Both the position numbers and the translations under genes were made by a program. The notes below the pieces were generated by a model. It was not told the origin of the DNA and searched no databases. It worked only from the letters and a program-made list of their open reading frames with translations. Positions 1-64,000 of a stretch of DNA of 64,000 nt are shown piece by piece. Source of the stretch: Candidatus Binatia bacterium (GTDB taxonomy: Bacteria; Desulfobacterota; Binatia; HRBIN30; BPIQ01). The stretch lies in NCBI GenBank assembly GCA_026004195.1, contig BPIQ01000002.1:744585-808584 (forward strand), in the 5' to 3' direction. The number at the start of each line of letters is the position of its first letter. Position 1 is the stretch's first letter.

Positions 1-92
1 CCGGCCCCCGTTTCGCACTTCGCTGCGCCGCCTGCTCCGGGCGGAGCGGGAACGCCCCCGGTTGCGAGCTCGCGCGGGCGCGCGTTAAGGCG

Positions 93-998
93 TCAAGCGA
101 AAAACTCCTCGACGCTGAGCGCCGCGACCTCGACGGACACGACCTGTCGGTCCCGGTAGACCCGAAACCTCACCCGCTCGCCCGGCCGTCTTTTCCAGAG
201 CGAACGGTAGAGATCCGCCCGACTCCCGACTTCCTGTTCGTCCACGGCGAGGATGACGTCTCCGGGGCGCAGTCCGGCGGCTTCCGCCGGGGAGCCGGGG
301 AGCACCCCCGCCACGATGACGCGGTCGCGTTCCGTGTAACAGTAGAGTCCGACCCACGCCCGGGGGAGCTCGCTCACGCGGTGGCCGTGGGCCAGAAGCT
401 CGTCCCGGGCGTCCAGGAACGCGTCGATCGGGATGGCGAGCGTGAAGCGGCCGATCTGTCCCAGGTCGAGGGCCACGATCCCGAGGAGGTTGCCGCGGAG
501 GTCGAAAAGGGGCGCCCCGCCGAGCCCGGGGTTGACGGCCGTCGTGAAGATGGCCCGCTCGAGCCGGTACTCCCAGTAGGCGTCGAAGGGCTCGATGGCC
601 GTGATGACGCCGTTGTTCGCCCTGCGCTTCTCGCCACCCAGACTCGCGAGCACGACGACGTCCTCGCCCGGACGGCACGTTTCCGACCTGCGGGGCGAAG
701 GGTAGCGGCAAGGAACCGGGATCCCCTCGATCCGCAACACGGCGATCCCCGTACGAAAATCCTGCCCTACGAGACGTGCCGGATAGACGTGGCCGCTTCC
801 CAGCGTGACCTCGATGCTTTCCGCACCGACCACGACGTAGTTCACGGTCAACACGAGCCCCTCGGGGTCGACGACGGTTCCCGTGCCGGAGCGCTCCGCC
901 CCCAGGATGGCGGCCGAGGGGTGACTCTGGCGCACTCGGGTTTCGATTCCGACCGTGACTCGGGCAAGGCGCCGGATGAGACTGACGGGCGCGTTCAT
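93..998 (-). CDS. HtrA-like trypsin-fold pseudoprotease with C-terminal PDZ domain
   Basis: The protein (301 aa) has the two-domain layout of the HtrA/DegP family: a trypsin-like fold (about residues 30-200) and a PDZ domain (about 205-290, with GSPAEAAGLRPGDVI). The family normally carries a His-Asp-Ser triad. Here the His site reads NYVV (Tyr54), the Asp site TGIAVL (Gly84) and the NPGNSGGPL site reads NPGLGGAPL (Gly160), so all three catalytic residues are replaced while the scaffold is well kept. There is no obvious signal peptide. I infer a peptide-binding or adaptor role through the PDZ domain, not proteolysis. It is divergent from pabB with a 131-bp gap. The fold is certain; the function is unknown. 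Confidence 0.85.
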   Translation of the reverse strand: MNAPVSLIRRLARVTVGIETRVRQSHPSAAILGAERSGTGTVVDPEGLVLTVNYVVVGAESIEVTLGSGHVYPARLVGQDFRTGIAVLRIEGIPVPCRYPSPRRSETCRPGEDVVVLASLGGEKRRANNGVITAIEPFDAYWEYRLERAIFTTAVNPGLGGAPLFDLRGNLLGIVALDLGQIGRFTLAIPIDAFLDARDELLAHGHRVSELPRAWVGLYCYTERDRVIVAGVLPGSPAEAAGLRPGDVILAVDEQEVGSRADLYRSLWKRRPGERVRFRVYRDRQVVSVEVAALSVEEFFA

Positions 999-1129
999 CG
1001 CGACGGGTTTTCTCCCCTTCCGCAGGAGGTCACGACCGGATTCTACGCAGTTCTCCGAAAAGATTCACCTCCCTCGTTGGCAGGAGCCCCCTTTCCGGCG
1101 CATAAAGACTCCCGAGAATCGGAACGACC

Positions 1130-2560
1130 ATGGCGATCCGCGAGCTGGACTTACCCGTCTCCCCGGCCGAGCTGCTGCTCCGCCTGCCTCCGAGCCCGGG
1201 TGTTTTTCTCCTCGACGGAGGGAACCCGGACTCGTGGGGAGAAGGCGAAGCCTGGCTCGGGTGCGAGCCCCGGGAGTTCGGGAGCGCCGGCGCTCCGGCA
1301 GCCGCGCGGGAGGGCACTCGGGCTGCCGAGGCACTGCTCGCGCGCGCGTGCGAAGCGTCGCGACGCCTCCGGGCATCGCGACCCTCCCCGCCCCCGCCCG
1401 AACCGGCAGGGGGGGTCCTCCTCGCGCTGGGCTACGAGCTCGGCCGAGTCTTCGAACCGGCCTTGCCCGAAAAACCGTCCCAGGGGCCCGTCCTCTTCTA
1501 CGCCGTCCACCCGTGGCTCCTCGCCTACTCTTACCGCGAGCGGCGCTACACGCTTCGTTCCCGCGTGCTCTCTCCGTCCGACCTGGACCGGAGAGCACGC
1601 TGGCTCGAGAAGCTCGCCTTTCGGCCGCTCGCACCGGAGGCGCCCGTCGCTTCCCGGTTCTCCCGGCCCGTGTGCCTGCCGGAGAGGCCCGCTCACCTGC
1701 GCGCGGTCTCGCGAGCGCTCGAGTACATCCGTGCGGGCGACATCTATCAGGTGAATCTCGCGGTACGGTTTTCCCTCCGTTTTTCGGGTTGCCCGCGGCG
1801 GCTTTTCCGGTCCTGGCTCGCACGGCATCCCGCCCCCTTTTCCGGCTACCTCGAAGGGGACGGCTTCGCCCTTCTTTCCAACTCTCCCGAGTGCTTCCTT
1901 CGCCGGCGGGGCTTCGAGGTCGCGACCTTCCCGATCAAGGGAACGATGCCCCGAGGAAGGACGCCCGAAGAAGACCGGGCTCTCGGCGAGCGGCTCCTCG
2001 GAAGTCCCAAGGATCTGGCCGAGCACGTCATGATCGTCGATCTCGAACGCAACGACCTGGGCAGGGTCTGCCGGATCGGAACCGTCCACGTCCGGACGCT
2101 CGCGCGCCTCGAAACCTTGCCGACGCTGTTTCACCTCGAATCCGAGGTCGCCGGCACGCTGCGGCCTGGCGTCACGACCGAGGACCTCCTCCGGGCGACG
2201 TTTCCCGGAGGCTCGATCACGGGCGCTCCGAAAATCCGGGCCATGGAAATCATCGACGAGCTCGAACCCTTTCCGCGGGGGTTCTACACGGGCTCGCTGG
2301 GACTCCTCGACGGGGAGGAGTGGTTCGTCTCGAACATCGCCATAAGAACGGCGGTGTTAATGCAAAACGAATTGCGCTACTATGCGGGCGGTGGCATCGT
2401 CGCCGATTCCGTACCCGAGAGGGAACACGACGAAGTGCTGCTGAAGGCCCGAAGTTTCTTCGAGGTCGCGCGCGGGGGGCGTCATGAGTTGGACTCGCAG
2501 CTACGTCGACGTGAACGGACGGGTGGTCCCGGGCAGCCGCGCCTCGGTGAGCGCCTTTGA
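1130..2560 (+). CDS. pabB: Aminodeoxychorismate synthase component I
   Basis: PabB converts chorismate plus ammonia (from a glutaminase subunit) to 4-amino-4-deoxychorismate in folate synthesis. The 476-aa protein has the chorismate-binding fold with PIKGTMPRG, the Lys-containing signature that separates PabB from TrpE (PIAGT), followed by SITGAPKIRAMEIIDELEP and [16 protein letters not shown] near the C-terminus. The ATG at 1130 begins the N-terminal domain. Its 3' end overlaps pabC by 77 bp, an unusually long overlap that implies coupled translation. No pabA is adjacent; trpG at 40836-41411 is the only glutaminase in this window that could serve it. Confidence 0.93.
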   Translation: MAIRELDLPVSPAELLLRLPPSPGVFLLDGGNPDSWGEGEAWLGCEPREFGSAGAPAAAREGTRAAEALLARACEASRRLRASRPSPPPPEPAGGVLLALGYELGRVFEPALPEKPSQGPVLFYAVHPWLLAYSYRERRYTLRSRVLSPSDLDRRARWLEKLAFRPLAPEAPVASRFSRPVCLPERPAHLRAVSRALEYIRAGDIYQVNLAVRFSLRFSGCPRRLFRSWLARHPAPFSGYLEGDGFALLSNSPECFLRRRGFEVATFPIKGTMPRGRTPEEDRALGERLLGSPKDLAEHVMIVDLERNDLGRVCRIGTVHVRTLARLETLPTLFHLESEVAGTLRPGVTTEDLLRATFPGGSITGAPKIRAMEIIDELEPFPRGFYTGSLGLLDGEEWFVSNIAIRTAVLMQNELRYYAGGGIVADSVPEREHDEVLLKARSFFEVARGGRHELDSQLRRRERTGGPGQPRLGERL

Positions 2561-3365
2561 CCGGGGTTTCCTCTATGCCGACGGTCTCTTCGAAACCCTG
2601 CGGAGCTACCGTGGCGAGCCGTTCGGTCTCGACGACCACCTCGACCGCCTCGACCGCTCGTGTCAGGTGCTCGGCATCCGGCTACCGCGTACCGACTGGC
2701 CGGGCCGCATCCGAAAGCTTCTCGCCAGAAACCGCCTCCTGCGTGTCGACGCGCGCGTGCGGATCACCGTGACGCGGGGCCCCGCACCGCTCGGCCTGCC
2801 TCCCCCCGCGGGACAGGCCCCCACGACCGTCGTCCACGCGGTGCCGATCGACCCCACGATCCCGCGCGCCCAGGAACGAGGAGGACGGGCGGTTCTTCTC
2901 CCGTACACCCGGAACGGTTTTCTCGCCGAACACAAGACTCTCGACTACCTTCCGGCGATCCTGGCTCAGCCGATCATCCGGCGGCACCGAGCCATCGAGG
3001 GTCTTTACGTGAACGAGAAAAAACACGTGACCGAGGCCACCACGGCGAATTTCTTCGTCGTCTGGCGGGGACGCCTCGTAACCCCGCCTCTCGAGTCCAT
3101 CCTGGCCGGTATCGTGCGCGAACGAGTCCTCGAGCTCGGGCGAGCCGCGGGGCTCCAAGTCTTCGAGCGCCCCGTCCCGGTGGACAAGCTCGGGGAAGTG
3201 GAAGAAGCTTTCCTCACGTCGAGCGTCGTCGAAGTGCTGCCGATCGTGCGCATCGACGAGCGCCCGGTCGGCTCCGGGAAAGTGGGGCCGGTGACCCGGC
3301 AAATGCAAACCCTCTACCGGGAACTCGTAAAGACGAGGCTCGCTTCCGCTACCGGTCGGGGCTGA
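2484..3365 (+). CDS. pabC: Aminodeoxychorismate lyase / class IV aminotransferase
   Basis: This 293-aa PLP enzyme of fold-type IV probably cleaves aminodeoxychorismate to p-aminobenzoate and pyruvate. Visible features are the N-terminal AFDRGFLYADGLFET, the catalytic lysine in EHKTLDY (about Lys151) and VTEATTANFF (about 184), where PLP contacts lie. D-amino-acid and branched-chain aminotransferases share these motifs, so the lyase assignment rests on the overlapping pabB upstream. The ATG at 2484 lies inside the pabB 3' end behind a G-rich stretch that can act as ribosome binding site. Only a small unknown gene follows before the ffh operon. Confidence 0.85.
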   Translation: MSWTRSYVDVNGRVVPGSRASVSAFDRGFLYADGLFETLRSYRGEPFGLDDHLDRLDRSCQVLGIRLPRTDWPGRIRKLLARNRLLRVDARVRITVTRGPAPLGLPPPAGQAPTTVVHAVPIDPTIPRAQERGGRAVLLPYTRNGFLAEHKTLDYLPAILAQPIIRRHRAIEGLYVNEKKHVTEATTANFFVVWRGRLVTPPLESILAGIVRERVLELGRAAGLQVFERPVPVDKLGEVEEAFLTSSVVEVLPIVRIDERPVGSGKVGPVTRQMQTLYRELVKTRLASATGRG

Positions 3366-3522
3366 ACGGCTGCCCGGGACCGGCCTGTCCAGGCTCGAAC
3401 GCGGGGGCGCACAACGGCGGACCCTTGGGGGGAACCGTCGGGGCCGTCAAGCCGCAATTCGGGCGGATCCCGTTGGCAATGGATTTGCTACTCCGTCGTT
3501 CGGAGTTCGACGGAGGCACCGG

Positions 3523-3915
3523 ATGGAACGTTACGGAGATCCTGGTCAGATCGAGGAGCTCTTGCACGGGCTTTTCGGGAGCGATCTGGTTCTACCCGAG
3601 CAGTTCTACGAGGCCCGGAGGAGCCAAAGCGGCCTTTCCGGCGAAATGGCACTCATGTGGGCGGTGCTGGCGGACGGGATCGAGGTCTTTTGCCGGACGG
3701 CACGGGCGGAATCGGAGGAGGAGCAGGAGGAGTTCCGGGAGACCAAAGAATGGATCTGTGCCACGGACTGGGATTCCGCTTTCTCCTTCGTGAACCTCTG
3801 CGAACTTTTCGGGTTCGACCCCGACTGCCTGCGCAAGGCGCTCCTCGACTGGGAACGCTCGGAAGCGGACCGACCGCGACAGCGCTTCCGACCGGCGATC
3901 CTACGGGCGGCCTGA
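3523..3915 (+). CDS. Conserved hypothetical small protein (130 aa)
   Basis: An acidic, probably helical cytosolic protein with no signal peptide or membrane segment. The C-terminal part contains WICATDWDSAFSFVNLCELFGFDPDCLRKAL, a pattern I recognise from short uncharacterised proteins of deltaproteobacteria-like genomes, in which a 'FSFxNxCxxLGxDPxxLR' segment recurs. GGAGG lies 7 bp before the ATG, which supports this start. It sits alone between pabC and the ffh operon promoter. No function is assigned. Confidence 0.7.
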   Translation: MERYGDPGQIEELLHGLFGSDLVLPEQFYEARRSQSGLSGEMALMWAVLADGIEVFCRTARAESEEEQEEFRETKEWICATDWDSAFSFVNLCELFGFDPDCLRKALLDWERSEADRPRQRFRPAILRAA

Positions 3916-4254
3916 CCTGCTCGAGCGGGCCGTCGCCCGTGTCCCCCGAAGGGCGCCAGGGAAAGGCGCCCGCCCCCCCTCTCCACTCCGGTCCTCGCGG
4001 CGCCGGACGGCAGAGGAGGACGGCCCCCGAGCCGCGCGCGTGCGGCCCCACCTGGCCCCGCACGCGCGAGAAGGAAGCTTTTCTTCGAAACCCCCCGGGC
4101 TTCGCGGATCGGAAGGGAGCTTCGGCCGGGAAAAACGCCCTCCGGCCGGCGCCCCGGAGCTTTTTCCGCCGGTATCCTGGAACCCGAGCGGTGTGTCTTT
4201 TCTCGACGGCGAAAGACGACCCCACTCGGAACTCCTGTCCCGAGTCGGCACCCG
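3916..4254. other. Intergenic region before the ffh operon
   Basis: This 339-bp GC-rich stretch has no convincing gene; open frames here lack family resemblance and codon bias. It contains a perfect 7-bp hairpin, GGGCGCC (3951-3957) with GGCGCCC (3965-3971), 36 bp after the preceding stop codon. It has no T-tract, so it is at best a weak transcript end. The ffh promoter follows directly. Confidence 0.5.
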
Positions 4255-4283
4255 TTGACATCCCGGGAGGCTTTCTGTACCTT
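4255..4283 (+). promoter_or_regulatory. Sigma70-like promoter of the ffh-rpsP-rplS operon
   Basis: A perfect -35 hexamer TTGACA (4255-4260) is separated by 17 bp from TACCTT (4278-4283), with the ffh start codon 44 bp further on. It is the only consensus-quality element in the 400-bp gap and is correctly placed to drive the whole translation operon. Confidence 0.6.
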
Positions 4284-4326
4284 CCCGCGCAAGCCTACGT
4301 CCGTCCCTAGAGGGCCCCCCTCCCCG

Positions 4327-5655
4327 ATGTTCGAGACCCTCACCGAGAAGTTCGAGCAGACCATCCGAAAAATCCGCGGGCTCGGGCGCATCACGGAAAA
4401 GAACGTCGAGGAAGCCGTACGCGAGGTAAGGCTCGCCCTGCTCGACGCCGACGTGCATTTCCACGTCGTCAAGGACTTCGTCGAGCGCGTGCGCGAAAAG
4501 GCGCTAGGGCAGGAGGTCCTCCGGAGCCTCACGCCGGAGCAGCAGTTCGTCAAAATCGTCCACGACGAGCTCCGGCGCGTCATGGGGGAAAGTGTCGGAA
4601 CTTTCGACCCCGAGCCACCGTGGCCCGCGGTCGTCATGGTCGTGGGACTGCACGGTTCGGGGAAAACGACGACCGTGGCCAAGCTCGGCCGGTACCTGAA
4701 GGAAGAGAGGAAAAGGCAGCCCTACCTGGTTCCCGCCGACGTCTACCGGCCCGCCGCCATCGACCAGCTCGTCCAGCTCGGCGTGCAGGCGGGCTGCGCG
4801 GTCCACCCGACGCGGCCGGGGCAAGACCCCGTCGCGATCGCCCGAGCGGCCCTCGTCGCGGCGAAAGAACGGGACCACGACGTCGTGCTCCTCGACACCG
4901 CGGGGAGACTCCACGTCGACGAAGAGCTCATGCAGGAGCTCGAGCGAATCCGGGAAGCGGTAACACCGCGGAAGATCCTGCTCGTGGTCGACGCGATGGT
5001 CGGCCAGGACGCCGTGAACGTCGCGAAAGGGTTCCACGAGCGTCTCGGGATCGACGGTGTGGTGCTCACGAAACTCGACGGAGACGCGCGCGGCGGGGCC
5101 GCGCTTTCGGTCCACGCGGTCACGGGGCGCCCGATCTACTTCGCGGGCACGGGCGAAAAAATCGACGCGCTCGAGCCGTTCCACCCGGACCGCATGGCGA
5201 GCCGCATCCTCGGCATGGGGGACGTGCTCACGCTGGTGGAGCGGGCGCAGCGGGCCTACGACCGGGAGAAGGCCGAGGAGCTCGAGCGCAAGCTGCGTCG
5301 CAAGGAATTCACCATCGAAGACTTCCGCGAGCACCTCCGGGCGGTCCGCAAAATGGGGCCCCTGAGCGAGCTGCTCGCCATGGTGCCCGGGGCGAGGAAA
5401 GTGCTGCGGCAGATCGACCCCGAGCGTGCCGAATCCGAGCTCCGGAAGGTCGAAGCCATCGTCAACTCGATGACCAGAGAAGAACGGAGAGACCACACGA
5501 TCCTGAACGGGAGCCGCCGGCGCCGTATCGCCATGGGGAGCGGCACCACGGTGGCGGACGTGAACCGATTCCTCAAGCAGTACCTGGAAATGCGAAAAAT
5601 GATGAAGAAGATGAGCAAACTTGCCGGGCGGCAAGGGTCCCGCTTGCCCGTTTGA
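4327..5655 (+). CDS. ffh: Signal recognition particle GTPase Ffh (SRP54)
   Basis: Ffh binds SRP RNA and signal peptides emerging from the ribosome and docks to FtsY at the membrane. The 442-aa protein shows the N domain, then the G domain with GLHGSGKT (about 107-114), DTAGR (about 190-194) and TKLDGDARGG (about 248-257), and a methionine-rich M domain ending in MRKMMKKMSKL. The ATG at 4327 matches the usual family N-terminus (MFETLTEKFE); an upstream in-frame start at 4255 would place the promoter inside the gene. Its partner RNA is encoded at about 12.8 kb in this window. Confidence 0.97.
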   Translation: MFETLTEKFEQTIRKIRGLGRITEKNVEEAVREVRLALLDADVHFHVVKDFVERVREKALGQEVLRSLTPEQQFVKIVHDELRRVMGESVGTFDPEPPWPAVVMVVGLHGSGKTTTVAKLGRYLKEERKRQPYLVPADVYRPAAIDQLVQLGVQAGCAVHPTRPGQDPVAIARAALVAAKERDHDVVLLDTAGRLHVDEELMQELERIREAVTPRKILLVVDAMVGQDAVNVAKGFHERLGIDGVVLTKLDGDARGGAALSVHAVTGRPIYFAGTGEKIDALEPFHPDRMASRILGMGDVLTLVERAQRAYDREKAEELERKLRRKEFTIEDFREHLRAVRKMGPLSELLAMVPGARKVLRQIDPERAESELRKVEAIVNSMTREERRDHTILNGSRRRRIAMGSGTTVADVNRFLKQYLEMRKMMKKMSKLAGRQGSRLPV

Positions 5656-5672
5656 AGGAGGGGAGTTCCGAC

Positions 5673-5933
5673 ATGCCGACATCCATTCGACTGGCTCGTC
5701 ACGGGGGGAAAAAGCATCCCGTCTACCGCATCGTCGTCGCGGACTCGCGCGTCAAGCGGGACGGCCGCCGTCTCGACCAGATCGGGACCTACGACCCGCA
5801 CTTCACGCCCGCGCGGGTGCGAATCGACGAGGAAAAACTGCGGCTCTGGCTTCGGCGGGGGGCGAAGCCGACCGACACCGTGGCACGCCTCATTCGCCGC
5901 ACCGGTCTGCCGCTCGAACCGGAAGGCACGTAA
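5673..5933 (+). CDS. rpsP: 30S ribosomal protein S16
   Basis: S16 is a small-subunit assembly protein. The 86-aa sequence has the family's N-terminal IRLARHGGKKHPVYRIVVAD and the GTYDP motif in the expected places and is full length. A strong AAGGAGGGGA ribosome binding site precedes the ATG at 5673. It lies 17 bp after ffh and 15 bp before khpA within the translation operon. Confidence 0.97.
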   Translation: MPTSIRLARHGGKKHPVYRIVVADSRVKRDGRRLDQIGTYDPHFTPARVRIDEEKLRLWLRRGAKPTDTVARLIRRTGLPLEPEGT

Positions 5934-5948
5934 CCAGGAGAGGCGACC

Positions 5949-6185
5949 ATGAAAGAACTGCTCCTGCACCTGGCCCAGGCCTTGGTCAACAACCCGGATG
6001 CGGTGGAGGTGAAGGAAACGCAGGGAGAGAACGCGTCCGTGTTGGAGCTCAAGGTCGCCAAGGAAGACCTCGGGCGGATCATCGGCAAACAGGGGCGCAC
6101 GGCGAAGTCCATCCGGACGATCCTGAACGCGGCGGCTTCGCGCACCAACCGCAAGGTGGTCCTCGACATCATCGAGGAAAAGTAG
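5949..6185 (+). CDS. khpA: KH-domain RNA-binding protein KhpA
   Basis: This 78-aa protein is a single type-II KH domain with the GxxG loop in IIGKQGRTAKSIRT, which contacts single-stranded RNA. The small KH protein between rpsP and rimM is conserved across many bacteria; its homologue KhpA pairs with KhpB in Firmicutes. AGGAGAGG precedes the ATG. The length and neighbours are typical. Confidence 0.93.
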   Translation: MKELLLHLAQALVNNPDAVEVKETQGENASVLELKVAKEDLGRIIGKQGRTAKSIRTILNAAASRTNRKVVLDIIEEK

Positions 6186-6231
6186 TCCTCCGGCCCGGCG
6201 ACCGGAGAGAACACTTCCCGGCGATGTTCCG

Positions 6232-6768
6232 ATGTCCTCGCACGGCGAGGAGCGCTCCCGCCTCGTCGAGCTCGGTCGCATCGTGAACGCCCACGGCATC
6301 CGGGGCGAGGTCCGGATGCTTCCCTACAACCCCGCGACGGAGACGGCCAGGCGCGGGCTCGAAGTCGTCCTGCGCCGGGGGGAAGAGAGCAAGCGGCTCG
6401 TCGTCTCGGGAGCCCGCCGCCACAAGTCCTTCGTGCTGCTGACGTTCGAGGGAGTGCGGACGCGAGACGAGGCGGAAGCCCTGGTCGGCTTTTCCGTCGA
6501 GGTCGACGCGGAGGACCTCCCGCCCAAAGGACTTGACGAGCTCTACCACTTCGAACTCGTGGGTCTTCGCGTCTTCACCCGCGAGGGGAGGTTCTTGGGA
6601 AGGGTCTCCCGGCTTCTGCCCACGCCGGCCCACGACGTCTGTGTCGTGGAGGGGGCCGGGGCCGAAGTTCTCCTGCCCTTCGTACGCCCCGTCGTGCTCG
6701 AGGTGGACCCGGGCGCGGGACGCATGGTCGTCGACCCGCCGCCGGGGCTTCTGGACGACCTGCCGTGA
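6232..6768 (+). CDS. rimM: Ribosome maturation factor RimM
   Basis: RimM assists assembly of the 30S head through contact with S19. The 178-aa protein starts with the characteristic LVELGRIVNAHGIRGEVRM and continues into the C-terminal PRC-barrel half (LVGLRVFTREGRFLGRV, HDVCVVEG). An in-frame ATG 9 bp upstream is possible. The rpsP-khpA-rimM-trmD order is the standard one. Confidence 0.95.
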   Translation: MSSHGEERSRLVELGRIVNAHGIRGEVRMLPYNPATETARRGLEVVLRRGEESKRLVVSGARRHKSFVLLTFEGVRTRDEAEALVGFSVEVDAEDLPPKGLDELYHFELVGLRVFTREGRFLGRVSRLLPTPAHDVCVVEGAGAEVLLPFVRPVVLEVDPGAGRMVVDPPPGLLDDLP

Positions 6769-6789
6769 AGCTGGAAAGCTAGCCTCGCG

Positions 6790-7515
6790 GTGCGGTTCGA
6801 CATCCTCACGCTCTTCCCCGAATTTTTCGAGTCCCCCCTGCGGACGAGTCTCCTCGGCAAGGCGCAGGAGCGGGGCGTGCTGCAATTCCGTCTCGTCGAC
6901 GTTCGCGAATACGCCCCGGGAAAGCACCGCGTCACCGACGACGCTCCCTACGGGGGAGGCCCCGGCATGGTCATGAAGGTCGAGCCGATCGTGGCCGCAC
7001 TCGAAGCCGTCGAGGCGACCGAACCCAGGCCCTACAAGATCCTCCTCTCGCCGCAGGGCGAGGTCCTCACCTCGCGCCTGGCTCGGAAACTCGCGGAGTT
7101 CCCCGCGCTCGCACTCGTCGCGGGCCGCTACGAAGGCGTGGACGAACGCGTGCGCGAGTTCGTGGACACGGAACTTTCCGTCGGAGACTACGTGCTTTCC
7201 GGGGGCGAGGTGGCCGCGCTCGTCGTCGTGGACGCCGTGAGCCGGTTCGTACCGGGTGTCGTCGGATGCGCGGACTCGGTCGCCGACGAGTCTTTCGCGC
7301 GGGGGCTTCTCGAATACCCGCAATACACGCGTCCCCCCGAGTTCCGAGGGCTCCGCGTGCCGGAGGTCCTGCTCTCGGGTGACCACGGGGCCATCGCCCG
7401 GTGGCGGCGCGAACAGGCGCTCCGCCGTACCGCCGAACGGCGACCGGACCTCCTCGAGCAGGCCGAGCTCGACGAGGAAGATCGCGCGTTTCTCGCCCGC
7501 CTCCGCCATGGGTGA
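6790..7515 (+). CDS. trmD: tRNA (guanine-N1-)-methyltransferase
   Basis: TrmD methylates G37 of tRNAs next to the anticodon using SAM and prevents +1 frameshifting. The 241-aa protein shows [23 protein letters not shown], the [12 protein letters not shown] segment and the trefoil-knot SAM site with [11 protein letters not shown]. It uses a GTG start at 6790. Its TGA stop overlaps the next gene by 8 bp. Confidence 0.96.
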
Positions 7516-8062
7516 TCTCTTCCTCGCCCTCCTCCACTTCCCGGTCCTCGACAAGGACGGCCGGATCGTGACGACGGCCGTCACGAACATGGACATCCAC
7601 GACATCGCCCGCTCCGCGAAGACGTACGGGGTGCGCCGGTTCTACGTCGTGACGCCCGTCCGAGCGCTGCAGCTTCTGGCCCGCAGGATCCTCGAGCACT
7701 GGCTCTCCGGGTACGGGAGCACCTACAACTGGACTCGCAAGGAAGCTCTCGAGCTCGTCGAGCTCGCGGAGGACCTCGACCGGGCCGTCGTCGCGGCCGA
7801 ACGCGAAGCGGGCCGACGCCCGGCGATCGTGGCGACGTCGGCCCGGGAGGGTCCCGGCAGAATTTCCTTCGACGAACTCCGGGCCCGGCTCGAGCGCGAA
7901 CCGGTGCTTCTCGTGCTCGGCACGGGTTGGGGACTGGCTCCCGAAGTGTTCGAGAGGGCCGACGCCACGCTCGAGCCCGTTCGGGGAACAGGGCCGTACA
8001 ACCACCTCTCCGTGAGAGCCGCGGCGGCGGTGATCCTTGACCGGCTGCGGGCACCGCGATAG
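7508..8062 (+). CDS. Putative SPOUT-class RNA methyltransferase (Methyltrn_RNA_4 family)
   Basis: A 184-aa protein of the family found between trmD and rplS in several thermophiles and deltaproteobacteria. It begins with [34 protein letters not shown] and ends with a SAM-binding knot-like part ([26 protein letters not shown]). I take the ATG at 7508, which overlaps the trmD stop by 8 bp; longer versions of the frame would run backwards through trmD. The RNA substrate is not established; the operon suggests rRNA or tRNA. Confidence 0.85.
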
Positions 8063-8092
8063 AGGGTAGCGTTCGCCCGTCGGGGCGCGCGT

Positions 8093-8440
8093 ATGAACCG
8101 AATCATCGACAAGATCGAGCAGGCCCAGCTTCGGACCGACCTCCCGGACTTCCGGCCCGGCGACACCGTGCGGGTCCACGTCCGGGTCGTCGAAGGAGAC
8201 AAGGAACGGATCCAGGTCTTCGAAGGCGTCGTTCTCGGGCGGCGCGGGCACGGGACCGGGGAGACCTTCACGGTTCGCAAGGTTTCCTATTCGGTGGGAG
8301 TCGAGAGGACTTTCCCCGTCCACTCGCCACGCATCGAGAAGATCGAGGTCGTCTCCCGCGGGCAGGTGCGGCGCGCCAAGCTCTACTACCTGCGCGAGCG
8401 GAGCGGGAAAGCGGCAAGGATCGAACAGAAAAGCTCCTGA
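8093..8440 (+). CDS. rplS: 50S ribosomal protein L19
   Basis: L19 sits at the subunit interface of the 50S particle. The 115-aa protein shows the family motifs [30 protein letters not shown] and the C-terminal [18 protein letters not shown]. It is full length and closes the translation operon; the flavin-reductase gene begins only 12 bp later in the same frame. Confidence 0.96.
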
Positions 8441-8452
8441 ACGGGAGGGCGT

Positions 8453-8956
8453 CTGGAGCCGAAGTTCGAACGCGGCCTGGCCTCGCTGACGACGGGCATC
8501 TACGTACTCACGACTTCCGTGCACGGGGAGCACCACGGGATGTCGTCGTCGTGGGTGACGCCCGTCTCCTCCCGTCCCCCGCTCCTGGTTCTGGCCGTAG
8601 GACGGGAGCGGCGAGCCCGAACCCTTCTCGAAGAAAGTCGGCGTTTCGCCCTTCACGTGGTGGGAGAGAACTCGCGCTGGCTCGAGGATCGTTTCTACGC
8701 GGAAGCCTCCGGAAGCTCGGCGCCGCTCGCGTCGCTCGGCTTCGAAGTTCACCCCTTCGGCGTGCCCGTCCTCGAAGGAGCTCCGGTCGTGCTCCTCTGC
8801 CGGGTCGAGGACCTGAGGCCCGTCGGAGACCACGTGCTTTTCGTCGCACGGCTCGAAGACGTGGTGGAGCGAGCCGCGGAAAGACCGGTCACCTCGCAGG
8901 ACCTTCCTTACGTGTACGTCGGACGGGTGGTCCCGAGGGAGTCTCTGGAGGGGTGA
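8453..8956 (+). CDS. Flavin reductase-like domain protein with a probable CTG start
   Basis: A 167-aa FMN-binding split-barrel protein of the flavin reductase family (short-chain NAD(P)H:flavin oxidoreductase type). Homology-like sequence (KFERGLASLTTGIYVLTT, then GMSSSWVTPVSSRPPLLVLAVG) extends upstream of the first GTG (8519). The only in-frame candidate before the rplS stop that keeps it is CTG at 8453, 3-4 bp after a GGGAGGG ribosome binding site. A GTG at 8519 would remove the first barrel strand. The final GTGA overlaps a possible start of the next, paralogous gene. The electron acceptor is unknown. Confidence 0.75.
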   Translation: MEPKFERGLASLTTGIYVLTTSVHGEHHGMSSSWVTPVSSRPPLLVLAVGRERRARTLLEESRRFALHVVGENSRWLEDRFYAEASGSSAPLASLGFEVHPFGVPVLEGAPVVLLCRVEDLRPVGDHVLFVARLEDVVERAAERPVTSQDLPYVYVGRVVPRESLEG

Positions 8957-8967
8957 GGACCGAACCG

Positions 8968-9456
8968 ATGCCGGTCGATCCTCTCGAGTTCCGTCGCGTG
9001 CTGGGTCACTTCCCCGCCGGGGTGACGGTCGTGACCGTCCGGGGAGAGGACGGCCGGCCCTACGGACTCACCGCGACCGCCTTCACCTCCGTCTCGCTGG
9101 ACCCGCCGCTGGTTCTGGTCTGCGTGGACCGCAAGTCGGAAAGCTTTCCGCACTTCGAGCGCGCGGGCGCCTTCGCCGTCAACTTTCTCCGCCTCGACCA
9201 GCGGGAAACCTCGCAGCGGTTCGCCCGGTCCGGAGGGGACAAGTTCGCCGACGTCCCCTACGAAACCGTGGCGACCGGGAGCCCCGTGCTCCGCGACCGC
9301 CTGGGCTTCCTCGACTGCACGCTCGTCCACCGCTACGAGGGCGGTGACCACGTCATTTACGTGGGTCGCGTCGAAGCCGCCGATGCGGGTCCGGGCGAGC
9401 CCCTCCTCTACTACCGGGGAGCTTACCGGCGCCTCGCCGAGGAAGGGGATTCCTGA
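8968..9456 (+). CDS. Flavin reductase family protein
   Basis: A 162-aa FMN-binding split-barrel protein resembling the reductase component of two-component flavin monooxygenases: FRRVLGHFPAGVTVVTV, GLTATAFTSVSLDPPLVLVCVD, FAVNFLRLDQ and DHVIYVGRV are the usual strands in order. The ATG at 8968 follows GAGG by 8 bp; a GTG at 8953 overlapping the upstream stop would add five residues. It is a distant paralogue of the preceding gene. The monooxygenase or other acceptor is not in this window. Confidence 0.88.
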   Translation: MPVDPLEFRRVLGHFPAGVTVVTVRGEDGRPYGLTATAFTSVSLDPPLVLVCVDRKSESFPHFERAGAFAVNFLRLDQRETSQRFARSGGDKFADVPYETVATGSPVLRDRLGFLDCTLVHRYEGGDHVIYVGRVEAADAGPGEPLLYYRGAYRRLAEEGDS

Positions 9457-9534
9457 CACCCGAGGGCGCCGCGACCCCCTTTCCCTCGGCTGCCTTGATG
9501 GCTCGGGGCCCCGGTGCTAACGAAAATTCCGTTC

Positions 9535-9621
9535 GGAGAGGTGCGTGAGCCCGGTTGAAACGGCACGACTCGAAATCGTGTGACCCGCAAGGGTCCGGGG
9601 GTTCGAATCCCCCCCTCTCCG
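9535..9621 (+). tRNA. tRNA-Ser (anticodon CGA)
   Basis: An 87-nt class II tRNA with 7-bp acceptor stem GGAGAGG/CCTCTCC, discriminator G, anticodon stem CACGA/TCGTG around CTCGAAA (anticodon CGA, reading UCG), a long variable arm (ACCC/GGGT) and T-loop GTTCGAATC. CCA is not encoded. A weak promoter candidate (TTGATG at 9495, 17-bp spacer, TAACGA at 9518) lies just upstream. The transposase remnant begins right beside its 3' end. Confidence 0.93.
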
Positions 9622-9639
9622 CTTCCCGGCACGACGGCG

Positions 9640-10191
9640 GGAAGCTCCGCCGTGCGGTGCGCGTGCGTGCCGACGGGAACGGCCGCCCCCCCCTGCGGTA
9701 GCGTGCCCGCCCGAGCATCTCGAGCGCAGCCTCCCTCTCCGCACTCCCCTCGGCCCGCGTGAGGCTGGCCCCCACCACAAGCTGGTTCTCTGCGTCCACC
9801 AGCACGTGCCCGAGGTACGAAAGCCTCGCCTCCGCCCCATCCCCGCGCCGGTAAAGCCTCGCATCCGGATCCGTCCTCGAGACATGCGTCCGGTTTGTCC
9901 TCCGCTCCCCGCGGAAATCCGCCCCTCCCTTCTCCTCTTTTCCGTCTCCGCCTGCTTCCTCCCTCGGCCGGAAGCTTCTCTGGCTCGCCCAGGCTTCCAC
10001 CAGTGTCCCGTCCACCGTGAAGTGCTCGTCCGAAAGAAGCCCCTGCTCTCGCGCAAGCCCCAGCACCTCCGCGAAAAACGCCTCGGCCACCTCCCCACGC
10101 AAAAGCCGCTCCCGGTTCTTGCTGAAGGTGGACGCATCCCACACCTTCTCGTCCATCCCGAGCCCCACAAACCACCGGAAAAGAAGATTGC
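9640..10191 (-). pseudogene. IS5/IS1182-like transposase remnant, truncated at both ends
   Basis: Minus-strand translation gives about 160 aa of clear DDE transposase: NLLFRWFVGLGMDEKVWDAS, TFSKNRERLL, LLSDEHFTVDGTLVEAWASQ, DFRGERRTNRTH, LSYLGHVLVDAENQLVVGA and AEREAALEMLGR. The N-terminal part is missing because homology begins exactly at the recR stop codon. After AALEMLGR the reading shifts frame (a weak match to the next transposase block, AHRTAELPAVV, is in another frame) and homology ends near the tRNA-Ser gene. The rest of the transposase and any terminal repeats are gone, so it is inactive. Confidence 0.8.
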
Positions 10192-10791
10192 CTAGAGCTC
10201 CCGCCTGCCCTCGAGCGCCTTGCCGAGGGTGACGCTGTCCGCGTATTCCACGTCGCCGCCGACGGGCATCCCCTGCGCGATCCGCGTCACGCGCACGCCG
10301 AGAGGCTTGATGAGCTTGGCCAGGTAGAGCGCCGTGGCTTCTCCCTCCACGTTCGGGTTCGTGGCGAGGATGACCTCCTGGATCCGTCCCCCCTCGAGAC
10401 GGCGGAGAAGTTCGGGGATCCGCAAGTGCTCGGGCTCCACCCCCTCGAGCGGCGAGAGTGTCCCCTGCAAGACGTGGTAGCGGCCCCGGAACGTCCCGGC
10501 ACGCTCGATGGCGGCGAGATCCGCCTCGTCTTCGACGACGCAGAGCACGTCGTCCGCGCGCTTCGGATCCTGGCAAAAGCGGCAGGGATCCGTGTCCGTC
10601 AGGGCGAAACAGACCGAACAGAAACGGGTACTTTCCCGGAGCCCGAGCAGAGCGCGCGCGAGTTTTTCGACTTCGGCGGGCTCGGTGCGGAGAAGGTGAA
10701 ACGCGAGGCGCGTGGCCGTTTTTTCCCCGATGCCGGGGAGCTTCGAAAGCTCGGAGACGAGTCGTTCGACGGGAGGGGGAAGAACCGGCAT
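10192..10791 (-). CDS. recR: Recombination mediator RecR
   Basis: RecR acts with RecF/RecO to load RecA on gapped DNA. The 199-aa protein is complete: helix-hairpin-helix (LPGIGEKTATRLAFHLL), a four-cysteine zinc finger (Cys58, 61, 70, 73), the Toprim domain (VLCVVEDEADLAAIERAG) and the ending GGDVEYADSVTLGKALEGRREL. It follows ebfC by 1 bp, as in many bacteria. The transposase remnant starts directly at its stop codon without truncating it. Confidence 0.96.
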   Translation of the reverse strand: MPVLPPPVERLVSELSKLPGIGEKTATRLAFHLLRTEPAEVEKLARALLGLRESTRFCSVCFALTDTDPCRFCQDPKRADDVLCVVEDEADLAAIERAGTFRGRYHVLQGTLSPLEGVEPEHLRIPELLRRLEGGRIQEVILATNPNVEGEATALYLAKLIKPLGVRVTRIAQGMPVGGDVEYADSVTLGKALEGRREL

Positions 10792-10792
10792 T

Positions 10793-11110
10793 TCAGTCGG
10801 CGAAACCCGGAATCTTGAGACCTCCCGTCACCTTCGCCATTTCCGCCGCCACCATCTCCTGCGCTTTTCGAATCCCCTGGTTCACCGCGGCCACGACGAG
10901 GTCCTGCAGCATCTCGCGGTCCCCGGACTCGAACACGTCCTGCTCGACGTGGAGTTCGACGACCTCGAGGCGCCCGTTGACCACGGCGCGGACCATGCCG
11001 CCGCCGGCCGTCGCCTCCACGGTTTTCTTCGCCACCTCTTCCTGGATCTCGGTGAGGCGGGTCTGCATGGCTTGCGCCTGCTTGAGAATGTCCTTCCACT
11101 GCGGCTTCAC
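10793..11110 (-). CDS. ebfC: Nucleoid-associated protein EbfC/YbaB
   Basis: This 105-aa protein of the YbaB/EbfC family is a small dimeric DNA-binding protein almost always encoded between dnaX and recR. It has the typical coiled-coil start (ILKQAQAMQTRLTEIQEEVAKK), the glycine-rich TAGGGMVRAVVNG turn and the EMLQDLVVAAVNQGIRKAQE helix. The GTG start at 11110 overlaps the dnaX stop (GTGA). Confidence 0.93.
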   Translation of the reverse strand: MKPQWKDILKQAQAMQTRLTEIQEEVAKKTVEATAGGGMVRAVVNGRLEVVELHVEQDVFESGDREMLQDLVVAAVNQGIRKAQEMVAAEMAKVTGGLKIPGFAD

Positions 11111-12735
11111 TTGCCTCGCTCCTTCCCCGGCCTGGCTTTGACTTCCTGGACCTGCCCTCCCAGGATGTCGACGGCGGCACGGACCGCGGGATTCTCGAGG
11201 ACCGAGCGCCGGAGGTCTTCCGCCTTCGGCTTTTGCGCGGCCTCGCCGGCCGCTCGCAGCCGAAGCTCGACCGGTCGCCCGTAGAACTCCGATCCGAGAG
11301 CCCGCAGGACCTCGAGGTTTTCTTTGCGGCTCAAGTAATCGTGGTGGAAGCCGGCAGGGACCTCGACCTCGAGCTCGCCTTCTTTCTCCCGAGGCGTCGA
11401 GCACTGCGAGAGAAGGGCGAAAAGAGGAGGTTTCCGTTTCTTGACGAACTCGAGGAACGCACTCCAGCTCCCGCCGGCCGGACTCGCCGGAGCGGGCGCG
11501 GAAGTTCGTTTCGCCGCGTTCCCGGGCGCCTCGGGCCGGGCGCGCACCTCGGGACGCGAGGGAGCTCCCGCCTCGGGCGCGGACGGAGACGCCCCCGAAG
11601 ACACGAGCCGTTCGATCCGTTCGAGGACCTCCTCGATGGGGACGACGGGCGGCAGGGTGGCGAGTTTGACGAGTGCCATCTCCAGGACGAGCTTCGGGTA
11701 CGGTGCGCGGGAAAGCTCCTGCCCCGCGTCGAGGAGAATCCGGAAGGCTCGCTCCACGTCCTCCGAACTCAAGGCCTCCGCGTGCCGACGGACGAGAGCG
11801 TGCTCCTCTTCGGAAAGGTCCGCCGACAGGATTTCGTCCGCGCCGACCCGGGCGACGGCGACGTTCCGGAAGTGTTCGAGGAGCTCGCGGGCGAACCGGT
11901 GGAGGTCGTAGCCGTGGGTATGGAGTTCGTCGAGCTTCTCGAGCGCCTCTTTCGGGCTCCGGCGGACGAGCGCGTCCGCGGTCGCGTAGAGCAGGGAACG
12001 GTCCGCGATCCCCAACGCCCGGCGCACGTCCCCGAGTCCGATCCGCGACCCCGCGAAGGCGACCACCTGGTCCAGGAGCGACTGGGCATCCCGCATGCTC
12101 CCGTCGGCTTCGCGGGCGAGGGCCAGGAGCGAGGCTTCGTCCACCTCGATACCCTCGCGCCGGCAAATCCGGGAGAGGTGCTCCACGATGGCGCGCGCGC
12201 CGATCCGCTTGAAGTCGTATCGCTGGCAGCGGGAGACGATCGTCCGCGGGACCTTGTGGGGTTCGGTCGTCGCGAAAATGAACTTGACGTGTTCGGGTGG
12301 CTCTTCGAGGGTCTTGAGAAGGGCGTTGAAGGCGTCGGTGGTGACCTGGTGCACCTCGTCGATGATGTAAATCTTGAACCGGCAGGCCGCGGGGCGGTAA
12401 CGGACGTTCTCGATGATTTGCCTCACCTCGTGGATCCCCCGGTTCGAGGCGCCGTCGATCTCGAGAACGTCGACGGAGACCCCGGCCGTGATCTCCCGGC
12501 AGGGCACGCAAGCGTTGCACGGCTCCGGGGTGGGTCCTTTTTCGCAGTTCAGCGCCTTGGCGAGGAGCCGGGCGGTGGAAGTCTTGCCGACACCTCGCAT
12601 CCCGCAGAAGAGGAACGCGTGCGCGACACGGTCCGAACGGATGGCGTTCTGCAGCGTCCGCGCGACGTGCTCCTGGCCGATCAGATCCTCGAAGTTCTGC
12701 GGCCGCCACTTTCTCGCCAGAACGAGGTAGGACAT
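11107..12735 (-). CDS. dnaX: DNA polymerase III subunit gamma/tau
   Basis: DnaX is the clamp-loader ATPase. The 542-aa protein contains Walker A GMRGVGKT (about 45-52), a zinc site with Cys64, 73, 76 and 79, Walker B-like IIDEVHQ (124-130), ATTEPHK and the SRC arginine-finger motif (168-170). A Pro/Ala-rich linker (about 380-420) leads to a short C-terminal domain, so this corresponds to tau. I did not identify a slippery frameshift site for gamma. It lies downstream of the SRP RNA gene and overlaps ebfC by 4 bp. Confidence 0.96.
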   Translation of the reverse strand: MSYLVLARKWRPQNFEDLIGQEHVARTLQNAIRSDRVAHAFLFCGMRGVGKTSTARLLAKALNCEKGPTPEPCNACVPCREITAGVSVDVLEIDGASNRGIHEVRQIIENVRYRPAACRFKIYIIDEVHQVTTDAFNALLKTLEEPPEHVKFIFATTEPHKVPRTIVSRCQRYDFKRIGARAIVEHLSRICRREGIEVDEASLLALAREADGSMRDAQSLLDQVVAFAGSRIGLGDVRRALGIADRSLLYATADALVRRSPKEALEKLDELHTHGYDLHRFARELLEHFRNVAVARVGADEILSADLSEEEHALVRRHAEALSSEDVERAFRILLDAGQELSRAPYPKLVLEMALVKLATLPPVVPIEEVLERIERLVSSGASPSAPEAGAPSRPEVRARPEAPGNAAKRTSAPAPASPAGGSWSAFLEFVKKRKPPLFALLSQCSTPREKEGELEVEVPAGFHHDYLSRKENLEVLRALGSEFYGRPVELRLRAAGEAAQKPKAEDLRRSVLENPAVRAAVDILGGQVQEVKARPGKERGK

Positions 12736-12751
12736 CGCACCCCCGAGCGAG

Positions 12752-12867
12752 CGGAAGCGATAGCTAGGTTTCCCCGCGGCACAGGGAAGCAGTCGGTACC
12801 GTTGCTTCCTTCCGGACCTGGCGGGGTTCGCGACGCCCCCTTGCGCGGGACCTAGCTATCGCTTCCG
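12752..12867 (-). ncRNA. ffs: Signal recognition particle RNA (small bacterial type)
   Basis: The minus strand carries the universal SRP domain IV core CCAGGTCCGGAAGGAAGCA (plus positions 12803-12821) with its GGAA tetraloop and asymmetric loop, which binds the Ffh M domain. The two ends of the gene are a perfect 18-bp inverted repeat (12752-12769 with 12850-12867), giving a hairpin of about 116 nt, somewhat longer than the usual ~100 nt; the processed ends are not known. It sits between tRNA-Ser(GGA) and dnaX. Confidence 0.92.
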
Positions 12868-12937
12868 ACCACTCGCTGCGATTCTGCCCCTTTTCGAGGG
12901 CTCTTTCCACCGGCCCCGACCTTCGGGGAGAGAAAAA

Positions 12938-13023
<86 letters not shown>

Positions 13024-13030
13024 CTCCGCC

Positions 13031-13060
13031 ATACGTTCCCCGTTCGGGTGGCGAAGTCAA
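13031..13060 (-). promoter_or_regulatory. Candidate promoter of tRNA-Ser(GGA)-SRP RNA-dnaX
   Basis: On the minus strand TTGACT (13055-13060) is followed after 18 bp by ACGTAT (13031-13036), 8 bp before the tRNA 5' end. The -35 is good and the -10 weak (2 of 6). The position suits a tRNA promoter. Confidence 0.35.
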
Positions 13061-13068
13061 TCCAGCGC

Positions 13069-13611
13069 TCAAGCGATGCCCAGCTTTTCTCGCCCCTCGG
13101 GCGAGATCATCTGCGGGTTCCACGGAGGGTCCCATACGAGTTCGACCTGCGCCTCCTCGACTCCGGGAAGTGCCTCGATCCTCTGCTTGGCGTCCATCGC
13201 GATGACCTGGCCCATCCCGCAGCCCGGCGCCGTGAGCGTCATCGCCACCCGAACTCGTCTTTTGCCGGCCGGAGTCGCCTCCACCCGCAGGTCGTAAACG
13301 AGCCCCAGGTCGACGATGTTGACGGGGATCTCGGGGTCGTAGACCTCCTTGAGGGCCCGCCAGACGTCGTCCTCGGACGCCGGCTCGCCGGCCGTTCTCT
13401 CCCGCGAGCTCGGCGCCGGCGTTTTTCCGAGAGCATCGGCGTCTTTTCCCGCGATGCGAAAAAGACCCATGCGAGGCACCTGTACCGTGTAGGAATCGCC
13501 GAGCGCCTGACTGATGGTGCACCGGGTGCCGCGCGGCAGCACGACCTTCGTTCCCTCGGGAACCTGGATTGCCTCGCAGTCGCGCGAGAGTTCGACTTCC
13601 TCGTACGCCAT
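13069..13611 (-). CDS. sufT: SufT-type Fe-S assembly factor (DUF59/MIP18 family)
   Basis: The 180-aa protein matches the longer SufT type: an N-terminal part with VPEGTKVVLPRGTRCTISQALGDSYTVQVP, then a DUF59 domain (about residues 80-180) with EVYDPEIPVNIVDLGLVYDLRV, the conserved Cys in LTAPGCGMGQVIA and ELVWDPPWNPQMISPEGREKLGI. SufT supports maturation or transfer of Fe-S clusters to target proteins. No other suf genes are in the window. The ATG at 13611 gives the expected N-terminus. Confidence 0.85.
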   Translation of the reverse strand: MAYEEVELSRDCEAIQVPEGTKVVLPRGTRCTISQALGDSYTVQVPRMGLFRIAGKDADALGKTPAPSSRERTAGEPASEDDVWRALKEVYDPEIPVNIVDLGLVYDLRVEATPAGKRRVRVAMTLTAPGCGMGQVIAMDAKQRIEALPGVEEAQVELVWDPPWNPQMISPEGREKLGIA

Positions 13612-13767
13612 GATGTTTTCCCCCTGTTCGGGCCTTCTCGGGCCACTATAGAGAACCTGCCCGGAGCCTTCCAGAGGGCCGGCCGCGACGACCCGGGGAC
13701 GCTCGGGCCGAAGAGGGTTTGCGTTGTCAGGCGCGGCGAAACATGAGACAAAAGCCGCGTTTCCCCG

Positions 13768-14547
13768 ATGGAAGACCGCTGGACCCTTGCCGACCTCAAC
13801 TACCACGAGGCCCTCAGGGAGCAGGCCCGCCTCGCCGGGGGAACCGTGCACGAAGAAGCCGGGATGACCTTCACCCTGGGGCCCCACCCGCATCCCGTGG
13901 CGAACACGGCGTTTCGCACGCTCTCGAGTGCGCCGGCAAGGACCCTGGTCGAGCGAGCGCTCGCCTTCTACGCGGAGCACCGCCACTCCTTCGGCCTCCT
14001 CACGCGGGACCATCCTGCCGACTCCGACCTCGCCGAGGCGGCCCGCCGTTGCGGGCTCGTGCCGATGGCCACACCACCCGAGATGATCGCGACGTCCCGC
14101 ATCGGCGAAAAACCTCCGCCGCCCGACTCCGAGTTTCGTCGCGTGGCCGACCGGGCCACGCTCGGGGACTTTGCCGAGGTGGCCGGGCGGGCCTGGGCAA
14201 CCTACGGTGTACCGCCGGAAGTGCCGCGGCTTCTCTTCGTCCGGGAGGAAAGCCTGGGGTTTCCCCACGTTTTCGCGGTCGTGGGCTACTGGCGGGGCGA
14301 ACCGGTCTCCGGGGCACTCGCGGTCCTGAGCCACGGCATCGCGGGGGTCTACTGGGTCAGCACCGTGCCCGAGGCCCGTGGCCGCGGATTCGGAGAAGCT
14401 GCCACGCGCTGGGTCACGAACGCCGCCTTCGACGCCGGCGCGCGGTGGGTGTCTCTTCAGGCGTCTCCCATGGGCGAGAAGATCTACCGGCGGATGGGTT
14501 TCGTGGAGATCGGCCGGTACCGGCTTTTCCTGGGCCCGGAGCTCTGA
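13768..14547 (+). CDS. GNAT family N-acetyltransferase
   Basis: A 259-aa protein whose C-terminal half is a GNAT fold: the acetyl-CoA binding loop is in VPEARGRGFGEAATRWVTNAAFDAGA and the last strands in LQASPMGEKIYRRMGFVEIGRYRLF. The N-terminal 110 residues are a diverged second GNAT-like or family-specific half (TFTLGPHPHPVANTAF, then SDLAEAARRCGLVPMATPPEMI). The substrate is not predictable. It stands alone, divergent from sufT and convergent with addA. Confidence 0.8.
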   Translation: MEDRWTLADLNYHEALREQARLAGGTVHEEAGMTFTLGPHPHPVANTAFRTLSSAPARTLVERALAFYAEHRHSFGLLTRDHPADSDLAEAARRCGLVPMATPPEMIATSRIGEKPPPPDSEFRRVADRATLGDFAEVAGRAWATYGVPPEVPRLLFVREESLGFPHVFAVVGYWRGEPVSGALAVLSHGIAGVYWVSTVPEARGRGFGEAATRWVTNAAFDAGARWVSLQASPMGEKIYRRMGFVEIGRYRLFLGPEL

Positions 14548-14728
14548 AGAAGCAAGGCGCGCTCCGGCCGAACGCCAGGCTCGGGAACCGCCCCGCCGGA
14601 GCGTGCGAGCATCCCCGGCCGCACCCGCGCGGTCGAGCGGCTTCACCGAACCGGCCGGGCTTCGGATTCGCGAATCCCCTTGGGTTCCGAGGCGGCTCCG
14701 CCGCCGGGGACCGGTCGCGCAGGGGCCT

Positions 14729-17700
14729 CTAGACCTCGCGCACCACACCCGGGTGGAGAAACCAGAGTTCGCACCGAGGAAGGCGGGGCAAGTCCCAAGC
14801 TTTCCGGACGGCCCGAGCGTAGCGCTCGAGCTGGAGCCGGTAGATTCCGACCCGCCCTTCGACCTCGTCCTCCGAGATTTCGTCGGTTTTGTAGTCGGCG
14901 ACGACGACCTCGCCTTTCTCGTCGCGGTAGAGGAGGTCGATGACGCCGGAATAGTAGCGCGTGGGACCGTCCGTCCCTTCGGCCTCGAGAAGGATCGGAA
15001 CCTCCCGGCCCAGGATCCGCGGAGCCATGCTTTTCCACCGAGCCGCGAGGGGGCCCGAGAGAAAACGGTCGAAAAGCTCCCGGGCACGCCGCCGGACGTC
15101 TTCTCGTAGCCGCGGCGGGACGAGCTGCTCGAGCCCGGGTCCCGGACCCTCGAGAAGTTCTCCGATCTGCACTCGGAGGTCCCGCTCGGCATCGAGCGCC
15201 TCGAGAATCCGGTGGACCACCGTCCCGGCAGCGAGAGCCACGGCTTCGGCGTCGGAAGCGCGGGGCATCTCCTCGGACGTTTCTCCGGGCGAGAAAAGCG
15301 TTCGGAACGCTTCCGCCTCGTCCGACGCGACACCGGCAGCGTAGGGGCGGTTCGCCCGCTCGCGCGCCGCGCGTCGCCGGTGCTCGAGGGCGAGGGAAGC
15401 AGCCTCGACGGCTTCGGCACCGGGCAACCCACTCCCGGTTGCCGGGACGGCGAGACCGGCCGTCTCCTTCCGGAGGGACGGAAAGACCCAGAGGACGCCG
15501 TCGTGCTCGACCACGTGCGTCCCGCGGGCAAGAGCGCGCTCCGCCAGCACCGAAACGCTTTCCGCGTGCCGCGACAAGAGCAGCGCACCGTGGCTCCGCT
15601 TCCCTCGGCTCCCCTTTCCTTCCCCGTCGCCCCACCTCCCGGAGAGAACCAGTCGCCGCTTCGCCCGCGTCATGGCGACGTAAAGCGTGCGCACCTGCTC
15701 GGCCTCGCGCAGTTCCCGGGCGTGGTCTTCGACGTCGCGCCACCCGGGAGAAGGCACGCCGAAGAGTCGGTACTCGAAGCGCCCGCGGCTTCTTCCCGCC
15801 CGAGTTTCCCCCTCGCCGGAGCCGCGCGGATCCCTCGCCAGGTCGAGCAGATAGACGTGTTCGAAGCCGAGACCTTTCGCCTGATGGATCGTGGAAACCA
15901 CCACGGCGTCCTCTTCCTCCACCGGAGGAGCCGCTTCACGGGCCTCGCGCCGCGCCCGTACGTCCGTCCGGAGCCCGCGGAGGAAACCCGGAACGCTCTC
16001 CCCCCGGTCGAGCGTGGCGGCGAGACCGTCGAAAAACCGGAGCGCGTTGGCGAGCCGATAGGGGCCGAGCTTTCTCGCCGCGACGAGAGGATCGGCGAGA
16101 AAAAGCTCGCGGAGCCGTTCGACGAAACCGTCGCCCGGATCCCGAGAGAACGCCTCGCGGAGCGCCGCGATCCGCCGCAAGGCGTCCCGGAGCCTCGAGC
16201 TCCAGTCCCCTGCCGCGCGGAGCTCCGGGAGACCCGCGAGGAGAGAGGAAACTTCTCCGACCACGGCATCCAGGCGGACGAGGACTTCGGCACGGGGCCC
16301 GGAAAGCGAGGCCACCAAGGAGGGAAAGTTCCTCGCCCAGAGCGGGATCCAGGCCGCGTCGGGAACCCCGACGAGCGAAGAGCGGAGAAAAGCGAGGAGG
16401 GCGAGCTCGTCGGCGGGATCGAGGACGCACCGGACGAGCGCGGCGGCTTCGATCACCTCGCGCCGGCGGTAGAATTGCCGGTCCCGCCGGACCAGGTACG
16501 GGATTCCGAGCTCCCGGAGCGCGTGCAGGTAGACGTCGAGGTCGGTGGTGGCCCGAAAAAGAAGCGCCATCTCGCGCCACCGCACGCCGTGCTCCCGGTG
16601 CAAGTCGAGGAGGTCGAGGGCGACCGCCCGCGCCTCGAGGCGCCGCAGCTCGGCAGCCGAAACTTCGCGTAGCCCCTGCCCCGCGTCGTCCCAGGGCCGG
16701 CACTCCCAGTATTCGACGGGCCCGTGCTCGCCCGCTCGGAAACCGGAGTCCGGGGCCCGCGCGGCGCAGGGCACGAGGTCCTGGAAGGGAGGCTGGATCC
16801 CGTGTCGCCGTTCGAAGAGCGGGGCGAGAGCCCGGGACACCTCGTCGAGGATCGGGGGTACGGAGCGGAAATTCTCGACGAGCTCGAGTCTCAGGCCCCC
16901 GTTCTTCTCGACCGAGCGGACGAAGTCGTCGTACGCGCGCAAGTCCGCGTCCCGCCAGCCGTAGATCGATTGCTTGGGGTCGCCCACGAGAAACAGCACG
17001 GGACCCGGTTCGGCCAGCGAGAGGTATCGCAGGATTTCGCACTGCAGGACGTCCGTGTCCTGGAACTCGTCGACGAGGAGCTGGTCGAAACTTCGCCGGA
17101 GCTTGCGGGCCACTTCCGGAGATCCCCGCAGCAGGCTTGCCGTCCGCTCGAGAAGCGTGTCGAAGGTCTCGACGCCCTGCCGCCGCAGCTCCCCCTCGAC
17201 CTCGCGCAAAAGAGGCAGGAGAGCCGCGCGCGCAAGCTCGAGCTTTTCCGCGTCGATCCCGCAGATCCGCTCGAGTTCCTCCGAGAGCCGTCGTCGAGCC
17301 AGGGAAAACTCTTCGCCCTGCGTTTTTTCGGCTTCCGCGAACCGGCTCCTCCCGCCCTTCGGTTTTTCTTCGACCGGCCAGCGCCCGCGAAGCCACTGGA
17401 CGGCGCTCCGGAACGACTCCGCATCCCGGGGCAGGTGTCGTGGCAGGACGGCGGCGATCCGGCGGGCTCGACGGGCTAGCTTGCTGGCAGCTCCGTCGCC
17501 CGACCGCTCCGCGCAGGAACCCAGAGCGAAAAAGGCCTCCCGAAGCTTCTCCCAGACCGGGCCGACACGCTCGGCGACGAAGGGGCTTTCTTCGAGGTCC
17601 ACCGACGACACCCCGCGCGAGCGAAGCTCGAGGAGCGCCGCCTCGACCGCACCGAGACCGTGACCGAGCCGTGCGAGCTCGAGCAGCAGCGGCCGAAGTT

Positions 17701-18271
17701 CCCCTTCCACCGCCCGTTCGAGGACGCGACGAACCAGGGCAGCCTCCCGCTTGCCGTCCGCGTCGATCTCGAAGGCGGGATGGACACCCGCCTCGAGGGG
17801 AAAGCTCGCGAGGATCCGGGCGCAAAAGGAGTGAATCGTGCGGAGCACGATGCGATCCAGGGCAGAAAGGAGAGCGCGGGCCCGACTCCGCGCGACCTCC
17901 CCGCACGCCGGCAGAGCCTCGGCGAGAAGGCCCGGGGGCAACTCTCCCTGTGCCACGGTACGGAGAAACTCCGCCGTTCTCTCCGCCAGCTCTTCGGCGG
18001 CGGACTCCGTGAAAGTGATCGCCACGACACGCTCGAACACGCGACGCGCCACGCGCTCGGGCCCGGGACCCATCTCTTTTTCGGCGCGCTCCCACCCCGG
18101 ACCCAACGACCACCCGAGAATCCGCGTGACGAGAACCGTCGTCTTTCCCGTTCCCGCCCCCGCCTCGAGAACGAGAGGGCGGTCGAAGACCGTCTGCGCG
18201 ACGAGTCGCGCTTCCCTGTCACCGCGAGCCATGTCCTCGGTCGGCAGCATCGGGCTCGTCCTCATTTCCAA
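14729..18271 (-). CDS. addA: AddA-like ATP-dependent helicase/nuclease subunit A
   Basis: This 1180-aa protein is a UvrD-type superfamily 1A helicase fused to a C-terminal PD-(D/E)XK nuclease, the AddA layout. Motifs in order: Walker A EAGAGTGKT (36-44), TFTESAAEELAERT, LLVDEFQDTDVLQ, VGDPKQSIYGWRDADL, VSTIHQAKGLGFEHVYLLD, LYVAMTRAKRRLVLSG and the nuclease VVADYKTDE. With AddB it processes double-strand breaks for RecA loading. Its ATG overlaps the addB stop by 10 bp, so the two are translationally coupled. The length is normal for AddA. Confidence 0.92.
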   Translation of the reverse strand: MEMRTSPMLPTEDMARGDREARLVAQTVFDRPLVLEAGAGTGKTTVLVTRILGWSLGPGWERAEKEMGPGPERVARRVFERVVAITFTESAAEELAERTAEFLRTVAQGELPPGLLAEALPACGEVARSRARALLSALDRIVLRTIHSFCARILASFPLEAGVHPAFEIDADGKREAALVRRVLERAVEGELRPLLLELARLGHGLGAVEAALLELRSRGVSSVDLEESPFVAERVGPVWEKLREAFFALGSCAERSGDGAASKLARRARRIAAVLPRHLPRDAESFRSAVQWLRGRWPVEEKPKGGRSRFAEAEKTQGEEFSLARRRLSEELERICGIDAEKLELARAALLPLLREVEGELRRQGVETFDTLLERTASLLRGSPEVARKLRRSFDQLLVDEFQDTDVLQCEILRYLSLAEPGPVLFLVGDPKQSIYGWRDADLRAYDDFVRSVEKNGGLRLELVENFRSVPPILDEVSRALAPLFERRHGIQPPFQDLVPCAARAPDSGFRAGEHGPVEYWECRPWDDAGQGLREVSAAELRRLEARAVALDLLDLHREHGVRWREMALLFRATTDLDVYLHALRELGIPYLVRRDRQFYRRREVIEAAALVRCVLDPADELALLAFLRSSLVGVPDAAWIPLWARNFPSLVASLSGPRAEVLVRLDAVVGEVSSLLAGLPELRAAGDWSSRLRDALRRIAALREAFSRDPGDGFVERLRELFLADPLVAARKLGPYRLANALRFFDGLAATLDRGESVPGFLRGLRTDVRARREAREAAPPVEEEDAVVVSTIHQAKGLGFEHVYLLDLARDPRGSGEGETRAGRSRGRFEYRLFGVPSPGWRDVEDHARELREAEQVRTLYVAMTRAKRRLVLSGRWGDGEGKGSRGKRSHGALLLSRHAESVSVLAERALARGTHVVEHDGVLWVFPSLRKETAGLAVPATGSGLPGAEAVEAASLALEHRRRAARERANRPYAAGVASDEAEAFRTLFSPGETSEEMPRASDAEAVALAAGTVVHRILEALDAERDLRVQIGELLEGPGPGLEQLVPPRLREDVRRRARELFDRFLSGPLAARWKSMAPRILGREVPILLEAEGTDGPTRYYSGVIDLLYRDEKGEVVVADYKTDEISEDEVEGRVGIYRLQLERYARAVRKAWDLPRLPRCELWFLHPGVVREV

Positions 18272-21200
18272 CCGGCGCGCCAGACCCTCCGGGCGGCAAG
18301 CTCGCCTCGCGACGAAACCGCTTCCTCCTCACGCAGCCAACCCCCGAGGCGCTCGGTGGCCACGGGGTCTCCCCGAAGGCAGGCTTCCGCGACACCGCAC
18401 GTGAGGCACCCTCTCGGTTCCGAACCCTTCTGGTCGAGAAGGCGCGGGAAAAACCATCCTTCCTCCCAAGCCGCGAGCGCGATCCCGACGACTTCCCGGA
18501 ACGCGTCGTCGACCTCCGGTCGTCCGGACTCCCGGACGTCCTTCGGAAAATCGGTCCGCCTCGGGTCGAGCAGGAGAAACCTCCCCTCGCGGCTCCCGCT
18601 CGCCCGGTATGCGTAGGCGGCAAGCTGCAGCCACTTGCCTTTCCGAACCTGCGTTTCCGTCCTGCCCGACTCGCTCGATGTCTTGTAGTCCGTGAGCAGG
18701 AGCTTCTCCCCGGACCGGTCGACCCGATCGACCCGGAAGCCGATCCTCCGCCCCCCGACATCGACGAACCCGTCGACCTCCGCGGCGAGCACCCACGGTC
18801 CCCCGCCCGCCCAGTCCGCCGCCCGGGCGAGCTCGAGATACCGCCGCGCCTCCTCGACGACGACGGGGGCCAGTGTCGAAACGGGTAGACCCTCTTCGGC
18901 GAGAACGCCCTCCACGGCCTCGCGCAGCAGGGATTCGAGCTCCCCGGGCTCGGGCCAGCGAACGAGGACGGGTGCGCGATTCTCGACTTCGGCGAGAACC
19001 TTCGACCCGGCTCCCGTCTCGCGGCGGACGATTCCCTGGAGAGCCCGGTGCACGATCGATCCGAGCACGCGCCTGCCCGCGCCGAGAGAAGGAACGACGG
19101 GAGGCTCGACGCGGAGCAGACGCTCGACGAAGGTCTGCCAGGGACAGCGAACGAAACGTTCGATCGTCGTCACGTAAGGGTCGTTCCGCCGCGGATCGGC
19201 AGGCTCCACGACGGGCCCGACGAAGCCGGAATAGGGTCCGGGCCGCAGCTCGTCCGCATCGAGCTCTCGCAGGACAGCGACCCTGGCCGACGCGAGATCC
19301 CGGGCCGAGAAGGACGACCCGGCCTCGTGACCGTGCCGAGCGTCCACTTCCCGCTGTGCGAGCCCGAGAACTTCCGCATCGATGTTCGAGCCTTCACGGA
19401 GTGCCCGGAGGACCGCCTGCTCGAACGCCGATCGCGGAAGGAACCCTTCGCCGTAAAGAGCGGGAGCACGCTCGACCACGACACCTTCGTCCTCGCGGAG
19501 CGCTTCGACGAAGGGAGAGGGTGCCAGCGGCTCGTCGTCGTGGCCCCGGGCGGGCCACGAGACCGTCACCTCGGGACTCGCGGAAAGAAGGTGCCAGAAG
19601 AGGTGGCGCTCTTCGTCGAAGCCCAGGGCCTTGATCGGAAGGTCCGGAAGAACCGACCGGAGCCGCGCGCGCACGGCATCCGGCAAGAGGGGATCCTCGC
19701 GGACGACCCGTGGGAAGACGTCGCGGCTGCAACCCAGGACGAAAAGCACGGAGAAGGTCCTTCCGCGTGCTTCCGTGACGTCGAGAACCTGGACCCCGCT
19801 CCCCTTCCCGCCGAAGGGAGACCTCTCGTGGTCGCTCAGGACCTCCCGCAAAAGCCAGAAGAACTCCTCGCGAGCGAGAGAAAGCCCCCGGGCTTTCTCC
19901 GGTACGGCGTCGCCAAGAAGCGAGCCTAGCTCCGCCTGTGCTTTTCGGGGCAGGTACCCGAGCGCCACCCGGAGCCGCCTTTCGTGCTCCTCGACCGGCG
20001 CCTCGCCGGGCCAGGTTCCGAGAAAGGCCACGAACCTCCGGATGTCTTCGAAAAAGGACAGAACGACCGACCTCGGAAGAGCGGCCCGGCGCACCGTGAC
20101 CGTGCGCGCCGGACCCTCCGGTTCTTTCCCGCCTTCGCGAACCGGCCCGTCTCTTTCCCGGACCTCGAAACCCAGCGAGACCGGCAGAACGACCTCGGAC
20201 CCGAGCCTCTCGGCGTCGACGGCGTGGACGTCGCCGAGCCGCGAGAGCCCGAGCCGCCGGAGCGCGAGGGCGAGCTCGAACCGCCGAACTCCCCGAAACT
20301 CCTCGTCGGGAGAAAAAAGTTCGAGCCACCGATCGAGCTGAGCCTCGGACCCGTCGGTCAAGCAATCGAGGAACGCGAGCGCGCGGTGGGTCGTCCAGGA
20401 TGCAGGGCCGGATAGGCCGAGCGTCGAGAAGGGAATCCCGAGACGATCGAGATGCGCCCGCAGGGCCGTGCGGTAGCGGGAGAAGTCCCGCGCCACGACC
20501 CCGATTTCCTCGGGAACGACTCCTTCCTCGAGAGCACGGAGGATTCTCTCGCCCACCTCCCGCACTTCGGCAGCCACGTCGGGCGCTCGAAGAAGGCGAA
20601 GGCGTCGCGCCGGACGCGATGGAGCGCGTCCCTCCGGAGGTTCGCCGGAGGGCCACGCTCCGTCGTGGCCGCGTTCGGTGTCGGCGTGAACCCCCGCCCC
20701 CGGAGGCGACGCAGCGCGTCTTCGGGCGGGGGGGACCAGACCCAACCGTTCGACGAAACGCGAAACGTACGAAGGTTCTCCGGCTTCCCCACCGAGCGGA
20801 TCGTCGACGAAGAAAAACGCGTCGTCCCGCCGGAGCAAGGTCTCGAGAAGGTCCGCGGCGACGCCCGTGGCGTCCGAAAAGCCGTGGACGAAGAGACCGC
20901 GGGCCCGGAGGAAGTCCGGGCCTTCTCGGAGGAGGACTTCTCGCGCCTTGCGAAGAACGTCGGCCCTCCGGTCGAGACCGAGGCTCCGGAGTCGCGACGC
21001 CACGCGGGCGGCGGTACGCACGAGTGCTCGCCCCCGCTCCCGGACTTCCCGGTCTTCTTCTTCGGACAGGGCGTCTTCCAGAGCCGGCCCGTGTTCGGCC
21101 TCCATCCCGGCGTCGAGAAAGTCCGCCACCGACGCCGCGACACCCAGGTAGCCGTCGCGGAAGCGAAGCACGGAGCCCGAAAGAGCGCCCTCGAAGCTTG

Positions 21201-21507
21201 CTTCCCGGGATACGAGCGAAGGAAAGAGCATGTCGGCCGGCGTCCACGAAACCCCCGCCCGCTCGAGGATCTCGCAAGCGAGACCGAAAAGAGTCTGCAC
21301 TCGGACACCCACGAGCGCACCCCCGAACCGGCGGACCAGGACATCCCCTACGTGGAGCCGAAGGCTGCGGGAGGGAACCACGACGCGAATCGGGACGCTC
21401 GCCTCCCGGCTCGCCAGGCGTGCCTCGATCGCTCGGAGGAGCGCCTCCTCGGCCGCCAGCACGCTATCGGCGACGCGAACTCGCTCGGTGCCGGGAGTGT
21501 CGCTCAC
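18262..21507 (-). CDS. addB: AddB-like exonuclease subunit B
   Basis: The 1081-aa partner of AddA has a diverged helicase-like N-terminal part without a recognisable Walker A, and a C-terminal PD-(D/E)XK nuclease (GFRVDRVDRSGEKLLLTDYKTS, Asp about 940). Four cysteines, Cys788 (RFVRCPW) and Cys1034, 1037 and 1043 (CLTCGVAEAC), form the C-x(~245)-C-x2-C-x5-C iron-sulfur pattern that frames AddB nuclease domains. Residues about 278-299 are encoded by an inverted pair of hairpin repeats and look like an inserted linker. The gene overlaps addA by 10 bp. Confidence 0.88.
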   Translation of the reverse strand: MSDTPGTERVRVADSVLAAEEALLRAIEARLASREASVPIRVVVPSRSLRLHVGDVLVRRFGGALVGVRVQTLFGLACEILERAGVSWTPADMLFPSLVSREASFEGALSGSVLRFRDGYLGVAASVADFLDAGMEAEHGPALEDALSEEEDREVRERGRALVRTAARVASRLRSLGLDRRADVLRKAREVLLREGPDFLRARGLFVHGFSDATGVAADLLETLLRRDDAFFFVDDPLGGEAGEPSYVSRFVERLGLVPPARRRAASPPGAGVHADTERGHDGAWPSGEPPEGRAPSRPARRLRLLRAPDVAAEVREVGERILRALEEGVVPEEIGVVARDFSRYRTALRAHLDRLGIPFSTLGLSGPASWTTHRALAFLDCLTDGSEAQLDRWLELFSPDEEFRGVRRFELALALRRLGLSRLGDVHAVDAERLGSEVVLPVSLGFEVRERDGPVREGGKEPEGPARTVTVRRAALPRSVVLSFFEDIRRFVAFLGTWPGEAPVEEHERRLRVALGYLPRKAQAELGSLLGDAVPEKARGLSLAREEFFWLLREVLSDHERSPFGGKGSGVQVLDVTEARGRTFSVLFVLGCSRDVFPRVVREDPLLPDAVRARLRSVLPDLPIKALGFDEERHLFWHLLSASPEVTVSWPARGHDDEPLAPSPFVEALREDEGVVVERAPALYGEGFLPRSAFEQAVLRALREGSNIDAEVLGLAQREVDARHGHEAGSSFSARDLASARVAVLRELDADELRPGPYSGFVGPVVEPADPRRNDPYVTTIERFVRCPWQTFVERLLRVEPPVVPSLGAGRRVLGSIVHRALQGIVRRETGAGSKVLAEVENRAPVLVRWPEPGELESLLREAVEGVLAEEGLPVSTLAPVVVEEARRYLELARAADWAGGGPWVLAAEVDGFVDVGGRRIGFRVDRVDRSGEKLLLTDYKTSSESGRTETQVRKGKWLQLAAYAYRASGSREGRFLLLDPRRTDFPKDVRESGRPEVDDAFREVVGIALAAWEEGWFFPRLLDQKGSEPRGCLTCGVAEACLRGDPVATERLGGWLREEEAVSSRGELAARRVWRAGWK
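20612..20673. repeat. Inverted pair of hairpin repeats inside addB
   Basis: Two copies of a short hairpin element face each other. Copy 1 (20612-20631) is GGACGCG-ATGGAG-CGCGTCC followed by CTCCGG; copy 2 (20651-20670) is GGCCACG-CTCCGT-CGTGGCC preceded by CCGGAG. Each has a perfect 7-bp stem, but the stem sequences differ while the loop (ATGGAG / ACGGAG on the opposite strand) and flank are kept. Read with addB, copy 1 encodes PEGRAPSRP. The same element occurs at 24613 and 24673. Confidence 0.75.
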
Positions 21508-21546
21508 CCGCCGAGCCTCCTGCCCGAGGGTGCGCGGAGAGCGCGT

Positions 21547-22290
21547 TCAGGCCACGGGTTCCGGTGCATCGAAGCTTCCGTGCATTCGTTCGATCCACAT
21601 GCCGAGAAAAGGGCGTCGCGAAAGCCCGAGACTTCGGAGCTCCTCGGCGACGGGCCCCGTGCCGAGCGTGTAGCTCGCCCCGAAGGGGACGAATCGCACG
21701 CCCTCTCCGCCGGAACGGAAACGGGTCCGGTGCAGCCTCCCCCCGATGCGTGAATACGTGAGCATCTCCGCGTCGGGAAGGGTGCGACGCCCGCCCGAGC
21801 GGTAGCGTAGCCCGAGGACGAGTCGGCCCTCCCGCTTCCAGTCGAAGCGGACGACGTCTCCCGTGCGTTCCATGCGGAGATCTTCCACCGTTTTGGGAAA
21901 GCCCCAGATCGTGCGGCCCGCTTCGCAGGTGAACTCTCCGTCGACGGGCAAGCGGTGGATGTAGGTGGGGAGTTTTCCGCGGAAAAAATCCGCCCAGTTG
22001 CGCATCCGAGCGAAGCGGGCGAGGCGCACGAAAAACGCGATGGAGATCTCGAGGTAACGGCCGAGGTCGTTGTCGCGGTACTCGATTCCCGCGAGACTCA
22101 CCAGCGCCCGGCCCGGCAACACCTCGGCAGGTTCCAGGCCGGTCCCCGCGAGCAGCCGCCGCACGGCGTTCGTCGAGGCGAAGTACGTCGCCGCACCGGA
22201 CGACGCGTCCCGTACCACGACGGGAAGCCGAACTTCCTGCCCGAGGATGGTGTAGCGGGGTGCGTCGGTACGTGTGGCGGCCGTGGCCAT
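21547..22290 (-). CDS. Acetoacetate decarboxylase family protein
   Basis: A 247-aa cytosolic protein of the ADC beta-barrel family. The Schiff-base lysine is recognisable in GRTIWGFPKTVEDL (Lys133), preceded by an Arg/aromatic-rich barrel (YLEISIAFFVRLARF, TYIHRLPVDGEF). In the acetoacetate decarboxylase of Clostridium the next residue is also lysine and tunes the pKa; here it is Thr134, so a decarboxylase activity should not be assumed. It ends 39 bp before addB on the same strand. The substrate is unknown. Confidence 0.8.
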   Translation of the reverse strand: MATAATRTDAPRYTILGQEVRLPVVVRDASSGAATYFASTNAVRRLLAGTGLEPAEVLPGRALVSLAGIEYRDNDLGRYLEISIAFFVRLARFARMRNWADFFRGKLPTYIHRLPVDGEFTCEAGRTIWGFPKTVEDLRMERTGDVVRFDWKREGRLVLGLRYRSGGRRTLPDAEMLTYSRIGGRLHRTRFRSGGEGVRFVPFGASYTLGTGPVAEELRSLGLSRRPFLGMWIERMHGSFDAPEPVA

Positions 22291-22341
22291 GGACCCGGCT
22301 AGGATATCCCGCTCGCCGAGAGGCGCAAGGTCCCGCCTCCT

Positions 22342-22707
22342 CTAGCCCTTCTTCTCCTTCCGCTTCGCCCCGGAGCGCTCGAACATGATCTCGGCAACCT
22401 GCCTGGCCTCGGCGGGATTTCCGCGTTCGAGAGCCCGGCGAAACATTTCCACGACGGCCCGCACGAGCACGGCCTCGGACGGCTCGACGGCCTCGGCCAG
22501 GCTCCCGAGCCGCTCCATGGCCGCGGCGAGACCGTCCACCATCGCTTTCCGATCTCCGCGGTCTCGAGCGGCCAGGGCTTCGAGCAGAGAGGCCTGAGCC
22601 GCCTCGAGGACGCCGCGTGCGCCGGGCCCGAAAACGATTTCGAGCTCCCGAAGGCGCGGCACCACGTCTTCGAGGCGCAGTGGGATCGGGGGTTCGTGCT
22701 CGGCCAT
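22342..22707 (-). CDS. Hypothetical helical protein (121 aa)
   Basis: A predicted all-helical soluble protein rich in Ala, Glu and Arg (RLRELEIVFGPGARGVLEAAQASLLEALAA, VEMFRRALERGNPAEARQVAEIMF) with a basic Lys-rich C-terminus. The repeated 'AxxALxxG' spacing resembles a TPR-like or three-helix protein, but no family is recognised. It is on the same strand as its neighbours, with gaps of about 50 bp. Confidence 0.55.
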   Translation of the reverse strand: MAEHEPPIPLRLEDVVPRLRELEIVFGPGARGVLEAAQASLLEALAARDRGDRKAMVDGLAAAMERLGSLAEAVEPSEAVLVRAVVEMFRRALERGNPAEARQVAEIMFERSGAKRKEKKG

Positions 22708-22761
22708 CGCGCGAAGTTTATCCCGGTTTCCGGACCGGAAAAAGCCCGAATCGGGACGTCG

Positions 22762-23853
22762 TCACGCCGCTCGGGGCTCCGCTGTACCCGCTCGCGCGAG
22801 TTCCTCGACCGGTCGAGAACAGCTCGCGCCCCGATCCGGGAGCCGACTCGCCACGGCGGCGAACGGCGGCTCTCCGTCCTCGCCGATCCGGCGCACCTCC
22901 TCGATCGTGGCCCGCAGGTCCCCGCCGAGCTTCTCGTGGAGGGATTCGAAGAGGCAGAGGTCGCGGTAGTAGGCTCGGCGGTGGAGGAGCACCGCGTTGT
23001 TCCAGCGTTCGTGGGCGAAGGACGGGTATTCCGGCGTGCGGAAGGGAAGGCGCAGGAGCCTTTCTTTGCCCTTCCGGAAAAGCTCTTCGCGCTCGGGAGC
23101 CGTGAGCCCGCGCTCGTAGGCACCGGCGAGCTCTTCGAGAAACTCGCCGAGAAAACGGGAAAACAGCAGTGCGTCCTCCCACGCGTCGCGGGCCGCACGC
23201 GTCCGCGGAGCGTCCGTGCCGTCCCGACCCGCGAAGTACTCGAGCGCCGCGCGACTACCGACGAAGTTCGCGAAGGATTCGTTGAACTCGGCCTCCCCCG
23301 GCACGAAGAGGGTCGCGTGGAAAAGCTCGTGCAAGACGACGTTGGCGAGCGTCACCTCGTCGAGCTCGAGGACCGTGCTGAGGAGAGGGTCGTCGAACCA
23401 TCCGAGCGTGCTGAACGCCACGGCGGAACGAACCATCGTGTCGTAGCCGCGCTCTTCGAGCTCGGAGGCGTAACGCCGCGCCCGGTCGGCGTCGAAAAAG
23501 CCCTTGTAGGGCATGCGCCCGACCACCGGAAACCACCAGGTCAGAGGTTCGAGGCGGAACCGCTCGGCCGCCGCCACCAGGTACACGACCTCGTCCGGAC
23601 GCACGACGGAAACCGTGCGGTAGCTGCCCCCGACCCGCAGCCCGATCCCTTCCGCGAAGCGCCGGAGGTCGAGGACGAGCTCGAGCTTTTTGCGCGTGCG
23701 CGGGTCGAGGTCGGGTCGCTCCATCCACCGCTCGATCGGCTCGCGCCGCCAGAGGATCTTGAGCTCCCCGTAACCCGCCCGGAGAACGTAGAGAGGCGAG
23801 CACCCCGGCAGGGCGAAGAGAAGGAGGAGGACGAGGAACCGCGACCGCTTCAT
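22762..23853 (-). CDS. Predicted aminopeptidase lipoprotein (Aminopep family)
   Basis: The 363-aa protein has a lipoprotein signal (LLLLFALPGC) and matches the uncharacterised 'predicted aminopeptidase' family: LYVLRAGYGELKILWRR, then SVVRPDEVVYLVAAAERFRLEPLTWWFPVVGRMPYKGFFD and the zinc-protease motif HELFHATLF with a downstream FNESFANFVGSRAA that would supply the third ligand. It is expected to be membrane-anchored in the periplasm. Its start overlaps the ABC transporter stop by 4 bp. Confidence 0.82.
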   Translation of the reverse strand: MKRSRFLVLLLLFALPGCSPLYVLRAGYGELKILWRREPIERWMERPDLDPRTRKKLELVLDLRRFAEGIGLRVGGSYRTVSVVRPDEVVYLVAAAERFRLEPLTWWFPVVGRMPYKGFFDADRARRYASELEERGYDTMVRSAVAFSTLGWFDDPLLSTVLELDEVTLANVVLHELFHATLFVPGEAEFNESFANFVGSRAALEYFAGRDGTDAPRTRAARDAWEDALLFSRFLGEFLEELAGAYERGLTAPEREELFRKGKERLLRLPFRTPEYPSFAHERWNNAVLLHRRAYYRDLCLFESLHEKLGGDLRATIEEVRRIGEDGEPPFAAVASRLPDRGASCSRPVEELARAGTAEPRAA

Positions 23854-25703
23854 CCGTCCGCGGTCGCCCTGCGGGGCGCCGGTTCGCGCGCGTACTGAAG
23901 CTCGTGGAGGCGCCAGTAGAGACCGCGCGCCCGAAGGAGCGATTCGTGCGTGCCCGTCTCGCGGACCGTGCCGCCGTGGAGCACCACGATCCTCTGCGCC
24001 CGCTCGATCGTGGAAAGACGGTGGGCGATGACGATGGACGTCCGTTCCCGGAAAAGCTTCTCGAGAGCGTCCTGGATCCAGAGTTCGGTTTCCGGGTCCA
24101 CGTTGGCCGTCGCCTCGTCGAGAACCAGGATCTCGGGGTCGAACGCGAGCGCTCTCGCGAAGGCCAGCAGCTGCCGTTCGCCCGCGGAAAAATTCGCCCC
24201 CCGCTCCTGCACGGGCTCGCGGAAACCCCTCGGCAGCCGTTCCACGATCCTGAGGACGTGAACCCGACGGGCTACCTCCCGGATGCGCTCGTCGGAAATG
24301 CGGTCGTCACCCAGGCGGATGTTGTCGGCGATCGTCCCGGAGAAAAGAAACACGTCCTGGAAGACGACCCCGATGCGCCGCCGGAGCTCCTCGAGATCCC
24401 AGTCGCGAACCTCGACCCCGTCGACGAAAATCCTTCCCTTCTGCGGGTCGTAGAAGCGGGTCAGCAGCTTGATCACGGTCGTTTTCCCCGCACCCGTGGG
24501 ACCCACGAGCGCGACCGTTTCGCCCGGGTCGACCCGGAAGCTCACGTCCCGGAGCACCCACTCGCCTTCCTTGTACGCGAACCAGACGCCGTCGAAGACC
24601 ACCTCGCCCCGCGGACGCGACGGAGCGCGTCCCTCCGGCGAGGGTGCCGTATCCCCCCGAACCCCCGCCGCAGGGCGCGACCGGGCGCGTCCCTCCGCGG
24701 GCGTATCGAGGAGCTGGAACACCCGCTCCGCGGACGCCATGGCGGACTGGAGAACGGCGTACTTCGTCGAGAAGTCGCGGATCGGGACGAAGAATTTCTG
24801 GATGTACTCGAGGAAGGCCACGAGCGTTCCGAAAGCCAGCGTCCCGGCAAGAATCTGCCCGCCGCCGTACCAGACGATGAGGGCGAAAGCCACGGAGCTC
24901 AGCGCCTCCACGAGCGAAAAGAGCGCCGCTTCGTAGATGTTCGAACGGTGGTTGGCGAGCCGGTGGGCGTCGTTCAGGCGGTCGAAGGTCCGGAGCGCCC
25001 AGTCCTCCCGGGCGAAAAGCTGGACGACCCGCACGCCGGAAATGCACTCCTGGAGGTAGGAGTTCAGCCGCGCGAGCCGTTCGCGGATTCGGCGGTAGCT
25101 CTCGCGGGCTTGCCTCCGGAAAAAGTCGACGGCCAGCAGCAACACGGGCAGAACGGAAAAGGTCACGAGCGCGAGTCGCCAGTCGATCGCGACGAGGATG
25201 GCGACGATACCCACGAGCGTGAGGAGGTCCATCAGGATCGTCATGGCCCCGGCCGCGAACATCTCGTTGATGCCGTCGACGTCCGTCGTGAGCCGGGTGA
25301 CGATACGCCCGACGGGGTTGCGGTCGAAAAAGGACACGGGAAGCCGCTCGACGTGGGCGAAGAGGTCGTGCCGGAGGTCGGCCAGGCTCCTCTGGGCCAC
25401 GGACATGGTGGCGACGTACTGGCCGTACTGGAACGCGAACTCGGCGACGATAGCGGCAGCGAACAGCGCGGCGCACCCGAAGAGGCCGTCGAGGTGTCCC
25501 TGCGCGATGTAACGGTCGATCGCGACCTTCAGGATGTAGGGCTGCGCCAGCATGGCGACCGAACTCGCCGGAAGAAAAAGGACGGCGAGCCAGAACGTAC
25601 GTCGGTAGGGCCGCATGTATCCCCAGAGGCGGCCCAGGATGCGGAGGTCGTAAGCCTTGCCGAGCTCCTGTTCGGCGTATCGTTCCGAGGCGGAGTCCGT
25701 CAC
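23850..25703 (-). CDS. ABC exporter half-transporter, catalytically canonical subunit
   Basis: The 617-aa protein has a six-helix ABC exporter domain (about 30-325) and a nucleotide-binding domain (from about 367) with Walker A GPTGAGKT, signature FSAGERQ, Walker B ILVLDEATANVD with the catalytic Glu, and the H-loop IAHRLSTIERA. Residues about 337-364 between the two domains are encoded by two hairpin repeats. The GTG start at 25703 overlaps the stop of the partner gene (GTGA). It likely forms a heterodimer with that partner, like MdlAB, LmrCD or TmrAB; the substrate is unknown. Confidence 0.9.
   Translation of the reverse strand: MTDSASERYAEQELGKAYDLRILGRLWGYMRPYRRTFWLAVLFLPASSVAMLAQPYILKVAIDRYIAQGHLDGLFGCAALFAAAIVAEFAFQYGQYVATMSVAQRSLADLRHDLFAHVERLPVSFFDRNPVGRIVTRLTTDVDGINEMFAAGAMTILMDLLTLVGIVAILVAIDWRLALVTFSVLPVLLLAVDFFRRQARESYRRIRERLARLNSYLQECISGVRVVQLFAREDWALRTFDRLNDAHRLANHRSNIYEAALFSLVEALSSVAFALIVWYGGGQILAGTLAFGTLVAFLEYIQKFFVPIRDFSTKYAVLQSAMASAERVFQLLDTPAEGRARSRPAAGVRGDTAPSPEGRAPSRPRGEVVFDGVWFAYKEGEWVLRDVSFRVDPGETVALVGPTGAGKTTVIKLLTRFYDPQKGRIFVDGVEVRDWDLEELRRRIGVVFQDVFLFSGTIADNIRLGDDRISDERIREVARRVHVLRIVERLPRGFREPVQERGANFSAGERQLLAFARALAFDPEILVLDEATANVDPETELWIQDALEKLFRERTSIVIAHRLSTIERAQRIVVLHGGTVRETGTHESLLRARGLYWRLHELQYAREPAPRRATADG
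24613..24637. repeat. Hairpin repeat copy in ABC transporter gene
   Basis: GGACGCG-ACGGAG-CGCGTCC followed by CTCCGG: a perfect 7-bp stem with the conserved loop, in the same orientation as copy 1 in addB. In the reading frame of the host gene it encodes PEGRAPSRPR, the same frame as in addB, just before the nucleotide-binding domain. Confidence 0.75.
24673..24697. repeat. Second hairpin repeat copy in ABC transporter gene
   Basis: GGGCGCG-ACCGGG-CGCGTCC followed by CTCCG. It is a direct copy of the element 60 bp away, somewhat diverged in the loop, with one G-T wobble in the stem. It encodes AEGRARSRPA in the same frame. Confidence 0.65.
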
Positions 25704-27439
25704 AGCTCCGAGAGCTCCTCTTCGATCCGCTGACGCCGGAAGATCTCGGCGTAGAGCCCGCCGCGAGCGAGAAGCTCTTCGTGCCGGCCGATCTCGACGA
25801 GCCGCCCTTCGTCGAGAACGGCCACGAGGTCCGCGTCTTGAACGGCCGAAAGGCGGTGCGAGACGACGATCGTCGTCCGGCCCCGGACCCAATCGCGGAG
25901 CCGGACCAGGATGCGCTGCTCCGTCCTCGTGTCCACGCTCGAAAGAGCGTCGTCGAGGAGCAGGATCCGGGGGTCGGCGTAGAGCGCGCGGGCGAGCGTG
26001 ATGCGCTGCCTCTGCCCGCCCGAGAGCGTGATGCCCCTCTCGCCGACGAGAGTCTCGTAGCCGTGCGGAAACGCGGCGATGTCCTGGTCCACGCCGGCCG
26101 CTTTCGCGGCTGCTTCGACCCTCTCGTCGTCGATTTCCTCGTCGCCGAAGGCGATGTTTTCGCGGATGGTCGTGGAAAAGAGAAACGGGTCCTGCGGCAC
26201 GCATCCGATCGCCCGCCGGAGCTCCGAAAGGGGAACCGACCGGACGTCCTCGCCGTCGACGAGAACTCGGCCGGCCGCCGGGTCGTAGAGCCTGGGAAGG
26301 AGCCAGAGGAGCGTGGTCTTGCCGGCTCCCGTTTTCCCCACGACCGCAACCTTCTGGCCGGGTCGGATTCGGAGGTCGATGTCCCGGAGAACCGGCCGTC
26401 CGTTGCCGGACCCGGGGTAGGCGAAGTCGACGTGGTCGAAACGGATCTCGCCGAGCACCTCGCCGAGGGGCCGCGGGTCGGCGGGGTCGCGGATTTCCGG
26501 CTCGACCCGGAAGATGTGCTCGAGCCGCAGCATCGCGGCACGCCCGCGCTGTACGATGGAGATCATCCACCCGAGCGCCATCGTGGGCCAGGCGAGCATG
26601 TTGAGGTAGCCGATGAACGCGACGAGATCCCCGAGGGTCATGGATCCTCGGACGACCCGGCTCCCGCCGTACCAGAGGAGGACCAGCGTACCGAGACTCG
26701 ACGCCACCTTCATGAGAGGGAACATCTGCCCCCGGATCCGGGCGAGCCGGAGGCTTTCCCGGGTGAAAGCCCGGTTGATCTCGTCGAACTTTTCCTCCTC
26801 GTAGGACTCCCGCGCGTAAGCCTTGATCACGGAGAGCCCGCTCACGGCCTCCTGCACCCTGCTGCTCAGGTCCGCGAGACCGGACTGCACCCTGTAGGTC
26901 TGCTCCATCATCTCCCGGCTGTAGAAACGCACGGCGAGAAGGAGAACCGGATACGGAAGGAGGGCCACCACCGTGAGCCGAGCGTCGAGGGAAAGCATGA
27001 TGGAGACGGCATAGGCGTAGTAGAGGGGGGTGTTGACGAGGTTCAGGATTCCCGGACCGAGGAGCAGGCGAACCGCGGCCACGTCGTTCACGAGCCGGGA
27101 CATGAGGTCGCCGGTCCGCTCGCGCTGGTAGAAGGAAGGCGGAAGGCGGACGAGGTGCGCGAAGAGATCGTTGCGCAGGTCGTATTCCACGTCCCGCCCG
27201 GCATTGAACACGACGAAACGGGAGAACGTGCGCACGACGCCCTGCACGAGGGCGATGGCGACGATGACGAGCGCATAACGGGTCACCTCGCGCAGGGGGC
27301 CCCCCGCAGCGACCGTGTCCACCGCCCGCTTCAGAAGGTAGGGGACGGCCATCGCCAGCGTGGCGGTCCCGAGCAGGCAGAGCCCGCCCAGCGCGTAGCG
27401 CCAGCGGTAACGAGCGAGGTAACCGAAAAGCCGCCGCAC
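25700..27439 (-). CDS. ABC exporter half-transporter with degenerate catalytic site
   Basis: The 579-aa subunit has the exporter transmembrane domain (helices within about 15-320) and a nucleotide-binding domain with Walker A GKTGAGKT, signature LSGGQRQ and the H-loop VSHRLSAVQDAD. The Walker B segment reads ILLLDDALSSVD: the residue after Walker B is Asp instead of the catalytic Glu. This asymmetry is the hallmark of heterodimeric exporters in which only one site hydrolyses ATP efficiently. It is translationally coupled to the downstream partner. Confidence 0.9.
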   Translation of the reverse strand: MRRLFGYLARYRWRYALGGLCLLGTATLAMAVPYLLKRAVDTVAAGGPLREVTRYALVIVAIALVQGVVRTFSRFVVFNAGRDVEYDLRNDLFAHLVRLPPSFYQRERTGDLMSRLVNDVAAVRLLLGPGILNLVNTPLYYAYAVSIMLSLDARLTVVALLPYPVLLLAVRFYSREMMEQTYRVQSGLADLSSRVQEAVSGLSVIKAYARESYEEEKFDEINRAFTRESLRLARIRGQMFPLMKVASSLGTLVLLWYGGSRVVRGSMTLGDLVAFIGYLNMLAWPTMALGWMISIVQRGRAAMLRLEHIFRVEPEIRDPADPRPLGEVLGEIRFDHVDFAYPGSGNGRPVLRDIDLRIRPGQKVAVVGKTGAGKTTLLWLLPRLYDPAAGRVLVDGEDVRSVPLSELRRAIGCVPQDPFLFSTTIRENIAFGDEEIDDERVEAAAKAAGVDQDIAAFPHGYETLVGERGITLSGGQRQRITLARALYADPRILLLDDALSSVDTRTEQRILVRLRDWVRGRTTIVVSHRLSAVQDADLVAVLDEGRLVEIGRHEELLARGGLYAEIFRRQRIEEELSEL

Positions 27440-27490
27440 TAGGCGGCCATCATTTCACAACGCGACGCCTATGCAACGACGACGCGAATC

Positions 27491-29005
27491 TCAGCTTCCG
27501 GGGCGTCCGACCCAGACCTCGAGGGAGCCGAACTTGCCGCGCTCGGGGGTCGCCTTCTTGAGTTCGGGGTCGTTCATGCCCTTGCCCTTGAGAGAGCCGC
27601 TTCTCCAGGTCGGAGAAAGCACGTCCCCGAAGGCGACGGCCACGTCGAGATGCCCGTCGCCGTTCACGTCCCCGAGGTCGACTCCCCACGTCCGCTCCTT
27701 TCCCGTGAAGGGAAGCCCGGTGTCGGGCGCGTACCTCCAGTGCCCCTGGCCGTCGCCGAGCATGACGAAAACGCCGTAGACCCCGCCGATCTCGTCGAGC
27801 GCGGTCTTGCCCACGGCCACGAGGTCGACGTTCCCGTCTTCGTTGACGTCGCCGAGGGCCACACCGAGCGCGTTCATCGGAAGAATGCCGACCTTGCCGA
27901 TCGACTCGCCGACCGCCACCGTCGCCCCCGCCGGCTTGAGAATCCGCAGGGTCCCGGGGTGGTCGGCCACGAGTTCGACCTTCTTGCCTCCCATGTCGAG
28001 TTCCACGAGGGGATCCCCCCCCGAGACGTACTCGAGGTCCTGCCGAAACCACCGCACGACCTGCGCTTTGGCCTTTTCCTGTCCCACGTCGGGGACGAGG
28101 AGCTCCGTGCCGGAAACGTTTTCGTACGTTCCGTCTTCTTTCTGGACGAACACCTCGGCCCCGGGAATGGCCGCCCCCGAAGCGATGTCGAGCCGGCCGT
28201 CGTTGTTCACGTCACCCACGGCAATCCCCCAGTAGAGGCCGTGGATGTCGGGAGCTGGAAGACCTCCGGAGGCGTCCCGCCACGCCCCCTGCCCGTTCCC
28301 GAGAAAGACCCTGGGACCCGCGGAGTAGGCCGCAACGAGGTCCACGTGACCGTCGTTGTTCATGTCGGCTGCCACGATTCCGTTCCCCCACTCCTCGAGT
28401 GGAAGTCCCGTCGAGCTTTCGGTCCACTTCCCGTTGCAGTCCCCGAGATACGCCCGAACTCCCTCTTCCTGAGCCGTGACGATGGCGAGGTCGTTGCAGC
28501 CGTCGTGGTTGAAGTCGGCGATCGTCACGTCTTCCGACCCCACGGTAGGAAGGCCCGAGGAAGCGTTCGTCCACTTGCCGGTGCCGTCCCCGAAGAAGGC
28601 GTAGACGCCGTTGCAGTGGTCGGCAATGGCCACGTCGGTCTTCCCGTCGTTGTTGAGGTCGGCAAAGTCCATCCCGCCCCCGCAGAACGTCTGGCGCGGG
28701 AGCCCGTCGGAGCCGGGCCTCCAGTTTCCCTTCCCGTCCGTGATATAGACCCAAGGGCCGTCCGCGAGACGAGAGACCGCCCCGAGATCGTCGAACCCGT
28801 CGCCGTTCACGTCCCCGAGTACTACCTGGGACTTCCAGATCTGGCCCCGGGGGAGGCCGTCACGAGCCAGCTCGAACGTGACTTTCTTGTAGGGCGGCGC
28901 CGATGGGGAGGGTGTCGAAATTGTGGCGGGCCGACGCGACGGACACCCCGCCACGAGCAAACCGAGAAGGAACAAAAAGCAAGCTCTGCCCGGACCGACC
29001 AGCAT
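27491..29005 (-). CDS. FG-GAP/VCBS seven-repeat lipoprotein
   Basis: The 504-aa protein starts with a lipoprotein signal (LFLLGLLVAGC) followed by a Pro/Ser linker. It then has seven FG-GAP-type repeats each with a calcium-loop motif D-x-N-x-D-G (GDVNGDGFDD, ADLNNDGKTD, ADFNHDGCND, ADMNNDGHVD, GDVNNDGRLD, GDVNEDGNVD, GDVNGDGHLD), enough for one seven-bladed integrin-like propeller. A separate segment without the loop lies between repeats 5 and 6. It should be exposed on the outer surface or in the periplasm and may bind ligand or polysaccharide; the role is unknown. Confidence 0.85.
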   Translation of the reverse strand: MLVGPGRACFLFLLGLLVAGCPSRRPATISTPSPSAPPYKKVTFELARDGLPRGQIWKSQVVLGDVNGDGFDDLGAVSRLADGPWVYITDGKGNWRPGSDGLPRQTFCGGGMDFADLNNDGKTDVAIADHCNGVYAFFGDGTGKWTNASSGLPTVGSEDVTIADFNHDGCNDLAIVTAQEEGVRAYLGDCNGKWTESSTGLPLEEWGNGIVAADMNNDGHVDLVAAYSAGPRVFLGNGQGAWRDASGGLPAPDIHGLYWGIAVGDVNNDGRLDIASGAAIPGAEVFVQKEDGTYENVSGTELLVPDVGQEKAKAQVVRWFRQDLEYVSGGDPLVELDMGGKKVELVADHPGTLRILKPAGATVAVGESIGKVGILPMNALGVALGDVNEDGNVDLVAVGKTALDEIGGVYGVFVMLGDGQGHWRYAPDTGLPFTGKERTWGVDLGDVNGDGHLDVAVAFGDVLSPTWRSGSLKGKGMNDPELKKATPERGKFGSLEVWVGRPGS

Positions 29006-29354
29006 TCGGGTTACCTCCTCCCCTGGGAACGTTCAGCCGCCCGTTCTTTTGGCTTCTTCCAACCGAGAAACCCGTAGCCCCGAGCGCTTAGCAGACGCTA
29101 TGCGGGGGGTCAAGCCAGCCCGGGAAAATCGCCGACCCCGAGCTTCCCGAGGCGGAAAAGTGCTTTTACGCTTGACAAGTTGGGGCTCTTCCAGTAATTC
29201 ACGGCACGCGTCCACTGCGGTGGGTGGGGAGATGTCGCTTCCGATGGTGGGTCTCTGGCATAGGGCCGTCACGCAAACCTGTGGACGGCAAGTGGACGAA
29301 CGTAGTAGAGAGGAAAGAAGGGCGAAGTATCTCCGCCGTGAAAGGAGCAAGGCA
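29006..29354. other. Divergent intergenic region with promoter and long leader
   Basis: This 349-bp gap separates the FG-GAP lipoprotein from the divergent secreted-protein cluster. It contains a sigma70-like promoter (29172-29200) and, after it, a leader of about 150 nt. The leader holds a perfect 6-bp hairpin, GCCGTC (29265-29270) with GACGGC (29284-29289) closing a 13-nt ACGCAAACC-containing loop. A ribosome binding site AAAGGAG lies before the next ATG. No gene is visible. Confidence 0.55.
29172..29200 (+). promoter_or_regulatory. Promoter of the secreted-protein cluster
   Basis: A perfect TTGACA (29172-29177) is followed after 17 bp by TAATTC (29195-29200); an overlapping AGTAAT (29193-29198) is an alternative -10. 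Local AT content is above the surroundings. Confidence 0.5.
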
Positions 29355-30434
29355 ATGATGAGAGGGCGACTGTTTCTGCTTGGCTTGCCGGCCCTGGTGG
29401 TGGCGCTGGTCGCAACGGGTAGCCCCGCACGGGCGGATGTGACCGTGGACCGCAGCGGCTCGATCCTGGTTTTCCCGAAGGTCATCTCGAATTCCGAGAG
29501 AGACACGATCATCCAGATTTCCAACACCGGGAACACCCTCGTTCACGCCCACTGCTTCTACACGAACGCGGCACCCACGAACCCGAACTTGCCCCCTGGA
29601 CCCACGAACCCTCCCCTCTGGCAAGAAACCGACTTTTTCATCTGGCTCACCCGCCAACAGCCCACGCACTGGACGGCGAGCCAGGGTCGCCCCGTGAACC
29701 CCTTCGACTCGCTCGGATCGGAAGGCGCCGGTCTCGACCCGGGGCTCGTTCCCCCGGTCGGCTCGAACTTCCAGGGAGAGCTCATGTGCGTGGAGGTGGG
29801 AGCGGACGGGAATCCCGTGAGCGGGAATCACTTGAAGGGGGAGGCCACGCTCAAGACGCTCGCGACGGGCGACGTGAGCAAGTACGCGGGCATTGCCATT
29901 CTGGGCGGCGCGGGCGCAGGAGCCACGGGCCGTACGCTTCGCCTCGACAATAGCCAGTACAACTCCTGCCCGAACGTGCTGCTGCTCGACCATTTCAGCC
30001 ACGGGGTCGAAAACCCGGTCATCGGGAGCCCGAACAACCTGGGCGAGTGCCCCGGCGGAGACTGCCCGATCGAAACCGAGCTCACGATCATCCCCTGCGG
30101 GCGGGATTTCGAAAACCAGGTGCCGGGTACGGTGACGATTTCCATCGAGACTTTCGACGAATTCGAACAGCTCCGCTCGACGAGCACCACGGTGACCTGC
30201 TGGTCCGACCTCCCTCTCGACCAGATCGGCTCGGGCCTTCCTTTCGTCCGCGACACCCTGTCCGTCTACGCACGGCTTCGTCCCGTTGGCGGTGGCGGGA
30301 TTCTGGGCGTGGCCGAGGAAATCCACAGGGACGGGGCAGGTCGTGAAGCCCGGGCAGCCTTCAACTTGCACATGGAAGGCGATCTCGTCGGCGAGCAGGG
30401 AGTGATCGACGAAATCGTGTTGACCGGCCCGTGA
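29355..30434 (+). CDS. Secreted protein, tandem paralogue 1
   Basis: The 359-aa protein has a signal peptide (LFLLGLPALVVALVATGSPARA) and then the family core: SILVFPKVISNSERDTIIQISN, VHAHCFYTN, ITRQQP-like WLTRQQPTHWTASQGRP, FQGELMCVEV, the LKGEATLKTL block, SCPNVLLLDHFSHG, LTIIPCGRDFE, ETFDEFEQLRSTS and a final LRPVGGGGILGVAEEIHRD. About five cysteines are shared with the two paralogues downstream. Predicted beta-rich and extracytoplasmic. AAAGGAG precedes the ATG. I recall similar proteins only as hypothetical proteins; no function is assigned. Confidence 0.8.
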   Translation: MMRGRLFLLGLPALVVALVATGSPARADVTVDRSGSILVFPKVISNSERDTIIQISNTGNTLVHAHCFYTNAAPTNPNLPPGPTNPPLWQETDFFIWLTRQQPTHWTASQGRPVNPFDSLGSEGAGLDPGLVPPVGSNFQGELMCVEVGADGNPVSGNHLKGEATLKTLATGDVSKYAGIAILGGAGAGATGRTLRLDNSQYNSCPNVLLLDHFSHGVENPVIGSPNNLGECPGGDCPIETELTIIPCGRDFENQVPGTVTISIETFDEFEQLRSTSTTVTCWSDLPLDQIGSGLPFVRDTLSVYARLRPVGGGGILGVAEEIHRDGAGREARAAFNLHMEGDLVGEQGVIDEIVLTGP

Positions 30435-30492
30435 CGCAGGTGCGGTCATGGTGAGGTTCTCCAGCCTTCGGTATCGGGAAAGGAGAGACGCA

Positions 30493-31755
30493 ATGAGGAC
30501 GATGAAGGGGAGTTCGTGGCGCCTGGGCCTGTGGGGAGCGCTCCTGGGGGCGGTCTGGGTGTTCTCCACGACGAGCGCGAGCGCGCAGACCCAAACCGCT
30601 ACCTGCAGCGACGAAAACTCCTGCGTGATCGCGACGGACCGGGCGGCATCGCTGCTCGTCTACCCGAAAGTCGTGGTCGACACGTCGAACGGCGTCGACA
30701 CGATCATCCAGCTCACGCACACGAGCGACCGCAGGACGGTCGACGTTCTCTGCTTCTGGGTGAACGCCAACGGGCGGTGCGCGGCGACCGGAGCGATCTG
30801 CCAGAGCCACCTGGACTGCCAGACGGGCGACACCTGCGTGCCGGGCTGGGAACAGAGGGATTTCCGGCTCACGCTCACCAAACGCCAGCCCGTCTCCTGG
30901 AAGGCGAGCGAAGGCGCGAGCTTTCTGCCTTGCGACCCGGCGGCACCGGATGCGGCTTCGTGCATCGTCGACGACCAGGGCCAGCCGATCTTCAACAGCG
31001 GAAGCGTGCCGCCCGTCCAGGAGGACCCCTTCGTCGGAGAGCTCAAGTGCATCCAGATCGACGAGAACGACCGGCCCGTGGACTTCAACGAGCTCAAGGG
31101 CGAGGCGACGATCGTGCGCACCCGTCCCGGAACGGGGGCCTCGGGCGGCGTCGACGTAGCCAAATACAACGCCGTGGGCATCCAGGCCATTCCCGGAAGA
31201 AACGACCAGGACAACGTGCTCTGTATCGGCGGCGACAGTCCCACGGGGGACTGCCCGCAGGGGGCCGAATACGCGGCCTGCCCGCAGGTTCTCATCATGA
31301 ACCACTTCTTCGAGGGCGCCACCGAAGGTGCCACGCAGAGCACCGTGCGAAGCAACCTGACCCTGGTCCCCTGCGCCCAGGACTTCGAGACCGGTGTCAA
31401 CAACCTGGCCACACGGACGACCGTCCAATTCCTGATCTTCAACGAGTTCGAGCAGAGAACTTCGACCTCCTACCGGATCGCCTGCTTCGACGAGAGGCCG
31501 CTCGCCGACATCGACACGCGGCCCGGCCCCGCGGACGACCAGTGGTCGATTTTCTCGATCGGCACGCAGGGAACCCTCACGGGTCAGACGAGGCTGCGCC
31601 CGGTCTCCGTGAACGGGGAAGCGCGTGGCTTCCTCGCGGTCCTCGAGGAGTTCCACGACTCCTGCTCGAACAGCCCGGACGGCGTGTGTACCGCCATGGT
31701 GGGCCTCCACTACCAGGGCAAGAGAACACTGCCCGACCTCGTTCGCTTGCCGTGA
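30493..31755 (+). CDS. Secreted protein, tandem paralogue 2, with Cys-rich insertion
   Basis: A 420-aa secreted protein (signal peptide about 1-32, cleavage after SASAQ) with the same core as its neighbours: SLLVYPKVVVDTSNGVDTIIQLTH, FRLTLTKRQPVSWKASEG, FVGELKCIQI, ELKGEATIV, ACPQVLIMNHFFEGA, LTLVPCAQDFE, FNEFEQRTSTSY, IACFDE and GTQGTLTGQTRLRPV. Between the first two blocks it carries an extra four-Cys segment (CAATGAICQSHLDCQTGDTC), a CxxxxxCxxxxDCxxxxxC pattern typical of myxobacterial-type secreted proteins. AAGGAGAG precedes the ATG at 30493. A strong terminator follows. Confidence 0.8.
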   Translation: MRTMKGSSWRLGLWGALLGAVWVFSTTSASAQTQTATCSDENSCVIATDRAASLLVYPKVVVDTSNGVDTIIQLTHTSDRRTVDVLCFWVNANGRCAATGAICQSHLDCQTGDTCVPGWEQRDFRLTLTKRQPVSWKASEGASFLPCDPAAPDAASCIVDDQGQPIFNSGSVPPVQEDPFVGELKCIQIDENDRPVDFNELKGEATIVRTRPGTGASGGVDVAKYNAVGIQAIPGRNDQDNVLCIGGDSPTGDCPQGAEYAACPQVLIMNHFFEGATEGATQSTVRSNLTLVPCAQDFETGVNNLATRTTVQFLIFNEFEQRTSTSYRIACFDERPLADIDTRPGPADDQWSIFSIGTQGTLTGQTRLRPVSVNGEARGFLAVLEEFHDSCSNSPDGVCTAMVGLHYQGKRTLPDLVRLP

Positions 31756-31776
31756 GCGCCTGAGCTTCCGAAGGAC

Positions 31777-31817
31777 AAAAAGGCCGGGAGCCTCGCGTTC
31801 CCGGCCTTTTTCTTTTC
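31777..31817 (+). terminator. Rho-independent terminator
   Basis: AAAAAGGCCGGGA (31777-31789) pairs perfectly with TCCCGGCCTTTTT (31799-31811) around a 9-nt loop, followed by CTTTT. It should stop transcription after paralogue 2, separating it from paralogue 3. With A- and T-tracts on both sides it could also act in the opposite direction. Confidence 0.88.
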
Positions 31818-31842
31818 GCATCGGGCAGCTAAAGAAACGCCG

Positions 31843-32865
31843 ATGTGCCGGGTCGCCGGACTCCTCGTCCTTCTTCTTGCCGCCGGGACTTCGCCCGCCA
31901 TCGGCTCGACGCTCGAGACGGCGGCGGACCAGCCGGCAGCTCTCCTCCTGTTTCCGAAGGTGGTCGTCGACGGCACCCGCGACACCGTGCTCCAACTGAG
32001 CAACGCCTCGGGAGCCACGGTCCATGTCCGCTGCTTTTACACGAACCCGTCCACGGACCGGGAGACGGGAGAGCCGGTCTGGCTCACCGTGAACTTCCGC
32101 CTCCGGCTCACACCGCTTCAGCCCACGGTCTGGGTGGCGAGCGAAGGAAGACCGGTCGTGCCCCCCGACCGCCCTCTCGAGCTCGAGCCCGGTCCCGTCC
32201 CGCCGCTGGCCACGGGCTTTCTCGGGGAGCTGCGCTGCGTGGCCGTGGACGCGGAGGACCGCCCGGTCACACGCAACGTGCTGACCGGCAACGCGACGAT
32301 CGTCGACCGGGCTCGCCGCGACGTACTTCGTTACCAGGCGATCGGAATCCGCGCGCTGCCGAAAAACAACGAGGACGGCACCCTTCTGCTGAACGACGTG
32401 GAGTACACGACCTGCCCGCGCGTCCTTCTCTGGAATCACTTCTTCGAGGGAGCCCTCGACCCGGTCCTTCTCGAGCCGGTCTCCGCGCGGCTCACGGTCG
32501 TCCCTTGCAGCGTCGACTACGAGCGGGACATCCCGGGCGTCGCGTTTCTCCAGTTCGACGTCGTCAACGAATTCGAGCAACGTCTGTCGGCCAGCCTTTT
32601 CGTCGAATGCTTCGCCGATGTCCGGCTTTCGGAAATCGACGCGGAAGATCCGACGAGGTCCGTCTTCCACGTGGGCACACAGGGGACCCTGGCGGGCCAG
32701 ACACGGATCCGCCCGGTCCCGGACGGCGGGACCACCGCCGGCCACGGAATCGTCGCCGTCGGCGAACAGATCCACGGACCCGACGGTCCCTCGGCCGCCG
32801 CCAACCTCCACTTCATCGGAGGCAACCTGCAGGGAGACGTGGTCGTCCTCCCGCGGATTTTCTGA
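31843..32865 (+). CDS. Secreted protein, tandem paralogue 3
   Basis: A 340-aa secreted protein with signal peptide (VAGLLVLLLAAGTSPAIG) and the family core: AALLLFPKVVVDGTRDTVLQLSN, VHVRCFYTN, FRLRLTPLQPTVWVASEGRP, FLGELRCVAV, YQAIGIRALPKNNEDGTLLLND, TCPRVLLWNHFFEGALDPV, LTVVPCSVDYE, FDVVNEFEQRLSAS, VECFADVRLSEID and VGTQGTLAGQTRIRPV. It lacks the Cys-rich insertion of paralogue 2. It has its own start after the terminator, so it may be separately transcribed, with a poor ribosome binding site. It converges with lptD, 3 bp apart. Confidence 0.8.
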   Translation: MCRVAGLLVLLLAAGTSPAIGSTLETAADQPAALLLFPKVVVDGTRDTVLQLSNASGATVHVRCFYTNPSTDRETGEPVWLTVNFRLRLTPLQPTVWVASEGRPVVPPDRPLELEPGPVPPLATGFLGELRCVAVDAEDRPVTRNVLTGNATIVDRARRDVLRYQAIGIRALPKNNEDGTLLLNDVEYTTCPRVLLWNHFFEGALDPVLLEPVSARLTVVPCSVDYERDIPGVAFLQFDVVNEFEQRLSASLFVECFADVRLSEIDAEDPTRSVFHVGTQGTLAGQTRIRPVPDGGTTAGHGIVAVGEQIHGPDGPSAAANLHFIGGNLQGDVVVLPRIF

Positions 32866-32868
32866 GCC

Positions 32869-35166
32869 TCACCACACTCTCGGAGGCTCGAACCCGCGGC
32901 CCACGCTCACGGGAGCACCGAGTCCCACGAGCGTGAGCTGGAGCCGGAACTCGATTTCGTCGGGGTTGGTCTTGTCGGTGAACCCCGCGTCCAGGGCCCA
33001 GCAATCACAACGGGAAATCCAGCGGAGTCCGATCGTGTTCTCGAGGACCCGGTCGTTCTGGACGTCGTAGCGCGTGGCGGCGAAAGCCCCGAGGAATCTC
33101 CCCAGAGGAAACAGAAGGGAGGCGTCCACCTGCTGGAGAACTCCCTGCGTGATGAAGCGATAACCCGCCGTGAACGTCGTTCGGGGCAGCGCAAGGCGGC
33201 GCCCTTCGTTCGTCTTTCGCCTCCGGGGATCCTCCACCCGGAAGGCCACGGCTGCGGAAGAAACGTCGTTGTCGCTGCGGTCGTAGCCCGACTGCGCGCG
33301 AAGCCGGAGCCAGGGGAAGGGTTCCGCGTCGAGGGAAAGGTCGAGGTCCGAAAAGTGATCGCTTCCCGGCCCCCCCGGCGGCTCGCCGACGGGAGCGATT
33401 TCCCGTTCGAAGTCCACGCTCTGGAAAACGGCTACGCGAACCAGTTCCCGCACGGAAGTGGGTTTTTCCCGGTTGCTCTTCCCTTCGGTGCGCCCCAGGA
33501 TCCGACTCCGGAAACCGAAGGTCAGAAGGTTGCGCCGGTTCACCCGGTCCAGCGCGTCGAAAAGAGGAAGGTCGTCCTGTCCCACCTCCGGGACGAAATC
33601 GTACGCGAGAAACGGCTCCACGGTGTGCTTCCACCGACGGCTTCCGCCCGCGCCCCAGCGGTAGACGCGCCCGAGTTCCGTGGTCATCTCGAAACCCAGG
33701 TCGGCAACTTCCCGCGAAACGGTACGCGGCAGATCCAGAACGAACTCGGAAACCGAGTCCGGGTCGAGCCCCCCGCGCATCCGGTCTTCTCTCAGCACAT
33801 AGGCCGTCTCGCGGAATCCCAACCGGAACTCCGCACGGACGGGCGAGAGAAAACGAACCGGAAATGCGAGAGTCGGTGCCAGGTCGAGCCGGAACCCGTC
33901 GATCCCTTTTTCCCGGACGAAATTGGTGGCGACCGCCGAAACGCGTGCCTGCACCCACGAAGAAAGGAGTTTCTGTCCCCGGAAAGAAAGCTCGGGGGCT
34001 TCCTGCAGCGTGAGGTCGTCCGCCTTTTCGCGCTCCCGCCGGTCCCGTTCCGCCTCCTCGAGGAGGTCCGACGCGGCGACCGGAAGGCGGCCGAGGCTCT
34101 GGTAGTAAGCCCCCCGCAAGGCCAGGAACCCCCGCGACCAGCCGCGCGACACCACGGCGCGCGACTCCGTGTATCGCAGGGTGCGCAGGTAGACGTTGTC
34201 CCCGGGCTCGAAGCGGTGGACGTTCGTTTCCCGCAAAAGGAGATCGTCGCCGAGCCAGAGGCCGTCGAGCAGGAGCTCCGCGCTCCCGGGGAGGCCCTGC
34301 GTCGCCTCCACGTCGACGCTCCACCGACCGCGCCCGATCGTGCCGTCCGTTCCTTTGCGGTCGCCGCGGCTCCGGAAGGATTCGTCGAAGTACGCCACGT
34401 CGATCCGACCTCGACTGTCCCTGCGCCGGGCGTAGCGATACTGTCCGAGCGCTCCCACGCGGGCCCGCGTTTCGAGGTCGAGGCCGAACGTAGCGTCGTG
34501 GCTCCGGTCGATCGCCCAGTAAAACGGCAGGAGAATCTGGAACTGGCGCCGGTCCGAGAATCCGAGGTAAGGGAGCAGAAAGCCCGAACGTCGCTCCCGC
34601 GTGACCGGAAAGACCGCTTTCGGCACGTAGAACACCGGGCAGTTCCGTAGCTGCACCTTGGCTCCTCGGACTCGGGCCTCTCCTCCGACGAGCTCGAAGT
34701 CCTCGGCCGAAAGACTCCAGCTCGGGACTCCGCTTTCGCAAAGACAGGGTGTGAACTCCCCCTTCCCGATGCGGTAGGTTCGCCCCAGGCCCTTCTCGAT
34801 CTCCTGCCCGCGGAGGAGGTATCCGTCGGTGGAGACGAAGGTCCCGTCGCGAACGACACCGGTCCGGCGTCGGAGGTCGACCTCGAGTTCCCGCGCCTCG
34901 AGGTGTCCCTCCGGGGCGAAAAGGCGCACACTGCCCCGTGCCTTGGCCCAGCCCGTGCGCCGGTTCCACTCCACACGATCGGCCCGGAGCTCCGTTTCCC
35001 CGTACCGCACGCGTGCGTCCCCCACGGCGGAAACGACCTCGTCGCTCGTGTACTCGAGTCGCTCCGCCTGGATCTCCACTCGCCCGGACTCCTGCGCCGA
35101 GCCGGCGGTACCGAGCACCAGCAAGGAAAGCCCCAGAACGATCGCGACAGTTCGTTCAGACGGCAT
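32869..35166 (-). CDS. lptD: LPS-assembly outer membrane protein LptD
   Basis: The 765-aa protein has a signal peptide (VLGLSLLVLGTAGSAQ), an N-terminal OstA/LptA-like beta-jellyroll (VEIQAERLEYTSDEVVSAVGDARVRYGETELRADRVEWNR, typical repeats) and a long C-terminal barrel beginning about residue 190 (LPYLGFSDRRQFQILLPFYWAI) and ending in IEFRLQLTLVGLG. LptD with LptE inserts lipopolysaccharide in the outer leaflet. Its start overlaps folC by 11 bp, so it is the last gene of the argS-trp-folC unit. It shows that the organism has an LPS-type outer membrane. Confidence 0.92.
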   Translation of the reverse strand: MPSERTVAIVLGLSLLVLGTAGSAQESGRVEIQAERLEYTSDEVVSAVGDARVRYGETELRADRVEWNRRTGWAKARGSVRLFAPEGHLEARELEVDLRRRTGVVRDGTFVSTDGYLLRGQEIEKGLGRTYRIGKGEFTPCLCESGVPSWSLSAEDFELVGGEARVRGAKVQLRNCPVFYVPKAVFPVTRERRSGFLLPYLGFSDRRQFQILLPFYWAIDRSHDATFGLDLETRARVGALGQYRYARRRDSRGRIDVAYFDESFRSRGDRKGTDGTIGRGRWSVDVEATQGLPGSAELLLDGLWLGDDLLLRETNVHRFEPGDNVYLRTLRYTESRAVVSRGWSRGFLALRGAYYQSLGRLPVAASDLLEEAERDRREREKADDLTLQEAPELSFRGQKLLSSWVQARVSAVATNFVREKGIDGFRLDLAPTLAFPVRFLSPVRAEFRLGFRETAYVLREDRMRGGLDPDSVSEFVLDLPRTVSREVADLGFEMTTELGRVYRWGAGGSRRWKHTVEPFLAYDFVPEVGQDDLPLFDALDRVNRRNLLTFGFRSRILGRTEGKSNREKPTSVRELVRVAVFQSVDFEREIAPVGEPPGGPGSDHFSDLDLSLDAEPFPWLRLRAQSGYDRSDNDVSSAAVAFRVEDPRRRKTNEGRRLALPRTTFTAGYRFITQGVLQQVDASLLFPLGRFLGAFAATRYDVQNDRVLENTIGLRWISRCDCWALDAGFTDKTNPDEIEFRLQLTLVGLGAPVSVGRGFEPPRVW

Positions 35167-36454
35167 CGACCGCCGGTAGAACCGCGCTTTCCCCGCACAG
35201 GAAAGGAAGGACGGCGCCGATCAGGAAAAGCGACCCGGTGACCAGGACCACCTCGCCGGGTCGCGAGCGGGCCAGCAAGTCCCGTAGCCCCTGCGACGGA
35301 TCTTCCGAAATCCGGGTCGGCTTCCACTCCGCGAAGGCCCTCGCGAGCACCTCGGGACTCTCCCCCCTCGGGGGCAGGACGCGCGTCACGACGACTTCCT
35401 CGACCAGGGGAGCCAGAGCCGCCGCCATCTCGTGCCAGCGCTTGTCCTTCATCACGGCGAAGAGAAGCCGCGCCCGTCGCGCCGGGAAAAGCGACTCGAA
35501 CTCGCGCGCGAGAGCGAGGGCGGCCTGCGGGTTGTGTGCTCCGTCCAGAACGACCAGCACGCCGTTTTTCTCGATCGTCTGAAGCCGCCCGGGCCAGGAA
35601 ACCCGGAGCAGCCCTTCCCGAACGGCGGACTCCGGAACCCGGAGCCCCGGAAACACGTCGAGTGCCGCGATGGCCGTGGCCGCGTTTTCCCGCTGGTAGG
35701 AACCCTGCAGCGCCAGCTCGAGCCCCGGAAGTCTTCCTCGAGGGCCACGGTAAAGAAAGGTTCGGCCCTCCCCGGCCTCGACACCGTACTCCTCCCCGAA
35801 GCGATAGACCGGACAGCTCCGCTCCCGAGCCAACCCGACCAGGTATTCCCGGGCCGGGGAACCCACGTTCCCGAGGACCACGTTCGCCCCGTGCTTCACG
35901 ATCCCGCCCTTTTCCCGAGCGATGTCGAGCACCGTGTGCCCCAGGTACTCCTCGTGATCGAGACCGATGGTGGTGACGACGGCGACGCGCCCCTCGACGA
36001 CGTTGGTCGCGTCGAGCCGGCCCCCGAGCCCCACCTCGACGACGGCCACGTCCACTTCTTTCCGCGCGAAGTACGCGAAGGCCAGCACCGTCGTGAACTC
36101 GAAAAACGTGAGCGCGATGCCCCGGCTCACCGCCCTCGCCTGGATCTCGCCGGCGAGCTCGACGACTTCGTCCTCCGCGATCTCGGCCTCGCCCACGCGA
36201 ATCCGCTCCGTGAACCGCACCAGGTGTGGCGAAGTGTAGAGGCCGGACCGGTAGCCGGCGCACCCGAGCATCGCGTGCGCCAGCGCGGCCGTCGATCCCT
36301 TGCCGTTCGTGCCCGCGATGTGGATCGCGGGGTAGCGCCGGTGGGGATTCCCGAACTCCCGCAGCGCGAGCTCCACGCGCTCGAGCTTGAAGTCCATGCC
36401 CTTGGCCGCCTCGAGCTCGTAAAGCCACCGAAGCAGCGATTCGTAGCGGGTCAT
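35156..36454 (-). CDS. folC: Folylpolyglutamate synthase / dihydrofolate synthase
   Basis: FolC adds glutamate to dihydropteroate and folates. The 432-aa protein has the Mur-ligase fold: IHIAGTNGKGSTAALAHAML (P-loop), YTSPHLVRFTERIRV, GLGGRLDATNVV, TTIGLDHEEYLGHT, the carbamylated-Lys region IAREKGGIVKHG, GSYQRENAATAIAAL and VLDGAHNPQA. The ATG at 36454 overlaps the trpA stop (ATGA). In many bacteria accD lies between trpA and folC; here it is absent. Together with pabB and pabC it covers parts of folate synthesis. Confidence 0.95.
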   Translation of the reverse strand: MTRYESLLRWLYELEAAKGMDFKLERVELALREFGNPHRRYPAIHIAGTNGKGSTAALAHAMLGCAGYRSGLYTSPHLVRFTERIRVGEAEIAEDEVVELAGEIQARAVSRGIALTFFEFTTVLAFAYFARKEVDVAVVEVGLGGRLDATNVVEGRVAVVTTIGLDHEEYLGHTVLDIAREKGGIVKHGANVVLGNVGSPAREYLVGLARERSCPVYRFGEEYGVEAGEGRTFLYRGPRGRLPGLELALQGSYQRENAATAIAALDVFPGLRVPESAVREGLLRVSWPGRLQTIEKNGVLVVLDGAHNPQAALALAREFESLFPARRARLLFAVMKDKRWHEMAAALAPLVEEVVVTRVLPPRGESPEVLARAFAEWKPTRISEDPSQGLRDLLARSRPGEVVLVTGSLFLIGAVLPFLCGESAVLPAVDAV

Positions 36455-37260
36455 TCCCTTCGCTCCTTCCGCATGGCTTCCTTGAGCTCCGTCAGAAACC
36501 GCCCCACTTCCGCCGTGCTGCTCCCGCCTCCGAGGCTCTCCTCGACCCGCTGCATCACGGCGCTTCCTACGACGACCGCGTCGGCGAAGCGAGACACCCT
36601 CGCTGCCTGTTCGGGCGAGGAAATGCCGAAGCCCACGCCTACCGGCAGCGAGAGCTCGTGCCGAACCCTGCGCACCGCCGGCTCGAGCTCGTCCGGTAGA
36701 GTCGGTCGAGGTCCGGTCACGCCCGTGAGCGAGACGTAGTACACGAAGCCCCGGGCCCGTCTGCGGAGGGCGCGGATCCTCTCGGGTCCGCTCGTCGGTG
36801 CCAGGAGAAAGATCATGTCGAGGCCCGCCCGGTCCGTCCAGCGCCGGAGCTCGTCGGCTTCTTCGGGGGGGAGGTCCACGACGAGGCACCCGTCCGCCCC
36901 CGCGCGAGCGGCGTCGCGGGCGAAGCGCTCGGGACCGTACCGGAAAATCGGGTTGTAGTAGCCGAAAAGGACCACGGGCAACGAGCTTTCGGTGCGGAAC
37001 TCGCGCACGAGCTCGAGGACTCGCGTCACGGACATCCCTGCCCGCAGAGCCCGCTCGGCCGACCTCTGGAGGACGGGTCCGTCGGCGGTGGGATCCGAGA
37101 AGGGAATCCCGAGTTCGACGAGGTCGGCTCCGCTCGCCTCCGCCGTGCGTAGAAGGGCCAGCGTCCGGTCGGGGCTCGGATCCCCGGCCATCAAAAAGGG
37201 GACGAGTGCGGCCTCGCCTCGCTCGGCGAGGCGGGCGAACGTCTCAGCGATCCGCGACAT
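36451..37260 (-). CDS. trpA: Tryptophan synthase alpha subunit
   Basis: TrpA cleaves indole-3-glycerol phosphate and channels indole to TrpB. The 269-aa TIM barrel has the catalytic Glu in [22 protein letters not shown], the catalytic Asp region in [31 protein letters not shown] and the phosphate site [10 protein letters not shown]. It overlaps trpB by 17 bp and folC by 4 bp. Confidence 0.97.
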
Positions 37261-38455
37261 CCTCGAGGCCTACGCCCAGATAGGCGGCCACGGTGTTCAT
37301 GTCCTTGTCCCCGCGGCCGGAGAGGTTGACGACGACGATCCGGTCGCGATCCATCCGGGAGGCGAGCTTTCCCGCGTAGGCGATCGCGTGAGCCGACTCC
37401 AGGGCGGGAATGATCCCCTCGGTCCGAGTCAGCAGCTCGAGCGCCTCGACGGCTTCCGCGTCCGTGACGGCGACGTAGGTCGCGCGACCGGTGTCCCGCA
37501 GGTAGGCGTGCTCCGGGCCCACGCCCGGGTAGTCGAGCCCCGGGGCGATGGAGTGGGCGGAGCGGATCTGTCCGGTTTCGTCCTGTACGACGTAGGTCTT
37601 CTTCCCGTGCAGAACCCCGACTTCCCCCGCGGTGATGGAAGCCGAGTGGCGGCCGGTTTCGATCCCCTCCCCTGCGGCCTCCACCCCGAAAAGCCGTACC
37701 TCGGGGTCCCCGAGGAACGGATAGAAGAGACCCATGGCGTTGCTACCCCCACCCACGCACGCGACGAGAACGTCCGGTAACCGCCCCTCCTTACGGAGGA
37801 TCTGCCTCCGGGTCTCGCGGCCGATCACGGACTGGAAATCCCGCACCATCATGGGGTAGGGGTGAGCCGACATCGTCGAGCCGACGAGATAGTGGGTCGT
37901 CGTCACGTTCGTCACCCAGTCCCGCAGCGCTTCGTTGATGGCGTCCTTCAAGGTTTCGCTCCCCGAGGCGACCGGATGCACCCGGGCTCCGAGCAGCTTC
38001 ATGCGAAAGACGTTCAGCGACTGCCTTTGCACGTCGGCCCGTCCCATGTAGATCTCGCAGGCAAGCCCGAAAAGAGCGCAGACCGTCGCCGTGGCGACAC
38101 CGTGCTGCCCCGCTCCGGTCTCGGCGATGATCCGGTGTTTCCCGAGACGCCGGGCCAGAAGAGCCTGCCCGAGCGCGTTGTTGATCTTGTGGGAGCCGGT
38201 GTGGCACAGGTCCTCCCGCTTGAGGTAGATGCGGGCTCCGCCCCAGTAAGCGGTGAGATTCCGCGCGAACGTGAGCGGCGTCTCGCGACCCGCGTACTCG
38301 CGCAGGATCGCGGTCCACTCCTTGCGGAAGGTCGGATCGCGCCGGATCCTCCGGTATCCCCTCTCCAGCTCGACGAGAGCCGACATGAGAGTTTCCGAGA
38401 CGTAGCGTCCTCCGTAGACACCGAAGTGTCCTCGCGAGTCAGGCAGCCTTCGCAT
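37244..38455 (-). CDS. trpB: Tryptophan synthase beta subunit
   Basis: TrpB condenses indole with serine using PLP. The 403-aa protein has the catalytic lysine in [32 protein letters not shown], the GSGSNA-like phosphate loop [10 protein letters not shown], the cation/COMM region ([10 protein letters not shown]) and the C-terminal LSGRGDKD. Complete and canonical. It overlaps trpF by 17 bp. Confidence 0.97.
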
Positions 38456-39065
38456 TCCGGACGAACCTCCTCAGCTTTTCGGGATCCTTGACCCCCGGCG
38501 CCTTTTCCACGCCGGAAGCCACGTCCACTCCGTAGGGCCGCAACCGTCGCACGAGCGCGACGACGTTCTCGGGGTCGAGCCCCCCCGCGACGAAAAGCCG
38601 CGAACGGTCCACCGACTCGAGCAGCGACCAGTCGAACGTCCGGCCCGTACCGCCGGCCGAGGCCGGGAAATACGTGTCGGCCAGGACGAAGTCGGCCCCC
38701 GAGGCGAGTGCCTCCTCGACGTCCCGAGTGTGGCGGACCCGGACGGCGCGGATCACGGGGACGCTCCAGCCACGAAGGGCTTCGAGCGGCTCGTTACCGT
38801 GGAACTGCAGAGCGTCGAGCGACACGACGCGAGCGATCTCTTCGATCCGCTCGCGCGGCGTGTCGACGAAAACTCCGACCTTCCAGATCGTGCGGGGCAG
38901 CGCCCGCGAAATCCGTGCGGCTTCGGCCGGGTGGACGTAGCGAGGACTCGTCGGCACGAAGTTGAAGCCCACGGCATCGACTCCGGCCTCCGCCGCAAGC
39001 AGCCCGTCCTCGAGAGTCCGGATGCCGCACACCTTGACCCTCGGGCTCCACGACGCTCCGCTCAT
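38439..39065 (-). CDS. trpF: Phosphoribosylanthranilate isomerase
   Basis: TrpF performs the Amadori rearrangement of phosphoribosylanthranilate. The 208-aa barrel starts with [12 protein letters not shown] (catalytic Cys), has [50 protein letters not shown] and the C-terminal [19 protein letters not shown]. The ATG at 39065 overlaps the trpC stop (ATGA). Confidence 0.96.
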
Positions 39066-39838
39066 GCCGCCTCCAGGAGTTCGCGCAGTTTCGCCCCCGG
39101 ACTCGGCGCCCGCATGAGCGTCTCGCCGACGAGAAACCGCCGAACCCCCGAGCGCTCGAGTCGCCTCACGTCCGCGGGCCCGTCGATCCCGCTCTCCGCG
39201 ACGACCACCACGCCCGGAGGCACGAGGCGGACGAGCCGCTCGGTCACCTCGAGCGAGGTCTCGAAAGTCCGGAGGTCCCGGTTGTTGATCCCCACGATCG
39301 TGGCTCCCGCCGCGAGCGCGTCCTCGAGCTCGCGCTCGTCGTGCACCTCGACGAGCGAATCCAGGCCGGCCTCCGACGCACAGGCGAGAAGTTCCGAAAG
39401 CGCACTTCTCGGGAGCGCAGCGACGATCCAGAGCACCGCGTCCGCTCCGAGGGCCCGGGCCTCGAGTACCTGGTAGGGATCGAAGAGAAAGTCCTTGCGG
39501 AGGAGCGGGAGGTCGACGGTCTCCCGGACCCGCACGAGGTCTTCGCTGCTGCCACGGAAAAAGTCGGGTTCGGTGAGAACCGAGACGGCCGCGGCTCCGG
39601 CCTCCCGATACTCCCGGGCGATTTCCGCCGCATCGGCACCGGACCGAATTTCCCCGCGCGAAGGCGACGCTCGCTTGACCTCGGCCACGATCCGGCGCCC
39701 GGGCGCGGAAAGGGCGGCGAGAAAAGAGCGGCGCGGGACGGAATACAGGGACCGCGCACGCAGCTCCGCTTCGGGAACTCTCCTTTTCGCCTCGGCGAGC
39801 CGTTCGCGCCGCCGTTCCAGGATGCGATCGAGAATCAT
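39062..39838 (-). CDS. trpC: Indole-3-glycerol phosphate synthase
   Basis: TrpC closes the indole ring by decarboxylation. The 258-aa barrel has VAEVKRASPSRGEI (catalytic Lys), VLTEPDFFRGS, LLRKDFLFDPYQV, LDSLVEVHDERELE, VGINNRDLRTFETS, VAESGID and FLVGETLMRA. It is a separate protein, not fused to TrpF. Both ends overlap neighbours by 4 bp. Confidence 0.96.
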   Translation of the reverse strand: MILDRILERRRERLAEAKRRVPEAELRARSLYSVPRRSFLAALSAPGRRIVAEVKRASPSRGEIRSGADAAEIAREYREAGAAAVSVLTEPDFFRGSSEDLVRVRETVDLPLLRKDFLFDPYQVLEARALGADAVLWIVAALPRSALSELLACASEAGLDSLVEVHDERELEDALAAGATIVGINNRDLRTFETSLEVTERLVRLVPPGVVVVAESGIDGPADVRRLERSGVRRFLVGETLMRAPSPGAKLRELLEAA

Positions 39839-40839
39839 GCGCGGGAGAGCTCCTCGAGAAGAGACCGGGCGCGCCCCGACCGGAGGGTCGTCCTGGCGAG
39901 CTCGACACCTTCGGCGAGCGAGCTCGTGCGTTCGGCGGCGTAGAGGGCCGCTCCGGCGTTCATCGCGACGACGTCGAAATCCGCCCCTTCCCTCCCTTCG
40001 AGAACGGCCACGATCCGCCTCGCGCTCTCCGCCGCCGAGCCGACACGCAAAGCCTCCACCGGGTGCGTCTTCGAGCCCAAGTGCCGAGGTTCGATTTCGT
40101 AGCGACGGACCCCGTCCCCGCAGAATTCGGCGACGACCGTGGGGCCCGCCGGGGAAATTTCGTCGAGACCGCCGTGCCCGTGGACGACCAGGGCGCGCCG
40201 CACGCCCAGGCGGCCGAGAACCCGGGCCAGGGGCTCGACCCAGGGCGGCGCGAAGACGCCGAGGAGCTGGTGGGTCGGCGAGGCAGGGTTGGCGAGCGGG
40301 CCGAGCAAGTTGAAGAGGGTCCGCACTCCGAGCTCCCGGCGCGGCCCTGCGACCCGCCGCATCGCGGGGTGGAAAGCCGGGGCGAAAAGAAAAACGAACC
40401 CGTGCTCGTCGAGCATCCGGGCCGCCCGTTCGGCGTCGAGTTCCACGGGCACTCCGAGCTTCTCGAGCACGTCGGCTCCGCCGACCTTCCCGGACATGGC
40501 CCGGTTGCCGTGTTTCGCCACGGCCACACCGCTCGCCGCCGCCACGAGCGCCGCCGCCGTGGAGATGTTGAAGGTCCCCGCGCCGTCGCCGCCGGTCCCG
40601 CACGTGTCGAGAAGGGGGAAGCGGGAGGATCGCACGGGCACGGCGTGTCTGCGGAGCTCTCTCGCGGCACCCGCGATCTCCTCCACGGTCTCCCCCCGGA
40701 CGCGCAACGCCATGAGGAAGGCCCCGATTTGCGCCTCCGTGGCCTTCCCTTCCACGATTTCGCGGAGCGCCGCCGCAGCTTCCTCCTCCCCGAGGGTTCT
40801 TCCCAGCGCGAGGCGTTCGAGAACGGACACGATGCTCAT
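39835..40839 (-). CDS. trpD: Anthranilate phosphoribosyltransferase
   Basis: TrpD joins anthranilate and PRPP. The 334-aa protein has the PRPP loop [75 protein letters not shown] and [12 protein letters not shown]. The ATG at 40839 overlaps trpG by 4 bp. It is not fused to the glutaminase. Confidence 0.97.
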
Positions 40840-41411
40840 TTCGCCCCGTAGTGACGAACGAAATTCCGGAGGAGGTTCTTTCCCTCGCGGGTGAGAATGG
40901 ACTCCGGATGGAACTGGATGCCTTCGACCGGATGCCTTCGGTGGCGCAACCCCATGATTTCTCCCTCGGCCGTCCACGCCGACCGCTCGAGTTCGTCGGG
41001 CAGCGAGGCCGGATCGACCAGGAGCGAGTGGTAGCGAGTGGCTTCGAAAGGATTCGGCAAGCCCGAGAAGATCGTCTTGCCGTCGTGGAGGATGGGCGAG
41101 GTTTTCCCGTGCATGATGCGCTCCGCCCGGACCACCCGACCGCCGTAAGCAGCCCCGATGGCCTGGTGTCCGAGGCACACCCCCAGGACGGGGATTTCCG
41201 GGCCGAGGGCCCGCACGAGCTCGACGGAAATCCCCGCCTCGGCGGGCGTGCAGGGACCGGGAGAGATCACGATGGCCGAAGGGTGCCGCTTGCGGACCTC
41301 CTCCACGGTGATGGCGTCGTTGCGGTACACTTCCACCTCGCAGCCGATCTCGCCGAGGTACTGCACCAGGTTGTACGTGAAGGAGTCGTAGTTATCGATC
41401 ACGAGGATCAT
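40836..41411 (-). CDS. trpG: Anthranilate synthase glutaminase subunit (possible shared TrpG/PabA)
   Basis: The 191-aa class I glutamine amidotransferase supplies ammonia to TrpE. Catalytic residues are visible: Cys in [15 protein letters not shown] and the His-Glu pair in GIQFHPES; the N-terminus is [21 protein letters not shown]. Such subunits serve both anthranilate and aminodeoxychorismate synthases in some bacteria. Because pabB at 1130 has no pabA beside it, dual use is plausible. It overlaps trpE by 20 bp. Confidence 0.95.
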
Positions 41412-42885
41412 GAGCCGCCTCCTCGGCGAGGCGCACGGCCTGCACGAGAGCGCGCGCCTTGTTGACGCACTCCGCGTGCTCGCGCTCGGGAACCGAATCC
41501 GCCACGATCCCGGCTCCCGCCCCCACGAACACCCGCCGTCCGCGGGCCACGAGCGTCCGGATGGCGATGCAGGTGTCCATGGCTCCGTCGAAGCCGAAGT
41601 AGCCGACGGCTCCACCGTAGGGCCCGCGACGCACGGGTTCGAGCTCTTCGATGATTTCCATCGCGCGCACCTTGGGAGCCCCGGTGAGGGTCCCGGCCGG
41701 GAAAGTCGCCCGCACCACGTCGAAGGCATCGGCTCCCTCCCGGAGCCTGCCGGTGACGTTGGAGACCAGGTGCATCACGTGGGAGTACCGTTCGATCGCG
41801 AAACTTTCGGTGACCCGGACGGATCCGATCTCCGCCACTCGGCCGACGTCGTTCCGCCCCAGGTCGAGGAGCATCACGTGCTCGGCCAGTTCCTTGGGGT
41901 CCGTCGCGAGCTCCCGGGCGAGCTCCTCGTCTTCGATCTCCGTCGTCCCCCGCGGCCGGGTGCCCGCGATCGGCCGCACGGTGATGTCGCGGCCTTCGAG
42001 GCGCACCATGACCTCGGGCGAAGCTCCCGCGAGCACCGTTTCGCCGCACCTGAGGAAGAACATGTACGGGGAAGGATTCAAGGTTCGCAGAACCCGGTAG
42101 ATCCGGAAGGGATCCACGCGGAGCGGGCACTCGAAGCGCTGGGCGAGCACGACCTGGATCACGTCTCCCGCCCGGATGTACTCCTTCGCCCGGCGGACGG
42201 CAGCCTCGTACCGCCCCGGAGGGAAGTTCGAGACGACCTGGAGCGGCGCTTCGGAGACCGGGGGGCGCTTCGGCGCGGGCAGGGGAGAGCGGAGGCGGTC
42301 GACCCACTCGTCGATCCTCCGGCAGGCCTTGCGGTAGGCTCGCTCCGGGCCGTCCTCCCGCAGGTCGGCCAGAGCGATCACCTGGATCTTCTGCGCGACG
42401 TTGTCGAACACCAGGAGGCGGTCGACGAGCAAAAAGTACTGCTCGGGAAAGCCCAAGTCGTCGGTCGCCCGCTCCGGAAGGCGCTCGAAGAACCGCGCCA
42501 TGTCGTACGAGAGATAACCCACCAGTCCCCCGACGAACCTCGGCAGCCCGGGTATCCTCACGAGTCGCAGCGGGGCCAGGACCTCCCTCAGGAAAAAGAA
42601 GGGGTGGGGTACTTCCCTGGTCGTCGAGGTTCCTTCCGCCTCGCGGCAGGTGACCGCCCCGCCCCGGCTCGACACGACTCCGCGGGGCTCGGCACCGAGA
42701 AAACTGTACCGCCCCCATTTTTCGCCTCCCTCGACGCTCTCGAGAAGGAAGGCGTCCCCCCCGGAATCGATCTTGAGAAACGCCGAGACGGGGGTCTCGA
42801 GATCCGCGAAGACTTCCCGGACGACGGGGACGAGATTCCCTTCTCGCGCGAGGTGGCAGAAGTCGGCGAAATCGGGCGCGTACAT
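41392..42885 (-). CDS. trpE: Anthranilate synthase component I
   Basis: TrpE converts chorismate to anthranilate. The 497-aa protein has the N-terminal feedback-binding region ([22 protein letters not shown], with the LLES motif that contacts tryptophan in known enzymes) and the chorismate domain: [40 protein letters not shown] (PIAGT marks TrpE), [18 protein letters not shown] and [16 protein letters not shown]. The ATG at 42885 lies 11 bp after the SPOR gene, leaving no room for a leader-peptide attenuator; control is more likely by feedback inhibition and the upstream promoter. Confidence 0.96.
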
Positions 42886-42896
42886 GGATTCACCCT

Positions 42897-43424
42897 TCAG
42901 CGGGCCGTGACGAAAGCCCCTTCCATGCCTTCTTCGCGACGCAGCCTTCGCTCGACCCGCTGCGCTTCCTCCCGGGTGCGGAAGTGCCCTACCCTCACCC
43001 GATACCAGGAACCTTCCCCCGCCGGGACCCGAAGCACGTACGCGTCGTAACCCCGGCGTCGCAGCCGCGCCACGGCCGCCTCGGCTTCCGTCCGGCTCCG
43101 GGCGGCGAGCACCTGCACCGTCCACGGTCGAGACTCGGTCGGAACGAGCCCGGGCGTGGCTCTCGGCGCGGGCGTGGGTGGCGACGTCGCCGTCGGCGTC
43201 GGAGTCGGAGGATGGAGGAGTTCCTCGTACACCACGAGATCGGGGTCGCGCACGGCGAGCGGCGTGCGGTCCGTGATCGGATACCACGTGGGCGTCTCCT
43301 CGGCCGGCACGGAACCCAGCTCCTTGCCCACCTGGACGCCGACGGCGAAGACGACCCCGCACACACCCGAAAGGGCGAGGGCGAAGAGAACGAGCTGCCC
43401 CTGCTTCGGTCCCACCCTGCGCAT
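42897..43424 (-). CDS. SPOR-domain membrane protein
   Basis: A 175-aa protein with a short cytosolic N-terminus, one transmembrane helix (about 10-33, LVLFALALSGVCGVVFAVGV), a Pro/Thr-rich periplasmic linker (TPTPTATSPPTPAPRA) and a C-terminal SPOR domain (about 98-172, WTVQVLAARSRTEAEAAVARL, WYRVRVGHFRTREEAQ). SPOR domains bind denuded peptidoglycan at division septa. It sits 7 bp after argS and 11 bp before trpE. Confidence 0.9.
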   Translation of the reverse strand: MRRVGPKQGQLVLFALALSGVCGVVFAVGVQVGKELGSVPAEETPTWYPITDRTPLAVRDPDLVVYEELLHPPTPTPTATSPPTPAPRATPGLVPTESRPWTVQVLAARSRTEAEAAVARLRRRGYDAYVLRVPAGEGSWYRVRVGHFRTREEAQRVERRLRREEGMEGAFVTAR

Positions 43425-43431
43425 CGCCGAC

Positions 43432-45144
43432 TCACATGCGGTCCGGAGCCCGGACGCCCAGCAGCCCGAGCCCCCGCGCCACGACCTCGCGCGTCACCTT
43501 GCAGAGGTAAAGACGCGCCCTCGCGAGGTCCCGGTCTTCCCCGAGGACGCGGTGCCGGTTGTAGAAGCGGTGGAAGCGACCGGCGAGGTCGACGAGGTAG
43601 AAAACGACCCGATGCGGTTCCCGCTCTCCGGCGGCCTCCTCCACGACGTCCCCGAACGCCGCGAGCCCGCGCACGAGTTCTCCCTCCTCCGCCGTGGAAA
43701 ATCGCTCGAAGTCCACCTCCTCGAACGCCGGCACGGGAACTCCGAGGGCTTCCGCCTGCCGGAAAAGGCTCGCGCAACGGGCGTGGACGTACTGGACGTA
43801 GTAGACGGGGTTTTCCGTGCTCTGCTGCTTGGCGAGCTCGAGGTCGAACTCGAGCTGGCTGTCCGACTTCCTCATGAGGAAGAAAAACCGAGTGGCATCC
43901 ACGCCGACTTCGTCGAGAACTTCGCGCAAGCTCACGAACTCGCCCGACCGCTTCCCCATCCGCACGGGCCGACCGCCCCGCGTGAGGTTCACGATCTGCA
44001 CGAACACCACCTGGAGCCGCTCCGGATCGTGCCCGAAAGCCCGGAGGGCCGCACGCAGCCTCGCGAGGTAGCCGTGGTGGTCCGCTCCCCATACGTTGAC
44101 GAGCTTCTCGTAACCCCGAGCGAGCTTGTCGAGGTGGTAGGCGATGTCGCACGCGAAATAGGTGAGCTCGCCGCTCTGCCGAACGAGGACGCGGTCCTTT
44201 TCGTCCCCGAAAGCGGTCGACCGGAACCAGAGGGCGCCGTCGCTCTCGTAGGCGAGGCCCTTGGCGCGAAGTTCTTCGACGACGCGACCCACGGCCCCCG
44301 ACTCCCGGAGGGCGCGCTCGCTGACGAAACGGTCGAACCGGATCTCGCAGAGGGCCAGATCTTCCCGGATCCGGTCGAGAAGCACCCGACTCGCCTCCCG
44401 ACCGCAGACATCGACGGCCACGGACTCGTGCGTCTCGAGAAAGCGCCGGCGACCCTCGGGATCGACCGGCACCTCGGCCCCGGTCCGCTCCGCGATGGCC
44501 ACGAAGAGGTTCTCGGCCTCGGCCACGACCAGCTCGCGGAGGTACTCGCCGGGGTAGCCGTCTTCCGGGAAAGGCCGCTCGCCGCCGTAGAGCTCGAGAA
44601 GGCGGACGAACGCCGACCGCCCGAGCGCGTCGATCTGGTTGCCCGCGTCGTTGACGTAATACTCCCGGGACACCTCGTACCCCGACGCTTCGAGCAAGCG
44701 CGAGAGGACGTCGCCCGTCACCGCGCCCCGCCCGTGCCCCACGTGGAGCGGGCCGGTGGGGTTCCCGCTCACGAACTCGACCAGGATCCGCTCCTTCTCG
44801 ACCCCGCGCGGCACGAGACCCCGCTCGACTTCCCCGAGGCATTCGGCCCAGAACCGGTTCGTGAGGCGGAAGTTGAGGAACCCGGGACCGGCTACCTCGG
44901 CGCTCGCGATCCACTGCCCTCCGTCGATCCGAAGGACCTCGGCCCGCAGCGACTCGGCGATCTGCCGGGGCGGCTTGCGCTCGGAACGGGCGAGGCTCAG
45001 GGCTACGGGCGTCGCGAGGTCCCCGAAGGAAGCATCCTTCGGGATCTCCACGACGGGCGGTGGGAGCGTCTCCGACCCGAGCGCTCCCTTGGTCTTCGCT
45101 TCCTCGAGAGCCCTTCGAAGCAGCCCCTCAACCCGGCGTTTCAT
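43432..45144 (-). CDS. argS: Arginyl-tRNA synthetase
   Basis: ArgRS charges tRNA-Arg. The 570-aa class I enzyme has the HIGH-like site GPLHVGHGRGAVTGD, EYYVNDAGNQ, the KMSK-equivalent region MGKRSGEFVSLREVLDEVG and the C-terminal anticodon-binding helical domain (VYHARCASLFRQA-like, FYLVDLAGRFHRFYN). It is preceded by a good promoter and is the first gene of the argS-SPOR-trp-folC-lptD unit. Confidence 0.95.
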   Translation of the reverse strand: MKRRVEGLLRRALEEAKTKGALGSETLPPPVVEIPKDASFGDLATPVALSLARSERKPPRQIAESLRAEVLRIDGGQWIASAEVAGPGFLNFRLTNRFWAECLGEVERGLVPRGVEKERILVEFVSGNPTGPLHVGHGRGAVTGDVLSRLLEASGYEVSREYYVNDAGNQIDALGRSAFVRLLELYGGERPFPEDGYPGEYLRELVVAEAENLFVAIAERTGAEVPVDPEGRRRFLETHESVAVDVCGREASRVLLDRIREDLALCEIRFDRFVSERALRESGAVGRVVEELRAKGLAYESDGALWFRSTAFGDEKDRVLVRQSGELTYFACDIAYHLDKLARGYEKLVNVWGADHHGYLARLRAALRAFGHDPERLQVVFVQIVNLTRGGRPVRMGKRSGEFVSLREVLDEVGVDATRFFFLMRKSDSQLEFDLELAKQQSTENPVYYVQYVHARCASLFRQAEALGVPVPAFEEVDFERFSTAEEGELVRGLAAFGDVVEEAAGEREPHRVVFYLVDLAGRFHRFYNRHRVLGEDRDLARARLYLCKVTREVVARGLGLLGVRAPDRM

Positions 45145-45199
45145 CCCCCCGGGGGCGCCAAAGGCAGACCCGCTGTGGCTGCTTCTCGGTCATGCAGGC

Positions 45200-45228
45200 C
45201 GTATACCGATCGCCTCCCGGTCAGTCAA
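45200..45228 (-). promoter_or_regulatory. Sigma70-like promoter of argS-SPOR-trp-folC-lptD
   Basis: On the minus strand TTGACT (45223-45228) is separated by 17 bp from TATACG (45200-45205), with the argS start 55 bp further. Five of six and four of six positions match consensus. The -35 overlaps the stop codon of the ferritin-like gene. Confidence 0.6.
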
Positions 45229-45857
45229 GAAAGCCGCGAGCTCCTTCGCCCCCCACGGCGCACGGTGCGAGGCACCCGCATCCCCCGGAGCCGGGAGAGC
45301 TGGTCCTCGATCGAGCGGTCCGCGGCACGGAGAAGCGCCTTGCTTCCGCCGTACTTCTCGATCATGTAGCTCAGGTCCCCGAGGTCGTGGATCAGGAGCT
45401 GCACGGCCCGCTCGCGCTCGTTCTCCCCCTTGAGCGCGGACAGAAGATCCAGAACGAGGTCTTCGATTTCCGAAGTTTCGATGGCGAGCGCGAACTCGAA
45501 GGCTTTCCGCAGCGGCAGGCCCGGCACGGCGGCCTTTTCCGCCCGGTCGAGAAGCTCGCGGAGTCGCTCGACGTGGGCACGCCGGAGACCCGGAGCAGGG
45601 GCCCAGGCACGGGCGGGCGAGCTCTCGAGCATGCTCGCGACGAGCGCCAGCGCGCCGAAGTGGCGGGATTCGTGCTGTGCCATGTCGAACCAGAAGGCGC
45701 GGACCTCTTCGGGCTCGGGGAAGAGCGTCTCGAAGCGACAGTAGAGTTGCATCGTCCTGCGCTCGAGCTCCATGGCCGCTTCGATGAGTTTACGGAGAAG
45801 TTCCGGGGGACGTACCCTACCGGCGCGTCCCCGCGGGCTCGTCTTTCCGCTCGGCAT
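45225..45857 (-). CDS. Ferritin-like (rubrerythrin-type) helical protein
   Basis: A 210-aa protein whose first 160 residues look like a ferritin-like four-helix bundle: LLRKLIEAAMELERRTMQLYCRFE, FWFDMAQHESRHFGALALVASML with an ExxH-type pair, KAFEFALAIETSEIEDLVLDLLS, and RAVQLLIHDLGDLSYMIEKYG. The second metal-binding helix is not fully canonical (HDLGD in place of ExxH), so metal binding is probable but unproven. It is the last gene of the Fur-controlled operon and overlaps apbE by 41 bp if the ATG at 45857 is used; a later start is possible. Confidence 0.72.
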   Translation of the reverse strand: MPSGKTSPRGRAGRVRPPELLRKLIEAAMELERRTMQLYCRFETLFPEPEEVRAFWFDMAQHESRHFGALALVASMLESSPARAWAPAPGLRRAHVERLRELLDRAEKAAVPGLPLRKAFEFALAIETSEIEDLVLDLLSALKGENERERAVQLLIHDLGDLSYMIEKYGGSKALLRAADRSIEDQLSRLRGMRVPRTVRRGGRRSSRLS

Positions 45858-46767
45858 GGGCTTTTCTACCACCTGGCGCCCCGGACCTTCCAGAGGGGCC
45901 CGCGCACGCCCGAAATCCCGCGAACGAATCCGTCCCGGCGTTCCCCTCCGAGTCCGCGATCCACGCCCGCACGCCCGCGCGCCGGGCACGAGCCAGGCCT
46001 TCCCGTCCGAGAATCACCAGGGCCGTCGACCAGACGTCGGCCGCGACCGCCTGCCGCGCGAGAACCACGGCACGCCGACGCTCCTCGACCCTCCGCCCGC
46101 TGCGCGGATCGACGATGGCCGAGCCAGGCCCCGAGCGGGATACGGACAGAGCCTCGCCCCGGAGCCGCACGCATCCGAGGAGGCTCCCCTCCTCTTCCCC
46201 CGACACGGCCACCAGCCAGTCGCGGGAACCGACGGCGAGAATCGTGGAAGTTCCCAGGTCCAGGAGCGCGCTCTCGATCCCCGATGCGCGAACCCGGCGA
46301 GCGGCCGCGTCCAGCGCGAGCCCCTTGCCCATGCCACCGAAGTCGAGGCGAGCCCCTGTTCGGAGCAACACCTCGCCCGGCCGGATGCGCAGAAGGGAGG
46401 GGAGGGCGACCGGCTCGGCCGTCTCCGTCGCGGCCACGTCGAAAATCCCCCCGGTCTCCGCCCAGAAGGAAAGGGCCGAGCGCAGCGCTTCCTCGAGCGC
46501 ACGACTCGCCGGGGTCCAACCCGCACCCGCCCTCGCGTTGAGCCGCGCGAGCTCTCCACTCGGCCGGAAGGTGGTGAGAACCCGGTCCCAGCGCCGTACC
46601 TCTTCCACCGCTTCTCGAAGCGCCCTGCGGGCCGTTTCCGGGGAATCGGCTTCCACGGTCGCCTCGAAGACGGTCCCCATGACCACCTGCCCGTCGCGGA
46701 GGACGACCGCGGGGCTCGAGGCGGGAAGGAAGAGCGCGAGGCAAACCGCCGCGAAGAAGTCCTTCAT
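45817..46767 (-). CDS. apbE: FAD:protein FMN transferase (ApbE)
   Basis: ApbE transfers FMN from FAD onto a Thr or Ser of periplasmic proteins. The 316-aa protein has a signal peptide (FFAAVCLALFLPASSPA), VMGTVFEATVEA, WDRVLTTFRPSGELARLN, the FAD-binding DFGGMGKGLALDAAA, LDLGTSTILAVG, IVDPRSGRR and the Mg-binding AADVWSTALVILG. The substrate is very likely the FMN-binding protein two genes upstream. Its ATG overlaps the membrane-protein stop (ATGA). Confidence 0.92.
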   Translation of the reverse strand: MKDFFAAVCLALFLPASSPAVVLRDGQVVMGTVFEATVEADSPETARRALREAVEEVRRWDRVLTTFRPSGELARLNARAGAGWTPASRALEEALRSALSFWAETGGIFDVAATETAEPVALPSLLRIRPGEVLLRTGARLDFGGMGKGLALDAAARRVRASGIESALLDLGTSTILAVGSRDWLVAVSGEEEGSLLGCVRLRGEALSVSRSGPGSAIVDPRSGRRVEERRRAVVLARQAVAADVWSTALVILGREGLARARRAGVRAWIADSEGNAGTDSFAGFRACAGPSGRSGAPGGRKAHAERKDEPAGTRR

Positions 46768-47285
46768 GTGAGCGGTCTCGGAGGACCCGGGGGTTTCGGG
46801 TAGGCACTCGGCTCCCGTCGCAGGAGCGCGCGGGCCACGAGGACGCCGAGCCAGAGAAGAACGCCCTGCAACGCCAGAAACGAGGCGATTTTCAGGTAAG
46901 CGAATCCCGGATGGAGGAAACGGACCCCCCAGCCGCTCGCCTCGTCGAGGAACGCGGACCCGAAAGCCAGGGCGATACCCGCGACCTTCGTGCGGACGGA
47001 GAGCGGAACGAAGAGCAGAAGGTGGGTGAGGGTGAGAAGCAGGATGCCGGCCGCGAAAGCGTGGAAGTGCAGCACCTCGAGCATGCCGCGGACCGAGCGC
47101 GGGGGCAGGAACCGGGTCTCGTCGCCGCGGTAGTAGGCCACGACGGAAGCCGGGTCGAGGCTCATGCGGGAAAAGAACATGGCCGCGTTCGAGATCCAGA
47201 GGAACGCCGTGTAGAGAAGAAAACACCACACGATCCCCCGGAGGAGGTCGTTCCGTGTCCACTCGCCGGTCACGACGAAACGCAT
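46764..47285 (-). CDS. Four-helix membrane protein of the flavinylation operon
   Basis: A 173-aa membrane protein with about four transmembrane segments (about 16-40, 70-92, 98-116, 130-152). Histidines in or near helix 2 (LEVLHFHAFAAGILLLTLTHLLLF) are arranged so that haem b binding is conceivable, but this is inference. Proteins of this kind occur next to ApbE and FMN-binding genes and could carry electrons from the inner membrane to the flavoprotein. It starts 1 bp after the FMN-binding gene. Confidence 0.75.
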   Translation of the reverse strand: MRFVVTGEWTRNDLLRGIVWCFLLYTAFLWISNAAMFFSRMSLDPASVVAYYRGDETRFLPPRSVRGMLEVLHFHAFAAGILLLTLTHLLLFVPLSVRTKVAGIALAFGSAFLDEASGWGVRFLHPGFAYLKIASFLALQGVLLWLGVLVARALLRREPSAYPKPPGPPRPLT

Positions 47286-47286
47286 C

Positions 47287-47868
47287 TCACCCCTCCGAAC
47301 TCGGCTCCGAGGGCGGGGAAGGCTCGCGGCGCAAGAGCACCCGGTAGATCGCGAGCGCGCGCCGGACCGCCTCCGTCACGGCGCGGGAGGTGAGGGTCGA
47401 GCCCGCGATGGCCGCCACGTCCCGCCCGAGAGCGAGACGATCCCCGGGCTTTTTTCCGAGGAACTGCCCGAGCCACCGGTTCGAAGGGGCGTACTCCTCG
47501 GGCTCGTAGAAGGCGACGAGATGGATCGCCCGGAGCGTTCCCTCCGGCGAGAGGACGAGCAGGAACGTTTCGGGCAGCGTTCGCACCACGTGGGTGTCGA
47601 ACACGGCGTACCCGAGGAGGCTCTCGCCCCGATAGCCGACGTAGACCGTGAGGAGATCCGAGTCGAGCGTACTGCGAGCGAGTTTCTCGATTTCTTTTTT
47701 CTGCGGCTCCGTGAGGAAGAAGTTGCGCGCCTCGGTCCGGTCCGCCTCGGGGAACGCGAGCTCGAGAGCTTCGTCGCGCGAGTGGTAGACGGCCGCGTGG
47801 GCGGGGCTCGCGACGAAGGCCGAGACGAAGATCGAAACGAGCGCGGCGCCCACCCGTCTAGAAGACAT
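47287..47868 (-). CDS. Periplasmic FMN-binding domain protein
   Basis: A 193-aa protein with a signal peptide (cleavage near SPAHA) and an FMN-binding domain like NqrC/RnfG: LLTVYVGYRGESLLGYAVFDTHVV, LLVLSPEGTLRAIHLV and the flavinylation motif AGSTLTS (155-161), corresponding to SGATxT with Thr158 as the expected FMN acceptor. ApbE in the same operon would attach the flavin. I take the ATG at 47868; a GTG at 47877 adds three residues. It overlaps the barrel gene by 11 bp. Confidence 0.87.
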   Translation of the reverse strand: MSSRRVGAALVSIFVSAFVASPAHAAVYHSRDEALELAFPEADRTEARNFFLTEPQKKEIEKLARSTLDSDLLTVYVGYRGESLLGYAVFDTHVVRTLPETFLLVLSPEGTLRAIHLVAFYEPEEYAPSNRWLGQFLGKKPGDRLALGRDVAAIAGSTLTSRAVTEAVRRALAIYRVLLRREPSPPSEPSSEG

Positions 47869-49231
47869 ACCCGGCACCGAAGTTCACCGAATCCTCGAGA
47901 GCACCGTCGCGCCGGAAGCCGAAGCGAGCGTCGATCTTGGCCACGAACTCGGGAATCGGCTTGTAGGAAATGCCGAATTCCACGAACTGCCGGCGCTGCG
48001 AGCGGTCCCGCTCGAAACCCTCGGGTACGTCGTTCTGCGTGTCGATCCACGAGTAGCGGAACCACGGGGCGAGGTACTGTTCGGTGTCCGGAAGCAAGTG
48101 GGGCATCACGTCGTAGGCCACCTCGGCGTACCCGCCGAGAAGAACCTCGCCGATGGTCTTTCCCGCCTCGGCGCTCAACGCCCGGGCGTCGTCGATGTCC
48201 ACGTAGACCCCGAGGCCGCGGAGCTCGAGGCCGTGCGTTCGAACCTGCGCGTGGGCTTCGTACATCTCGAGGAACACGCCGGGCTTGCGGCCGTCGAACT
48301 CCCGGTCCTGGCCCTGGTTGCCCAGATAGACGGACCCGCCGACCTGAACGCCCGGCACGATCGTGTAGTCGAGTCGGCCCACGCCCGAGAAGTCGTTCGC
48401 GAGCTCCCGGTTCCCCCTCTGACGGCCCCCTCGTAGATTTTCCGGGGAGAAACCCTTGGCGTTCAGACTCGTGACCCCGTACGCCCGGTACTCGAGCCCG
48501 GGCAGGAGCTCGCCGAAGAGTCCGAAGCCGTTGGCCCGCCACGTGGTGGGAATCAGCTCGGTCTCCACCGGCGGGCGGTTGTTGCCGTGAAAAAACGGGG
48601 GCTCGTGGACTTCGTTGAGGAAACCCACGGGCACGAGGAGGAGCCCCGCCCGGAGGTTGGCGCGCGGGTCGAGCAAGAAGTCGACGCTCGCGAATTCGAG
48701 CGAAACACTGCCGTCGCCCGCGGAAACCGTGCTTTCCGTCGTCGCGTGCTCGAACTCGATCTCGGAGTTGAAAACGAGCCAGTCCCGGTACTTGTAGCCG
48801 ACGTAGAGAACGAACCGCAGGAAGTCGAAAACGTCGTCCTTCCCGCGGCGTTCGGAGACGAGCTTGCGGAAGTTCGCCTCGCCGTAGCCCGCGATGGAAA
48901 GCCCGCGTTCGATCCCGTACACCTTGGAAGCCGCGGGACCGAGCCCGTAGGCGCTCTTGAGCTCCCTCCGCTCCGGCAGGACGAGAGCCTCGCGGAGTTT
49001 GCGGATCTCGTCGGCGAGGACCCCCTGGCGGCGCCGGAGCTCCTCGGTGTCGGCTCCCCGTTCGCGTCGCTCCTCGACTTCCCGCCGCAACCGCTCGACT
49101 TCCTCGCGGAGCTCCCGCTGCTCCCTCTCGAGTCGATCGAGCGACGGGGGCTCCTCGGCGGGGGCCGTGGTCGTGAAAAGGAACACGGCGAGAGCGGCAA
49201 AAAGCTTCGGCCCCGATCGGAACGATCTCAT
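47858..49231 (-). CDS. Outer-membrane beta-barrel (porin-like) protein with coiled coil
   Basis: The 457-aa protein has a signal peptide (LFAALAVFLFTTTAPA), a charged coiled coil (about 28-85, LEREQRELREEVERLRREVEERRER), and a barrel with alternating aromatic strands ending in VNFGAGYVF, a classical C-terminal Phe for BAM insertion. The type recalls phosphate-selective or other substrate-specific porins. A Fur box and an AGGAGGG ribosome binding site precede the ATG, so iron repression is expected. It probably admits iron or an iron complex for the reductase encoded next. Confidence 0.85.
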   Translation of the reverse strand: MRSFRSGPKLFAALAVFLFTTTAPAEEPPSLDRLEREQRELREEVERLRREVEERRERGADTEELRRRQGVLADEIRKLREALVLPERRELKSAYGLGPAASKVYGIERGLSIAGYGEANFRKLVSERRGKDDVFDFLRFVLYVGYKYRDWLVFNSEIEFEHATTESTVSAGDGSVSLEFASVDFLLDPRANLRAGLLLVPVGFLNEVHEPPFFHGNNRPPVETELIPTTWRANGFGLFGELLPGLEYRAYGVTSLNAKGFSPENLRGGRQRGNRELANDFSGVGRLDYTIVPGVQVGGSVYLGNQGQDREFDGRKPGVFLEMYEAHAQVRTHGLELRGLGVYVDIDDARALSAEAGKTIGEVLLGGYAEVAYDVMPHLLPDTEQYLAPWFRYSWIDTQNDVPEGFERDRSQRRQFVEFGISYKPIPEFVAKIDARFGFRRDGALEDSVNFGAGYVF

Positions 49232-49247
49232 GGCGCTTCCCTCCTAA

Positions 49248-49270
49248 TTGAAAGTGATTTTCACTCTCAA
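49248..49270 (-). promoter_or_regulatory. Fur box of the barrel-FMN-ApbE operon
   Basis: A 23-bp near-palindrome: TTGAAAGTGA, three T, then TCACTCTCAA, with one mismatch between arms. It resembles the Fur site (TGAnAATnATTnTCA-like) and lies 17-39 bp before the barrel-protein start, directly downstream of a fur gene. It overlaps the predicted -10 region. Confidence 0.75.
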
Positions 49271-49293
49271 CACGGAGCGCGCGCCTTTGTCAA
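49265..49293 (-). promoter_or_regulatory. Promoter of the Fur-controlled operon
   Basis: On the minus strand a perfect TTGACA (49288-49293) is followed after 17 bp by TTGAGA (49265-49270), which lies inside the Fur box. The -10 is poor by itself, but spacing and operator overlap fit a repressed promoter. Confidence 0.45.
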
Positions 49294-49319
49294 CCCCCAT
49301 CCGGGAGGCCGCGAGAGCC

Positions 49320-49772
49320 CTACCGCGCCGACGGTTTCCGGCCGCGGCGGCGGCAGCGGGGACACAGCCCGTAGAGCTCGAGCTTGTGACCCGTGATCTG
49401 GAAGCCCAGCCGGCGGGCCACCTCCGCCTGCAGAACCTCGATCCGGCTTTCCTCGAACTCCTCGATCTTCCCGCAGCCCACGCAAATCAGGTGGTCGTGG
49501 TGGTGGCCGCCGACGGTGCTTTCGTAGCGCGCTTCGCCGTTCCGGAAGTGGGACTCGGAGGCGAGGCCGCACTCCTTGAGGAGCTTCATCGTCCGGTAGA
49601 CCGTGGCGTAGCCGATCCGCGGGTTCACGCGCCTGACCTCGCGGTAGAGCTCCTCGACGCTGATGTGGCGACGCGCGTCGAAGAACACCCGGGCGATCAC
49701 GTCGCGCTGCGAAGTGGACTTGAGGCCGAGCTTTTTGAGGTGCTCCTTGAAGACGGCGAACGGGTCCGACAC
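49320..49772 (-). CDS. fur: Ferric uptake regulator (Fur family)
   Basis: A 150-aa Fur-family repressor: winged helix (LKSTSQRDVIARVFFDARRHISVEELYREVRRVNPRIGYATVYRTMKLL), then the metal site VGGHHHDHLICVGCGKIEEF and a C-terminal CPRC. A Fur box immediately downstream argues for the iron regulator, although PerR or Zur cannot be excluded from sequence alone. It starts with GTG (49772), 6 bp after the preceding small gene, and precedes the operon it probably controls. Confidence 0.9.
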   Translation of the reverse strand: MSDPFAVFKEHLKKLGLKSTSQRDVIARVFFDARRHISVEELYREVRRVNPRIGYATVYRTMKLLKECGLASESHFRNGEARYESTVGGHHHDHLICVGCGKIEEFEESRIEVLQAEVARRLGFQITGHKLELYGLCPRCRRRGRKPSAR

Positions 49773-49778
49773 GGCCTT

Positions 49779-50110
49779 CTACCCTGCCAGTCGAGTGCGC
49801 CGCCGCTCCAGAAGCTCGCGCACCGCCGGGGACACGTAGACGCCCTCGAGCGGACAGCGGGAGAGAACGTCGACGAGAACCTCGATCCGCCCCTCGACGT
49901 CGAGATCCCGGTCCAGAAGAACGAGGCGTGTCTCGCGGACCCGGCAGGCGCCGCTCCGGACCCGGTACCCCACCTCCCGGAGGAGTTTCTCTTGACGCAC
50001 CTCGAGTCCGAGAGCCTCGGCCACGCGGACGAGCTCCTCCAAGAGGAGCCTGGCCTGCTCTCGGCGGCCACGGGACGCTCTCGAAGCCACGCGGCTTATG
50101 TACTGGACAC
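49779..50110 (-). CDS. Conserved hypothetical protein (about 110 aa) upstream of fur
   Basis: The frame LLLEELVRVAEALGLEVRQEKLLREVGYRVRSGACRVRETRLVLLDRDLDVEGRIEVLVDVL followed by LEGVYVSPAVRELL looks like a real small domain that I recall as an uncharacterised protein of deltaproteobacteria-type genomes. There is no ATG; GTG at 50110 is the most likely start, GTG nearer 50092 is possible. It ends 6 bp before fur and is probably co-transcribed with it. Confidence 0.65.
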
Positions 50111-50168
50111 CTGCGCTCCTGTAAAGCTCGCCTTGAGCCCCGCGGACGGCAATGGTAGCGTCGGGTCG

Positions 50169-51008
50169 ATGATCAAGACGATCCTGGTCGGCCTCGACGG
50201 TTCGGACCACGCGCGCACGGCAGCGCGCTACGCCCTCTGGCTCGCGGAAAAGTTCCGAGCACAGGTGACGGGGCTCCACGTCGTGGACATCGTCTCGATC
50301 GAAGGGTCGTTCTTCCACGACATCTCGGGCTCGCTCGGCTTCGAACCTTACCTCGACTTTTCCTCCAAGATGCGCGAAGCGCTCCAGGAGCGGGGCAAGA
50401 CGCTGCTCGAAGCATTCCGAAAGCAGGCGGAAGAGGCCGGCATCCGGGCGGAGACCGTGCTGGCCATGGGGGTGGTCGCCAACGAAATTTGCGAGCGGGC
50501 CAAGACGGCCGACCTGGTCGTGATCGGCCACCGCGGTGTCAACGAGAAATTCTCGACGGGCCTTCTCGGGAGCACGGCCGAGAGCGTGACCCGCAAGTGT
50601 CCGAAACCGCTCTGGGTCTCCACGATGCAGTTCTCGGAAGTACGCCGGCCGCTCCTCGCCTACGACGGGAGCCAGCGTGCCGCCGCCGCCATGGCGGCCG
50701 CGGCGGAATTCTGCGCGACCCTTTCCCTGCCGCTCACCGTGCTCAACGTGAACCGCGACGAGAACCAGGGCCGGCAGATCCTTCGCGAAGCCGAAGCTTA
50801 CCTGACACCCTACGGTCTCGAAGTTCACTTCGAGCTCCAGCAGACCGGGAACGCACCCGAGCGGATCGCGAACTACATCCGGGAACAGCGACACGACCTC
50901 CTCTTCATCGGCGCTTACGGGCACAGCCGCATCATCGAGATGGTCCTCGGCAGCACGACCGAGTACGTGCTCCGGAACTCCGCCTGCCCCGTCTTTCTGA
51001 GCCGCTAG
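50169..51008 (+). CDS. Tandem-domain universal stress protein
   Basis: A 279-aa protein of two UspA domains. Domain 1 (about 1-145) has ILVGLDGSDHARTAARYALWLA and the nucleotide loop VIGHRGVNEKFSTGLLGSTAESV; domain 2 (about 150-279) has LLAYDGSQRAAAAMAAAAEF and IGAYGHSRIIEMVLGSTTEYVL. Both keep the G-x2-G-x9-G(S/T) ATP-binding pattern. It is a cytosolic stress protein, divergent from the fur cluster. Confidence 0.92.
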   Translation: MIKTILVGLDGSDHARTAARYALWLAEKFRAQVTGLHVVDIVSIEGSFFHDISGSLGFEPYLDFSSKMREALQERGKTLLEAFRKQAEEAGIRAETVLAMGVVANEICERAKTADLVVIGHRGVNEKFSTGLLGSTAESVTRKCPKPLWVSTMQFSEVRRPLLAYDGSQRAAAAMAAAAEFCATLSLPLTVLNVNRDENQGRQILREAEAYLTPYGLEVHFELQQTGNAPERIANYIREQRHDLLFIGAYGHSRIIEMVLGSTTEYVLRNSACPVFLSR

Positions 51009-51099
51009 AAAATTCCTTTGCTCCCGGACCCGCTTTGTTGTAGGTCTACCGAAGGGTCGCCGGCAGACCCGCGAGAGCTTCGAGTCCGGGAAAGTCACC

Positions 51100-52719
51100 T
51101 TGGAAACGGCCAACCCCCCGACGTCGGCGCCGGGATCGTCCCGAGTTCCCGAGGATTCGCTCCTGGCCCCCAGGGCGCTCTTCTGGGCGGCGTTCGCCAC
51201 GAGCGTCGCGCTCCGGGCCGTCTACCTCCTCGACCCCTCCCGGGTCGACCTCGCCACCTTCCCGATGTTCCTGAGCGACGAGGGAGCGAGCGGGCTCATG
51301 GCACGTCACATCTTGCAGGGCACCGAAAGACCGGTCTTCTACTACGGCGGCTACTACCACGGGGCGCTCGACGCCTACATCGCGGCCCTCTCGTTCCGCC
51401 TTTTCGGGGAATCCCTCTTTTCGCTCCGACTCGTCCCGAGCCTCTTCTCGATCGCCTGCATTCCGCTCGCCTTCTTCCTCGGGCGCCGGATCGGGGGAAC
51501 CCGTGCCGGACTTCTCGCCGGTGCCCTCGCGGCACTTCCGTCCAATTACGTTTTCGAGTGGGGCACGCTCGCCCTCTGTTCCTACTGCGGGTACGTCGCC
51601 TACGTCCTTTTGTGCGGCTTGCTCACGGCGAAGGCGCTGGAGCGGGGGAGCCCTGCCCGTCTGGGAGTTCTCGGCCTCGTGAGCGGGCTTGCCACCTGGA
51701 GCAACCAGCTCCAACTCGCCTACCTGGCGGTCTCGGGGGCCGCGCTCCACTTCTGGGGCTCGCTCGACCGGAAAAAGAAAGGCCTCCTCCTCGCCGCGTT
51801 CCTCGTGGGCGTCTCGCCGCTCCTCTACGGCAACGTGATCCATCCGCTCGCGACCGTACGGCAGCTCGGCCGGAAGGCCTACTTCTCGCTCACCCTCGCC
51901 AAGCGCTACGCGGCGGAGGACGAATCCGAGCGTTCCTATCGCTCGTACCCCTTGCTGCAGGTTCTGGGAGCGCAGCCGACCCGAGACGGAAAGTTTTCCC
52001 TGCCGGGGAGCCTCGGAGCCGTGGTCCTGAGCATGGGATTTCTCGGGACCGGGGTCTCCCTCTGGCGCCGCCGGCGCCGGTCGGGCTTTCCCCGCGCCGA
52101 GCTCCTCGTTTTCGGTCTCGCGTTCGCCGCCCTTTTCCTCGGGCTGCCCGGCTGGACCCTCCAACCCATCGGCCGATACCAGCTTCCCCTCTACCCGCTC
52201 CTCGCCATCCTGACGGCTTGCTGGCTCGTGCGGTCCGCGCCTCGACTGGCGATACCCGTGACCCTTTTCGTGCTGCTCGTGCGGGCCGGGACGCTCGCCT
52301 TCCCTCCCCCGCACCCTCAGCGGACTCCCATCGAAAAAGTGATCGCCGTGCTTCTTCGGCACGATCTACACGAAGGGTATTCGGCGGGTCAAATGTACCA
52401 CGTGAGCTTCCGTTCGGGCGAAGCGATCGCCCTGGTCGACCTGGGGCACTCCCGGTACGCGGCTTACGAGGAGCGGGTTGAGAATGCCGGTCGAATTTTC
52501 TACTTGTTCCGGGAGGACCAGGTGACAAAGCCGGCACACCAGGTTTTCCTTTCGAAGCTGGCGGCACGGGAGGTTCGTTACCGCGTGTTGCGACTCGGAG
52601 AATACCACATCCTGCACGACTTCGAGCCGAGGTCGGCGATCGACCGAACCTTCCTGGCGGAAGTGCGAGCGGAGTTCCGGCGTCGGAAACGCTCGGCGGC
52701 CGCGTCGGACGCCGCATGA
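51100..52719 (+). CDS. GT-C fold glycosyltransferase (family 39-like membrane protein)
   Basis: The 539-aa membrane protein has about 11-12 hydrophobic segments and an acidic pair after the first helix (FLSDEGASGLMARHIL), as in ArnT and protein mannosyltransferases, with GGYYHGALDAYIAALSFRLFG in the first loop. Such enzymes move sugars from polyprenyl-phosphate carriers to lipids or proteins on the outer side of the inner membrane. The start is TTG (51100). It overlaps the next gene by ATGA. Confidence 0.78.
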   Translation: METANPPTSAPGSSRVPEDSLLAPRALFWAAFATSVALRAVYLLDPSRVDLATFPMFLSDEGASGLMARHILQGTERPVFYYGGYYHGALDAYIAALSFRLFGESLFSLRLVPSLFSIACIPLAFFLGRRIGGTRAGLLAGALAALPSNYVFEWGTLALCSYCGYVAYVLLCGLLTAKALERGSPARLGVLGLVSGLATWSNQLQLAYLAVSGAALHFWGSLDRKKKGLLLAAFLVGVSPLLYGNVIHPLATVRQLGRKAYFSLTLAKRYAAEDESERSYRSYPLLQVLGAQPTRDGKFSLPGSLGAVVLSMGFLGTGVSLWRRRRRSGFPRAELLVFGLAFAALFLGLPGWTLQPIGRYQLPLYPLLAILTACWLVRSAPRLAIPVTLFVLLVRAGTLAFPPPHPQRTPIEKVIAVLLRHDLHEGYSAGQMYHVSFRSGEAIALVDLGHSRYAAYEERVENAGRIFYLFREDQVTKPAHQVFLSKLAAREVRYRVLRLGEYHILHDFEPRSAIDRTFLAEVRAEFRRRKRSAAASDAA

Positions 52720-54698
52720 ACGGTTTCCTTTCCCGGCTCAGAGTCGCCGCGTCGGCCGCCTTCGTTCTGGCTTCTTGCCACCTCGCCCTCGAAGTCGTGG
52801 CGGTCGGGCTCCGAACACGAGCTTTCGTCCTGAGCCCCCAGGAATTTTTCGGGGCCCAGATGTACGACTTCTGCCTCAAGCTCTTCCTGGAGTTTCCCGG
52901 CTCCCGAGAATGGCTGGAAAACGGGTCCCTCGACCGATTCCTGCCGGCGGGCTTCGCGCAAAAGCTCCCCCTTGCCCAGGCGCTCGTTCTTCCGAACCTG
53001 GCCGCCCTGGCCGTCCTGGTCCTCGCATGCGCGGTAGCCTGGAGCCTGCTGGGTAAGTTGCCTCGTCCACAGCGCGCGCTGTGGACGTTCGTCGCGATCG
53101 GCCTGGCGGTTCATCTGATCGGCTGGGCCACGTCGGCGTACATCCCTCGAACCTGGTCCCCGCGGAGCATCGTGCGCAACTACGGGCGCGTTTTTTTCTG
53201 GGAGGGGACCTACGTGGCCCTGGTGGTCTGGGTCCTCTCCTTCGCCGGAGCTCGCGTCCTCCTCTCGCTCGGATCTTTCCTGCGGTGGGGCATTTCCACT
53301 TCCCTCTTCGTACTGGCCCTGGTAGCACCACTCGCCTCGCCGGGCAGCGAAAAGAACCCGGACCCCGTCCCGCTCGCCGGGCGGCCCGCGGATCCGCACG
53401 GGGCCCTGGCGAAGAACGTGGTCTTGATCTCCATCGACAGTCTGCGGGCGGATCGTCTGGGCTGTTACGGCAATGCGAATCCCACGAGCCCGACGATGGA
53501 TATGTTGGCACGGGATGGAGTCCGATTCGCGAACTGCATGAGCACGACGTCCTGGACCGCTCCCGCCCATATGTCCATGCTGACAGGCCTGGACGTTCTG
53601 GCTCACGGAGTCATCACGGATCACGACGTGCTGCCCGAAGGGATTCCCACCCTTGCCGGCGTCCTCGCGGCCGCGGGTTTCGCGACGGGCGGGATCGTGT
53701 CGGCACCTTTCGTGAGTTCACGATTCGGGTTCGCCCGGGGTTTCGCCCACTACGACGACGAAACCATTCCCGCCCCGACCTCGTTCGACGCGTTGAAAGA
53801 CGAGCCCGCCCCCCAGGTGACGGAACTCGCCCTGAAATGGCTGGCGCAGAACGATTCGCGCCGCTTCTTTCTCTTCCTGCACTACTGGGATGTCCATTAC
53901 GACTACATTCCACCGCCACCGTACGACCGAATGTTCGATCCCACCTACGAAGGGACGGTAACGGGAAAAAATTTCTTCCACGACAAGAGCATCAACAAAC
54001 GCATGCCCAAGCGGGATCTCGAACATCTACTCGCCCTGTACGACGGGGAGATCCGGTGGGTGGACGACCACCTAGCGCGACTGGTCTCCTACCTGAAGGA
54101 GCGCGGGATTTTCGACGAAACCGCGATCTTCGTCACCGCCGACCACGGCGACGAATTTTTCGAGCACGGCTTCAAAGGACACGGGCGCACCCTCTATCGA
54201 GAAGTCACCCACATCCCCCTGATCGTCCGAGCGCCGGGCGTACGCGGCGGACGGGTGGTCGACGACCCGGTAAGCCTCGTCGATCTCGCGCCCACGATCC
54301 TGGACCTGCTCGGCGTGGACCACCCCCCGGGGTTCAACGGCACGAGTCTGCTGCCCGCACTCTCGGGCCGTGCCCTTCCTCCCCGCCCGGGAGTCCAGGC
54401 ATGGCTCTGCAGCCTCAAGCGACGAACCAACTGCATAGCCATGCTCCACGACCGGCATGAGACCCTGATCCACGCCTTCCAACCCCTACGGATCGAACTC
54501 TACTCGGCGAACGACCTCCTGCAGAAGAGGAATCTCGCACAGCGTCTCGGCCCGAGGCGAGAAGCCAAGCTCCGAGATCTCGCCCTCGCACTGGAAGCTC
54601 GCTGGCGACAGTACCGGGACGCGGGAGGCAGAAGGGAGACCGGGCAACTCGACGAAGCCACCCGCGAGCAGCTCCGCGCCCTCGGCTACATCGACTGA
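52716..54698 (+). CDS. Membrane-anchored sulfatase-fold hydrolase/transferase with Thr nucleophile
   Basis: The 660-aa protein has about five N-terminal transmembrane segments (to about 205) and a C-terminal alkaline-phosphatase/sulfatase domain: metal site NVVLISIDSLRADRLGCYG, TSWTAPAHMSMLTG, FLFLHYWDVHYDYIPP, ETAIFVTADHGDEF and HVPLIVRAPG-like HIPLIVRAPG. The formylglycine signature (C/S-x-P-x-R) is absent; the equivalent position is Thr281, as in phosphoethanolamine or phosphoglycerol transferases. It is translationally coupled to the GT-C gene, which suggests lipid or polysaccharide decoration. Confidence 0.8.
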   Translation: MNGFLSRLRVAASAAFVLASCHLALEVVAVGLRTRAFVLSPQEFFGAQMYDFCLKLFLEFPGSREWLENGSLDRFLPAGFAQKLPLAQALVLPNLAALAVLVLACAVAWSLLGKLPRPQRALWTFVAIGLAVHLIGWATSAYIPRTWSPRSIVRNYGRVFFWEGTYVALVVWVLSFAGARVLLSLGSFLRWGISTSLFVLALVAPLASPGSEKNPDPVPLAGRPADPHGALAKNVVLISIDSLRADRLGCYGNANPTSPTMDMLARDGVRFANCMSTTSWTAPAHMSMLTGLDVLAHGVITDHDVLPEGIPTLAGVLAAAGFATGGIVSAPFVSSRFGFARGFAHYDDETIPAPTSFDALKDEPAPQVTELALKWLAQNDSRRFFLFLHYWDVHYDYIPPPPYDRMFDPTYEGTVTGKNFFHDKSINKRMPKRDLEHLLALYDGEIRWVDDHLARLVSYLKERGIFDETAIFVTADHGDEFFEHGFKGHGRTLYREVTHIPLIVRAPGVRGGRVVDDPVSLVDLAPTILDLLGVDHPPGFNGTSLLPALSGRALPPRPGVQAWLCSLKRRTNCIAMLHDRHETLIHAFQPLRIELYSANDLLQKRNLAQRLGPRREAKLRDLALALEARWRQYRDAGGRRETGQLDEATREQLRALGYID

Positions 54699-54758
54699 GC
54701 TCCCCGGCGGGTTTTCCTAGCGCGAGCGAGGAGCTATGGAGCACTCCAGGAGGACACA

Positions 54759-55907
54759 ATGGACTTTTCGTTGTCCGAGGAAGACCGGCTTCTGCGCGAG
54801 ACCGTGCGAACCTTCGTCGAGGAAAAGGCGAACGCCTGCTGGCGCGAAATCGAGGAACGCGACGAGTTGCCCGCGCACCTCCTCGAGTCCGCCAGGGAAA
54901 TCGGGCTTTTCGGACTCAGCATTCCCCAGGAGTACGGAGGGCTCGGACTCGGAGTCCTCCAGAAGGCCCTCGTGCACGAAATGCTCGGCAGGGGGCCCTG
55001 GGGGCTCGCGAGCTTCCTGAGCGTCCACACGGGTATCGGCTGCGTGGGGATCATCCGCTTCGCCAGCGAAGAGCAGAAGCGCCGCTACCTTCCCAGGATG
55101 GCGACCGGCGAGTGGCTCGGCTCGTTCGCTCTCACCGAACCGGAGGCCGGGTCGGACGCCGGGGCGCTCCGGACCCGCGCGGAAAGGAAAGGGGATCGTT
55201 ACGTGCTGAACGGACGGAAGACGTTCATCACGAACGCGCCCAAAGCGCACCATTTCTTTCTCTTCGCCCGAACGCCGGCCGGCATTTCCGCCTTTCTCGT
55301 CGACGCGGAAAGCCCGGGGCTCAGGATCGGACAGGTCTTCGACACGCTCGGGCATCGGGGCTCGCAGATCTCCGAGGTGGTTCTCGAAGACTGCGAGATC
55401 CCGGCCGACGCACTGGTGGGCGAGGAGGGGAAGGGATTCGAGTACGCCAAGCAGTGCCTGGCCGAGGGACGCACGACGCTCGCCGCCCGCTGTGTCGGGG
55501 CGAGCCAGAAAGCGCTCGAACTCGCCCTCGAATACGCGGCGAACCGGCGGACGTTCGGCAAACCGCTCCTCGAGCACCAGACGATCGCCTTCCGCCTGGC
55601 GCAGATGAGCGCCCGCACGGAAGCGACCCGGCTGGCCGTCTACCGGAGCGCCTGGCTCCTCGACCGGGGCTATCCCGCCGTTCGCGAATCTTCGACCGCG
55701 AAATATCTCGGGGCCGAAAACCTCTGGCAGACCGTGGACGACGCGCTGCAGATCTTCGGCGGCAACGGGTACGTGCGGAACGAGTACATGATCGAACGGA
55801 TCTGGCGAGACGCCCGAGTCGTCCGGGTGTACGACGGCTCGAGCGAGATCCAGCAGCTCGTGATCGCCCGGCGACTCGCCAAAGGCGACCTGGAAACACC
55901 TCTCTAG
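54759..55907 (+). CDS. Acyl-CoA dehydrogenase with Asp at the usual catalytic Glu
   Basis: A 382-aa FAD enzyme of the acyl-CoA dehydrogenase family: FGLSIPQEYGGLGLG, FALTEPEAGSDAG, GRKTFITNAPKAHHFFLFAR, TLGHRGSQISEVVLEDCEIP, ANRRTFGKPLLEHQTIAFRLA, QIFGGNGYVRNEYMIERIWRDARV and the last motif VYDGSSEIQQLVIARRL. In most members this reads YEGTxEIQ with the Glu as base; here it is Asp359. The alternative base position used by isovaleryl-CoA dehydrogenases is Gly. The substrate is unknown. The stop overlaps that of the opposite kinase gene at a CTAG. Confidence 0.92.
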   Translation: MDFSLSEEDRLLRETVRTFVEEKANACWREIEERDELPAHLLESAREIGLFGLSIPQEYGGLGLGVLQKALVHEMLGRGPWGLASFLSVHTGIGCVGIIRFASEEQKRRYLPRMATGEWLGSFALTEPEAGSDAGALRTRAERKGDRYVLNGRKTFITNAPKAHHFFLFARTPAGISAFLVDAESPGLRIGQVFDTLGHRGSQISEVVLEDCEIPADALVGEEGKGFEYAKQCLAEGRTTLAARCVGASQKALELALEYAANRRTFGKPLLEHQTIAFRLAQMSARTEATRLAVYRSAWLLDRGYPAVRESSTAKYLGAENLWQTVDDALQIFGGNGYVRNEYMIERIWRDARVVRVYDGSSEIQQLVIARRLAKGDLETPL

Positions 55908-57313
55908 CCCCGGGCCAGGGCCGCTCCTTCCACGGGCTCGGCCGCCTCGGGAGCTCGGACGTCCGGGGACTCTTCCGAGACGGGGATGCGGACCGTGAAG
56001 GTCGTACCCCGTCCCACCTCGCTCTGGAGAAGAATCTCGCCGCCGAGGATCTCCACGAGCCGGCGGGAAATCGAGAGCCCGATCCCGAGCCCTCCGTTCT
56101 TCCGCGTGAGGGTCGGTTCCCCCTGCCGGAAGGCTTCGAAAATCGCCTCCCGCTGCTGCGCCGGAATTCCGGGCCCGGTGTCCGAAACCTCGAGCTCGAG
56201 CATCGGACCGGCTTTCTGGGAAACCAGGCGCCGGATGCGCACGGAGACGCGACCCCGGTCGGTGAACTTCACGGCGTTGCTCGCCAGGTGGAGCAGGACC
56301 TGAACGACCTTCTCGTTGTCGGCCAGAACGCGATCCACGTCGCTGTCGACACGGAACTCGAGGTCGAGCCCCTTGGCTTCCGCGGCGGGCTCGACGACGG
56401 ACCGAACCCGCTCGACGAGATCCCGGAGCTCCACGACCGCTCGGTCGACCCTCGGGGAACCCCGGACGAGGTTCGAAAAGTCGAGCAACTCCTCGATGAC
56501 CTGCCGCAGGTGCTGGCCGCGTTCGTGGACGCGGTCGAGGTAGGCCCGGGCCTGCCCGTGCACCTCCGGAACGCTCCCGTCCCGCAGGAGGTCCACGTAG
56601 CCGAGAATGGCATTGAGGGGGGTGCGGAGCTCGTGCGAGACGGCCCCGAGGAAGGCGTTCTTCAGCTCCATGACCTCCCTGAGCCTCGCGTTTACCTGCT
56701 CGAGGTTGGTCACGTATTCGAGCTGCCTCGCTTCCCGGTCGAGCCTGATCCGTTCGACGAGAAAGCCGTAGAAAAGAGCCACGCCGAAAATGAAAAACGT
56801 CCGGAGCAGGACGGGACTCGCCTCTGCCGTCACCAGAGGCCGACCCGTTTCCGTGACGACCCCGGCCCAGGCGATCGAGACGTACGCGACGGCGGCAAGG
56901 ACCGAACCCAGCAGAACGGAGACGAGGTTCTCGGTGACGCCCGCCAGGAAAACGACGAAAAAGTACAGGATGTAGAAGTCCGGAGCCACCGCGTCCGAAA
57001 GGTAGAATCCAAGGGTCAACGCCGCCGTATCGAAGAGAAGGAGAACGAGATCGAACCCGGCGTGGCATATCACGTGGTCGGGGAGACGACCGATCAGCAC
57101 GTTGGAGGCAAGAAGGAGGACGACGACGCCCTCGACCGCAGGGCTCGGCTCCGAAGATCCGCTGAAAAGGACGAGGTAGGAAGCGGCCAGGATCAGAACC
57201 CACCGTAGCGTCACGACGGCTTTTTTCTTGTCGAGGACGAACTCGCTGCCGAACCTCGAACGCGAGCGCAGGCTCCGGAGAAAACCGGGACCGTGAAGCC
57301 GGCGAGACGTCAT
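55904..57313 (-). CDS. Membrane sensor histidine kinase (orphan)
   Basis: The 469-aa kinase has five or six N-terminal transmembrane helices (about 33-190) without a large periplasmic domain, a short coiled coil (LEQVNARLREVMELKN), HisKA with His227 in SHELRTPLNAILGYVDLL and an HATPase_c domain with NAVKFTD, DTGPGIPAQQREAIFEAFRQG and GGLGIGLSISRRLVEILGG. No response regulator is adjacent. The signal is unknown; the membrane-embedded sensor resembles MASE-type domains. Confidence 0.92.
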   Translation of the reverse strand: MTSRRLHGPGFLRSLRSRSRFGSEFVLDKKKAVVTLRWVLILAASYLVLFSGSSEPSPAVEGVVVLLLASNVLIGRLPDHVICHAGFDLVLLLFDTAALTLGFYLSDAVAPDFYILYFFVVFLAGVTENLVSVLLGSVLAAVAYVSIAWAGVVTETGRPLVTAEASPVLLRTFFIFGVALFYGFLVERIRLDREARQLEYVTNLEQVNARLREVMELKNAFLGAVSHELRTPLNAILGYVDLLRDGSVPEVHGQARAYLDRVHERGQHLRQVIEELLDFSNLVRGSPRVDRAVVELRDLVERVRSVVEPAAEAKGLDLEFRVDSDVDRVLADNEKVVQVLLHLASNAVKFTDRGRVSVRIRRLVSQKAGPMLELEVSDTGPGIPAQQREAIFEAFRQGEPTLTRKNGGLGIGLSISRRLVEILGGEILLQSEVGRGTTFTVRIPVSEESPDVRAPEAAEPVEGAALARG

Positions 57314-57460
57314 GGGTCCGTTACGACCCGAACAAGAGCCATGCCAGGAGGGCGACCCGTCGTGCTTCCAGCGGAATCGCCGACTCCGGCGCTCCTTTTT
57401 CGGCGCTGCCGAGACGCGATCCTTCGGGGCCGGCGAAACGTCGTTCCTTGCGCCCCAAAA

Positions 57461-58483
57461 TCAGAGCGCCAGAACTCCGAGGAGCGCGAGAGCACCGGCC
57501 CAGACGAGCCGCCGCGCGAACTCGGCGCGGATCGGCGGAAAGCTCGAAGCGATACTCCGGACTTCGAGCGCGGACCGCCGCCCGAGAGCGACCTCCTCGA
57601 CGACTTCGAGGCACTCGCGAACCAAGACCTCTCGAAAAGCCGAGCCGAGCTCCGGCGAGGCTGCGGCGGGGCTCCCGTGGTAGGTGACCGTCGGGCCTCC
57701 GTACCCGTAGCGCATGTTGAGAAGCCAGCCGACACCCCCCGAAAGACTTTCCCCGACCTCGCGGATTCCCGCGGCCGAGAACCCTAGCCTCTCCGAAACG
57801 CGGGCCAGAAAACTCGTCGCTCCGGCCAAAAAAGCCACCTTCGGTGGCGCGTCCGGCGGCAGGTCTCGCCAGTTCGGCTCGACGAGCGACGGGTTGCCGG
57901 CGAGCATGAAAGAAGTCTCCCAGAGACCGGCGTGCTCCCCTCCGGCCGAAGCGGCCTGTCTTTCCTCGTCGGAAAGGGGCCGACCGAGGACTTCTTCGAT
58001 CCGGGAAAGGATCCTGCCCGATACGATCGCATGCAAGACGGCAATGGAGGGCGTGAACATCGAAATGCGGTAGCGGCGGCTCACGCTCCTGCACACGCTT
58101 TCGAGCGTCGCCGCGTGTCGGGGACCCCCGTGCCCGTTGGTGACGACGACGAAACGGAACCCCGACCTCGCCAGCGAACGCCCGTGGCCGAGGACCGCCC
58201 GGTACACCGCCTGCGGGCCGCAATCGACGGACCCCGCCACGGCCAGCTCGTCCGCCCCGACCGGAACCGCCGGGTAGAGCAGGACATTCCAGTCCGGATG
58301 GCGCTCCGCAAAGCGCCGGCCCGTCTCCTCGGCCATCCAGAGGGCCATGAACAAATCCATTCCCAAGGGGAGGTGCGGCCCGTGGACCTCGAGGGCACTC
58401 ACCGGAAGGAAGCAAATCGTTTTTGCGGGGTCGAGCGCACGGACTTTCGAGTAGGTAAGCTCCTCGGCGCGAAAAAGAGGCAT
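57461..58483 (-). CDS. Creatininase-family amidohydrolase with hydrophobic C-terminus
   Basis: The 340-aa protein has the family's metal sites: EVHGPHLPLGMDLFMA (E-x-H-...-D), TNGHGGPRHAATLE and GEHAGLWETSFML. Relatives include creatininase, the mycofactocin peptidase MftE and formamide hydrolases, so the substrate cannot be given. I take the ATG at 58483, preceded by GAGGG; the frame is open to 58729 but that part is not family-like. It ends in WAGALALLGVLAL, a hydrophobic segment unusual for this soluble family that may anchor it in the membrane. Confidence 0.83.
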   Translation of the reverse strand: MPLFRAEELTYSKVRALDPAKTICFLPVSALEVHGPHLPLGMDLFMALWMAEETGRRFAERHPDWNVLLYPAVPVGADELAVAGSVDCGPQAVYRAVLGHGRSLARSGFRFVVVTNGHGGPRHAATLESVCRSVSRRYRISMFTPSIAVLHAIVSGRILSRIEEVLGRPLSDEERQAASAGGEHAGLWETSFMLAGNPSLVEPNWRDLPPDAPPKVAFLAGATSFLARVSERLGFSAAGIREVGESLSGGVGWLLNMRYGYGGPTVTYHGSPAAASPELGSAFREVLVRECLEVVEEVALGRRSALEVRSIASSFPPIRAEFARRLVWAGALALLGVLAL

Positions 58484-58776
58484 TTCGAGACTGCCCTCGG
58501 GCGGCTCGCTACCTTTCCGGACCGTCCAAATCAAGCCGAGATGCCTGGGCACGCGTCCCCCGGGGGTGTGCGGCTTATCAGCAGAATGTAAAAACCCCTG
58601 ACGAATTCGCTTGACTAGGTAAGTTTTTGGGATAAAAATGCCAAATTGATGGCTCGGGAAAACAGAGTCGCCAAGAGGTCGCGCTCCTGCGGCCGCGAGA
58701 CCTCGCGACTCCGAAAAGCTGGCCAGCACCCGAGAGAAAACCGACCGGCCGCAAAAACCCGAAAGGAGGAGAACCG
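58484..58776. other. Divergent intergenic region
   Basis: A 293-bp gap between the creatininase-family gene and the secreted-protein pair. It contains an AT-rich island (58578-58650) with a good rightward promoter (58611-58638) and a leader of about 130 nt. No gene is seen. Confidence 0.5.
58611..58638 (+). promoter_or_regulatory. Promoter of the second secreted-protein pair
   Basis: TTGACT (58611-58616), a 16-bp spacer and TAAAAA (58633-58638), within a clearly AT-rich island in otherwise GC-rich DNA. It should drive the two secreted-protein genes. Confidence 0.5.
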
Positions 58777-59307
58777 ATGAAAGTAAGGCGCTACCTCTAC
58801 CTCGCCGCCTTCGCGCTGGCGGTCATGAGCATGCTCGCCCCGCTCACACACGGAGAGCCCGTGCCCGGAGACGCCGAAGCCCTCGTCCGGGACGCGATCG
58901 ACCGACCGCCCGAGCACGGAGGCGTCGACACGGTTCTGGTCTTCACGAACCTCTTGCACCGCCCCTCGAAGGCCGCCATGACGGCCGTCTCCCGAGACGG
59001 CACGGTGGTCGGCGAGGCGGAGCTCGAGATCCCGGGTAACGGGATTGCCGCCGTAACCCTGTCTTCCTTCGTCGACGCTTCGCCCTCCGAACCCTTCGTG
59101 GGGCAGGTACGGGCGAAGGCCGCCGGCGACGTGGCGGGAACCGCGATCCTGCTCGGGGCACCCCCCTTCGTCACGGACCTGCCCGTCTTGCGGCGAGTCC
59201 ACAGGGTGCGACCGGCCAGCTCCGAACTCGACGACACACAGGCGCGCAACTCTCACCCGGTGACCCGAATCACGGAAATCGTCTTTCCTGCCACGGGTGC
59301 GAACTGA
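58777..59307 (+). CDS. Small secreted protein A of a tandem pair
   Basis: A 176-aa secreted protein (signal peptide YLYLAAFALAVMSMLAPLTHG). The mature part contains GGVDTVLVFTNLLHRPSKAAMTAVSRDGTVVGEAELEIPGNGIAAVTLSSFVD, a strand-rich Ig-like pattern, and a polar C-terminus. It has no cysteines after the signal. AGGAGGAG precedes the ATG. The next gene is a diverged copy. The 'DT-(V/I)-hydrophobic-N' opening recalls the large secreted paralogues at 29-33 kb, but overall similarity is too low to claim. The function is unknown. Confidence 0.72.
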   Translation: MKVRRYLYLAAFALAVMSMLAPLTHGEPVPGDAEALVRDAIDRPPEHGGVDTVLVFTNLLHRPSKAAMTAVSRDGTVVGEAELEIPGNGIAAVTLSSFVDASPSEPFVGQVRAKAAGDVAGTAILLGAPPFVTDLPVLRRVHRVRPASSELDDTQARNSHPVTRITEIVFPATGAN

Positions 59308-59333
59308 CGCCCCTACGCGAAAGGAGAACTCCC

Positions 59334-59843
59334 ATGAAGAAAGCGTTCGTCGTAACGATCACGAGCCTCGCACTGTTTCTCGGTTTCGCACGGGCCGAAG
59401 AGCTCGATCCCGACTCGCAACCACCGATCACCGACGTCGTCGAAGTGCCCGAACCTCCGAGAGTCGACACCGCCATCGTCCTGAGCAACCTCGGCAACCT
59501 TCCCGCGCGCGTCTCCCTCAAAGTGTGGGACGCGACGGGCGAGCCGGTCGGCAGCTTCGAGCTCCGGGTACCGGCGAACGGCCTCCGGTACGTTTTCGCT
59601 TCGCGGCTTGCCGAGCGCGCCGGCCTCGACGCGCTGGTCGGGAAAGTCGAAGCACGGGCCCTCGGACACGTGACGGGTTCGGCCGTCCTCCTCGGCGGTC
59701 CTCTGACGGACCTCCACGCCATCAACCGAGTCCGCAACCTGCCCCCTGTCGTGGCTCGGAGGAACGACCTGGCGCCGGATCCCGCCGACGTAGTTCCTCG
59801 TGCCGTTTCGCGGGTGAGCTTCCCGCTCGTCGTCACCTACTGA
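59334..59843 (+). CDS. Small secreted protein B of a tandem pair
   Basis: A 169-aa secreted protein (signal peptide AFVVTITSLALFLGFARA). The mature core RVDTAIVLSNLGNLPARVSLKVWDATGEPVGSFELRVPANGLRYVFASRLAE followed by LVGKVEARALGHVTGSAVLLG parallels the preceding protein block by block (DTxxVxxNLxxxPxxxxxxxxDxxGxxVG, ELxxPxNGxxxV, GxVxAxAxGxVxGxAxLLG). AAAGGAG precedes the ATG. A strong hairpin follows. The two probably form one functional pair; the function is unknown. Confidence 0.72.
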   Translation: MKKAFVVTITSLALFLGFARAEELDPDSQPPITDVVEVPEPPRVDTAIVLSNLGNLPARVSLKVWDATGEPVGSFELRVPANGLRYVFASRLAERAGLDALVGKVEARALGHVTGSAVLLGGPLTDLHAINRVRNLPPVVARRNDLAPDPADVVPRAVSRVSFPLVVTY

Positions 59844-59870
59844 GACGAAACGGGAGCTCTTCCCGCCTCC

Positions 59871-59909
59871 AGGGCCAGCAGCCCTTTCGGCCCCCGGGCT
59901 GCTGGCCCT
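59871..59909 (+). terminator. Hairpin terminator without strong T-tract
   Basis: AGGGCCAGCAGCCC (59871-59884) pairs perfectly with GGGCTGCTGGCCCT (59896-59909) over 14 bp with an 11-nt loop, 28 bp after the stop codon of the secreted pair. The following bases (TGTCC) are not T-rich, so it may be a weak terminator or an mRNA-end stabiliser. Confidence 0.6.
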
Positions 59910-59953
59910 TGTCCTACCGGGGAAATCCCTGCAAAAGAACGCAGGTTCCCCGA

Positions 59954-60820
59954 ATGGAAGACACCGCGCGAAAGGCGCTCGACCAGGCGCTGCGCTCGAT
60001 CCTCCGCCCTCTCGTACGGGAACTCATCGCTCACGGGGTCACGTTCCACGGTTTCGCGCGGCTCGGAAAGGAAGTCTACATCGAGGTGGCTTCTCGCGAC
60101 TTCGCCCTTCCGTTCAAGAAGCAGACGGACAGTCGCATCGCGCTGATCACGGGCCTTACCCGCAAGGAAATCGGGCAGATTCGCCGGGGCCGATCGATCC
60201 GGCGCGAGAGCAAAAAGGGTCTCGACTACGGTGTCGCGACGCGCGTCGTGAGCCACTGGGTCACCGAAAAACCCTACGTGGATCCGCGCGGGGAACCTCG
60301 CACCTTGCCCTACGAGGCAGGGCCGCACGAGCCGAGCTTCGCCCGGCTCGTGGACGAGGTCGGGGGAGACATTCCGCCGCGAGCCATCCTCGACGAGCTC
60401 ATCCGAGTCGGCGTCGCCGAGATGACCCCCGAGGGAGGCGTACGCCTGCTCCAGAAAGCCTACATCCCCGCGCGCGGAACGACCGAGAAGATCGCCATCC
60501 TCGGCTCGGACGTTTCGGAGTTGATCCGGGCCATCCTGCACAACATCGAAAAGCCGGACGAGGTACCCTTCCTGCAGCGGAAAGTCGCCTACGACAACAT
60601 CGGTGCCGACGCGCTGCCGCGGTTGCGGGAAAAGGTACGCAAGAGCGGGGCCGACTTCACCGCCGCGATGAACGAACTCTTCGCCTCCTTCGACCGCGAC
60701 CGGAATCCCCGAGCACCCGGAGGCGCCCGGAAACGGGCGGTACTCGGAATCTACTACTTCGACGAGGACTACGCTGCCGAGTCCCCGGATGCGGGCCTCG
60801 GAACGAAACGGAGCCGCTGA
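59954..60820 (+). CDS. DUF6502 family protein
   Basis: The 288-aa protein matches the DUF6502 pattern: a helical N-terminus (ALRSILRPLVRELIAHGVTFHGFARLGKEVYIEVA), a helix-turn-helix-like LITGLTRKEIGQIRRGR, then VVSHWVTEKPYVDPRGEPRTLPYEG-type segment and IPPRAILDELIRVGVAEMTPEGGVRLLQKAYIP. The HTH-like part and winged-helix-like middle suggest nucleic-acid binding, but no member I know has a proven role. The ATG at 59954 is used; the frame is open upstream without similarity. Confidence 0.8.
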   Translation: MEDTARKALDQALRSILRPLVRELIAHGVTFHGFARLGKEVYIEVASRDFALPFKKQTDSRIALITGLTRKEIGQIRRGRSIRRESKKGLDYGVATRVVSHWVTEKPYVDPRGEPRTLPYEAGPHEPSFARLVDEVGGDIPPRAILDELIRVGVAEMTPEGGVRLLQKAYIPARGTTEKIAILGSDVSELIRAILHNIEKPDEVPFLQRKVAYDNIGADALPRLREKVRKSGADFTAAMNELFASFDRDRNPRAPGGARKRAVLGIYYFDEDYAAESPDAGLGTKRSR

Positions 60821-60860
60821 GCTCCCGAGACGCGGGCCCGGACGAGCGAGCGGCTCCCCC

Positions 60861-61136
60861 TCAACGAAGGTCCCGCTTGGCACACTGAGCGCAAATCCTC
60901 CGGTTCCCGAGGGCGTAGGTGAGGGTGTCCAGCCTCCGCTTGCAGGAGGTGCACTGTTCCGCGTGCCCGTTGGCCAGCGTCACCTCCCATTCCTTGCGGT
61001 TCAGCTCCAGGCGAACGCGGCCGTGCCGCCGCGCGTACAAGTCGAGGTGTTCGAACAGCAACTCGCGCTCGTAGGGAGTTTTCACGGGAACGAAGAGGGC
61101 ACCGCCTCGGAAAGAAATGCGTGCGACCCCTTTCAT
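60861..61136 (-). CDS. Small zinc-ribbon protein (91 aa)
   Basis: The protein ends in a clear Zn-ribbon, CTSCKRRLDTLTYALGNRRICAQCAKRDLR (Cys-x2-Cys ... Cys-x2-Cys), preceded by a strand-rich basic part (FVPVKTPYERELLFEHLDLYARRHGRVRLELNRKEWEV). GGAGG lies 5 bp before the ATG at 61136, which decides this start over an upstream alternative at 61181. It may bind nucleic acid or protein; no family is recognised. Confidence 0.68.
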   Translation of the reverse strand: MKGVARISFRGGALFVPVKTPYERELLFEHLDLYARRHGRVRLELNRKEWEVTLANGHAEQCTSCKRRLDTLTYALGNRRICAQCAKRDLR

Positions 61137-61259
61137 CGAACCTCCACTCTCTCGCGCAGAACCGCTACATCTCCCCGCCACCTCACGCTTTCACGGAGCG
61201 CGTGAACCGCATTCTCCTCGCCCCGGCCAAGATGTCAACGCGAGGAGGTGAAGTGTTCG

Positions 61260-61529
61260 TTACGCTTCGTTGAATTCCGGTTCAGCGCGAAGCCGCTCCC
61301 GGACGATCCGGCGAAAGCGCGGCACGTACACGAGGTCGAAGACCGGGCCTTTGTCCGGGAAAAGCCGCAACGCCTCCCGTCGCACCTCCCCGACGAGCTG
61401 CTCGGCCTCCGACTCGGAAAGCGGACGGTGCCGGAGAACGGCACAAGCCGTGTCGACCAGAACGCGCAGAAGTCGAAGACGGCGGTTTTCCTCGGCGAGA
61501 TCGGCCTCTCTGGGTCCGCGGTCGTCCAT
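61260..61529 (-). CDS. Conserved hypothetical protein (89 aa)
   Basis: A small helical, charged protein: ENRRLRLLRVLVDTACAVLRHRPLSESEAEQLVGEVRREALRLFPDKGPVFDLVYVPRFRRIVRERL. I recall near-identical spacing in short uncharacterised proteins of deltaproteobacteria ('LFPxKxxxFDLxYxPRFxRI'). The ATG at 61529 begins just before the helical core. No function is known. Confidence 0.65.
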   Translation of the reverse strand: MDDRGPREADLAEENRRLRLLRVLVDTACAVLRHRPLSESEAEQLVGEVRREALRLFPDKGPVFDLVYVPRFRRIVRERLRAEPEFNEA

Positions 61530-61558
61530 GGGCGAGGGTGGAGCAGGGCCCCGGGAGA

Positions 61559-61789
61559 TCAGTGCGATCTCTCCTCCGGGTCGAAATTTCCTTTCACGTT
61601 CGGAAGCAGAGGCGAGGGATAGTGCTGTACCGTGCTCGGCTTGGGCTTTCGGTAGACGAAGTGCGTGCTGCAACCCTCGCAATCCGCCGAGTGCTCGCCC
61701 CGCCGACGCTTGAGCTTCACCGTGACGATCTCGCCGTCCTCGTGCCGATGCTGCACGACGGGAAACACGGAAACGAACACGGTCTTCAT
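61559..61789 (-). CDS. Small hypothetical protein (76 aa)
   Basis: A short frame beginning MKTVFVSVFPVVQHRHEDGEIVTVKLKRRRGEHS with a single Cys-x2-Cys (DCEGC). It fits neatly between same-strand neighbours, but there is no recognised family and the C-terminus is low in structure. Probably a gene, unproven. Confidence 0.45.
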   Translation of the reverse strand: MKTVFVSVFPVVQHRHEDGEIVTVKLKRRRGEHSADCEGCSTHFVYRKPKPSTVQHYPSPLLPNVKGNFDPEERSH

Positions 61790-61825
61790 CTCGCTCGCAC
61801 GAACCTACCACGCATCCCACGCCCG

Positions 61826-62323
61826 TCAAGCGCCCGAATCGCAGAAAACCGGCGGCTCCGAGGCCACGACGGCCGCGGGAACGAACCACGAGACTCCTTG
61901 CGAAAGACTCGCTTCGGCGAACGCGCGGGGATTCGCGGAAATCTCCCCGAGGCTCGTGACGTGATCCGTGTCCGGGCTTTCCCGCACTTCGGTCGTGCGG
62001 GGGTCGAAAAAAAAGCCGAGTTCGCGGTTGCTCGCCACCACGACCCGGCCGCCCACGAAGAATCCCAGCTCGCCGCATGCCAGGGTTTCGAACTCCGCCA
62101 CCTCGGCCTCGTCTTCGAAGCCTACCCAGAGCCGATCCCGCCCCGAAGAGTCGGCCACGAGCACGAGAGCCGCCGTCCCGAAAGCGGGATCGTCCGGGCC
62201 GGGCGGAACGAGGTCGCAGCCGACGGTGGTGCCTCCGGTGAGCTCGACGACGCACCGGCCCCCACAGGAGAGCAGGAACAAGAAGAGGACGCCCGAGGCG
62301 CTAAACACCCGTGCGGCCGTCAC
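61826..62323 (-). CDS. Small lipoprotein (165 aa)
   Basis: A GTG-started protein with a lipoprotein signal (VLFLFLLSC). The mature part is beta-rich (AALVLVADSSGRDRLWVGFEDEAEVAEFETLACGELGFFVGGRVVVAS) with three further Cys. It overlaps the upstream VWA-protein gene by 23 bp, so it is probably translated from the same transcript. No family is recognised. Confidence 0.62.
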   Translation of the reverse strand: MTAARVFSASGVLFLFLLSCGGRCVVELTGGTTVGCDLVPPGPDDPAFGTAALVLVADSSGRDRLWVGFEDEAEVAEFETLACGELGFFVGGRVVVASNRELGFFFDPRTTEVRESPDTDHVTSLGEISANPRAFAEASLSQGVSWFVPAAVVASEPPVFCDSGA

Positions 62324-64000
62324 GGGTCACCTTGCGGTAGATTTTCGGAAGCTCCCGTGGGAGCGCGTGGGTGTCCTCGATCACCATGTAGCGAGAGGGC
62401 TCGCACATCTCTCGCAGGTAATCGTGACCCGCCCGGTCCACCGTGATGCAGTAGGGGACGACCCCCCACGCTTCGAGTTCCCGCAAGGCGGCGGCCGTGT
62501 CGCGAATTCCGTAGACGTTGCTCCGCCGGTCCTGGCCGTAGTCGAAGTCCTGGGGGAATCCGTCGCTCAAGAGAATCAGGTGCCTCCGGGCAGCCGCGAC
62601 CGCGCGGAGTTTCGTGCCCGCGTGTCGCAGAGCGGCTCCCATGCGGGTGCTTCGTTTCGGTTCCATGCCTCCGATTCTCGACCGGACGGCGGAACTCAGA
62701 CGTTCGACGAAGGACTTGGCCACGTAGAACTCGACGTTCCCGCGCCCGTGCCCCGAGAACCCGTAAATGGCGTAGGCGTCGCCGATCTCTTCGATCGCCT
62801 GCGCCATCAGAACCAGGGCGGCTTTGGTGACGTCGATGATGCGTTTCCGGGAGCTCTTCTCGCCGACTCCGCCGACGACCTCGTCCGTCGACGCGCTCAT
62901 GTCGACGAGAAAGACGGTGGCGACGTCTCTTTCTTCCCTGCGTCGCGTCACGTAGAGCTTCGTGCTCGGGGTGACGCGAGCCCTCCAGTCGGCTCGCGCA
63001 CGCACGAGCGCGTCGAAGTCGACCTCTTCTCCGTCCTCCATGCCTCGTACCCTCCGGTACCGCATCGGCCGGATCTTCTGGAACTGTCGCCGGATCTCGG
63101 GAACGAGCTCGGAGTACTCGGTCAGGATCCGCTCGAAACACTCCCCCGAGTCTCCGTCGAGCAGGATTTCGCGAAGCCGGCACCACCCCCTCCGATAGTC
63201 GCCGATCTGATAATCCCACTCGTCGTAGAAGTAGACGTCTCCACCCGACTCCCCGCTCCGCCCGGGCCGCAGAAGAACCGGGTGGAGCTCCCCGATCTCC
63301 TCGCGCAGCCGCTCCACGCCCGAAAGGGGGAGCTTCCCCACGAGCTCCGTGACGAAAAGCCCGCTCCGGTGAGACTCCGCGGACCGGGACTGCCCGAGCC
63401 TCCGTCCTTCGAGCCCCTCGAGAAGACGGCGGAGCTCCTCGTCGGAGAGCGCCGAGCCTCCGCCTTCGGCTCCTTCCTCGCCGAGCTCGATCGCTCGCTC
63501 CGCGGGGTTTTCGAGCTCGCTCGCCGAAGACTCGGGCGTGGAAACCGGCTTCGAACCGTCCTCCGAAAAAACGTCCAAACGTCCTTCGGCGATGCTCTTC
63601 TCGAAACCGAGATCGTCCGGGGAAGCCGGTTCGGAGGGCGTCGGCTCGCCGTCCAACAAAAAGCCGAGCCGCGCGACGATCCGTTCCGCTGCCGCGAACG
63701 AGTCCCGCACCCGGGCCTCCGGGAACGAAAGAGGACCGATTTCCGGACGGACGAAAAGAGCGAAAAGCCGTAGCCAGGGTGGCAACGACGCCGGGTCGCC
63801 CGCCGTCGATGCCGCCCAGAGCGCGTCGAAAAACCGCCGCCCGAGGGGAGGCCCGACGCCCGGGCACGCGCCAAGCCACTCCCGCGCCACCCAATCGAGA
63901 TCGGCAGCGAGACCCGGATAGGAAGCACGGATGCGGTGGGCCACGCGGAAGGTTTCCGTGAAAAGGAAAGCCTCCTCGAGGAACGCGGCGTACGGCGAAG
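62301..64000 (-). CDS. NorD/CbbO-like VWA-domain protein (5' end outside window)
   Basis: The C-terminal 220 residues form a von Willebrand A domain with the MIDAS motif VFLVDMSAST (DxSxS), GFSGHGRGNVEFYVAKSF, RMGAALRHAGTKL and LILLSDGFPQDFDYG. The N-terminal part (LEEAFLFTETFRVAHRIRASYPGLAADLDWVAREWLG) matches NorD/CbbO activators, which act with MoxR-type AAA ATPases (NorQ/CbbQ) in maturing metalloenzymes. Family-like sequence continues without a start to the window edge, so the gene is incomplete at its 5' end. The ATPase partner would lie beyond it. Confidence 0.85.
   Translation of the reverse strand, partial: SPYAAFLEEAFLFTETFRVAHRIRASYPGLAADLDWVAREWLGACPGVGPPLGRRFFDALWAASTAGDPASLPPWLRLFALFVRPEIGPLSFPEARVRDSFAAAERIVARLGFLLDGEPTPSEPASPDDLGFEKSIAEGRLDVFSEDGSKPVSTPESSASELENPAERAIELGEEGAEGGGSALSDEELRRLLEGLEGRRLGQSRSAESHRSGLFVTELVGKLPLSGVERLREEIGELHPVLLRPGRSGESGGDVYFYDEWDYQIGDYRRGWCRLREILLDGDSGECFERILTEYSELVPEIRRQFQKIRPMRYRRVRGMEDGEEVDFDALVRARADWRARVTPSTKLYVTRRREERDVATVFLVDMSASTDEVVGGVGEKSSRKRIIDVTKAALVLMAQAIEEIGDAYAIYGFSGHGRGNVEFYVAKSFVERLSSAVRSRIGGMEPKRSTRMGAALRHAGTKLRAVAAARRHLILLSDGFPQDFDYGQDRRSNVYGIRDTAAALRELEAWGVVPYCITVDRAGHDYLREMCEPSRYMVIEDTHALPRELPKIYRKVTRDGRTGV

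Follow-up and report, generated by a model that had tools for sequence, protein, structure and literature searches.

The paired hairpins inside the addB-like gene of the window (the whole stretch of 64,000 nucleotides that was analysed, C2:744585-808584 of a 3.63-Mb genome in 6 contigs that is 98.9% complete) very probably belong to a REP/REPIN family with the foot GGAG, most likely moved as folded single-stranded DNA by a RAYT that reads the foot together with the hairpin. Such REPs and REPINs would be non-autonomous single-strand mobile elements that are usually paired head-to-head, as one Z-type and one Y-type copy. The RAYT (an HUH tyrosine transposase, TnpAREP) would excise, copy or insert the folded strand on recognition of the GGAG foot and the hairpin; we infer its action on this element from the association of the two and from published RAYT biochemistry. 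The preliminary description of the locus had suggested that structure is under selection or that transposition depends on it, a view supported by copy number, covariation and RAYT-flanking hairpins.

Insertions in addB and an ABC-exporter gene

Re-inspection of the sequence confirmed the two facing, perfect 7-bp hairpins that had been reported within addB. Positions 20612-20631 read GGACGCG atggag CGCGTCC and positions 20651-20670 read GGCCACG ctccgt CGTGGCC; the two are mutually inverted, with their GGAG/CTCC flanks facing each other. They differ in stem by type, the first being a Z copy (with the loop CTCCAT, the usual loop being CTCCGT) and the second a Y copy (Table 1). While the hairpin pair thus exists, it is not the unit as which it had been described: the pair marks the point where a REPIN meets an extra copy, and the REPIN dimer itself, like the link to a RAYT, had been missed. 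Using nhmmer, the minus strand from 20720 to 20646 matched a profile built on 17 complete dimers of the same genome (E 8.9e-6), and the reversed window, used as a control, gave no match to the dimer profile better than E 2. As in the typical dimer of this genome, the spacer of the addB REPIN begins with GGGGGCGGGGG, according to the dimer profile. The limits given originally, 20612-20673, were therefore too narrow, as the dimer profile extends the element to 20610-20724; the whole insertion consists of the REPIN, one arm of which has decayed, and an extra Z copy.

The identification of addB is supported by its overlapping neighbour, which is addA-like. The insertion adds approximately 37 residues (RRAASPPGAGVHADTERGHDGAWPSGEPPEGRAPSRP) in frame, and an alignment with 18 homologues from the class placed it within a linker that is variable in both length and composition; these class-level orthologues are too distant to display an empty site. 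Lying in frame in a real gene, the segment could be ordinary conserved addB coding sequence that is palindromic by chance. This reading is refuted by the hundreds of copies elsewhere and by the orthologue comparison proposed at the outset, in which the same residues were not conserved, and we assign it next to no probability. The insert is probably a tolerated passenger sequence, and we claim no function for it in the AddB protein.

The remaining intact copy of the window lies in an ABC-exporter gene, so that all three intact REP copies are intragenic. It sits in the linker between the domains ABC_membrane (residues 327-596) and ABC_tran (residues 673-822), and the insertion, including a probable decayed second copy, spans 24601-24697. 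The Z, Y and third REP types (see below) contain no stop in any of the six frames; the GTAG foot includes a TAG stop, whereas the GGAG foot is without TAG. Genic copies may survive where an element open in six frames lands in a tolerant linker. In-frame REPs have previously been described in the repair genes uvrA, recB and dnaE2 (PMC3733652), and their occurrence in repair genes is therefore not new. Elsewhere in the window, a sub-threshold Rfam match to the guanidine-III riboswitch (22172-22229, plus strand; 20.2 bits versus 36, E 0.46) lies within a coding region and is probably due to chance.

Table 1. Features of the window (window positions) and RAYT loci of other genomes
Feature	Position or locus	Strand	Basis
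addA-like gene, UvrD helicase and PD-(D/E)XK nuclease; overlaps the end of addB	14729..18271	-	domain matches
addB-like gene, 1081 aa, PD-(D/E)XK domain	18262..21507	-	domain match; sub-cut-off matches to AddB-type models
Z-type REP copy in addB: GGAG tag, stem GGACGCG, loop CTCCAT, stem CGCGTCC	20612..20635	-	sequence; profile match 20636-20610, E 1.7e-4
Y-type REP copy in addB, one REPIN arm: GGAG tag, stem GGCCACG, loop CTCCGT, stem CGTGGCC	20647..20670	+	sequence; 165 exact type copies genome-wide
Complete head-to-head dimer (REPIN): decayed Z hairpin (about 20700-20724), spacer led by GGGGGCGGGGG, Y hairpin, tags outward	20646..20724	-	nhmmer profile
Z-type REP copy in ABC-exporter gene, in frame, encodes EGRAPSRP	24613..24636	-	pattern; profile match 24637-24601, E 3e-6
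Probable decayed second Z copy, same ABC-exporter linker, in tandem	24661..24697	-	dimer-profile match, E 0.12, weak
RAYTs flanked by family repeats	L188, L201 (Pelagicoccus mobilis), L208, L222, L242-L247, L250, L251, L253, L257, others		flank scans

Copies in the genome and conservation of the structure

The initially proposed pattern AYGGAG-N7-CTCCGG matched the window four times, compared to 0.09 matches expected from shuffles. Three of the matches are hairpins, the third being that at 24613-24636, and the match at 37793 is not a hairpin. A search for further copies, as had been suggested, yielded more than 560 in the genome and many more in other phyla. Genome-wide, CGGAGGGNNNCGCTCCRTCG gave 325 matches and GGAGGGNNNCGCTCYGTCGNNNCC gave 562 (strict copies; 3.63 Mb), and the exact Y type (loop CTCYGT) accounted for 165 copies; the reversed-pattern controls gave 0 in each case. 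The design of the family comprises a GGAG tag or foot, a 7-bp stem, the 6-nt loop CTCYGT, and the complementary stem.

For type and dimer counts, the genome was sampled in stretches (298 kb of REP-rich DNA and the window). The dominant types were Z (GGACGCG/CTCCGT), Y (GGCCACG/CTCTGT), and a third type, GGACCCG/CTCTGT. Neighbours at most 150 bp apart were arranged head-to-head (53), tail-to-tail (52) or head-to-tail (46); as the stretches were picked for containing Z copies, these proportions of types and orientations describe clusters. Head-to-head and tail-to-tail neighbours almost always combined Z with Y or with the third type, and the head-to-head pairs had a median spacer of 62 bp (mostly 30-65 bp). 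A heterodimer organisation has been reported for REPs of E. coli and others (PMC3733652, PMC3116915). Copies were strongly clustered, and on contig C1 the listed copies left gaps of approximately 545, 330, and 500 kb. Several arrays occurred close to the ends of contigs or within the 6.3-kb contig C6. Copies matching CGGAGGGNNNCGCTCCRTCG were distributed unevenly between the strands (122 forward, 203 reverse). On C2 and C3, GC skew was negative throughout the samples and 15 of 18 stretches were Z-minus (p 0.008), while C1 was mixed (4 of 10). Since C1 is mixed and gene direction is a confounding factor, we do not take this bias to prove that the lagging strand is targeted.

Within its own phylum, the family was present in 2 of 297 genomes, including that of the window, and its spread is therefore patchy. 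Among the matches listed from GTDB species genomes, the same design occurred in Opitutales, Puniceicoccaceae, Pelagicoccus, Lentisphaerae, Kiritimatiellae, Pirellulales, Planctomycetaceae, Gemmatales, and Phycisphaerae, as well as in Desulfobacterales, Fermentibacteria, Armatimonadetes, and others; outside its own phylum, the family lies mainly in Planctomycetes, Verrucomicrobia, and Lentisphaerae among these matches. The covariation analysis that had been proposed gave a strong signal across genomes. The three free stem positions were fully complementary in 102 of 114 copies of this design, compared to 1 in 64 by chance. When the pattern fixed nothing but foot and loop, a perfect 7-bp stem was present in 165 of 216 copies from other genomes. 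Among 83 distinct sequences, 38 had perfect stems, representing 27 perfectly paired stem types, versus 1.7 after shuffling of the arms (maximum of 8 in 2000). As the stems vary freely yet remain paired, it is the structure that is conserved. The constancy of foot and loop is partly due to construction, since both were fixed in most search patterns; the scans for all 7-bp hairpins and of RAYT flanks were looser.

Covarying stems with a constant loop and tag would also be expected if the hairpins were binding sites for protein or RNA, or elements that fold in the transcript (terminators, mRNA stabilisers and the like), that are selected locus by locus and are not mobile, and REPs elsewhere are thought to have such roles (PMC3733652). 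However, copies are located within the coding sequence of unrelated genes, and many sites carry whole dimers of 80-110 bp whose spacers are partly shared. The family is, furthermore, patchy across phyla and nearly absent from its own, many genomes have a cognate HUH nuclease gene with these hairpins on its flanks, and no relevant Rfam family matches the addB hairpin region. We therefore consider immobile sites of this kind improbable.

RAYTs associated with the repeats and a candidate foot-specificity residue

A Y1 transposase was present in 27 of 29 repeat-bearing genomes, and RAYTs of one clade were flanked by hairpins of the GGAG family in at least 15 other genomes (Table 1). Inspection of the flanks revealed RAYTs bracketed by family hairpins in Planctomycetaceae S139_18, where it is the only Y1 protein, Pelagicoccus mobilis, Verrucomicrobia AV69, and a Desulfobacterales MAG. 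The latter three are 45-55% identical to the RAYT of S139_18 across phyla (clade A1). RAYTs of this clade display the motifs DHIH or DHVH, WQ, and mostly Y---NP (YVxxNP). Against the NCBIfam model REP_Tyr_transpos (NF047646) the four proteins scored 78.8-96.1 bits; three passed the cut-off of 80 and the fourth scored 78.8. Of 50 repeat-bearing genomes, 37 contained relatives that matched a profile of the clade at E 1e-10 or better, and the highest-scoring relatives were again mostly bracketed by GGAG hairpins. Hosts of clade A1 with flanking hairpins include Planctomycetaceae, Pelagicoccus, Opitutales, Desulfobacterales, Fermentibacteria, Lentisphaerae, Phycisphaerae, and others, and the GTAG-flanked RAYTs of the same genomes mostly fall elsewhere in the tree. 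This association also bears on whether the pairs are transposon ends, MITEs or integron-type sites of a double-strand system (DDE or tyrosine recombinase). Inverted pairs of short repeats around a spacer do look MITE-like, but each arm is a perfect hairpin with an unpaired foot, the stems differ between the arms, and the associated gene encodes an HUH Y1 protein with the motifs DHIH, WQ, and Y---NP, which leaves a double-strand system very improbable.

In the genome of the window, no RAYT or Y1 transposase was detected by PF01797, the clade profile (E up to 10) or NF047646, and RAYTs were likewise not found in the repeat-bearing genomes SKYG40 and SKYG83. The copies of the window genome might accordingly have been spread by another enzyme, or by recombination or slippage within arrays, with the RAYT link holding only elsewhere. 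The many copies in local arrays of near-regular spacing are in line with such an orphan family. In contrast, the isolated insertions in addB and the ABC-exporter gene require transposition or retargeting, not slippage, and arrays, the usual surroundings of a RAYT, are located close to where contigs end and in C6, the smallest contig, so that a RAYT locus could sit in an assembly gap. On balance, we regard spread without a RAYT as unlikely, but as the most serious of the alternatives. Under the preferred reading of RAYT-driven movement, the RAYT that seeded this genome would have been lost after the expansion, orphaning the copies, or its gene would lie in an assembly gap; both are possible, and equally so.

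Several loci displayed variants of the arrangement. At L254 (1238-2245), L258 (1386-2026), and L263 (1262-2275), related RAYTs are flanked by REPs that have the GGAG foot but different loops (GTCCCC/GTCCTC, GGCCAC, CTCCTG), which suggests stronger conservation of the foot than of the loop. In an Opitutales MAG (L243, 576-1364), twelve head-to-tail GGAAACG REPs, mostly spaced by about 61 bp, lie directly upstream of the RAYT. Distant RAYTs of Lentisphaerae bin-0339 (L223: 1394, 2058; L225: 1276-2207) carry the motif YDSRIT or WDSRIT beside a foot of GGAG followed by T and form a separate GGAG lineage. Verrucomicrobial REPs at L210 (about 1208-2054), L231, L235, and L328 combine the foot GTAG and a following C with the loop CTCTGT of the GGAG family and with His-type RAYTs. 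A guide pairing or pseudoknot between tag and loop (GGAG with loop CTCC; in variants, C or T facing G) was rejected as a general rule, since the connecting loops of the pseudoknot would be 0 and 1 nt and the GTAG-footed REPs of L210, L231, and L328 have the identical CTCTGT loop.

RAYTs next to GTAG/GTGG hairpins read FFDHxLR or similar, and those next to GGAG hairpins read FWD[TRS]QLR or similar. By motif spacing, the differing position corresponds to H101 of E. coli, which has been discussed among the GTAG-interacting residues (PMC6006769). In the set used for the tree, His was absent from all 21 GGAG RAYTs and present in all 16 GTRG RAYTs (37/37 fit); owing to a single mismatch in its hairpins, L188 was assigned to GGAG manually. 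The tree requires three foot changes, two of them on well-supported branches, which limits the independence of these cases, and no phylogenetic p-value for the association of residue and foot in this set reached 0.05. A second set was drawn from genomes of the own phylum and of Verrucomicrobiae that were not selected for the repeat, a few Verrucomicrobiae recurring from the first. Here, 21 of 24 RAYTs fit: His occurred in 17 of 19 GTRG RAYTs and was absent from 4 of 5 GGAG RAYTs (Fisher p 0.006). The exceptions were L308 (Arg) and L309 (Phe) among the GTRG RAYTs and L338 among the GGAG RAYTs, which has His and the foot TGTGGAG, possibly a GTGG. Since Arg at this position occurs in subclasses with GT[AG]G feet (PMC6006769), it is not diagnostic of GGAG; Thr or Ser was seen only with GGAG where the foot was assignable.

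The amino acid at the H101 position may thus help to choose GGAG over GTAG. It is quite possible, though we would stop short of calling it probable, that a GGAG-tagged, RAYT-linked REP superfamily extends across PVC bacteria and beyond, that loss of His at this position switched the foot from GTAG to GGAG in at least two to three independent events, and that such elements, being free of TAG, have an unusual capacity for in-frame insertion, by which proteins gain peptides such as EGRAPSRP. Few experimental systems address foot recognition by RAYTs, which is still an open question (PMC8266576), and the partition of residue and foot, perfect in the first set and mostly upheld in the second, offers a direct single-substitution test.

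Comparison with known systems

REPs and RAYTs rank among the least understood mobile DNA of bacteria. The hairpins share with REPs a high copy number, a short hairpin with an unpaired 5' tetranucleotide and, in other genomes only, a RAYT flanked by the same repeats; as in REPINs, two inverted copies with outward feet enclose a spacer. REPs have been sorted into the superfamilies GTAG and CGTC (PMC3733652), neither of which accommodates the family. The copies in addB and the ABC-exporter gene carry the foot GGAG, and scans for both GGAG and GTAG showed GGAG next to the linked RAYTs. Like the GTAG REPs (the Y/Z REPs and BIMEs of E. coli, the REPINs of Pseudomonas), the family has an unpaired 5' tetranucleotide, hundreds of copies, inverted dimers, and RAYTs flanked by repeats. 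Unlike those REPs, with their foot GT[AG]G, it has the foot GGAG, a stem of 7 bp, a loop of 6 nt, and no built-in TAG stop, and its RAYTs have T, R or S in place of the H of GTAG RAYTs at the E. coli H101 position. The REPs of the type GTAG-C-stem-CTCTGT (L210, L231, L328) have their loop in common with the family, but differ in the foot (GTAG, then C), in their stems, and in RAYTs of the FFDHxLR type, unlike the GGAG clade. In-frame hairpins in protein genes and head-to-head dimers are also known from CGTC REPs and from RPE-4 and RPE-6 of Rickettsia (PMC3733652). CGTC REPs, however, have the foot CGTC, stems of 8-9 bp, loops of 4-5 nt, and no known transposase (PMC3733652), whereas the present family has a 7-bp stem, the foot GGAG, and a linked RAYT. 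A further parallel is provided by the intragenic GTAG REPs of the verrucomicrobial Opitutus terrae, copies of which lie in repair genes such as uvrA (PMC3733652). For annotation, the insertions in the window imply that such repeats can lie in real proteins, repair enzymes included, and encode recurring peptides such as EGRAPSRP.

Atypical feet have been reported as CnGA for class 3 TnpAY1 proteins and are unspecified for subclass 2.6 (PMC6006769). The class 3 systems of Planctomycetes and Acidobacteria, with the foot CnGA, resemble the GGAG family in high-copy hairpins, an atypical foot, and overlapping phyla (PMC6006769). The class 3 proteins, however, are characterised by NHVH, W[TA], and Y----Q, whereas the GGAG clade has DHIH, WQ, and Y---NP, the signature of class 2. 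The linked proteins accordingly conform to class 2 TnpAY1 (RAYT/TnpAREP) in HUH motif, WQ, Y---NP, and match to the REP_Tyr_transpos profile. The word GGAG is absent from the main texts of PMC3733652, PMC6006769, PMC8266576, and PMC2817692, and literature searches with sequence fragments returned only unrelated papers. Relative to the main texts of these surveys, the new part is thus the GGAG foot together with a RAYT clade of its own, within the known class of REPs.
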